32,323 nt of DNA, taken from NCBI GenBank assembly GCA_026390655.1, contig JAPLFN010000104.1, positions 61,843 through 94,165 of the forward strand, in the 5' to 3' direction. The notes under the pieces are model-generated. The model ran no database searches. It saw only the letters and a list, made by a program, of their open reading frames with translations, and was not told where the DNA came from. Position 1 is the stretch's first letter, and every line of letters starts with the position of its first letter. This DNA is from Candidatus Kapaibacterium sp. GTDB taxonomy: Bacteria; Bacteroidota; Ignavibacteria; Kapaibacteriales; Kapaibacteriaceae. The position numbers and the translations under genes are program-made. Below, piece after piece: positions 1 to 32,323 of the stretch.

Positions 1-1155
1 AACATTGAGAATGGTATCGAGATGTTCGTTTTCGTGTGTTGCCATGTAGCTAGTGCGCATCATCGATAGGTTTGGTGGTACGCCCGGTGGCACAAAGGCA
101 TTCACAAACACACCCTTGTCGTAGAGCTTACGCCAGAATACAAGTGCCAGTTGAGCATCACCAACGATGATCGGTACGATGCCTGTGCGAGACTCAACAA
201 CATTGAAACCTAGCTTTGTGAAACCGGCACGCATCTTATCTGCGTTTGCAATGAGCTTCGTGATACGCTCAGGCTCTGCTTCTACGATGTCTAGTGCTGC
301 CAATGCCGCGGCTACCGAAGCCGGTGTTGGAGATGCACTGAAGATCAGTGCTGGACTATGGTGTTTGATGTAATTCGTGACACGTTCTGGTCCCGCAACA
401 AATCCACCCAAGGACGCAAAGGTCTTCGAGAATGTCCCCATCGTGAGATCTGTTCTGTCTACCACATTGAAATGCGACGCTGTTCCTCTACCGCCTACGC
501 CTACTACACCTGTAGCATGTGCATCATCTACGAGCACTCTAGCCCCATACTTCTCTGCGATGTCTAGCATTTGCGGTAGGTTCACAAACTCGCCGCTTAC
601 TGAAAACACGCCATCGGTTACAATGAGCTTTCCGGCGCTTTCCGGAATGCGTTGCATAACGCGTTCAAGATCTTCCATGTCATTGTGCTTATACCGCACA
701 AACTCTGCAAAGCCACCCTTGGCTAGAAGCGCACCACTAATGATACATGCATGGTTCTCCTTGTCAGAGATCACATAGTCGCCCTTTTGAACCAAGGCGG
801 CGATAACGCCGAGTGCTGTTTGGTATCCGGTAGAGAAGAGAAGAACATCTTCTGTTCCGAGATATGCGGCGAGTCTCTTTTCCAGTTCAACGTGGAGTTT
901 GATCGTGCCCGTTAAATACCGCGAGCCTGAACATCCGGTACCATACAGATCGATAGCATCCTTGGCCGCCTTTTTCACCTTAGGATGTGCGGTTAGACCG
1001 AGATAGTTGTTAGAGCCCGCCATGATCACCTTGCGGCCTTCGATGGTAACAACCGGACCTTCATTCTCTTCTACGGGGCGGAAGTATGGATAGAGACCGG
1101 CGGCCTTAACATCATCTGCCCGTGTAAACTCCCGACACTTCTGAAACAGATCCAC
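1..1155 (-). CDS. Serine palmitoyltransferase / alpha-oxoamine synthase family enzyme (3' end cut by window)
   Basis: This is a PLP-dependent acyl-CoA:amino acid condensing enzyme of the family containing serine palmitoyltransferase, glycine C-acetyltransferase (KBL) and BioF. The reading frame is open from GTG at 1155 to base 1 (385 codons); the family is about 395-400 residues, so only the last few are missing. Visible hallmarks are GSNNYLGL (res 47-54), [13 protein letters not shown] (res 72-84), the PLP-ring motif [11 protein letters not shown] (res 209-219) and the Schiff-base lysine in TMGTFSK (K244). The GSRYLTGT segment resembles Bacteroidota and Sphingomonas serine palmitoyltransferases more than KBL, so a role in making 3-ketosphinganine for sphingolipids is my preferred reading; BioF or KBL activity is not excluded. 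GTG is chosen because GGAG lies 6 nt upstream; a TTG lies seven codons further up. yajQ ends 74 bp upstream on the same strand, so they may be cotranscribed. Confidence 0.85.
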
Positions 1156-1229
1156 AGTAACTCCACAGTTGTTCAATGTTCGCCGTTAAAGCGAAAGAGA
1201 TTCGTACAAATATCGGAAAAGGTAGGGGG

Positions 1230-1724
1230 CTAACGCAGATTGTCCACCTGGATGGGCAATCCAAGCTCAGCCGATTGGACGGCTTGAATACATGCCTGAA
1301 GGTCATCCTTGCTCTTCCCTGTGATGCGCACCTTCTCATCGATGATCTGGGCCGTGACCTTCATTTTCTGTTCTTTTACAAGCGAGGTGATCTTCTTCGC
1401 GTCCTCCTTGGTGAGTCCAGCCTTGAGTTTTACCGTCTGGCGGACGCTTTTCCCGCTCAAAAGCTCCACCTTACCCTCATCCATGGCCAAAACGCTAATT
1501 CCGCGCTTGATCATCTTGTTTTTGACGATCTCTAGGGCCGACACGATAAAATGTTCGCCATCAGCTCGTATTTGAAACGATTTCTCGTTTCGTTTTAGCT
1601 CCACCTCGCAGTTTGACCCTTTCAGATCATAACGATGGTCGATCTCCTTGATGGCCTGATTTATGGCATTATCTGCCTCTTGTAGGTCAACTTCGCTAAT
1701 GAAGTCGAAAGAAAACGTAGACAT
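1230..1724 (-). CDS. yajQ: YajQ family nucleotide/c-di-GMP-binding protein
   Basis: A 164-residue cytosolic protein with the full YajQ/UPF0234 pattern: it starts MSTFSFDFISEVDLQE, followed by INQAIKEIDHRYDLKGS, the central MIKRGIS segment, VKLKAGLTKEDAKKI and the C-terminal EKVRITGKSKDDLQ. YajQ proteins bind nucleotides, and some bind cyclic di-GMP and act with transcription factors; the ligand here is unknown. The frame is open further upstream, but the ATG at 1724 is preceded by a very strong GGAGGAGG Shine-Dalgarno and matches the usual family length and start. The short leader begins just downstream of a Bacteroidota -7 box. The gene is divergent from the DUF899 gene. Confidence 0.93.
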   Translation of the reverse strand: MSTFSFDFISEVDLQEADNAINQAIKEIDHRYDLKGSNCEVELKRNEKSFQIRADGEHFIVSALEIVKNKMIKRGISVLAMDEGKVELLSGKSVRQTVKLKAGLTKEDAKKITSLVKEQKMKVTAQIIDEKVRITGKSKDDLQACIQAVQSAELGLPIQVDNLR

Positions 1725-1738
1725 AGATCCTCCTCCTG

Positions 1739-1746
1739 CAAACATA
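1739..1746 (-). promoter_or_regulatory. Bacteroidota -7 box for yajQ
   Basis: On the minus strand the sequence is TATGTTTG, an exact match to the Bacteroidota sigma-ABfr -7 consensus TAnnTTTG. It ends 14 nt before the ATG, which leaves a short leader carrying the GGAGGAGG ribosome site. A TTTG lies 23 nt upstream, slightly further than the usual 19-21 nt for a -33 element. Confidence 0.55.
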
Positions 1747-1847
1747 CGGGGCAGGGGGCTTGCGGAGTCCAAATCTGACCGTAGATTTAGCCCTACCTGG
1801 ATGAATTTCCCTGACGGCGTAGACTCACATAGCTTCCTAGGCCCAAC

Positions 1848-2418
1848 ATGAGCACTCCGAGAACTGATCTCCCTGAACTGTTTCAAAAAGCGGTCGCGGC
1901 GAAAGCTGCTTTGGTTGAAGCACTCAGAGACAACAAGATTCCATTCGCCCATTCGAGCTATTCGTTTGAAGCGGGTTCAGATCGTGTGGAGTTTGTCGAT
2001 CTCTTTGGTGACCGCAAAGACCTCATCGTGATCCACAATATGGGTCGCAGCTGTCGGTACTGTACCTTGTGGGCGGATGGCTTGAATGGCATGTTGCCGC
2101 ATCTTGAGAGCAGAACGGCAGTTGTGCTTATGAACTCTGACCCCGTGGACATACAAAAGGAATCCGCTGAAACCCGTGGATGGACGTTTCGCATTCTCCG
2201 AGATACAGACGGCACATTCACAGAAGACATGGGCTCCGGGCTTCACAACCTTTCATCGAGCAGAAGACGGCACCATCACAAGAGTCGCATCGGACTTCTT
2301 TGGACCGGGAGACGTATACATGCCCGTCTTCCATATGTTCGACCTCCTCAAGGACGGTCAAGCCGGATGGCAACCTCAGTATACATATACCAAGCCCCTT
2401 ACAATCACACTTCCCTAG
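1848..2418 (+). pseudogene. DUF899 thioredoxin-like protein, interrupted by a frameshift
   Basis: The N-terminal part (1848 to about 2230) reads as a DUF899 protein, with VDLFGDRKDLIVIHNMG, then the CxxC-bearing SCRYCTLWADGLNG, then a typical RGWTFRILRDTDGTFTEDM. From about 2234 the homologous sequence continues in the next frame as APGFTTFHRAEDGTITRVAS, then SDFFGPGDVYMPVFHMFDLL, ending at TAG 2416-2418. Removing one G from the GGG run at 2231-2233 restores a continuous protein of about 189 residues (EDM-APGF). DUF899 proteins are thioredoxin-fold proteins of uncertain function. As written, the first frame runs on into the downstream VOC gene and creates a false 321-residue fusion. The break is either a real mutation or a one-base sequence error; intact coding sequence on both sides suggests it is recent or artefactual. 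Confidence 0.8.
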
Positions 2419-2426
2419 GATCCCTC

Positions 2427-2813
2427 ATGTCTCGCAACGCGATCAATTGGTTTGAAATCCCTAGTGCAGATTTCGACAGGGCAAAGGCTTTCTACGAGGC
2501 AGTGTTTGAAGTAGCGTTGCCCGTAATGGAAATGCCAATGCCTGCTGGTGCTAATCTAAAGATGGCGATGCTTCCTGCAGACGAAGGCAAGGTGGGTGGT
2601 GCTGTGATCCATCTACCCGATCATAGACCAGGCACTCAAGGACCTTTGCTCTATCTCAATGCAAATCCTGATGTGCAAGCCTTTCTTGATCGCGCAGTAG
2701 CATCCGGCGCGACGCTTCTTGTTCCCAAAACAGAAATCTCAGGAGGATTTGGCTTTATGGGAGTCATCCTCGATACCGAAGGTAATCACATGGCTTTTCA
2801 TTCAAACAACTGA
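2427..2813 (+). CDS. VOC (glyoxalase/bleomycin-resistance) family protein
   Basis: A 128-residue single-domain vicinal-oxygen-chelate protein. It begins MSRNAINWFEIPSADFDRAK, where the INWFEIP...DFDRAKAFYEAVF pattern is typical of the stand-alone bacterial VOC group, and ends ISGGFGFMGVILDTEGNHMA. The substrate cannot be told; relatives are metal-dependent lyases, isomerases or binding proteins. The start ATG at 2427 has AGGA 9 nt upstream and follows the DUF899 stop by 8 bp. The open frame is artificially joined to the DUF899 gene by the upstream frameshift, so an automatic annotation could begin it at 1848; that longer start is rejected. It is followed 5 bp later by the DUF2461 gene, so the three are probably one transcript. 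Confidence 0.85.
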   Translation: MSRNAINWFEIPSADFDRAKAFYEAVFEVALPVMEMPMPAGANLKMAMLPADEGKVGGAVIHLPDHRPGTQGPLLYLNANPDVQAFLDRAVASGATLLVPKTEISGGFGFMGVILDTEGNHMAFHSNN

Positions 2814-2818
2814 CAGTT

Positions 2819-3478
2819 ATGCTAAGCAAAGAGTTCTTCACGTTCTTCACACAGCTCGAGAAGAATAACACCAAGGTATTCTTCGATGAACATCGCGCGC
2901 AGTATGAACGCTTTGTGAAGGATGCATTCAAGGGGCTTGCACAAGAACTCATCGATCGAGTGCGTACGATAGAACCAACATTACAACTCGACGCTAAAGA
3001 TGCGATCTACCGCATCAACAGAGACATTCGATTTTCATCCGACAAGACGCCCTACAAGACTCATGTGTCCGCCCACATCAATCTGAAAGGCAAGAAGGCT
3101 ATGGGCTTTCCCGGATTCTATTTTGAGATCGGTGCGAAAGGTGGAGCAGTTGGTGGTGGCGCCTACATGCCCGAGAAAGAAGAGCTCGCGGCTATCCGAG
3201 ATCTCATTATGCACGAGGGAAAGAGTCTCCATAAGCTTCTGAAATCCAAGGCATTCGCCACTTGTTACGGTGAGATAAAGGGCGAGAAGAACAAAGTGCT
3301 ACCGGCTGAATTCAAACAGGCCGCGATCATTGAGCCCCTTATCGCAAACAAACAATTCTATTACTGGGCTACATTGCCAAAAAGCGTCTTCACCAGCCCG
3401 GACTGTGTGAAGACGCTCTTTGATTATTACAAGGCAGCGAAGCCATTTAACGACTTCTTTGCCCAGGCGTTTGATTGA
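2819..3478 (+). CDS. DUF2461 domain-containing protein
   Basis: A 219-residue cytosolic protein matching the DUF2461/TIGR02453 family over its whole length. Diagnostic stretches are the N-terminal FFTFFTQLEKNNTKVFFDEH, the central YRINRDIRFSSDKTPYKTHV and the following GFPGFYFEIGAKGGAVGGGAY. The family has no established biochemical role. It has no signal peptide. It lies 5 bp after the VOC gene and converges on the TonB receptor gene with only 5 bp between the stop codons, with no terminator hairpin visible in that gap. One AAGGGGCT octamer (2930) and one inverse copy (3333) lie within it. Confidence 0.85.
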   Translation: MLSKEFFTFFTQLEKNNTKVFFDEHRAQYERFVKDAFKGLAQELIDRVRTIEPTLQLDAKDAIYRINRDIRFSSDKTPYKTHVSAHINLKGKKAMGFPGFYFEIGAKGGAVGGGAYMPEKEELAAIRDLIMHEGKSLHKLLKSKAFATCYGEIKGEKNKVLPAEFKQAAIIEPLIANKQFYYWATLPKSVFTSPDCVKTLFDYYKAAKPFNDFFAQAFD

Positions 3479-3483
3479 CGCAG

Positions 3484-6006
3484 TTAGAAGGTATACGAAA
3501 CGGTGCCAACCACCTGACGGCGTAGAATCGTACCACCAAAGATCTCGTAGTGCTCGCGGTCAAGCAGGTTGAAGACGTTCACTGAAGCACGAAGATCCTT
3601 CGTGATGTAGTAACCAAGGTTAAGATTCACGACGGCGTAGGAAGGCACGTTTCCTTCAAACAGTCCGGCGATCCACTTAAAGCCATCTACGTAACGAAGC
3701 TCGATACCGCCGTCATATTCACCGGCCTTGAGATATTGAATGCCCGCGTTGATGCGATGCCGTGATGTATTAGGGAGAATCTTTGCAGTGGGCACATCGT
3801 TGTCCTGTACTTTTACATCGATGTAGGCATAGTTCGTATTGATGCTGAGTTCGTTCGTAAGGAAGTAGGTTGCGGAGAGTTCCGTACCAATTTCATTAAC
3901 GATGGCGATGTTGGTTGGTGCGATCACGAGAGATGATACGCCGTTGTAGTACGCCAAGCGACTGGGATCTACAGCTACACCGCCGGCCTTGACCTTTCTC
4001 ACTTCAGCAAACATGACGCTGTCCGCTATGCGGTCTGTAGCCGCGTCACCAGTATTGCTCTTTACCGGTGCATAGACGTCTGGCGTAATGCCTCCCAAAG
4101 GTGCAGAGATCAGATTAGCTCGCTGGTTAAAGTAGACATTCGCAGTAAGGAAGAGCTTTGCGTCGATGCTTCCTTTGTACCCGAACTCGAAAGATTGCGC
4201 AGTCTCCGGTGTGAGCGTCTGATTGCCGAGGTTCCATTGAGATGTTGAGGCACCAAATACGAGATTTGCTGTGACTGGTTTGCCTACCAATTGGCTTGTA
4301 ACGGAGTCCACAATACGACTGATGTTGCTCAGGTTTGCCGGAGCACCTGCCGGTGATTTGCGGTTAAGATCCGTGTAGCTCGGACGAAGGAACGATCTGT
4401 TGTACGTGAGACGGAATGACTGGTTTTTGATCGGCTCGAACACGAGTCCAAGCTTTGGCGAGATCTGTGTTTCGAAGAGATTCGATCCATCGACACGGAC
4501 CGCGCCGACCACGGTGAAGTTGTACACGGGTTTCCACTCTCCCTGCACATAACCACCCATGAATCTCCCGATCATATGCGTTGGGTTTGTAAGTCCAACT
4601 CCTTCGACGATAGGTGCACCCGTTTTAGAATAGTTTCCGATCGTGTCATTGTAGAGGGGGGAATTAACGTCTTGGTACTCGCCCTGAAAACCTACGATGT
4701 ATCGGAAGTTTGCGTCGGCAATCACGTTGTTGTATTGAGCGTCTACACCATCTACATCTGACGTCTCCAAGGACGCTGCAAGTGCATTGTACACGATCTG
4801 CTTGTCCGGAGTGTTTCTGCGCTGCCACAGACCTTGAACATTCAACCGCTCGCTCTGATAGGCAAGGCGTGCATATGGTTTTTCAACGTGTTGAACGATG
4901 AGGCGACCGGTCTGGTTCACATACATTTCGTTACCGGAAGCTGAATAGCCCCCTTCAGCAACGAGTTTGCTCATTGGCGTTAGGTCATAATCCAAACGTA
5001 ACGTACCAACTACGGAGAACGGATGCTTTGCCGCGTCAGATAAAGTACGTGAGTATCCTCGCGCAGTATCCGTTACGTCGTACGAAAGCCCGGGATACTC
5101 GAGACCGTTGTTCGGCTTGGTTGCGTCTTGGTTGCGCGGCTGCAGTGAGTAGTTATATGCCGACGATGCGCCAAGTGTGAGTTTGTACGATAGATCCCCA
5201 ATAGCTCCGGCATGGCGGAGTGACGCACGGTACGTTTCCCATTCGCCTGCCGACAGAGTAACACGTGTGCCGAGTACATCCCGGGGTGCATTGCTACGGA
5301 TGTTTACTACACCGTTATAGGCATTGGGGCCATAGAGGGCAGAACCCGGACCGTGAACAGCTTCAATCGAAGAGACGTCATCGAGAACGGTTTGAAGTGA
5401 GTTCCACTCAACAAGATTGATAAGGGGCGTAGAAGGATCACGTCCATCAATGAGAACTAGCATACGTCGATTAATGGAGTTGTTGAATCCACGAGCGTTG
5501 ACGTTGAAGTCATTCGTTCCGCTCTGAACCACATCAATGCCGGCAAAGTGTTCAAGTGTTTTAGCCGTTTGACCGTGTACAGTAGCCTGTTCGATAGCCA
5601 TTGGCGTTACCACGTCAACGGCCGCAGGAGCATCCGTAAGCTTTTCGCCCTTGCGGGATGCGGCGTAGACGGTGATCTCTCCCATGTTTCGGTTTGTTGG
5701 GTCGAGTCGAATTGTGAGCTCTACCGTGTCCAACGCCACAACCTGAAGGGTGCGTTCTTGAGGTAGCCAACCAAGGCCCCATATCTTCACAGTTTGACTA
5801 CCGACAGGCACGCTCTCGATAATAAACGACCCGTCTTTTCGTGTAGTTACCACCTTGGTTCTACCCACCAAGAGCACGTTGAGGCCGTTTAGCTTTTCAT
5901 TAGAAATGGCGTCAGTCACTTTGCCGGTAATGACGCCCGTTCCTTGTGCATACATTGAAGGTACAAGGATCGCAAAAGCCATCAAAAGCGTACAGAGAGT
6001 GCGCAT
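3484..6006 (-). CDS. TonB-dependent receptor with N-terminal carboxypeptidase-regulatory-like domain
   Basis: An outer-membrane active transporter of 840 residues from the chosen start. It has a signal peptide MRTLCTLLMAFAILVPSMYAQ, then a CarboxypepD_reg-like beta-sandwich (GVITGKVTDAISNEKLNGLNV), then the plug domain (VFHGPG-type segment SIEAVHGPGSALYGPNAYNG). The rest is a long beta-barrel ending in VGTVSYTF, with the terminal Phe typical of BamA-inserted proteins. The substrate is not evident: there is no SusD partner and no siderophore genes nearby. The open frame extends 17 codons further up, but ATG at 6006 gives a proper signal peptide and has GGAG 8 nt upstream. It is divergent from the DUF547 gene (57 bp between starts), so the two may share a control region. 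Copper or peptide import is possible given the neighbouring MbnP genes, but this is only a guess. Confidence 0.9.
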   Translation of the reverse strand: MRTLCTLLMAFAILVPSMYAQGTGVITGKVTDAISNEKLNGLNVLLVGRTKVVTTRKDGSFIIESVPVGSQTVKIWGLGWLPQERTLQVVALDTVELTIRLDPTNRNMGEITVYAASRKGEKLTDAPAAVDVVTPMAIEQATVHGQTAKTLEHFAGIDVVQSGTNDFNVNARGFNNSINRRMLVLIDGRDPSTPLINLVEWNSLQTVLDDVSSIEAVHGPGSALYGPNAYNGVVNIRSNAPRDVLGTRVTLSAGEWETYRASLRHAGAIGDLSYKLTLGASSAYNYSLQPRNQDATKPNNGLEYPGLSYDVTDTARGYSRTLSDAAKHPFSVVGTLRLDYDLTPMSKLVAEGGYSASGNEMYVNQTGRLIVQHVEKPYARLAYQSERLNVQGLWQRRNTPDKQIVYNALAASLETSDVDGVDAQYNNVIADANFRYIVGFQGEYQDVNSPLYNDTIGNYSKTGAPIVEGVGLTNPTHMIGRFMGGYVQGEWKPVYNFTVVGAVRVDGSNLFETQISPKLGLVFEPIKNQSFRLTYNRSFLRPSYTDLNRKSPAGAPANLSNISRIVDSVTSQLVGKPVTANLVFGASTSQWNLGNQTLTPETAQSFEFGYKGSIDAKLFLTANVYFNQRANLISAPLGGITPDVYAPVKSNTGDAATDRIADSVMFAEVRKVKAGGVAVDPSRLAYYNGVSSLVIAPTNIAIVNEIGTELSATYFLTNELSINTNYAYIDVKVQDNDVPTAKILPNTSRHRINAGIQYLKAGEYDGGIELRYVDGFKWIAGLFEGNVPSYAVVNLNLGYYITKDLRASVNVFNLLDREHYEIFGGTILRRQVVGTVSYTF

Positions 6007-6063
6007 ATTGCTCCACAGTGAAAATGTAGAATGAAACTGACTGGTCGGTCGACTCACAAACCT

Positions 6064-6807
6064 ATGAAATCTATTCTTCTCCTCGTATACCTGTCAGCAT
6101 TACTGATCGTGGTTCCGACCATGGCCTCGTTAAGCCAGGTTGATCATAAGCCATTCACCGACGTACTCACCTCCCACGTGCACGATGGGAGAGTAGATTA
6201 TGCGAGTCTTAGAAAGGATGGAAGGTTCATACCATACGTGAATTCGCTATCACGTATAAAGGCATCCACTCTCACCGGAAATGAGCGTCTCGCATTCTGG
6301 ATCAACGTCTACAACGCAAACACACTTAAGATGGTATGCGACAACTTTCCACTTCGATCTATCCGCGATTTAGCGCAGGGAAAAGTGTGGGATGCACCCT
6401 TCATTTCGATAGAGGGGACAGCTTACTCTCTGAACGATATCGAGAATGACGTTTTGCGACCACTTGGCGACAGCCGTATTCATTTTGCACTCGTTTGTGC
6501 TGCACGTAGCTGTCCACCTCTTCGCTCGGAGGCGTATGAAGCTGATAGGCTTGACAAACAGCTTTATGACCAAGGTCGGCTCTTCCTATCCACGCCGATG
6601 CTCAACGCGTTCGATATCACAACACGGAAGGCGAAACTCTCCCACGTGTTCGAGTGGTATCTCGCAGACTTTGGGCGCAACAAGGAGCAGTTGATTCGAA
6701 ACATTTCTATGCATGCACCCGATGCCGTGCGAGTTGATCTACACGATCATGCGAAGCAGTGGACCATTGAGTATCTCGACTACGACTGGTCTCTCAACGG
6801 GAAATGA
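6064..6807 (+). CDS. Secreted DUF547 protein
   Basis: A 247-residue protein with a signal peptide (MKSILLLVYLSALLIVVPTMASLS) and one DUF547 domain. The domain shows LRKDGRFIPYVNSL, the signature ERLAFWINVYNANTLKMV, VWDAPFISIEGTAYSLNDIE and HFALVCAARSCPPLRSEAY with the conserved Cys pair in CAARSCP. The late NGR-less C-terminus reads FEWYLADFG. The family resembles papain-fold or transglutaminase-like proteins but has no proven activity. The ATG at 6064 is preferred over an upstream in-frame ATG at 6031, which lies inside the opposing receptor's leader. It is transcribed away from the TonB receptor, and its last 14 bp overlap the end of the convergent protease gene. Confidence 0.85.
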   Translation: MKSILLLVYLSALLIVVPTMASLSQVDHKPFTDVLTSHVHDGRVDYASLRKDGRFIPYVNSLSRIKASTLTGNERLAFWINVYNANTLKMVCDNFPLRSIRDLAQGKVWDAPFISIEGTAYSLNDIENDVLRPLGDSRIHFALVCAARSCPPLRSEAYEADRLDKQLYDQGRLFLSTPMLNAFDITTRKAKLSHVFEWYLADFGRNKEQLIRNISMHAPDAVRVDLHDHAKQWTIEYLDYDWSLNGK

Positions 6808-9688
6808 GTCGACGTGATCTCACTTTTCCTTCGGAAGAGAGGACCATCAAATAGACTCCACGCGGAAGGGCTTCGGGCACACTGGGTTCAACCCCATTAG
6901 CCTGCACGGTTGCACATTGCAAGCCTCGGAGATCATAGAAACGAGCTTCGTCGATCATGTTGAAGACATCCAGAGCATCGTTAGCAACGCCAACTACCCG
7001 TACAACGGCCGAAAGAGCCACAACGCGCTCAGTTGCACATGAATCCAACATGAACACAAGCGAACCCTTAACTGCTCCGTCAACGGTCAAGAGAGAAGGG
7101 GCTATCGATACTGTTACTTGACTTTGCTTTCCATGAAGTAGCACGAGTCCTTCCGACAATGTTGTGGTGAACGGACCTTCAACGCGGACAGACGTCACAG
7201 TGGCCTTCCCCGCGCCAACGAGAGACACGCCTACTGAAAACGTCTTGGATCGTGACGCCTCTGATGTCAAAACGGTATCAAACGAAATGCTCGAAGGGTG
7301 GTCTATGGTAAGCCCCGTAACCCGCATCACGGCTGGTAGCACAAACGATCCTTCGCATTCCTTGCTGACGTAGGCAAACACCAAGGAGTCTGTTAAAAGC
7401 CCCGGCAGCCTCTTGGCACTCGTAACAACAGACACGTCCTGTTCCGAATTGGGCAACACTGTTACCGGACGGTTAGCGAGATCTACGGTATTCCCAAGTT
7501 GTTTGCCGGCTACCCCATTGATCTGCATCGCAAATGACGATGGGTTGCTTATTCGAAGGGTAGCCCAACGTTCCGTTGGGATATCACAAACGAGCTTCGC
7601 ACCAAGATCAATAGGAAGGGGCGAGGTAGCACGCGGCGCCGGACGTATGCCCGTTAAGGGCAATTTCATTCGCGTGTTGCAGAGTTTTTCCACAAACACC
7701 AAGGTGTCGGTGATGGCACCAAACTTCTTCACTGTCACCTCCATGAACATCTCTATCGCACTTGCAGGAGGAATCGCAAGAGGAAGCGTTGTCTTTACAG
7801 AGATTGATGAACCCGATTTCACAGAATCGATCATCACCGTCTCAAGTCCATCATTACGAAGCGTCACCTTCGTATTGACCACATTCTCACACATCGCCAA
7901 CTGTGGCAGTACGAACGGCGACGGGGTCATCACGAGCCTCTGATCGGGCACGGTGATCAGCAGTTGCGCCGTATCTCCACACCCATACAGATCAGTTGTG
8001 ATGAGCTTAATGATGGACGTTGTATCCATCTTCGGCCACACAATGTCAGACAGAGTATCGATGACGATACCGTTACGAAGCCACCGATACGTGTAGGGAA
8101 CGCGCCCACCCGAGATCGTACTGGTGATCTCTACGATCGTACCGCGACATACTCGAAGATCGTTTGTTTGAACGGAGGCAAGGGGCTTTGCACGCACCGT
8201 GATCGACGTTGTGTCACTGGCTACGTTACCACTGGAATCTGTACCGGTAACAAACACCTGGACAGATGCGGTTGGCACAAACTGGAACGATGCCACTGTT
8301 GTGACCGTATCAAACGTAGGTCCGCGCCATCTGTAAGAAACCTTACCTACGTTACCCGTTGGTGTGGCAACGATGGTAACAGCATTCCCGGCACAGACTG
8401 CCTGACTAACGGGCGTGGAGATATCGAAGATCGCAATGAGTGGAGTGCATGCACTTGCCGATAGTTTGCCCTTCATCAGCGTGACAACTCGTGAGTGAAA
8501 GGATAGGTCTGTACCAGCCGTGGTTAAGTGACAGTAGGACATGATCGTTCCCTTTACTGCCTTTGTTCCGGCAAAACATCCACCTTCAGAGGTATAACAA
8601 GAATCGATCGGCGGAGACCACGTACAAGAATGTGTGTGTGGTGAGCCAACATTATGACCAAGCTCATGGGAGAACACATCAGTGTCCCATACATATCCGG
8701 TAGCGGGATACGTAATGTTATTGTTTGTGCCACTCACAGCGTACGCCCACTGCTTATTGCAAAGCTGGTCTACGTATGCAATACCGCCGATGTTATTCAC
8801 GCCTGAGAGAAGGTGGGCTACACTGCGAACAATTGCGCCATTGAGCGTGCGCCAGCGATCACGGAATTGCACGAGCATTTCATCGGGAAGGTTTGATACA
8901 TACGGATCAGCAGTGGTCCATACAAGCAATGAACCTATTGCAAGAGTCGCCTGCACATCACGCTCGTAGATCGCACTTGAAGCGGCCACGACGGCTTCGG
9001 CGTATTGCGATGCGCGGGTAACATCTCGCCCGAGATCGATGTAGAATGGTTCGTCGCACTCTATTGCGATTGTGACTTTACGAAACGTGGCTGCCTGAGA
9101 GCGGTCTTCGACCTTTGTGTTTGGAACAACGATGTTCGCTGGATCCAACGTAGAGCAATTCCAATCGTGTGTCGTTGGTACATCAGCCCCATCATAGACA
9201 ACCATAACCTGTGGACCCTGTTTCGGCTTCTCTAAGGGGCTTACGTGATACGTTCTTTGCGCGTTGAGCTTGCCCGTTGTGATCACTCCCGTGCACCAAT
9301 CCGGATAGATGGCGAGAATCACATAGCTGTCTGGAATCTCACGGATTCTCCCACGTAAGAGTACACTCTGCGGGGCGGGCACCGCTTGCGGACCGCTCGC
9401 TGTCATAGCTGCGATAGACGTACGTTCGTTAATCACACGATAGCGTGCTGCAACGATCTCTACCGTGCCAAACTTTGGTAGTTGAATGGCGAGAGTGATT
9501 GTCTGATCATCTGCCAAGCCACGGGCTGCAGAAAACGCGTTGGCGTTGATAGAGTAAAAAGAGGCAGCGTGTTTACCCGTGAACGAAGACTGCCATGGTT
9601 GTGGGGTCAGAAGCTGATCACCTTCAGCTGCATGGAGTATCGGCGCAACGAGACAGACCATCAGCGTTACAATGGTGCGAATGTTCAT
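6794..9688 (-). CDS. Secreted zinc metalloprotease (metzincin) with T9SS sorting domain
   Basis: A 964-residue exported protease. It has a signal peptide (MNIRTIVTLMVCLVAPILHA), a propeptide-like region to about res 200, and a reprolysin-like catalytic domain. The catalytic domain carries HELGHNVGSPH (res 341-351), a perfect HExxHxxGxxH zinc site, and a Met-turn GTIMSY near res 380-385. Paired cysteines around the active site (CTW...DSCYTSEGGC) fit an extracellular fold. Downstream are PKD/Ig-like segments (about res 415-580), a choice-of-anchor-like region, and a C-terminal VYLMVLSSEGKVRSRRLISR typical of T9SS type A sorting domains. It is therefore predicted to be released or anchored on the cell surface. 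Its start overlaps the upstream small secreted protein gene by ATGA (9685-9688), implying translational coupling. Protein degradation for nutrition is the likely role; the specific substrate is unknown. Confidence 0.9.
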   Translation of the reverse strand: MNIRTIVTLMVCLVAPILHAAEGDQLLTPQPWQSSFTGKHAASFYSINANAFSAARGLADDQTITLAIQLPKFGTVEIVAARYRVINERTSIAAMTASGPQAVPAPQSVLLRGRIREIPDSYVILAIYPDWCTGVITTGKLNAQRTYHVSPLEKPKQGPQVMVVYDGADVPTTHDWNCSTLDPANIVVPNTKVEDRSQAATFRKVTIAIECDEPFYIDLGRDVTRASQYAEAVVAASSAIYERDVQATLAIGSLLVWTTADPYVSNLPDEMLVQFRDRWRTLNGAIVRSVAHLLSGVNNIGGIAYVDQLCNKQWAYAVSGTNNNITYPATGYVWDTDVFSHELGHNVGSPHTHSCTWSPPIDSCYTSEGGCFAGTKAVKGTIMSYCHLTTAGTDLSFHSRVVTLMKGKLSASACTPLIAIFDISTPVSQAVCAGNAVTIVATPTGNVGKVSYRWRGPTFDTVTTVASFQFVPTASVQVFVTGTDSSGNVASDTTSITVRAKPLASVQTNDLRVCRGTIVEITSTISGGRVPYTYRWLRNGIVIDTLSDIVWPKMDTTSIIKLITTDLYGCGDTAQLLITVPDQRLVMTPSPFVLPQLAMCENVVNTKVTLRNDGLETVMIDSVKSGSSISVKTTLPLAIPPASAIEMFMEVTVKKFGAITDTLVFVEKLCNTRMKLPLTGIRPAPRATSPLPIDLGAKLVCDIPTERWATLRISNPSSFAMQINGVAGKQLGNTVDLANRPVTVLPNSEQDVSVVTSAKRLPGLLTDSLVFAYVSKECEGSFVLPAVMRVTGLTIDHPSSISFDTVLTSEASRSKTFSVGVSLVGAGKATVTSVRVEGPFTTTLSEGLVLLHGKQSQVTVSIAPSLLTVDGAVKGSLVFMLDSCATERVVALSAVVRVVGVANDALDVFNMIDEARFYDLRGLQCATVQANGVEPSVPEALPRGVYLMVLSSEGKVRSRRLISR

Positions 9689-10260
9689 TCCTCACCTTCA
9701 ATCGTTTCATGAATTGAGCCGTCATCTCGTACGCGCAGGGTAAGCCCCGACAAGGTCTCTGTCTTTATGAATTCGTCCTTGTCACAATCAAAGACATGGC
9801 GGAGCTGACCTATACGAATAGAGCCGTCGGCCTCCATCGTACAGGCACGCAAAAAGGTTCCTTCGCACGAAGCCTGAAGTTCTGCAAGAAGAGAACGTGC
9901 GAGGATGGTGCTGCCGGAATACGTGACGATGTAAATGTTTTCGTCCTTCGTTCCCTCAATACCGAGCACGCGCAAGAGTCTGATCTGCAGAGAGTCGTTC
10001 GTGGAACAGCGCGCGATCTCCTCAACCTTGATCTTCGACGGGACCTCGCCTGTAGAGTCGGCATAACCGGCATTACGCAGAAACGTCTCGCGCTCAATAT
10101 CTACGAGCCTTGTGCGTTCGGGCCAGCGCTCGGCCACATCCAGAAGATCCTTCTCCTTGATCGTAAGATGCGGTCGCAAGGAAAACAGGCACGAATCCAC
10201 CGAAGCGGAGGCCTGCACCGACAGGATCAGGAAGAACAGGATCGTTAGACGGACACCCAT
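9685..10260 (-). CDS. Small secreted protein of unknown function
   Basis: A 191-residue protein with a signal peptide (MGVRLTILFFLILSVQASAS) and no domain I recognise. The mature part has four or more cysteines (DSCLFSLRP, ARCSTND, ASCEGTFLRACTME, FDCDKDEF), consistent with an extracytoplasmic disulfide-bonded protein, and a very acidic tail (HETIEGEE). The open frame runs 40 codons further up, but ATG 10260 gives the signal peptide and the upstream part overlaps the desaturase end. A TATATTC box ends 4 nt before the ATG. Because it is translationally coupled to the metzincin gene that follows, it could be an inhibitor, chaperone or partner of that protease; this rests on position only. Confidence 0.75.
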   Translation of the reverse strand: MGVRLTILFFLILSVQASASVDSCLFSLRPHLTIKEKDLLDVAERWPERTRLVDIERETFLRNAGYADSTGEVPSKIKVEEIARCSTNDSLQIRLLRVLGIEGTKDENIYIVTYSGSTILARSLLAELQASCEGTFLRACTMEADGSIRIGQLRHVFDCDKDEFIKTETLSGLTLRVRDDGSIHETIEGEE

Positions 10261-10289
10261 CAGGGAATATACGTAAGTCCCTTCAGGAC

Positions 10290-11153
10290 CTATCCGTGGT
10301 TGATCCTGGCAAGCCTCATGGACTTGGTGCGGAACTTCGGTATGAAGGGGGCTAGGAAGTACGCACGGATGATGTACCACCAGAAGCTTCTCTCGATCAA
10401 CGCGGGGTCTATGTTCTCCGCAACAGCCGCGTGTAGCTCAGGTGCCTTGCTCCAGTGTGAACCTGCCTTTTCGTGGTGTACAGTGTGGTAGCCGTTGTTG
10501 AACAATACCACATTGAGCCAGCCGGTGAAGTTGCGGGAATGGTTCCACACCGACATTTCATCGGCGTGGACGTGTTGCACGTAGTTAAAGATCAACACAG
10601 CAAACAAGCCAAATTGCTGGGGCAGAACAACATAGAGGAGGGCCTTCTTCCAGTCGAGCACGAGGAACGCACCAATCCAGACAAACAGCATCAGGTACTG
10701 TCCAGCGGCCAGAGCCCACTTCTTACGGTCACCGTTCCACATGTTTCTCAGGTAGTCACGAATCGGCTTCTGCTGATAGTACGAGCTCATAGAAGGGTAG
10801 AAGAGCAACATGAGAAGCGTATTGTTCTCTGTCAGCCGGTACGTGATCGTATAATCGCCTTCCTTGTTATTCAGACGATGATGGTTCATGTTGTGCGTAG
10901 GGATCCACGCAAAGGACGGAAAGCCATAGAACACCGTCAACCAATAGTCAACAAAGATGTTGAGAAGGGGCTTCCGAAACATCGGCAGGTGGTTGTGATT
11001 ATGGGCGATTACCGTAACCGATACCGAAAGAAAGAGGTAGGCTACATAGAGAAACGGGTTGAAACCAACGATTGTCCATTGGAGAACAAACACGATGGTT
11101 GTCACGGCCATATAGGCCAGTGCACGGCGGTCTTCTTTAAAACGAAGGAGCAT
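10290..11153 (-). CDS. Membrane fatty acid desaturase-like protein
   Basis: A 287-residue integral membrane di-iron protein with the three His clusters of the FA_desaturase family: HNHNHLP near res 51-57, HNMNHHR near res 87-93, and HTVHHE in the C-terminal half, with an additional VQHVHADE. Hydrophobic segments alternate with these boxes (YMAVTTIVFVLQWTIVGF, FLYVAYLFLSVSVTVIA, QYLMLFVWIGAFLVL). Such enzymes oxidise acyl chains, carotenoids or other lipids using O2 and an electron donor; the substrate here is not known. I chose ATG 11153 because the open frame above it begins at an unlikely TTG; no clear ribosome site is seen. It is divergent from the MbnP1 gene (105 bp between starts), and the small secreted protein gene follows after 29 bp. 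Confidence 0.82.
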   Translation of the reverse strand: MLLRFKEDRRALAYMAVTTIVFVLQWTIVGFNPFLYVAYLFLSVSVTVIAHNHNHLPMFRKPLLNIFVDYWLTVFYGFPSFAWIPTHNMNHHRLNNKEGDYTITYRLTENNTLLMLLFYPSMSSYYQQKPIRDYLRNMWNGDRKKWALAAGQYLMLFVWIGAFLVLDWKKALLYVVLPQQFGLFAVLIFNYVQHVHADEMSVWNHSRNFTGWLNVVLFNNGYHTVHHEKAGSHWSKAPELHAAVAENIDPALIERSFWWYIIRAYFLAPFIPKFRTKSMRLARINHG

Positions 11154-11245
11154 AGATTTCAACAGTGTGATGGGACGGAGCTTCCGTATACAACAAATTA
11201 CGGCGAACAAGCGGTTCCAGAGCTACGGCGTCTCTTCACAATGTC

Positions 11246-11253
11246 TATTTTTG
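11246..11253 (+). promoter_or_regulatory. -7 box immediately upstream of MbnP1 start
   Basis: TATTTTTG matches TAnnTTTG exactly and ends 5 nt before the ATG at 11259. If used, transcription would start at or next to the start codon, giving a leaderless message. No clear -33 TTG element is visible. Confidence 0.4.
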
Positions 11254-11258
11254 CGTCC

Positions 11259-12224
11259 ATGAAAACCTTCCTTCTAGCCCTATTGGCGCTATTTCTCACC
11301 TCATCTGCCTATGCCGGTGAAATTGGAGTCGTTTTCAACGCCCTCATGAACGGCCGACCACTCGTAATGGGCACCCCGGTAAGGGTTGACAATGGCAAGT
11401 ACTTCTTTTCGCCACGTTTCCTCCAGTACTACGTGTCGGATATCTCCTTTGTCCACGATGGCGGTAAACGAACAAAGGCAGAAGAGATCTATCTCCTCGT
11501 TAACGCAAAAGATGCGCCTCGATATGTTGTGGGCTCATATGACATTACCAATATAGACAGCATCGAATTTCATATTGGCGTATCGTACATGTCCAACCAT
11601 TCAGATCCCTCCCTTTACCCCCCAGAGCACCCTCTCGCTCTTAAAGAACCATCAATGCATTGGGGTTGGGCTGCGGGCTATCGCTTCATTGTCCTCGAAG
11701 GATCAGCCGGATCTACAGCACAAACTGCAACGGCAGATGTGCAACTCCACAGCGTTGGGGATACACTCTACCGGAGAATCACGCTACCTGTTAACTCAAC
11801 AAAGACAGACAAGGGTGTGGATGTTGTTCTCAACGCCGAGTATGGGAGCCTCTTGCAGAACATTGACGCATCACTCGGCATCGTTCTTCATGGCTTAGGT
11901 GAAGAAACTATTGTGATGACGGAGAACATGGCCACGCTCGTATTCTCACCTGCGAATTCGACTTCTGTCCAAGACAACGCTATCTCTGCCTCGAATATCT
12001 CCATCAATCCAAATCCTTCTTCAGACGTCGTAACCATCGCTGGTGGAATCTCTGAGGCTGATGTCCGCATCGTTGATATGGCAGGCAGACTTGTGGCAAC
12101 GACATCACTCCGTGGCGGACTCACAACATTCTCTGTTGCTTCGTTGCCGGTTGGATCATATACGGTTCTTATCGGCGCAGACAACGGACGCATCACTCGT
12201 GCTCCGCTTTCTATCGTTCGGTAA
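11259..12224 (+). CDS. MbnP-like copper-protein family member with T9SS sorting domain (MbnP1)
   Basis: A 321-residue exported protein. The signal peptide MKTFLLALLALFLTSSAYA is followed by an MbnP-type beta domain: FSPRFLQYYVSDISFVHD, IEFHIGVSYMSN, and the signature SMHWGWAAGYRFIVLEG with a Trp pair (W135, W137). A T9SS type A domain (ISINPNPSSD from about res 246) ends YTVLIGADNGRITRAPLSIVR. In methanotrophs, the partner diheme enzyme MbnH oxidises a Trp of MbnP to kynurenine, creating a copper site. The same pairing is encoded here, since two diheme peroxidase genes overlap its 3' end. Fusion to a T9SS domain predicts surface display, unlike the periplasmic methanotroph protein. The open frame runs far upstream antisense to the desaturase, and an in-frame ATG lies at 11241; ATG 11259 is preferred for the signal peptide and because the promoter box lies between the two ATGs. 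Confidence 0.82.
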   Translation: MKTFLLALLALFLTSSAYAGEIGVVFNALMNGRPLVMGTPVRVDNGKYFFSPRFLQYYVSDISFVHDGGKRTKAEEIYLLVNAKDAPRYVVGSYDITNIDSIEFHIGVSYMSNHSDPSLYPPEHPLALKEPSMHWGWAAGYRFIVLEGSAGSTAQTATADVQLHSVGDTLYRRITLPVNSTKTDKGVDVVLNAEYGSLLQNIDASLGIVLHGLGEETIVMTENMATLVFSPANSTSVQDNAISASNISINPNPSSDVVTIAGGISEADVRIVDMAGRLVATTSLRGGLTTFSVASLPVGSYTVLIGADNGRITRAPLSIVR

Positions 12225-13218
12225 GGGGCTTCGTACCCTTCTCGTTGCCACCGCCTCAATGGTCGTTGTGTCCTGCGCCTCAGACCCGCAGTCACCACCA
12301 GTAGACGAGGCACTGATCAACGTACCGGTAGGATTTCCGCAACCGGCATTTCCTCTCGACAACGTGCCCGATGCTAACCGCGTGGCGCTCGGCAAGATTC
12401 TGTTCTTTAGCACGGAGCTATCTCGCACACGCACTGTTTCCTGCGCTACATGTCATGACCCTGCAAAAGCGTTCACAGACGGCAGGCAGACGAGCATTGG
12501 CGTGGATGGTAGAATTGGGATCCGCAATGCCCCCTCCCTAGCCAATGTGGGATATGGACCATACTTCTTGCGCGAAGGCGGCGTACCTACTCTTGAGATG
12601 CAAGTGCTTGTTCCTGTCCAGGAGCACAATGAATTTGATATGAATATGCTTGATGTGGTTGAACGTCTTTCACGCGATTCATCGATCGCACAAATGAGCC
12701 GCGCTGCATACGGGCGCAGCATTGACCCGTATGTGGTCACCCGTGCAATTGCATCGTTTGAACGCACGATCATCAGCGGTAGTTCACGCGCGGATCTTGA
12801 CCAGCTCAATGCTTCGGAACGGAGAGGCAAGGATTTGTTTAAGAGCGACGCAACGAGATGCTCAACATGTCATGGTGGTTTTGCTTACACAACGCATGAG
12901 TTTGCCAACAACGGTGTGTATGCGTCTTACACGGATAACGGGCGTCAGCGACTAACGTTCAAAAGCACAGACAGTAATGTCTTCAAAGTACCCTCGCTAC
13001 GAAACGTGGGTGTAACTGCCCCCTACATGCATAATGGACGAGTCGCAGCTCTGTCTGCTGTGATTGAATCGTATGATCGTGGCGGATACCCACATCCGAA
13101 CAAAGATCCGCGCATCAGACCATTGGGATTATCCTCGGAACAAAAGCTTGATCTTGAAGCGTTCTTGATGAGTCTTACTGACGATCATTTTCTTACGAAT
13201 ACTCGGTACCGCCCGTGA
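12199..13218 (+). CDS. Diheme cytochrome c peroxidase / MbnH-like lipoprotein (first copy)
   Basis: A 339-residue CcpA/MauG-superfamily protein. It has a lipoprotein signal (LLVATASMVVVSC, lipid Cys26), then the first c-type haem site CATCH (res 82-86), the RNAPSLANVGYGPYFLREGG segment, a second haem site CSTCH (res 221-225) and the conserved FKVPSLRNVGVTAPYMHNGR. The family either reduces H2O2 or, in MauG and MbnH, uses a bis-Fe(IV) state to oxidise Trp residues of a partner protein. The overlap with the MbnP gene suggests an MbnH-like role on MbnP1. The start is GTG 12199, 26 bp inside MbnP1; this gives a proper lipobox peptide, whereas the next ATG (12259) would remove most of the signal. 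Its stop overlaps the next gene's GTG start (GTGA). The haem attachment requires cytochrome c maturation genes elsewhere. Confidence 0.85.
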   Translation: MLRFLSFGKGLRTLLVATASMVVVSCASDPQSPPVDEALINVPVGFPQPAFPLDNVPDANRVALGKILFFSTELSRTRTVSCATCHDPAKAFTDGRQTSIGVDGRIGIRNAPSLANVGYGPYFLREGGVPTLEMQVLVPVQEHNEFDMNMLDVVERLSRDSSIAQMSRAAYGRSIDPYVVTRAIASFERTIISGSSRADLDQLNASERRGKDLFKSDATRCSTCHGGFAYTTHEFANNGVYASYTDNGRQRLTFKSTDSNVFKVPSLRNVGVTAPYMHNGRVAALSAVIESYDRGGYPHPNKDPRIRPLGLSSEQKLDLEAFLMSLTDDHFLTNTRYRP

Positions 13219-14276
13219 AACATACACTCGTCGGAATGCTCTTCGTTTTGTTCTCCATCGTAGGCTGTACGAGTGATGCCCCATCACCGGACACGCCTGC
13301 CGTATACGATCCAACTCTCTATTCATTCGATGCACAGGGGCTTCCTGTTCCGCCCCTTCCAACCGACTATCCTCTCACCAACCAACGCGTGTTGTTGGGA
13401 CGAATGCTGTTTCACGATGGATTGTTATCACGCGATGGACGTCAGAGTTGCGCTTCCTGTCACGTGCAGAAAGATGGTTTCTCAGACATCCGCCAGTTCA
13501 GCATCGGTGTTAAGGGGCTCCCCGGTGGCAGGCAGGCAATGCCCGTTGCAAACCTTGCGTGGCATCGTCGTGGGTTTTTCTGGGATGGACGTGCTCCAAC
13601 ACTTCGCGATCAGGCGCTGCGCCCCATTCAAGACACTCTGGAGATGGACGAGACACTGCCGAATGTTGTGAGCAAGCTCACGGCATCGAAGACCTATCGC
13701 GATCAGTTCATCCGTGCCTTCAACACAGACACGATCACTTCTGCGCTTGTTGGCATTGCCCTCGAGCAATTCATGTTTACCCTCGTGTCTGGTAACAGCA
13801 AGTTTGACCTGGTTGCCCGTGGACAAGCCTCTTTTACTCCGTCTGAAGAGCGTGGCCGGGTCTTATTCAACACAGAGTTCGATCCGACCGGCAAGGTTAA
13901 GGGTGCCGAATGTTTTCACTGTCATGCTGCTCCATTGTTCACAAACGATCGATTCATGAACAACGGTCTTGACAACGATGCATCGTTCACCGACAAGGGT
14001 CGGGAGAAGGTTACGGGGCTTCTCAGCGATCGCGCAAAGTTCAAAGTGCCCACTCTCCGCAACATCGCTGTTACGCACCCATACATGCATGACGGAAGAT
14101 TCGCCACACTTGAGCAGGTAGTGGATCACTATAGCACCGGCGTTAATCAGAGCTCGACGATGGATCCCCTGCTGCAATACAATCTCCCTCCCGGTCTGGG
14201 CCTTACCCAGCAGGACAAGGATGACCTCGTAGCTTTTCTGAAGACGCTCACTGATCAGACGTTTCTTTCGCTTTAA
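13215..14276 (+). CDS. Diheme cytochrome c peroxidase / MbnH-like lipoprotein (second copy)
   Basis: A 353-residue paralogue of the preceding gene. It has a lipoprotein signal (MLFVLFSIVGC, lipid Cys18), haem sites CASCH (res 79-83) and CFHCH (res 233-237), AWHRRGFFWDGRAPTLRDQA with the conserved Trp-Asp-Gly segment, and FKVPTLRNIAVTHPYMHDGR. It starts with GTG overlapping the upstream TGA (13215-13218), so translation is coupled. Having two peroxidases after one MbnP is more than the minimal pair; one could be the MbnP oxidase and the other an ordinary peroxidase or an electron relay. It shares the WDG and PYMHDGR segments more closely with the third copy at 31245 than with the first copy. 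The gene ends at the first unit of a 27-bp tandem repeat, whose first TTAA supplies the stop codon. Confidence 0.88.
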   Translation: MKHTLVGMLFVLFSIVGCTSDAPSPDTPAVYDPTLYSFDAQGLPVPPLPTDYPLTNQRVLLGRMLFHDGLLSRDGRQSCASCHVQKDGFSDIRQFSIGVKGLPGGRQAMPVANLAWHRRGFFWDGRAPTLRDQALRPIQDTLEMDETLPNVVSKLTASKTYRDQFIRAFNTDTITSALVGIALEQFMFTLVSGNSKFDLVARGQASFTPSEERGRVLFNTEFDPTGKVKGAECFHCHAAPLFTNDRFMNNGLDNDASFTDKGREKVTGLLSDRAKFKVPTLRNIAVTHPYMHDGRFATLEQVVDHYSTGVNQSSTMDPLLQYNLPPGLGLTQQDKDDLVAFLKTLTDQTFLSL

Positions 14277-14366
14277 ACCCAGGGCGTCAGTTTCACGCGT
14301 TAAACCCAGGGCGTCAGTTTCACGCGTTAAACCCAGGGCGTCAGTTTCACGCGTTAAACCCAGGGC
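14273..14366. repeat. 27-bp tandem repeat, three full copies plus a 13-bp partial
   Basis: Units at 14273-14299, 14300-14326 and 14327-14353 are identical. Each starts TTAAACCCAGGGC and ends TTTCACGCG. A fourth, partial unit (14354-14366) runs into a hairpin. The first unit contains the TAA stop of the second peroxidase gene. Units abut without spacers, so this is not a CRISPR array. Confidence 0.95.
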
Positions 14367-14379
14367 TGAAGCCCTGGGT
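14358..14379. other. Perfect hairpin closing the tandem repeat (possible transcription end or interspersed palindrome)
   Basis: The inverted repeat is ACCCAGGGC (14358-14366), loop TGAA, GCCCTGGGT (14371-14379), a 9-bp perfect stem. It sits after the peroxidase operon and 31 bp before the serine hydrolase ATG. There is no T-run after it, so it does not look like a classical intrinsic terminator. The tandem units appear to be iterated copies of the left arm. Confidence 0.8.
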
Positions 14380-14409
14380 CAGGGACGTTCTTCACTTCCG
14401 GGAGTTTGC

Positions 14410-15681
14410 ATGCGGATCATACTGGTACTTTTTCTTGTGGTGTTGGTGAGCCCCCTCACAGCACAGAACCTCTACTTTCCTCCAATCACTGGCGCGGAAT
14501 GGCAGCGCATGGACCCGAGTGAGCTGAATTGGTGCGCGGATCGAATTGACTCACTGGTACGTTACACAGGTGAGACCCATGCCAAGGCGTTGATCATCCT
14601 CAAGGATGGGAAAATCGTGCTTGAGAAGTATTACGACACCTTCACGCAGGATAGCGTCTGGTACTGGGCTTCGGCTGGTAAAACAGTTACGTCCGTTCTT
14701 GTAGGACAGGCACAAGAGCGTGGTCTCGTCGATATCACCAAGTCGAGTAAGACATACCTCGGTGCCGGTTGGAGCTCATGTACGCCTGCGCAGGAAGATG
14801 CGATCACTGTTCGTCATCACCTTACGATGACCACGGGGCTAGAGGGGCGTGTAGCAGATGACAACTGCAAAGACCCATCCTGTCTCACATATAAGGCGGC
14901 ACCAGGAACACTATGGGATTACTACAACGCCGGCTATCTGCTCTTACAGGATGTTGTGGCAAAGGCATCCGGTCTTAGTTATCAGCAGTACTATGCGCGC
15001 AATCTCGCCACTCGTACCGGTATGGGTGGCCTTTGGATTGATGGTGTCCTCTACTCCAAGCCTCGTGCAATGGCTCGCTTTGGTTTACTGCTCCTAGCAG
15101 GGGGCGTATGGAACGGTGATACCATCCTGCACGACCAAGAGTATCTCCATGCAATGAAGAACACTTCCCAAGATCTCAACAAATCGTATGGCTATCTCTT
15201 CTGGCTCAATGGAAAAGGTAGCTACATGCAACCGGGCGTACCATTTGTCTACAACACAGACCTTATTCCTGCTGCACCGGATGATCTGTATTCTGGCCTC
15301 GGTAAGAACGACCAGAAGGTATACGTTGTACCAAGTCAGGGTCTTGTTGTTGTTCGTATGGGCGACAAAGCAAAGGATGCCGTCCTCGCTGTAAGCGGAT
15401 TCGACAACGAACTATGGCAATACATCTCCGCACTTCAGTGTAGCACAACAGCAGTGCATGAAGAACGCACGGAGAATAGCGCTCCGTCAATCTGGCCCAA
15501 TCCCGCGAGTGACGTTCTCCATCATGATGGAGAAGAGTTTGTCATTCGTTCCGTGGATGGACGAGTAGTTGCAAGGGGCTTCTCGGCGACCATTGATGTC
15601 AATTGGCTTGCTTCGGGATCGTACATCATAGAGTCAACACGTGGTATTGTCACGCGCCGATCCATTCTTCTAAAGCAGTGA
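14410..15681 (+). CDS. Secreted serine hydrolase (beta-lactamase/PBP4 family) with T9SS sorting domain
   Basis: A 423-residue exported enzyme of the class C beta-lactamase-related superfamily. It has a signal peptide MRIILVLFLVVLVSPLTAQ, the catalytic SxxK motif as SAGK (S88, K91), a YxN motif in DYYNAGY (Y171, N173), and LTMTTGLEG at the usual position between them. The C-terminal 80 residues are a T9SS type A domain (SIWPNPASDVLHHDGEE ... GSYIIESTRGIVTRRSILL). Relatives are peptidases, esterases or beta-lactamase-like enzymes acting outside the cell; activity cannot be told. The start ATG has GGGAG 7 nt upstream. The next gene, a VanX-type D,D-dipeptidase, begins 13 bp after it, which fits a joint role on peptidoglycan peptides or exogenous D-amino acid peptides. 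Confidence 0.9.
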   Translation: MRIILVLFLVVLVSPLTAQNLYFPPITGAEWQRMDPSELNWCADRIDSLVRYTGETHAKALIILKDGKIVLEKYYDTFTQDSVWYWASAGKTVTSVLVGQAQERGLVDITKSSKTYLGAGWSSCTPAQEDAITVRHHLTMTTGLEGRVADDNCKDPSCLTYKAAPGTLWDYYNAGYLLLQDVVAKASGLSYQQYYARNLATRTGMGGLWIDGVLYSKPRAMARFGLLLLAGGVWNGDTILHDQEYLHAMKNTSQDLNKSYGYLFWLNGKGSYMQPGVPFVYNTDLIPAAPDDLYSGLGKNDQKVYVVPSQGLVVVRMGDKAKDAVLAVSGFDNELWQYISALQCSTTAVHEERTENSAPSIWPNPASDVLHHDGEEFVIRSVDGRVVARGFSATIDVNWLASGSYIIESTRGIVTRRSILLKQ

Positions 15682-15683
15682 CG

Positions 15684-15690
15684 TAGATTG
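15684..15690 (+). promoter_or_regulatory. -7-like box abutting the D,D-dipeptidase start
   Basis: TAGATTG (TAnnTTG) ends 4 nt before the ATG at 15695 and begins 2 nt after the serine hydrolase stop. It would allow separate, leaderless transcription of the dipeptidase gene inside the cluster. Confidence 0.35.
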
Positions 15691-15694
15691 GATC

Positions 15695-16282
15695 ATGTTC
15701 ATGATCCTCACTGTGTGTTTCTTTACCATGACCTTCGAAACACAACCACGCGACACAGTTCTTGTACCGCTCCGTTCAGTCATACCGGACCTCCTCACAG
15801 ACGTTCGCTATGCAACTGCGGACAACTTCACCAAGCGTGTGCTGTACCCAATTGACACGCTGTATGCACGACGCGTTGTGGCAGAGAGTCTGGCTGTAGC
15901 GCAGCGCTCAGCAAATGCACGTGGCCTTCAACTAAAGGTCTACGACGCCTATCGCCCCCTGAGTGTGCAGCGGCTAATGTGGAGCCTTGTTCCGGACGAA
16001 CGATATGTTGCTGATCCTGCCAAAGGCTCACGACATAATCGTGGATGTGCACTCGATCTTACGCTATGCGATAGTACGGGTCGTGAGCTCGACATGGGAA
16101 CTGGATACGACGAGTTCACTGAGAGAGCTGCAGCAACCTTTGTTGACCTTGACGAATCCGTTTTACAAAACCGCAGACTCCTTCAGTCTATCATGTCTGA
16201 CGCCGGCTTTGATGTATTGCCCAGCGAGTGGTGGCATTATGATCTGCGCGGTTGGGAACGATTCGAAATCTTGAACGAATGA
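15695..16282 (+). CDS. D-Ala-D-Ala dipeptidase, VanX/DdpX family
   Basis: A 195-residue zinc D,D-dipeptidase of family M15D. The key residues are all present: R87 in YDAYRP (equivalent to the oxyanion Arg of VanX), the zinc ligands in SRHNRGCALD (H114, D121) and EWWHYD (catalytic E178, ligand H181). The N-terminus MFMILTVCFFTMTF is hydrophobic and probably exports the protein or anchors it, unlike the cytosolic VanX of glycopeptide resistance. No VanA/VanH/VanS genes are present, so cell-wall turnover or D-Ala-D-Ala scavenging is more likely than vancomycin resistance. Its TGA stop overlaps the next start (ATGA, 16279-16282). The serine hydrolase gene lies 13 bp upstream. Confidence 0.88.
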   Translation: MFMILTVCFFTMTFETQPRDTVLVPLRSVIPDLLTDVRYATADNFTKRVLYPIDTLYARRVVAESLAVAQRSANARGLQLKVYDAYRPLSVQRLMWSLVPDERYVADPAKGSRHNRGCALDLTLCDSTGRELDMGTGYDEFTERAAATFVDLDESVLQNRRLLQSIMSDAGFDVLPSEWWHYDLRGWERFEILNE

Positions 16283-17127
16283 GGTCTCAGAATATATTGA
16301 CAATCGTACTTGTGTTGACACTATCCGTCAACCATCTGTCTGCGAACGCGATCCGAGACACTATCGATCCGATCAAGCTCGGCATTGTTGGTGGCGTTAC
16401 CATCGGCGGATTCGTATTAGGTCATGCTGTGGTGAACGACTTCTGGTGGAAAGGGGAGAAGGTTCCTTTTCACTTCAACACCACGTCTGACTATACGTAC
16501 GCGCTCAATGCGGACAAGCTTGGTCACATGACCTTTGCCTACGCCGCTTCAACTATCTACAGTGATCTCTTCCGCTGGTGTGGCATGGACTCCACCACCG
16601 CTGCATGGTCGGGCTTTGGTGTAGCAATGACCTACCAAACCTACGTAGAGATCCGCGACGGCTTCTCTGCCGACTATGGGTTTTCATGGGGCGATATGGC
16701 GGCCAACACCATCGGCGCCACTCTTCCTGTAGCCCAACATTACGTGCCTGCTCTCCGGTCCATTGACCTACAGATCTCCTATTGGCCCTCAGAAGCGTAT
16801 AAGAGCGGCGCTTACAATTCGATCATCGATGACTACACATCAACAACACACTGGCTTGCGCTTAACGCCTATGATGTTGCACCCTCGTCATGGCAATCGT
16901 GGTTTCCACCGTGGCTTGGTCTAGCAATAGGTCATAGCGTTCAGAATCTTGACGGCAATGGAGGTGGCCAACACGTTGTGTATCTGTCTCTTGATTGGCA
17001 ACTGCATCGCATTCCCAATCTTCCAACTTGGCTGCGCGATGTCTTTCGTGTGTTGCATCTGTATCACCTTCCTGCACCTGCAGTGAGAATCCTACCGGAC
17101 GTTGTTTGGTATGGGCTGAGGTTTTAA
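16279..17127 (+). CDS. DUF2279 (YfiM-like) exported protein
   Basis: A 282-residue protein with a signal peptide or N-terminal anchor (MRSQNILTIVLVLTLSVNHLSANA), a second hydrophobic segment (GIVGGVTIGGFVLGHAVVNDFWW), and the DUF2279 core. The core includes ADKLGHMTFAYAASTIYSDL and YVEIRDGFSADYGFSWGDMAANTIGA, where the DGFS..YGFSWGDMxANTxG pattern is characteristic. The C-terminal third is less conserved (SISLDWQLHRIPNLP-like region) and ends VVWYGLRF, which could be an outer-membrane beta-strand end. Function is unknown. ATG 16279 overlaps the dipeptidase stop, implying translational coupling; a longer start at 16252 lies entirely inside the previous gene and is rejected. Confidence 0.8.
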   Translation: MRSQNILTIVLVLTLSVNHLSANAIRDTIDPIKLGIVGGVTIGGFVLGHAVVNDFWWKGEKVPFHFNTTSDYTYALNADKLGHMTFAYAASTIYSDLFRWCGMDSTTAAWSGFGVAMTYQTYVEIRDGFSADYGFSWGDMAANTIGATLPVAQHYVPALRSIDLQISYWPSEAYKSGAYNSIIDDYTSTTHWLALNAYDVAPSSWQSWFPPWLGLAIGHSVQNLDGNGGGQHVVYLSLDWQLHRIPNLPTWLRDVFRVLHLYHLPAPAVRILPDVVWYGLRF

Positions 17128-17137
17128 AATTCTGTAG

Positions 17138-17206
17138 CGCAATAGCATGCTATCGCGAGACCTGCCGTAACCCTGTAACCCCGTAACGCGATAGCATGCT
17201 ATCGCG
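17138..17206. repeat. Two copies of a 20-bp palindrome between convergent genes
   Basis: Copy 2 (17187-17206), CGCGATAGCATGCTATCGCG, is a perfect 20-bp palindrome. Copy 1 (17138-17157) differs by a single A (CGCAATAGCATGCTATCGCG). They are separated by 29 bp and fill the 105-bp gap between the DUF2279 and arsM stop codons. Possible roles are a bidirectional transcription end, a protein-binding site or a small interspersed repeat family. There is no T-run. Confidence 0.9.
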
Positions 17207-17232
17207 CTACCTGCGTTATCTCAGTATCTCTC

Positions 17233-18072
17233 CTAACAGCATCCCGATCCTGGCTCGCAGGCGCTCGCCGGTTTTTCACCATACACTGTTGTGCTTATGA
17301 TACCTTGTCCGCCGGCATTCATCGAGGTGATCTCGTCGGGTGTCAGATAGGCAGAAAGAATGTCATCCGGAAGAATAACCGGACGTGATTTTTGCACGAC
17401 AATATTTGTGAAGCCTACCTCACTCAGCATACGCAGATAGTCGTCCTCTTGTATTGCGCCAGAAACACATCCGGCATACATCTCAGCATCTTTGCGAAGG
17501 GGCTCCGGTAGCTCACCTCGAAGGACAATATCGCTTACACTGAAGTGTCCGCCTGGCTTGAGGATGCGGAACATCTCTTGAAATGCACGGAGTTTGTCGG
17601 GAACGAGGTTGAGCACGCAATTGCTTATGATAACGTCGGCGCGGTTTGCGGCAATGGGGATGTTCTCTATGTCACCGAGTCTGAACTCCACATTATTGAA
17701 GTTGAGCTTATCGGCATTCTCACGCGCCTTGGCTATCATCTCTGGCGTCATATCAATACCAATCACCTTGCCACTCTCGCCGGCGATAGCTCGTGCAACG
17801 AAGGCGTCGTTGCCTGCGCCTGATCCAAGGTCAACAACGGTATGACCCTCTTCGATAAGCGCAAATTCCGTTGGTACACCACATCCCAGTGCAAGATCTG
17901 CATCTGCAACGTAGCCCTTAAGCTTCGTATAGTCTTCTGCAAAGATTGTATAGTCAACCGTTGAACAGCCCCCTGCCCCACAACACGAGGAAGCGTTCTG
18001 CTCCTGAGTTTGATGGGCGATCTCCGCGTATTTGCTGCGGACCATGTCCTTGATGGCGGTGCCGGTTTCCAT
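17233..18072 (-). CDS. arsM: Arsenite S-adenosylmethionine methyltransferase
   Basis: A 279-residue cytosolic enzyme that methylates As(III) with SAM. The SAM site is VVDLGSGAGNDAFVA (res 79-93) with acidic GIDMTPEMI. Three cysteines sit at the As(III)-binding positions of ArsM: C64 (LGCGVPTEF), C152 (SNCVLNLV) and C202 (YAGCVSGA), the last two spaced 50 residues as in characterised ArsM. Additional Cys clusters occur at the N-terminus (SSCCGAGGC) and the very end (GSGCC). There is no arsR, arsC or efflux gene in the window, so it is an isolated gene, apparently with its own promoter. ATG 18072 has AGGAAG 9 nt upstream and a TAGATTTG box before that. It is oriented the same way as the beta-helix gene upstream, with 28 bp between them. 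Confidence 0.93.
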   Translation of the reverse strand: METGTAIKDMVRSKYAEIAHQTQEQNASSCCGAGGCSTVDYTIFAEDYTKLKGYVADADLALGCGVPTEFALIEEGHTVVDLGSGAGNDAFVARAIAGESGKVIGIDMTPEMIAKARENADKLNFNNVEFRLGDIENIPIAANRADVIISNCVLNLVPDKLRAFQEMFRILKPGGHFSVSDIVLRGELPEPLRKDAEMYAGCVSGAIQEDDYLRMLSEVGFTNIVVQKSRPVILPDDILSAYLTPDEITSMNAGGQGIISTTVYGEKPASACEPGSGCC

Positions 18073-18095
18073 GACGTTGTCTTCCTATGTGTTTA

Positions 18096-18103
18096 CAAAT
18101 CTA
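18096..18103 (-). promoter_or_regulatory. -7 box for arsM
   Basis: The minus strand reads TAGATTTG, an exact TAnnTTTG. Its TAG is the stop codon of the upstream beta-helix gene. It ends 23 nt before the arsM ATG, which leaves room for a short leader with AGGAAG. Confidence 0.45.
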
Positions 18104-19996
18104 TCGCGATACCGTCAGAACCAGTGTGACATAGTTACCATCGGCAATTACTTGCACGAGATACAGACCTTGTGGAAGATGATCGATACGAGCGCGCTGC
18201 TCAGTATCCTGCATTTCGCATGTAAGAACGGTTCGTCCAACGAGGTCCGTGATGCAGAACGATGCGGGCCGATTGTGTGGTGCTCTAACAACGATCTCTC
18301 CATCTGCCGGATTTGGAAACACGGTGGCAGATGTGGTGGATTCTCGAAATTCATATGTGCTTGTCACAGCATCGCAGTCCTCCCTTCTCGACATTGCGGA
18401 GTCAATCAAGGCTTGTTGAGCACCGATCTCATCAGAAACGGATGCGGCAGAAGAAGGGAACAGATTCTTGGAAACCGTAGCGTAGTTGCTGTAGGAAGCT
18501 GCATTACCGCCGATGAGAGCGTTGTTATCAAAATGCTTGTTGACGTCTGTGATGTCCGGAAAGTAGAATGCAATCGAGGCGTTGCCGTCACTCTTTCCTG
18601 GACCATACATACCCTGATAGCCTCCAGCAGAACGAAAGCAGTTCGTGCGATTACCAACAAATGCAAAGCTCGTTGTTGGTTTGTAGGCCCATGTTATGGC
18701 TCCCGTTTGCTCGATGGTATTGCGATCAAGAATGACGTTTGTGGGGTCGCCAATCTTTAGGAAGGTACCAACATTTGGTCCGGCATCGTTTCCGTCTCCA
18801 TACTCCGGACCGTTGATGTTCAGAAACTTGTTGTTGTAGATCAAAATGCGCGAAGAACGATTGCTCGTGATCTCATCTGTGCCCGAGATTGAAATTCCCT
18901 CGCCCACATTTTTTACAATGTTATTCGTGATCGTTACATCGCTAACATCTGCCTGTGGAGACTTTCCCCCTTCGGCTCTTACGGTGAGGAGAATTGCAGC
19001 ACCACTCTGACCGATCGGGAGATCCGCCCAACAGTTCTCCAATGTATTACCGTCCAAAAGCACTCTACGGCCTGTCTTTAGCTCAAATAGATTCTTGATC
19101 GTCCAGTGTTTGCCAGCATAGCTTGGATGTTTCACCCACCATGTAAGGGGCTTTACCATGTGGTTTTGCCGTATCTCGATATCGGAAGGAACAAGACCCT
19201 GAATAGACGGAGCGGCACCGCCAAACATGATGTTCTCTCCTGAGGCCGAGAGGTAGTTGTTGATGATCTTGAACGGTCCCGGGCCGTTTATTCCGGACAC
19301 TGCCTGTGCGTCAAATCCGATACTATGGAACTGAGAGAGGTACGAATCTATAATTGCGGCATTACTGCAATCCAGCCGCACACCATACTTCATGATGGTA
19401 CCTTCATCGTGACCGTGTATGTAGCATCGATCAACGACAAAATGATGAGGCACGGAACTCATGGTGGTTTGTCCCGTGCCACCATCCCCGAGATTGACGA
19501 GACCATAACTCTCTACAACCTGAGGAGAGGCCGTTATCTCAAGTCCAACGAGACGATAGTGATGTGCTTCAGACATCGTACTAAACACCGGAACGCCGGA
19601 TGTATTCACAGTTACGATTCGCGGCATCAGGGGGCTCATAGACGGCGTCACTCGTCGAATATCCTTCGGGAGTTCATTCGCGCGAGAAGATGTGATGATC
19701 ACCCATCCACTGACGTCTGATTTCTTCGGCAACGTGAAACTGCCGCTATACGTTTCGCCGGCATCGAGAATGATCACAGAGCGCATTGGAGCAGCATCGA
19801 TAGCCTGTTGCAGATCTTGGTACTGTCGCCCTGCAGGGCCTACAGTGATACGTGTGTAGCCCGTTGTGTCAGGAAAGCATACGACCACTTCCGACGTCAT
19901 GGGCAGTGCAGGACGTGGTATCTGAGCCGCAACCACATACGTCATGCCGACGAGTGATACAACCATATAGAACACTTGTATGAGGGCACTAGACAT
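18101..19996 (-). CDS. Secreted right-handed beta-helix protein with T9SS sorting domain
   Basis: A 631-residue exported protein. The signal peptide (MSSALIQVFYMVVSLVGMTYVVAAQ) is followed by a parallel beta-helix of the pectate-lyase-like superfamily. It opens with VGPAGRQYQDLQQAIDAAPMR, then shows repeated coils such as DVTITNNIVKNVGEGISISG, RILIYNNKFLNINGP and VILDRNTIEQTGAITW. A T9SS type A domain closes it (ATVFPNPADGEIVV ... GLYLVQVIADGNYVTLVLTVSR). Polysaccharide binding or cleavage is the usual role of such folds; catalytic residues cannot be assigned. The open frame extends 13 codons further into the FkbM gene, but ATG 19996 gives a clean signal peptide and starts 2 bp after the FkbM stop codon. 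Cotranscription with the FkbM gene is likely. Confidence 0.88.
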   Translation of the reverse strand: MSSALIQVFYMVVSLVGMTYVVAAQIPRPALPMTSEVVVCFPDTTGYTRITVGPAGRQYQDLQQAIDAAPMRSVIILDAGETYSGSFTLPKKSDVSGWVIITSSRANELPKDIRRVTPSMSPLMPRIVTVNTSGVPVFSTMSEAHHYRLVGLEITASPQVVESYGLVNLGDGGTGQTTMSSVPHHFVVDRCYIHGHDEGTIMKYGVRLDCSNAAIIDSYLSQFHSIGFDAQAVSGINGPGPFKIINNYLSASGENIMFGGAAPSIQGLVPSDIEIRQNHMVKPLTWWVKHPSYAGKHWTIKNLFELKTGRRVLLDGNTLENCWADLPIGQSGAAILLTVRAEGGKSPQADVSDVTITNNIVKNVGEGISISGTDEITSNRSSRILIYNNKFLNINGPEYGDGNDAGPNVGTFLKIGDPTNVILDRNTIEQTGAITWAYKPTTSFAFVGNRTNCFRSAGGYQGMYGPGKSDGNASIAFYFPDITDVNKHFDNNALIGGNAASYSNYATVSKNLFPSSAASVSDEIGAQQALIDSAMSRREDCDAVTSTYEFRESTTSATVFPNPADGEIVVRAPHNRPASFCITDLVGRTVLTCEMQDTEQRARIDHLPQGLYLVQVIADGNYVTLVLTVSR

Positions 19997-19998
19997 GA

Positions 19999-20655
19999 TC
20001 AATATCCCCGAATAAGTTTCTTTATCTGCTTCCACAATGACGTACGCGGTGATCGGTCAACACTCGGATCTTTCCAACCTTTGCGATACACCGTATCTGT
20101 TGCATCGGTATACCACGTTCCGTAGCCATTGTCACGCATCCATTGTTCGATCTCCGCTTTAAACGGATTCACATATCGTTTGCCATGTGTTTCGATACTG
20201 ATAATCTGCGGACGACTTATCATGTGCCGAAGCACATTCCATTCGCCCCCTTCAATATCGATAGAGAGGATGTCTATGCTGCCGTCATCGATAGAATCGA
20301 ACGTTACAGCACGAGCGGTGAAAGCATCCTTATCATCTGGACGATACCCGTCGTTTATCTGTGCAGGAGATGCGCTAACGTTGCTACCGAATGTTGAGGC
20401 GCCGGTGCGATAGAGGGTTAGTGTGCCCGGTTCGTTAGCCACCGCAACATCAATGGTGGAAACGTGGGGATGATTACCGAAGTGTTCCTTGAGGGTGCGA
20501 ACGATGATGGGATCGCACTCAACAAGTGTTGTACGAATCCCTTCATAGACCCAACCAAGTACGTTGGACGTTTCCGGTAGGTATACTCCTACCTCGCATA
20601 CATGTGTTACCGGGAGTCCGGCTTTGGCAACACTATCATAGAGCGTATTGTTCAT
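19999..20655 (-). CDS. FkbM family methyltransferase
   Basis: A 218-residue SAM-dependent methyltransferase. It shows THVCEVGVYLPETSN (motif I-like), TLVECDPIIV (acidic motif II), TIDVAVANEPGTLTLYRTG (the typical FkbM VAVGN-like segment), and VTFDSIDDGSIDILSIDIEGGEWNVL, where the IDIEGGEWxVL block is diagnostic. FkbM enzymes O-methylate sugars or polyketide hydroxyls; the substrate here is unknown. There is no signal peptide, so it is cytosolic. The ATG start has a TAATTTG box 5 nt upstream and no ribosome site, suggesting a leaderless message. The beta-helix gene follows with 2 bp between stop and start. A link to glycan modification is possible. Confidence 0.87.
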   Translation of the reverse strand: MNNTLYDSVAKAGLPVTHVCEVGVYLPETSNVLGWVYEGIRTTLVECDPIIVRTLKEHFGNHPHVSTIDVAVANEPGTLTLYRTGASTFGSNVSASPAQINDGYRPDDKDAFTARAVTFDSIDDGSIDILSIDIEGGEWNVLRHMISRPQIISIETHGKRYVNPFKAEIEQWMRDNGYGTWYTDATDTVYRKGWKDPSVDRSPRTSLWKQIKKLIRGY

Positions 20656-20660
20656 GGACC

Positions 20661-20667
20661 CAAATTA
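20661..20667 (-). promoter_or_regulatory. -7-like box abutting the FkbM gene start
   Basis: The minus strand reads TAATTTG, ending 5 nt before the ATG. It matches TAnnTTG; no leader or ribosome site is possible if it is used. Confidence 0.4.
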
Positions 20668-20804
20668 GGCGATTTGCCGAATTCACTTCTCTTGCTGTCA
20701 GATCAGTAGCGCTCTTCCAATGGATCGATCATTGATGACAAACTGCCGAAAGTATGTTGTTATGGAGTAAGACGACAAGGGGCTAAAAAGGACGCAAATC
20801 TTCC

Positions 20805-20811
20805 TACTTTG
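20805..20811 (+). promoter_or_regulatory. -7-like box abutting the start at 20818
   Basis: TACTTTG (TAnnTTG) ends 6 nt before the ATG. An AAGGGGCT octamer lies 20 nt further upstream (20777-20784), the only one in a clear gap between intact genes. Confidence 0.4.
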
Positions 20812-20817
20812 GTCGAC

Positions 20818-22026
20818 ATGAAGCCCGTGCGAATCACCTTTCTACTCCTGACAATGCTCCATTTGGGCACATGGAGCCCCATAGCGGCGCAGGATCGTGG
20901 CATTGCAGTCTTTCAGGAGTGGTACCCGTCCAAGCGTGCAGACAGCACAATGGCAAGTTGGTCTCTTCGGCAGGGGGCAGACATGGCTCTTCCGCGCGTG
21001 TCAAAGTCTCCTCGTGGGATTCGCTTGCTTGGGCCGTTCGACGTAGGTGATGCCCTGCGCTTAGAGCTCAAGCAGCTACCTCGACACACACTTCTTCGCG
21101 TTGACATTGGCTGGCATATCATTGGGCCATGGCAAGGGGCTTCTTCTAACGACCGATTCATGGCAATGGTCGATGGGCGTTCTATCATCGATGCCACGTT
21201 CTCGAATACAATAGATGCGCAATCCTGGCCTAATAGCTCTGGCACACGAACGCATCCTCCCCGAACGCGAGCGCGTAACAGCAACATGCTGGGATATTCA
21301 TGTTCGTACACCTCTGACTACATCGGACCAATGGATGCTACGTACGAAACATCGGTCACGATAGCACACACATCATCTTCAGCAACACTCGATCTCTCGT
21401 CGCTCTTGATTCACTTCATGCTTGATACAAACCGAAAGCAGTGGGGTCTCGATCACGTTGTGATATCCGTCCTTGATCCGTACACGGAGAGTGAATTACC
21501 GAGCCGCTCTGCTACCACAACAAAACTTGACGTAGCAACATACGATGGCAACGACCCGAGGGAGATAGCCGAATTCGCTCAGGATGAGCACTTTCCCGGT
21601 ATCTCCTCTACAAGCGCATTGGCGCGAGATCTTCACGTTTCCTATATCCGAAACGAGTGCCACAGTTGTGGCGATGTTTGCTTGATGTACCACTATCGTC
21701 TGTACACAGACGGGTGGTTGAGTGTATGGTCAAACAGGTCTCCCAAGGGCAAGGCAACCTATTGTGTTCAGCTCGATTCTATCGAACATGATTCTCTTTC
21801 ACAGTTGATCTCACTGTGTGTGTCCCAGCCTCTAGAGCATGCGTATCATGATCAGACGTACGAGGACACCCACCCAGACCTAACACATTGTGAACTTGTG
21901 ATGATCGTGGATGAGAAGGAGTTAAAGACCGAAGTCTATGCCGGCGAGCCCCCTGCTCTACGCCAGCTCATGAAGTCGATAATGTCGATACTCGAGAAAA
22001 GGGGCTGGGCACCGATCCCGAAGTAG
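20818..22026 (+). CDS. Secreted protein of unknown function
   Basis: A 402-residue protein with a signal peptide (MKPVRITFLLLTMLHLGTWSPIAA) and no family I recognise. The first half is beta-rich with a lectin-like or jelly-roll feel (RLELKQLPRHTLLRVDIGWHIIGPW; GLDHVVISVLDP). The second half has a Cys-rich stretch (YIRNECHSCGDVCLMYHYRLYTDG, split here as NECHSC and GDVC) and a C-terminal helix (LRQLMKSIMSILEKRGW). It lacks a T9SS domain. Frame use is consistent along the whole length, so I am confident it is a gene. ATG 20818 is preferred to the TTG at 20809. It converges on the DUF6515 gene with 6 bp between stops; a hairpin plus T-run 240 bp into that gene may end its transcript. Confidence 0.75.
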   Translation: MKPVRITFLLLTMLHLGTWSPIAAQDRGIAVFQEWYPSKRADSTMASWSLRQGADMALPRVSKSPRGIRLLGPFDVGDALRLELKQLPRHTLLRVDIGWHIIGPWQGASSNDRFMAMVDGRSIIDATFSNTIDAQSWPNSSGTRTHPPRTRARNSNMLGYSCSYTSDYIGPMDATYETSVTIAHTSSSATLDLSSLLIHFMLDTNRKQWGLDHVVISVLDPYTESELPSRSATTTKLDVATYDGNDPREIAEFAQDEHFPGISSTSALARDLHVSYIRNECHSCGDVCLMYHYRLYTDGWLSVWSNRSPKGKATYCVQLDSIEHDSLSQLISLCVSQPLEHAYHDQTYEDTHPDLTHCELVMIVDEKELKTEVYAGEPPALRQLMKSIMSILEKRGWAPIPK

Positions 22027-22032
22027 CATTCG

Positions 22033-22842
22033 CTATTCCATTTTCACGACCTGATACATGTTCTTCCCATTCTGAGATATGGGCTGATAGTATGTGTCAT
22101 GAAGGAAGAGATACTTCACGTCGTCTACCTCTTTTTCCGTAGCGCCTTCCGGGAGATTCGTGACTACGGCACCGATGGGTGCATCAATAACAGTATACCC
22201 AGAGGCGGTCTTTGAATAGAAGGCACCAGCAAAGTAGTAGTACGTTGTGTCGTTTAAGACAACCGTTTCCGTTCCTTCAGGAACGGTTTTTACTACAACG
22301 TTCGTAGGGGGATAGACAACCGTGTAGCCACCATTTGAAGGTTGATAATAAACACCTTGGTCGTAGTAGTACTGCTGGCTGTTCACCGAGACGATAACTG
22401 CCGTCGTGACAATGGCGGCGGTGTACCAGCCGTATGGATGGTAGTAAGCGCCGTAGGGGTACGGATGGTATGGGTGATAGTAGTACGGATGGTATCCGTG
22501 ATAGCCATTGTAATACCCGCCACCATAATGGGCATTGACATGAACGTTTACGTTTCTATTGACGTTCACATTTGTGTTACGGTTAACGTTGGTGTTGTTG
22601 TAGCTACCGCCACCACGATTGACGTTAGCGTTATTGTTTACGCTTCCTCCACGGTTCATGTTCGACGTCGATGGCCGTTGTCCACCACCATTGATAGATC
22701 CGCCACCAGTACGCGACCCTCCTCCACCGCCACCTCGAGAACCTCCACCGCCACCGTGTCCCATGCGTTGAGCATTCAAAGGGATTACAAGCGCAAGTAC
22801 CGCAACGATACTAACCACCCACTGGATTCTATGATTCGTCAT
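22033..22842 (-). CDS. DUF6515 family protein with Gly-, Asn- and His/Tyr-rich low-complexity regions
   Basis: A 269-residue exported protein. A signal peptide (MTNHRIQWVVSIVAVLALVIPLNA) is followed by a Gly/Ser/Arg-rich region (about res 26-70), an Asn/Val repeat (VNRNTNVNVNRNVNVHVNAH), a His/Tyr/Pro-rich segment (GYHPYYYHPYHPYPYGAYYH) and a short hydrophobic stretch (AAIVTTAVIVSVN). The conserved DUF6515 module has the repeated pattern YYYDQGVYYQP / YYYFAGAFYSK / YLFLHDTYYQP, each followed by a V..P.GA.V..LPEGA-like turn. The family is of unknown function and probably envelope-located; the His/Tyr run could bind metal. It starts with ATG overlapping the DUF2092 stop by 4 bp, so the two are translationally coupled. 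Confidence 0.85.
   Translation of the reverse strand: MTNHRIQWVVSIVAVLALVIPLNAQRMGHGGGGGSRGGGGGGSRTGGGSINGGGQRPSTSNMNRGGSVNNNANVNRGGGSYNNTNVNRNTNVNVNRNVNVHVNAHYGGGYYNGYHGYHPYYYHPYHPYPYGAYYHPYGWYTAAIVTTAVIVSVNSQQYYYDQGVYYQPSNGGYTVVYPPTNVVVKTVPEGTETVVLNDTTYYYFAGAFYSKTASGYTVIDAPIGAVVTNLPEGATEKEVDDVKYLFLHDTYYQPISQNGKNMYQVVKME
22269..22291 (+). terminator. Possible intrinsic terminator for the rightward transcript, inside the opposing gene
   Basis: CCGTTCC (22269-22275), loop TTCA, GGAACGG (22280-22286), followed by five T on the plus strand. It would end transcription of the unknown secreted gene that stops at 22026. It lies within DUF6515 coding sequence on the other strand, so it could also be a codon coincidence. 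Confidence 0.4.
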
Positions 22843-23573
22843 TTCGTGTCTCCTTCGTGGACAGTGGTCAGTGTGGTCTTTGTTGCGCCTTCGGGTACCA
22901 CAAACTCAAATATCTCATCGTCGAGTACCGGATCGAGGATCCAGTTCATCATCGTGGCCTCGTACCGTTCTCCATTCTTGCCTTCGATGAGTAGGCGAAC
23001 GGGCAATCTGTAAAGTCCGCGAGAAATCCATATCTGGGTTGTAGCATCCTTACTTTGGGTCATAATGTGATCACACGATACGCCTTGGATGATCGCCTTG
23101 CCCAGCATCTTGACTACACTACATTCAGTTGCGATATCAGCTGAAAGTGATGGGTAAAAGAAATCCGCGGCAGGGAAATCGACACCATAGGCATTATGCA
23201 CGCTGTCAATCGTGGCGAGAATCGTTCCGGGTGCAGGAACGGCCACATAAGTATTCTTTGCGTATGAATAGTACGTCAACGTTTTACCATTGTACCAATA
23301 TCCAACCCGATTACTATCACCATCAGAGTAAAGATGCAACTTATTAGGACCCACCATATAACATTCAGTCTGGATATTACGCTGGGCAACATTTGCATCA
23401 CCGTTCTTATGGTCAACGGTTGTCATTACCGTGAAACTCACGGAATTGAGATTCCCTATTTGTGCGGACATTGAATCAAGCACTGCCAGGGCGGCAGCAT
23501 CGTGTTCCTTCTGGGTTGAACAGGATGTCAGGACCAACAGAGGCGTTAGGGCAAGAAGCAGGAGTAGTTTCAT
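22839..23573 (-). CDS. DUF2092 lipoprotein
   Basis: A 244-residue lipoprotein with the lipobox LVLTSC (Cys18). The body matches DUF2092, a LolA-like fold: ALAVLDSMSAQIGNLNSVSF near the N-terminus, GPNKLHLYSDGDSNRVGYWY, TLTYYSYAKNTYVAVPAPGT, then IIQGVSCDHIMTQSKDATTQIWISRGLYRLPVRLLI, in which QIWIS..LPVR is characteristic. LolA-like folds often bind lipid acyl chains, but the role is unknown. The DUF2092 plus DUF6515 pair recurs in other bacteria to my recollection, which supports a shared function. The ATG has a TAGCTTG box 4 nt upstream and no ribosome site. Confidence 0.85.
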   Translation of the reverse strand: MKLLLLLALTPLLVLTSCSTQKEHDAAALAVLDSMSAQIGNLNSVSFTVMTTVDHKNGDANVAQRNIQTECYMVGPNKLHLYSDGDSNRVGYWYNGKTLTYYSYAKNTYVAVPAPGTILATIDSVHNAYGVDFPAADFFYPSLSADIATECSVVKMLGKAIIQGVSCDHIMTQSKDATTQIWISRGLYRLPVRLLIEGKNGERYEATMMNWILDPVLDDEIFEFVVPEGATKTTLTTVHEGDTK

Positions 23574-23577
23574 GTCG

Positions 23578-23584
23578 CAAGCTA
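23578..23584 (-). promoter_or_regulatory. -7-like box abutting the DUF2092 gene start
   Basis: The minus strand reads TAGCTTG (TAnnTTG), ending 4 nt before the ATG. The message would be leaderless. Confidence 0.35.
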
Positions 23585-23597
23585 AGAATGAGATGAG

Positions 23598-23759
23598 TTA
23601 CCTCGCTCCAATTCTCAAAAGTGTAAGAGAAGGAAGGCCTTCCGGCGAATCTGCCATAAGGATGTAGGTTCCAGGGGATAGCGTCTCTACACTAACAGTA
23701 GCCGAACGTACCCAATCGCCACATACGGTTGACCGAACTGAGCGCCGCCATTTGAAGAG
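23598..23759 (-). pseudogene. Remnant of a T9SS sorting domain
   Basis: In the 324-bp gap between the DUF2092 and Fic genes, the minus strand reads ...STVCGDWVRSATVSVETL, then SPGTYILMADSPEGLPSLT, then LLRIGAR and a TAA at 23598-23600. This is the classic end of a T9SS type A domain (L.PGTYIL......LLRI). There is no start codon and no cargo domain upstream in this frame. Overlapping it in another frame (about 23687-23837) is a stop-to-stop stretch containing MNVFTDEFSSNGGAQFGQPY. The two frames may derive from one decayed gene. It is most likely what is left of a secreted protein gene after deletion. Confidence 0.5.
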
Positions 23760-23799
23760 AATTCGTCGGTGAAAACGTTCATAAAAAGGGCACTAGAAG

Positions 23800-23908
23800 T
23801 GTCCAAATAAATGTCCAGGATACTGTCCAATCGGCCGTCCTAAACAGATGTTAACTTATGTATAGCAATTAGTTACGTTTAGCATTATATTGTCCGTATG
23901 AGTGTCCA
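23800..23908 (+). promoter_or_regulatory. Iterated TGTCC repeats over the Fic promoter and start codon (candidate operator)
   Basis: TGTCCA starts at 23800, 23812 and 23824, exactly 12 bp apart, and a degenerate CGTCCT follows at 23836 in the same register. A second pair, TGTCCG (23891) and TGTCCA (23903), is again 12 bp apart and flanks the Fic ATG at 23898. TGTTCC follows at 23914. The second pair overlaps the -7 box and the predicted transcription start, a position suited to repression. Confidence 0.5.
23886..23892 (+). promoter_or_regulatory. -7-like box abutting the Fic gene start
   Basis: TATATTG (TAnnTTG) ends 5 nt before the ATG at 23898 and overlaps the TGTCCG operator-like repeat at 23891. 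Confidence 0.4.
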
Positions 23909-25106
23909 GATAGTGTTCCCAACTCCGTTTTTTCCAGAAGATGGTTCGATCAATCCACTTCTAGAAAAAGCCTCCGATGTGATCGTCAAGTCGCATGGTT
24001 TAGCCGGCATTGTTCCCGCAGGGGTAAGAGAGCCACTGGCATTGCTTCTGCGAGCGATGAATTCGTACTACACGAACAGGATAGAGGGTCAGCACACTAC
24101 GCCATACGATATTGAGCGTGCAATGAAGAGCGACTATTCGGGCGACAAGAGAATAGCACAACTTCAGCGTTTGGCCATTTCTCATATGGATGTAGAGCGC
24201 ATGCTTGAGGAGGAGAGTAGGGGGCTTGCGATCTCGGATCTTTATACCCCAAGCATTGTCCAGAACATCCACCGTGTACTCTACAATAGGCTCGAACCTG
24301 AAGACAGAGTAACAACAGACGGCGCTCACATTGAACCTGGAGCCTACAGGGACGTCACTGTTTACGTCGGCATTCATGTATCACCCGATCCTCAAGAGAT
24401 CGCGGATCAGCTCAATCGGTGGTCTGAGTCGTACAGGCAACAGAGTGGTTCCGAGCGGTCACTGATTGCAGCTCTTTGCTCTCACCACAGATTGGCGTGG
24501 ATCCATCCATTTCGTGATGGGAATGGTCGTGTTGCTCGACTGCACATGCATTCTCTTCTTCACACGCTTGGCCTCACGAATGGACTCTGGACGCCTGTCA
24601 GAGGCTTTGCCCGGGACGTCCGGCAGTATTATGCCAGACTTGCGAGCGCAGATGAGCCGCGAATGAATGATCTTGATGGCCGTGGCAATCTTTCTCAGAA
24701 GGGGCTCGTTCAATGGGCGAGCTATGTGCTCGACACGTGCCTAGATCAAATAGCCTTCATCGATCGGCTGCTCCAGTTAGCCAGCCTTCGTGATAACCTT
24801 GGTCTGCTTCTACGATCACTCGAAGCACGACCTTGGCAGATGGGATCCGAACGGTCTGTGATTCGGCTCGATGCACTCGAGCCACTTTTGTACTCCATAT
24901 ATACCGGTGAAGTTGAACGAGCTCGCTTTATCAGCATGATCGGACTTCCAACACGAACGTCACGTCGGATCTTGGCTTCGCTCCTAGATTACGGCCTTCT
25001 AACTGCAAACACCCAGAGGGGTCCGGTACGCTTCGCACTTCCATTTTCCGCTCTCAGTATTCTATTCCCTCGACTGTGGCCCGAGGCTGATTTTGGAGAT
25101 AACTGA
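23898..25106 (+). CDS. Fic family AMP-transferase with N-terminal autoinhibitory helix and C-terminal winged helix
   Basis: A 402-residue cytosolic Fic protein. The catalytic motif HPFRDGNGRVAR (res 203-214) is a perfect HxFx(D/E)GNGRxxR, so AMPylation (or de-AMPylation) of a target hydroxyl using ATP is expected. The inhibitory motif (S/T)xxxE(G/N) occurs upstream as TNRIEG (T59-G64), placing it in class II, where the Glu blocks ATP binding until released. The flap YVGIHVSPDP and the N-terminal Fic_N-like region are present. The last 80 residues (LEPLLYSIYTGEVERARFIS ... TSRRILASLLDYGLL) look like a winged-helix domain, a common arrangement in Fic proteins that may bind DNA. No antitoxin gene is adjacent. 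Operator-like repeats overlap the promoter and ATG, consistent with autoregulation. It converges on the pyruvate-kinase-like gene with 2 bp between them. Confidence 0.93.
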   Translation: MSVQIVFPTPFFPEDGSINPLLEKASDVIVKSHGLAGIVPAGVREPLALLLRAMNSYYTNRIEGQHTTPYDIERAMKSDYSGDKRIAQLQRLAISHMDVERMLEEESRGLAISDLYTPSIVQNIHRVLYNRLEPEDRVTTDGAHIEPGAYRDVTVYVGIHVSPDPQEIADQLNRWSESYRQQSGSERSLIAALCSHHRLAWIHPFRDGNGRVARLHMHSLLHTLGLTNGLWTPVRGFARDVRQYYARLASADEPRMNDLDGRGNLSQKGLVQWASYVLDTCLDQIAFIDRLLQLASLRDNLGLLLRSLEARPWQMGSERSVIRLDALEPLLYSIYTGEVERARFISMIGLPTRTSRRILASLLDYGLLTANTQRGPVRFALPFSALSILFPRLWPEADFGDN

Positions 25107-25108
25107 GG

Positions 25109-26614
25109 TCACTCCGTTGCCATATCCTGACGCACTCCGGAAACGCTGAGTTTGCGCAGCAGCGTTCTCTTCTTGGACTGGTGTTCCGCCATGCGATGCA
25201 GGATACCGCTAAGAAACTGCACAGTATCCACGATGTACGGCCCTTTGTTGAGCATCACGCACTCTGCGCGCACGGACATGGCCGCATCACTGACCTCCGC
25301 TCTAGACGGAATGCCCTTTTTGGCCATTCCTTCGAGTACCTGTGTGGCCCAGATGATGGGCACGTGTGCTGCCTCGCAGAGCCACAGCATTTCTTCTTGT
25401 ACTTCAGCTAGACGTTCGTAACCGATCTCTACTGCGAGGTCACCGCGAGCAACCATAATACCGAATGGAGGATGTCTCAGACCTTCGAAGAGGATCTGCG
25501 GAAGATGTTCGAATCCGTCTCGCGTTTCGATCTTTGCCACCACTCCGCGATTCATGAGATCGAGACGATGCATGTGTTCAAAAAGTGATGCAACGTCTTG
25601 TGCAGTTCTTACAAAACTCATTCCAATGATGTCTGCGTGACGTCCCATTTGCGTCAGATTCATGACATCCTCATCCGTCAACGCATCGAGTTCTAGCTTC
25701 GTTTCAGGAAAGTTGATCCCCTTCTCAGCACGTAGCCAAGCACCGTTGTGTTTGGTGCGCGTCACCTTTACCAAGAAGCCTGTTTCGGTAACCTCGATTA
25801 CTGTAGCGGCAATCTTGCCATCATCAATCCATAGGGGATCACCGATACGCACGGCATCGTAGACTGCTTCGGGCTCACAGCAATGTAGAAGCGTTTCGCC
25901 TGTGCGATCATCCATATCACATGCGCAGCCATCTAGCCCCCTAACAAAGCGCACACGCGATCCGCGCTTAACACGAATTCGTTCCATCGGACCAATGCGG
26001 AACTTCGGTCCGGCAAGATCAATGTGGACCATACACGTGCGCTTGGTCAACTGCTCGGCATCGCGCATGTGCTTGATCATCGCCAACCATTCGTCCGGAC
26101 CATCATGTGCCATGTTGATGCGCATGATATCCATCCCGGCCTTCATGAGATCGCGAATGATTCTTGGGTTCGTTGACGCCTCACTGGGCATCGTGACCAT
26201 TATGCGTGCTGCACGATTTGCATCGGGTGGACCAAGGAGTTTCCTTGCGTGCTCGCGTAGCAACATGGGGCCTGTGTGTGCATTCACAGAGGTGATCACT
26301 GGTGAAGGGGCTTTTCGTTTATCATGAGTGATAAGGCGAAGGATGTCGATGACATTTTCGAGGTTGCTCATCACGCACGACTCACTTCGGCCTAGGGAAC
26401 TGAGTCCAAGAAAACTCAATTCATCCTGCAGTTCTCGCACGTCTGCTCTGCGTAGAGCCAGATAATGAGCAAGGTTACGAGCCGAGTCTCGATATCCGAT
26501 CTGAACCTTCTCTATGACCGAAGAAAACTCTTCCTCGGTTTCCATTGCATGTTCTTTTAGCTTCTCCAAGGAGGGGAGAAGATGTTCTCGTAGTGCGTCG
26601 GTGCTTGTGGTCAT
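25109..26614 (-). CDS. Pyruvate-kinase-like protein with N-terminal extension and no C-terminal regulatory domain
   Basis: A 501-residue protein. Residues 1-130 are a helical extension (EHLLPSLEKLKEHAMETEEEF, LAHYLALRRADVRELQDELS, LGLSSLGRSES). A pyruvate kinase barrel follows: ARIMVTMPSEASTNPRII with RINMAHDGP, the B-domain segment HIDLAGPKFRIG and GDPLWIDDGKIAATVIE. It retains the catalytic-lysine motif VVAKIETRDGFEHL, the Mg-binding IMVARGDLAVEIG and IIWATQVLEGM. The usual VMLSGETAxGxYP is changed to VMLNKGPYIVDTV, and the C-terminal allosteric domain is missing. The motif LREHLLPSLEKL...LGLSSLGRSES resembles the pyruvate-kinase family proteins of plants and cyanobacteria with the same N-terminus. 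Phosphoenolpyruvate:ADP transfer is plausible but unproven; the changed active-site loop may alter substrate or abolish activity. A TAGGTTC box ends 5 nt before the ATG. Confidence 0.85.
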   Translation of the reverse strand: MTTSTDALREHLLPSLEKLKEHAMETEEEFSSVIEKVQIGYRDSARNLAHYLALRRADVRELQDELSFLGLSSLGRSESCVMSNLENVIDILRLITHDKRKAPSPVITSVNAHTGPMLLREHARKLLGPPDANRAARIMVTMPSEASTNPRIIRDLMKAGMDIMRINMAHDGPDEWLAMIKHMRDAEQLTKRTCMVHIDLAGPKFRIGPMERIRVKRGSRVRFVRGLDGCACDMDDRTGETLLHCCEPEAVYDAVRIGDPLWIDDGKIAATVIEVTETGFLVKVTRTKHNGAWLRAEKGINFPETKLELDALTDEDVMNLTQMGRHADIIGMSFVRTAQDVASLFEHMHRLDLMNRGVVAKIETRDGFEHLPQILFEGLRHPPFGIMVARGDLAVEIGYERLAEVQEEMLWLCEAAHVPIIWATQVLEGMAKKGIPSRAEVSDAAMSVRAECVMLNKGPYIVDTVQFLSGILHRMAEHQSKKRTLLRKLSVSGVRQDMATE

Positions 26615-26619
26615 GCACG

Positions 26620-26626
26620 GAACCTA
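26620..26626 (-). promoter_or_regulatory. Weak -7-like box abutting the pyruvate-kinase-like start
   Basis: The minus strand reads TAGGTTC, one base from TAnnTTG, ending 5 nt before the ATG at 26614. A similar variant, TATATTC, sits at 10265-10271, 4 nt before the small secreted protein start at 10260. Confidence 0.2.
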
Positions 26627-26748
26627 CGCCCTCTGTAGCATGCTTGAGTATGACAAATGACAGGTTATGGAGTTTTAATATTCCCCTTACTTCAACATGT
26701 AGCCGGTAAGCATATCGTCATCCCGGGTGATGAGGAATGATAGAAACG

Positions 26749-27162
26749 TTAGCGACTGATCCTGATGAGTCGGTGCATATGAGATAGCTCTGGCACGTTG
26801 GTACCGTACGGAGTGTACCAGGATTCGGTCTGTACAATACCGACGCGTGGGGCAAACCAAACGTATTCAGAAATAAACGAGGAAATAGGGTTACCCTCTC
26901 TGGTGAACCACTCGTGAACATACTTCGCACATCGAAAAGCACCTGCGGGAGTGGTGATCACCGTATCTGCTGTCTCCGTGCGAATGCGCATATACATTAC
27001 ACTGATTGCCTCACCAGACTCATTTGTGATAACACTTGAATCGGAACGATTCCATGTTTCTCCTCTGGTTGTAGGATAGTATCCGTGAACAAACCATGGT
27101 GAAGAACCAATATTCAACCGGCCAGCTATTGCACGTCCCCAGTAGCCCCTTTGAGCACCTTT
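26749..27162 (-). pseudogene. 5'-truncated fragment of a secreted protein gene
   Basis: The frame is open from after a TGA (27163-27165) to the stop at 26749 but has no ATG near its beginning; the first possible starts are a TTG at 27117 or internal ATGs. The translation (GYWGRAIAGRLNIGSSPWF, VHGYYPTTRGETW ... DTVITTPAGAFRCAKYVHEW ... EYVWFAPRVGIVQTESWY) has the pattern of exported Bacteroidota proteins, with a TPAGxFxCxxY strand and a YxxFAPxVGxV strand seen in DUF3108/TapB-like beta proteins. The missing signal peptide and N-terminal domain suggest a decayed gene. A short functional gene starting at TTG 27117 cannot be excluded. It carries one inverse AAGGGGCT octamer at 27144-27151. Confidence 0.5.
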
Positions 27163-27248
27163 TCATGCGTTCAACATACGCAACAGCCAGAACCTGTTTT
27201 CATTTGATATCATAGATACGATTGAGCGGCGCTACAAACGAGACATCG

Positions 27249-28430
27249 TTAGAGATTCATGATGTCTGATAACGGTAGCGACAAGAAGGACTCGTTGGAG
27301 ATTCCATCTGTGCCGACCCTGATTGCCCGGGAATGCGGGTGCTTTTTCCGGAGGGCATCTATACCTCGCCATCCATGCCGAGTACCCGTTGATACTTCGA
27401 TGGCAAGACACGTCCGATGATCGTGAATCACAAAGTCAACCTCATCATTTCCATCCCTCCACCACGAAAGTTTGAAGAACGTGCCATCGGTGAGATTCCG
27501 AAGGTGCGTTCCTACCAGACTTTCATAACACCGTCCAAAATCGTCTGAGTTCATAGACGGACTCCATGGAGCGCCACAAGCCGTACTGATACCATTAGCG
27601 AACACCTGCAGTTTAGGGCTTGTTCTGCGAGTGATAACAGAGGTCGAGAATTTTGACAGTCCGCACAACACTCCAGCTTCTTCCAAAATGTCGAGATAGT
27701 GCACAACAGTGCTCGTATTACCCGCATCATGCAGAACGCCGAGAAGTTTGGTGTATGATACTTCCCTTGAAGACATCGTTGCTCCAACGAGCATGAGTTC
27801 CCGAAGTAGGGCGGGTTTGTCTATTCGATACAGTTGCAGAACATCTTTAAGAATCACAGGTTCAATGACGCTATCCATCATATAGGACCTCCATCGTTCT
27901 CGATCATCGATATATGGAACTGAGCCCGGATAGCCACCATAGATCGCAAACGTTTCGAGATTCCAATTGAATGCTGTTTTCATTTCCGAGAACGACCATG
28001 TGGGTACGCGGATACGTTCAAAGCGTCCGGCGAGCGACTCACGGAGCCCCTTATTCAGCAAAACCGTTGATGATCCAAGAACGATCACCCTAACATCTAC
28101 ATTATTCCATGTATCGGCATCCCATTCGCGCTTGACCGCTTCGCTCCATTCCGCTACTTTTTGAATCTCATCGATAACGAGAACAGCCGTTCCTCCTGCT
28201 GCCGTTCTACGAGCACCAGCCCAAACATCAGCAATCCAGCCATCGGCGCTTCGCGCTAGGCCATCTGCATTTTCGTAGATCACCGGCACTTGCGTGCCTT
28301 CTAGCGCTTGTCGCACTAAGGTGGTCTTCCCTACTTGTCGAGGTCCAGTTACGGCAATAATCGTAAATCGAGGCTCAGCGAGCCGTTTTCTGATCTCCGC
28401 AACATATTGGCGTTCATACACTTCGGTCAC
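27249..28430 (-). CDS. AAA ATPase with DUF4143 domain
   Basis: A 393-residue protein of the AAA_14/DUF4143 family. The Walker A motif is GPRQVGKTT (res 29-37), Walker B is VLVIDEIQK (D87, E88), and a sensor-like VRVIVLGSST follows. Then come the GGYPGSVPYIDD segment (the conserved GGxP of the family), a winged-helix-like region (SSREVSYTKLLGVLHDAGNTSTVVHYLDILEEAG) and the DUF4143 nuclease-like end (DEVDFVIHDHRTCLAIEVS). The D-E-V-D-F...A-I-E-V-S pattern resembles PD-(D/E)xK nucleases. Members are numerous in mobile or accessory gene sets and their function is poorly known. The start is GTG 28430 with AAG just before it; a short open frame ends 4 nt upstream. A tandem dyad lies directly upstream. 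Confidence 0.9.
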   Translation of the reverse strand: MTEVYERQYVAEIRKRLAEPRFTIIAVTGPRQVGKTTLVRQALEGTQVPVIYENADGLARSADGWIADVWAGARRTAAGGTAVLVIDEIQKVAEWSEAVKREWDADTWNNVDVRVIVLGSSTVLLNKGLRESLAGRFERIRVPTWSFSEMKTAFNWNLETFAIYGGYPGSVPYIDDRERWRSYMMDSVIEPVILKDVLQLYRIDKPALLRELMLVGATMSSREVSYTKLLGVLHDAGNTSTVVHYLDILEEAGVLCGLSKFSTSVITRRTSPKLQVFANGISTACGAPWSPSMNSDDFGRCYESLVGTHLRNLTDGTFFKLSWWRDGNDEVDFVIHDHRTCLAIEVSTGTRHGWRGIDALRKKHPHSRAIRVGTDGISNESFLSLPLSDIMNL

Positions 28431-28434
28431 CTTA

Positions 28435-28614
28435 TCAACATTTACGCAGTATACTGCCCAAATTTACGCAGCATTCTGCGTAATTCCATTTCTTTACCAA
28501 ATGATAGGTGAATCTTACGTTCATATCATCCGGACCATCATGCGCCATTTTGAGCAGGAGTTGGCGCCTTCGGCGTAACGTTTCTATCTTCTCCGGTATA
28601 TAATCCTTGGTCAA
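28435..28614 (-). CDS. Possible small ORF upstream of the DUF4143 ATPase
   Basis: From TTG 28614 to TGA 28435-28437 the minus strand encodes 59 residues. The first part is charged and helix-like (YIPEKIETLRRRRQLLLKMA, followed by HDGPDDMNVRF); the last 20 residues simply translate the tandem dyad. The stop lies 4 nt before the ATPase GTG, an arrangement that would allow coupled translation. There is no ATG at the start and no ribosome site, so it may be a gene remnant or chance. I recognise no family. Confidence 0.25.
   Translation of the reverse strand: MTKDYIPEKIETLRRRRQLLLKMAHDGPDDMNVRFTYHLVKKWNYAECCVNLGSILRKC
28440..28483. promoter_or_regulatory. Tandem dyad upstream of the DUF4143 ATPase gene (candidate operator)
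   Basis: ATTTACGCAG occurs at 28440-28449 and 28462-28471, 22 bp apart (two helical turns). The second copy forms a perfect dyad TTACGCAG-CATT-CTGCGTAA (28464-28483). The first forms TTACGCAG-TATA-CTGC, with the inner 12 bp GCAGTATACTGC (28446-28457) fully palindromic. The array ends about 10 bp before the GTG start of the ATPase, where a bound repressor would block transcription or translation. Confidence 0.6.
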
Positions 28615-28642
28615 GTACGCCCATTAAGCCCCTGGAGTCATC

Positions 28643-30552
28643 ATGTCGATAGTGCGTCTACTTTTTGTCAGCTTCTTGTACTTATCTGTCGGTGGAGCGC
28701 ACGTTGCTTCCCAAACGCATCCGGCCATCGTATCCTGGTTGATCAATACCACGAACATCACGGGTCGCCACTACGTGGAAGGCAACCCAACTCCGATCAC
28801 AGATACGGCAAAGGCAAATTGTCAGCTTGTTCAATACTCAGCCGACTACTCCTACGTCCGTTGCAATGGTATTCCTGGGTACGTCATAGGACCATATCGC
28901 GATGGTAATCCGGCCATCGCCGTTGGGAGGAACTACCTCTTTAAGCTTCCTCTAAAACCGGCAGAACAGAAGGCAGCGAAAACAGCAGTTGGTCTTGGCC
29001 ATATAGGAGTGTTGATCAATGGCGTGCCCATTTACAATTACGCTGATGCACGATCATATAACAACGCTAATGTTTGGCACCAGAACGCCATTTACTTTGA
29101 GCGCACCGGGTTTGACTGTGCAACGGGCCACCCCGCTCCACTCATGGGTGGTGGAGGTGGAGGTGGCGGAACACAAGGACAATATCACCATCATCAGAAT
29201 CCGACGGCATTCAACATCGCCAAGGTGAACATGTCCGATGTGTGCAACATGTATTTGGCAGACGGACTCTACGTACCCGATAGCACAAAGCATGGTCCGC
29301 TCATCGGATTCGCCTTTGATGGCTATCCAATCTATGGAGCATATGGCTGGGCAACAGGCACGACCACTGTTAAACGCATCCCACGCTCGCATCAGGTACG
29401 GTTCTTACCGCTGCGCAGTATGGTCCATCACTTGCAACGCAAGCACTCGGTGCGTATGCAGAAGACTTTGAATTCGTTGCAGGGTCGGGTGATCTCGACG
29501 AGCACAATGGTCGTTTTTGTATCACACCTGAGTATCCGGAAGGGACGTACGCATACTTCGCAACCATCGATGCCAGTGGCGTGTCCGCCTATCCCTACGT
29601 GATAGGACCAACGTACTATGGCGTTGTTGTTACCGACAACTTCCCTGTACGTGGACCTGGTGCAGCGTCTACCAATGTGAAGATCACGGAGTCTGTTACA
29701 ACGTACACTCCGAATAGTTCAACACCCGTGGTACTCTTTACGTCCACAGCCGTGATGACCGGTAAGCAAGGCGTGCTATACGTGTACGACGCTAAGGCAT
29801 CTTCGAATACTGCAGATCCTATAACATTCAATCTTAAAGGCGGACCGGTCGGAATGGTGATCGACACCGCTACCGGTCGGATTACCTGGACATCACCTGT
29901 GATGGGCCTGCATAACGTAAGCATCGTCGCAAAGATCACATCGAGCGGAAAGGTCTACACGGCAACGCAGACGTATGCCCTAACGATCGCAAGTAATGCG
30001 CCTGTGACGATCACGTTCACTTCGGCGCCAATCACGGTTGGAACTGAGAACATCCCATACACGTATACTGTGCGCGCAACCGTATCCGACACTTCCAAAC
30101 GCCTAGCCTATCGCTTTCAAGACTCAGTGGCGGGAATGACTCTCTCACGTCAGGGAGTACTAGCCTGGCAGAAACCTGTCGTTGGAACGTATCCGATCTC
30201 TGTGCGTGCGATTGTGATCGGAGACACAGTTGTTTCATTGCAGTCATTCACACTCGTGATCAAGCCTGATAGCACAACTGGCGTAGATGACGTTGACTCG
30301 CCCCTTTCCACAGCAACCGTCTATCCTAATCCAGCCAACGATATATTGATCGTCCAACTCACAACGCCACTTGTTATGTCGGCTCGTGTAGAACTTCTCG
30401 ACCTATCGGGTCGGTCAGTTCAGCAGACCACCATCAACCAAGGTAGTACCATGTGCTTTATGGATGTGCAAACAGTGTACGCTGGCGTCTATATCGTCCG
30501 GATCACCCTTGGCAGCAATTCTCTGAGCTATCCTGTTGTCATCAGCGAGTAG
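28643..30552 (+). pseudogene. Secreted YHYH-domain protein with Ig-like repeats and T9SS sorting domain, frameshifted
   Basis: The signal peptide (MSIVRLLFVSFLYLSVGGAHVASQ) is followed by a YHYH-family domain: VLINGVPIYNYADARSYNN, GQYHHHQNP (the YHYH-type motif), and HGPLIGFAFDGYPIYGAYG. At about 29380 the frame breaks. The family sequence resumes in another frame with GPSLATQALGAYAEDFEFV, then GSGDLDEHNGRFCITPEYPE, then AYPYVIGPTYYG. Adding one C to the CCC at 29380-29382 restores a continuous protein of about 636 residues. Two putative Ig/He_PIG-like repeats follow (29740-29990 and 30000-30270), then a T9SS type A domain (VYPNPANDILIVQL ... GVYIVRITLGSNSLSYPVVIS). Start ATG 28643 has GGAG 7 nt upstream. 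MbnP2 begins 10 bp after the stop. The break is either a recent mutation or a sequence error in a C run. Confidence 0.82.
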
Positions 30553-30562
30553 TGTTGATCGC

Positions 30563-31255
30563 ATGAAGCTACGTGCTGTTTCGCTGTTCTTTGTTGTGTT
30601 GGCCGTGCATGCAACGCTAGCAGCACCGCAGCAATCCATATCGATGGACATTCCCGTATCGGCCACTGTGCACGGTCAGCCCCTGCACATGGGTCGGCCT
30701 GACTACACAAACAAACGTGGACAGGCCTTTCAACTGACCGTCCTCAAGTTCTACATCGGCAACGTTGTGTTGCATGCAGATAATGGATCTCGTCACGCAG
30801 TAGGGGGCTACACACTGATCGACTTCGAGGATGAAGCGTCATTACGAATACACCTGGACAGCGTGCCGAAGAATGTGTACACGAGTATGTCGTTCATTGT
30901 GGGTGTTGACAGCGTAACAAACGAAAGTGGACCACAAGCAGGAGCACTTGATCCGTTGAACGGTATGTATTGGACGTGGGCAACGGGCTACATCTTCTTT
31001 AAACTCGAGGGCACGTCTCCATCATCACCTCAACCCAAGAATCTCATTGAGTTTCACATTGGTGGGTATAGAGCCCCGTACAACAACATTCATCAAGTCC
31101 GTGTTGACCTGACTGCAGGGGGCATTACCATTGATATCGGAGAGTGGATAGACAGTGGAGTAGGGATTGACTTTGTTACGCAATCGAGCGTGACAGATGC
31201 GCGGTCTGCCGTGGACATTGCAAGGCGTTTGGGTGGATCTTTTCATGCACGGTAG
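30563..31255 (+). CDS. MbnP-like copper-protein family member (MbnP2)
   Basis: A 230-residue exported protein with a signal peptide (MKLRAVSLFFVVLAVHATLAA). The MbnP domain is closer to the family consensus than MbnP1: FQLTVLKFYIGNVVLHAD, YTSMSFIVGVDSVTNESG, then ALDPLNGMYWTWATGYIFFK with the Trp pair (W137, W139), then IEFHIGGY and IHQVRVDL. Unlike MbnP1 it has no T9SS domain, so it should stay in the periplasm or be released another way. A diheme peroxidase gene overlaps its last 11 bp, reproducing the MbnP-MbnH arrangement in which a Trp is oxidised to kynurenine to form a copper site. The Trp to be modified here cannot be assigned by eye. It lies 10 bp after the YHYH gene, so the three form a likely operon. 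Confidence 0.88.
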   Translation: MKLRAVSLFFVVLAVHATLAAPQQSISMDIPVSATVHGQPLHMGRPDYTNKRGQAFQLTVLKFYIGNVVLHADNGSRHAVGGYTLIDFEDEASLRIHLDSVPKNVYTSMSFIVGVDSVTNESGPQAGALDPLNGMYWTWATGYIFFKLEGTSPSSPQPKNLIEFHIGGYRAPYNNIHQVRVDLTAGGITIDIGEWIDSGVGIDFVTQSSVTDARSAVDIARRLGGSFHAR

Positions 31256-32216
31256 GATCATTGTTGCTGCTACGATACTGATGATGATCGCCGTGTTGAT
31301 CACAGGCATGCAGAGTGTTGAGACTCCAGCCGAGAGCGATGATGCTCGTGTTGAACTCGGCAGACATTTATTCTACGACCCACTTCTCTCGCTCGATAGC
31401 ACCACAAGTTGTGCATCGTGTCATCAGCAGTTCTCCGCATTTGCGCACATCGATCATGCACTGAGTCACGGCGTTAACGGTCGCATCGGCAAGCGTAACG
31501 TGCCCGCTCTTCAAAACCTTGCAGACCAACCAACATTTATGTGGGATGGGGCTATAGAGAATCTCGACATGCAGGCGCTGAGCCCCTTAACGGGTCACGA
31601 CGAGATGGGAGAGACATTACCCCACATCCTCACGAAGCTGAAATCTTCTCGTGCATATCCATCCATGTTCTTTGCGGCTTTTGGTGATTCCGTGATCAGC
31701 ATTCCTCACGTGCTGGAAGCACTTGGAAGTTTTTGTGCAACGCTCGTAAGCGTTTCGTCTCGATACGATCGGTACATGGCTGGGCGAGACACCCTTGCAA
31801 TGAATGAGAAGCGTGGTCTAGAGGTATTCAGAGGGAAGTGTGCATCATGTCACGCAGAGCCCCTTTTCACCAACAACACCTTCCGAAGCAACGGACTTCC
31901 TGTAGACAGTGCATTACGAGACACAGGTCGCATACGTATCACATTCGACGAGGCAGACAGGTATCGTTTCAAGGTGCCTTCATTGCGCAACGTAGCTGTA
32001 ACGCATCCCTACATGCATGATGGCAGGTTCAAACGCTTGCGAGATGTGCTTGGACATTACGGCACTCCATCCGGACACGCGGATCATGCAGACCCGCTCG
32101 TGAAAACTATCGGGGTGTTGCGCGATGATCAGAAGAAGGACATCATTGCCTTTCTATTGACGCTTACCGATGATGATTTCCTCAGGAATCCCAAGTTCGG
32201 CGATCCACGGCGATAG
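31245..32216 (+). CDS. Diheme cytochrome c peroxidase / MbnH-like protein (third copy)
   Basis: A 323-residue CcpA/MauG-superfamily protein. An N-terminal membrane segment or uncleaved signal (GRIIVAATILMMIAVLITGM) has no lipobox Cys, unlike the two copies at 12-14 kb. Haem sites are CASCH (res 56-60) and CASCH (res 199-203). Conserved segments are RIGKRNVPALQNLADQPTFM followed by WDGAIENLDMQALSP, and FKVPSLRNVAVTHPYMHDGR. ATG 31245 has GGTGGA 10 nt upstream and overlaps MbnP2 by 11 bp; a longer start at 31197 is rejected because it lies within MbnP2 and spoils the signal. By context this is the best MbnH candidate in the window, though an H2O2-reducing role cannot be excluded from sequence alone. 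Confidence 0.9.
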   Translation: MHGRIIVAATILMMIAVLITGMQSVETPAESDDARVELGRHLFYDPLLSLDSTTSCASCHQQFSAFAHIDHALSHGVNGRIGKRNVPALQNLADQPTFMWDGAIENLDMQALSPLTGHDEMGETLPHILTKLKSSRAYPSMFFAAFGDSVISIPHVLEALGSFCATLVSVSSRYDRYMAGRDTLAMNEKRGLEVFRGKCASCHAEPLFTNNTFRSNGLPVDSALRDTGRIRITFDEADRYRFKVPSLRNVAVTHPYMHDGRFKRLRDVLGHYGTPSGHADHADPLVKTIGVLRDDQKKDIIAFLLTLTDDDFLRNPKFGDPRR

Positions 32217-32268
32217 GCTCTTCTTCTGGCGGTACGGATTCCCCTGACCGTCTAAATCCCCCTTTTCG

Positions 32269-32276
32269 TATATTTG
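32269..32276 (+). promoter_or_regulatory. -7 box for tRNA-Phe
   Basis: TATATTTG, an exact TAnnTTTG match, ends 10 nt before the first base of the tRNA. This is the clearest Bacteroidota-type promoter in the window, as it drives a gene where no ribosome site can confuse the reading. Confidence 0.6.
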
Positions 32277-32286
32277 CCTCCCTTAT

Positions 32287-32323
32287 GGTCAGGTAGCTCA
32301 GTTGGTAGAGCAATGGACTGAAA
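32287..32323 (+). tRNA. tRNA-Phe (GAA), 3' half cut by window end
   Basis: The 5' half of a tRNA is visible: acceptor strand GGTCAGG (32287-32293), T8-A9, D-stem GCTC/GAGC around the loop AGTTGGTA, anticodon stem ATGGA, and loop CTGAAA, with anticodon GAA at 32320-32322. The rest lies beyond the window. Confidence 0.9.

Follow-up and report, generated by a model that had tools for sequence, protein, structure and literature searches.

Tandem dyads before a DUF4143 ATPase gene, a probable private operator in a clade of PDC-S01 defence candidates

The ATPase gene and the dyads before it

The window (the whole stretch of 32,323 nucleotides that was analysed, from Candidatus Kapaibacterium sp.) encodes an AAA_14-DUF4143 ATPase, and two tandem dyads lie just before the start of its gene. 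The features considered here are as follows:

27249..28430, reverse strand: AAA_14-DUF4143 ATPase gene, 393 aa, matching PADLOC PDC-S01 (Pfam, PADLOC and AlphaFold, mean pLDDT 93.9)
28323..28346, reverse strand: Walker A motif GPRQVGKT, residues 29-36 (sequence)
27603..27815, reverse strand: predicted winged helix-turn-helix, residues 206-276 (AlphaFold secondary structure)
27390..27392, reverse strand: residue 347, Ser, in the EVDF...IEVK motif of the nuclease-like domain (alignment)
28464..28483, reverse strand: upstream dyad, without mismatch, reading TTACGCAGAATGCTGCGTAA along the gene strand
28442..28461, reverse strand: downstream dyad, with 2 mismatches, reading TTGGGCAGTATACTGCGTAA along the gene strand; its centre is 22 bp from that of the upstream dyad
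28461..28466, reverse strand: -10-like TAAATT between the dyads, at the same position as the -10-like box in relatives (sequence)

The protein matches both PF13173 (84.2 bits, cut-off 27) and PF13635 (60.3 bits, cut-off 28.1), as do all 78 of the 78 aligned members at E <=0.001. It also matches PADLOC model PDLC04791 (PDC-S01, a single-gene phage-defence candidate) over its full length, residues 5-390 aligning to positions 2-393 of 395 with an E-value of 3.2e-139. NCBIfam held no useful family for this ATPase, and a profile search of PDB sequences returned no clear relative. Walker A residues G29, R31, Q32, G34 and K35 are invariant across the 78-row alignment. The AlphaFold model, built with 78 aligned relatives, has three parts: the ATPase domain, the winged helix and, at the C-terminus, a domain that bears an EVDF...IEV motif. 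In our reading of the secondary structure of the model, residues 206-276 form a predicted winged helix-turn-helix, with a putative recognition helix at 239-251 and wing strands at 255-258 and 273-276. Residue 347, which we take to be the position of the catalytic Lys at the E-x-K end of the PD-(D/E)XK motif, is Ser in the window protein and in its relative L039, and Lys in 55 of the 58 relatives with TGAGTA-type sites. A Fic/DOC-family gene lies near the ATPase gene (window 23898-25106).

The first-pass annotation had placed two dyads directly before this gene, and they are indeed there, at 28442-28461 and 28464-28483, with centres 22 bp apart and 22-bp units identical at 18 of 22 positions. 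The upstream dyad, TTACGCAG-CATT-CTGCGTAA, has two 8-bp arms without mismatch; the downstream dyad, TTACGCAGTATACTGCCCAA, has a perfect 12-bp core (GCAGTATACTGC) and 2 mismatches against the pattern of the first. The GTG start at 28430 lies 11 bp beyond the nearer dyad, and an alternative in-frame GTG at 28421 is possible. Allowing up to 3 mismatches, the dyad pattern matches twice in the window, and two matches per sequence were found in none of 100 dinucleotide shuffles. Perfect 8-4-8 dyads of any sequence number 4 in the window (0.5 expected); a single dyad therefore means little, and the signal is the tandem repeat at the gene start. The remaining three such dyads (14359-14378, 15515-15534 and 17187-17206) have unrelated sequences. 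Across the 2.63 Mb source genome, the exact dyad occurs once and three sites differ from it at 2 positions, one being the second dyad of the window and two lying elsewhere; at up to 3 mismatches the whole genome holds 11 sites, no excess over the reversed control (15).

The -10-like hexamer between the dyads is part of TAAATTTG (28459-28466), which presumably also matches the Bacteroidota TAnnTTTG form; the -35 match in the window is poor (3 of 6, by eye). We defined a -35-like hexamer as at least 4 of 6 matches located 16-18 bp before a TAAAAT/TAAATT-like box. Among relatives outside Bacteroidota/Ignavibacteria, 16 of 28 loci have such a hexamer ahead of the -10 between the dyads, versus 11 of 167 shifted offsets; the Bacteroidota/Ignavibacteria loci gave no signal (3/11 versus 6/66 shifted offsets). 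A form seen in Bacteroidales, for example in locus L044, is TTTG-N19-TAAATTTG, which we take to agree with the Bacteroidota promoter consensus. Outside Bacteroidota/Ignavibacteria, the position of the site speaks for a promoter operator.

The tandem site across the ATPase family

To place the dyads in the family, relatives were collected from a species-genome collection that was searched with an alignment of six relatives; at least 511 were found and the best 80 loci, which span many phyla, were kept. Of these, 74 were anchored by script and 6 were not located; two loci (L088 and L104) were mis-anchored, scored as misses in the half-site count and dropped later. Four early loci (L038, L140, L146 and L147) were not located and another, L027, is perhaps mis-anchored; L031 and L039 share an identical upstream region and probably represent one genome, and L303 repeats L073. 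Near-identical upstream regions were kept in the half-site, lag and promoter-box counts and removed in the shuffle-based test for palindromes and repeats.

Of the 74 loci (from the best 80 of at least 511 relatives), 51 carry two or more exact TACTCA/TGAGTA half-sites in the 134 bp upstream, compared to 5 of 2914 control windows; 6 further loci have one exact half-site and 17 have none. Of those with none, two are anchored on the wrong ORF and most others carry variant repeats by eye, for example 22-bp direct repeats of TTGAGAATTTT. Half-sites in the same orientation form 58 pairs at 22 bp, the next most frequent distance being 44 bp with 4 pairs, and the lag-22 excess reaches z=30 in 72 clade loci drawn from the same best 80 of at least 511. 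With dinucleotide shuffles as the reference, a significant palindrome or 20-24-bp direct repeat precedes 67 of 80 clade genes versus 9 of 158 control windows. The window dyads are one case of this clade-wide arrangement.

The alignment of upstream regions that the first-pass annotation had proposed thus yields a tandem site with a 22-bp period that is common to the clade in many phyla, mostly as TACTCA/TGAGTA. The absence from other DUF4143 upstream regions that it named as a refutation applies only to the literal TTACGCAG, which is rare, and not to this class of site, which is widespread: the literal dyad was found in 1 of 11 genomes of the genus and 1 of 395 of the phylum, in both cases the source genome. 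The nearest relative (L031/L039, Ignavibacteria, 60% identity) has two TACGCAG-type dyads, also 22 bp apart, in flanking DNA that is unalignable. Because the window protein and L039 (TGCGTA type) are sisters on the protein tree and the next row, L040, has TGAGTA-type sites, the TTACGCAG of the window most likely derives from TTACTCA, and the half-site of this lineage would have changed from TACTCA/TGAGTA to TACGCA/TGCGTA. A 44-base idealised site returned 4 records at E 0.8 from annotated phages and 5 records from plasmids, one of them convincing (Bacteroides finegoldii NZ_OY725913.1). On that plasmid, the site lies directly before an ‘ATP-binding protein’ gene.

We then compared the site with the protein phylogeny, using a tree built without the winged-helix columns and site-type labels assigned by eye. 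The eight site types require 8 changes on this tree (shuffled mean 19.3, 0/200 as low) and the 15 host-phylum groups require 20 (shuffled mean 32.7, 0/200 as low); site type thus appears to follow the protein tree more tightly than host phylum does, as if site and protein travel together, with host phylum itself clustered on the tree, which partly confounds site type with descent. Residues 226, 239 and 269 are among the positions that show fixed differences from one site type to another. Covariation between residues and half-site bases was not established with only 3 independent pairs, which are too few, and it is therefore not used as evidence.

Beyond the clade, the source genome has five DUF4143 genes and the genus has 27 matches in 8 of 11 genomes; by eye, most of these genes have some repeat before the start, with differing sequences. 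Among 101 non-clade genes, that is, the located DUF4143 genes after removal of clade members, 58 have a significant palindrome or 20-24-bp direct repeat versus 14 of 201 controls from the same loci (dinucleotide shuffles). Palindromes alone account for 58/101 versus 13/201, direct repeats of 20-24 bp for only 19/101 versus 12/201, and within the genus 15 of 19 scorable genes outside the clade of the window have one or the other. A later batch of 86 loci included 20 that were not located and 40 stretches picked by hand, mostly from genomes with many copies. Outside the clade, lag 22 does not lead (z=4.7 versus 6.3 for lag 32 and 6.2 for lag 19), so a 22-bp period characterises the clade and is not family-wide; a few other genes also show it by eye. 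The paralogues of one genome (G032) have visibly different palindromes (by eye), and one of them, L351, has a palindrome of ~50 bp (ACTGAATTAACGTAAATTGCGTCAGTTAACTGACGC...) upstream of its ATPase gene. The non-clade count does not alter how probable we consider either self-repression or a link to phages (both below), since both readings rest on the clade.

What may bind the site

Exact dyads of the form TTACTCA-N6-TGAGTAA occur in 18 of 25 genomes selected for carrying the gene, at 27 sites (1 for the reversed pattern). All except one of these (26/27) precede the ATPase gene, and 79-144 bp separate the end of the nearer site from the Walker codon; the 27th (L293:1501-1520, genome G402) precedes a gene for a 350-aa HNH endonuclease in a genome that also has the ATPase. 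In 61 unselected genomes of the phylum we found 12 exact dyads versus 2 for the reversed control, comprising 4 before intact genes, 2 before broken genes, 3 tandem sites with no relative of the clade found nearby and 3 single or partial sites. At L400 and L395 the ATPase gene behind the operator is broken: 72 residues from its N-terminal part are left at L400 and 72 from its C-terminal part at L395. No ATPase of the clade was found near the tandem sites at L396, L399 and L403; at L403, a sigma-factor-like gene (by eye) follows the tandem site after ~260 bp. None of the flanking genes is conserved, the largest cluster among 310 flanking frames covering 4 loci. The site thus appears largely private to the ATPase gene in the gene-selected genomes, with a more mixed picture in the unselected set.

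The anatomy, conservation and position of the site, its near-privacy to the gene and its co-inheritance with the protein are what these comparisons establish. The first-pass annotation had seen in the dyads a likely cooperative operator and a possible DNA target of the protein itself, and both descriptions fit the comparative data, since a tandem site lies at the promoter with its units two helical turns apart and travels with the gene. The dyads are probably a private operator through which the ATPase, by means of its winged helix, represses its own promoter; binding, repression and cooperativity are the parts that we infer. The protein combines an AAA+ ATPase, a winged helix and a C-terminal domain resembling nucleases; two dimers of it, or some larger oligomer, would occupy the tandem site from a single side of the double helix (22 bp being about two turns). 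The bound ATPase would cover the core promoter, with its -10 box between the dyads, and so repress its own gene. Gene and operator would move jointly as a one-gene cassette, the half-site changing together with the protein.

Alternatively, a separate host transcription factor could bind the dyads, and the ATPase gene would be one member of its regulon. Helix-turn-helix regulators classically bind dyads at promoters, and some genomes have solo tandem sites elsewhere in addition to the site before the HNH gene. We nevertheless consider this unlikely: the 26 of 27 exact dyads before the ATPase gene in the 25 selected genomes argue against a wider regulon, even with the solo sites of the unselected set, no regulator is conserved as a neighbour, and the same site recurs across many phyla, yet DUF4143 paralogues of a single genome differ upstream. 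The idea that the dyad might be a clue to the regulator or stress controlling these genes is not supported, the site being nearly private to the gene in the gene-selected genomes.

Improbable, too, is that the site is a target for recombination or insertion that spreads the gene, with solo sites as empty or vacated places. The solo tandem sites and the sites beside broken copies in chromosomes, the many sites in viral contigs (see below) and a weak similarity to TniB in 13 of the 78 aligned members would suit such a mechanism; against it, the sites are on the 5' side in 17 of 18 loci of the gene-selected genomes with no flanking pair seen, the site overlaps a promoter-like box, and there is no recurrent transposase partner, an integrase-like cluster (by eye) being present in 4 loci only. 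Very improbable is that the repeats act as RNA, in a hairpin or attenuator of the 5' leader, because although some dyads are near enough to the start to be transcribed, several relatives have direct rather than inverted 22-bp repeats (Prevotella-like types; L022, L024 and L030), the clade has its same-orientation half-site pairs at 22 bp, and a -10-like box lies inside the element.

Self-repression of this kind by the ATPase would resemble AbiEi of the AbiE type IV toxin-antitoxin system, a winged-helix protein that represses its own promoter via inverted repeats and has TAAAAT as -10 (PMC3985639). The likeness lies in a winged-helix protein of a defence system acting on its own promoter, and for the window ATPase negative autoregulation would be the most likely mechanism. 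AbiEi differs in belonging to a two-gene operon, in combining its winged helix-turn-helix with an uncharacterised C-terminal domain and no ATPase, and in its repeats, two 11-bp arms with 27 bp between them as opposed to the 22-bp tandem dyads of the window family (PMC3985639).

Structural comparison with VIA-align gave two archaeal ATPases as top matches to the AAA and winged-helix parts: 2qen (PAB2304, Z 16.4) and 2fna (Sso1545, Z 16.2), at 3.4-3.5 A over 257-258 residues, in a search where many AAA proteins score 13-15. The alignment to 2qen covers residues 1-287 only, and the C-terminal nuclease-like domain is outside it; the sequence match to 2fna is insignificant (E 0.29). The top Foldseek E-value (1.3e-8) belongs to the archaeal Orc1/Cdc6 initiator 2qby, but with a TM-score of only 0.32-0.34. 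We take 2qby to be an AAA+ protein plus winged helix on origin DNA, and its entry title names origin DNA; an initiator-type role for the ATPase would be a resemblance by analogy.

Viral contigs and the defence context

PDC-S01 has been described as the fourth most common defence across prokaryotes, with an ATPase joined to a protein of the PD-(D/E)XK superfamily, and most such defence candidates still await validation (PMC12988326). Unlike this description, the window copy is without the nuclease-motif Lys. The available portion of that article mentions no operator or DNA site, with zero occurrences of ‘palindrom’ and ‘inverted repeat’ (PMC12988326), and no description of these sites was present among the matches listed from the open-access literature.

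The pattern TGAGTA-N4-TACTCA-N6-TGAGTA is present in at least 120 IMG/VR contigs, many of them related to each other (reversed pattern 0; N8 version 9). When 83 viral loci were clustered by single linkage, 8 groups resulted, and the one with 71 loci is probably over-merged. A relative of the clade was not found by tblastn in the stretches, as distinct from whole contigs, of 86 viral loci. A terminase gene lies within 900 bp of 26 of 80 viral sites (loci L149 and L157-L235), 14 of the 26 being near both the small and the large subunit, and these come chiefly from one phage family. The tandem pattern of the window type has 0 matches in viral contigs. The Prevotella-like 22-bp direct repeat is found in 4 of them, L295, L297 and L298 included (control 0); one of the four has a copy of the ATPase gene and is perhaps host DNA. 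On a 116-kb viral contig (L298:5846-5878), this direct repeat stands directly before a start codon. Simple promoters were dropped as an explanation of the viral sites, which differ in how they are oriented and in how far they lie from genes.

The same site in viral contigs would give the family a direct molecular link to phages. We tentatively propose, as a possibility that we hold to be rather doubtful, that this link is functional and that PDC-S01 ATPases and phages are locked together via the private operator of the ATPase. If true, the operators in phages could serve as decoys that sequester the ATPase, as targets at which the host ATPase represses phage genes, or as a sequence by which it recognises phage DNA; the host operator would then double as a sensor, triggered once the copies in phages titrate the repressor.

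Genes for DUF4143 ATPases abound in prokaryotes and are uncharacterised, and the present clade now figures among the defence candidates as PDC-S01. With an operator specific to the gene, the DNA ligand of the family would be predictable from sequence, and there may be a reason why one genome can hold many insulated copies.
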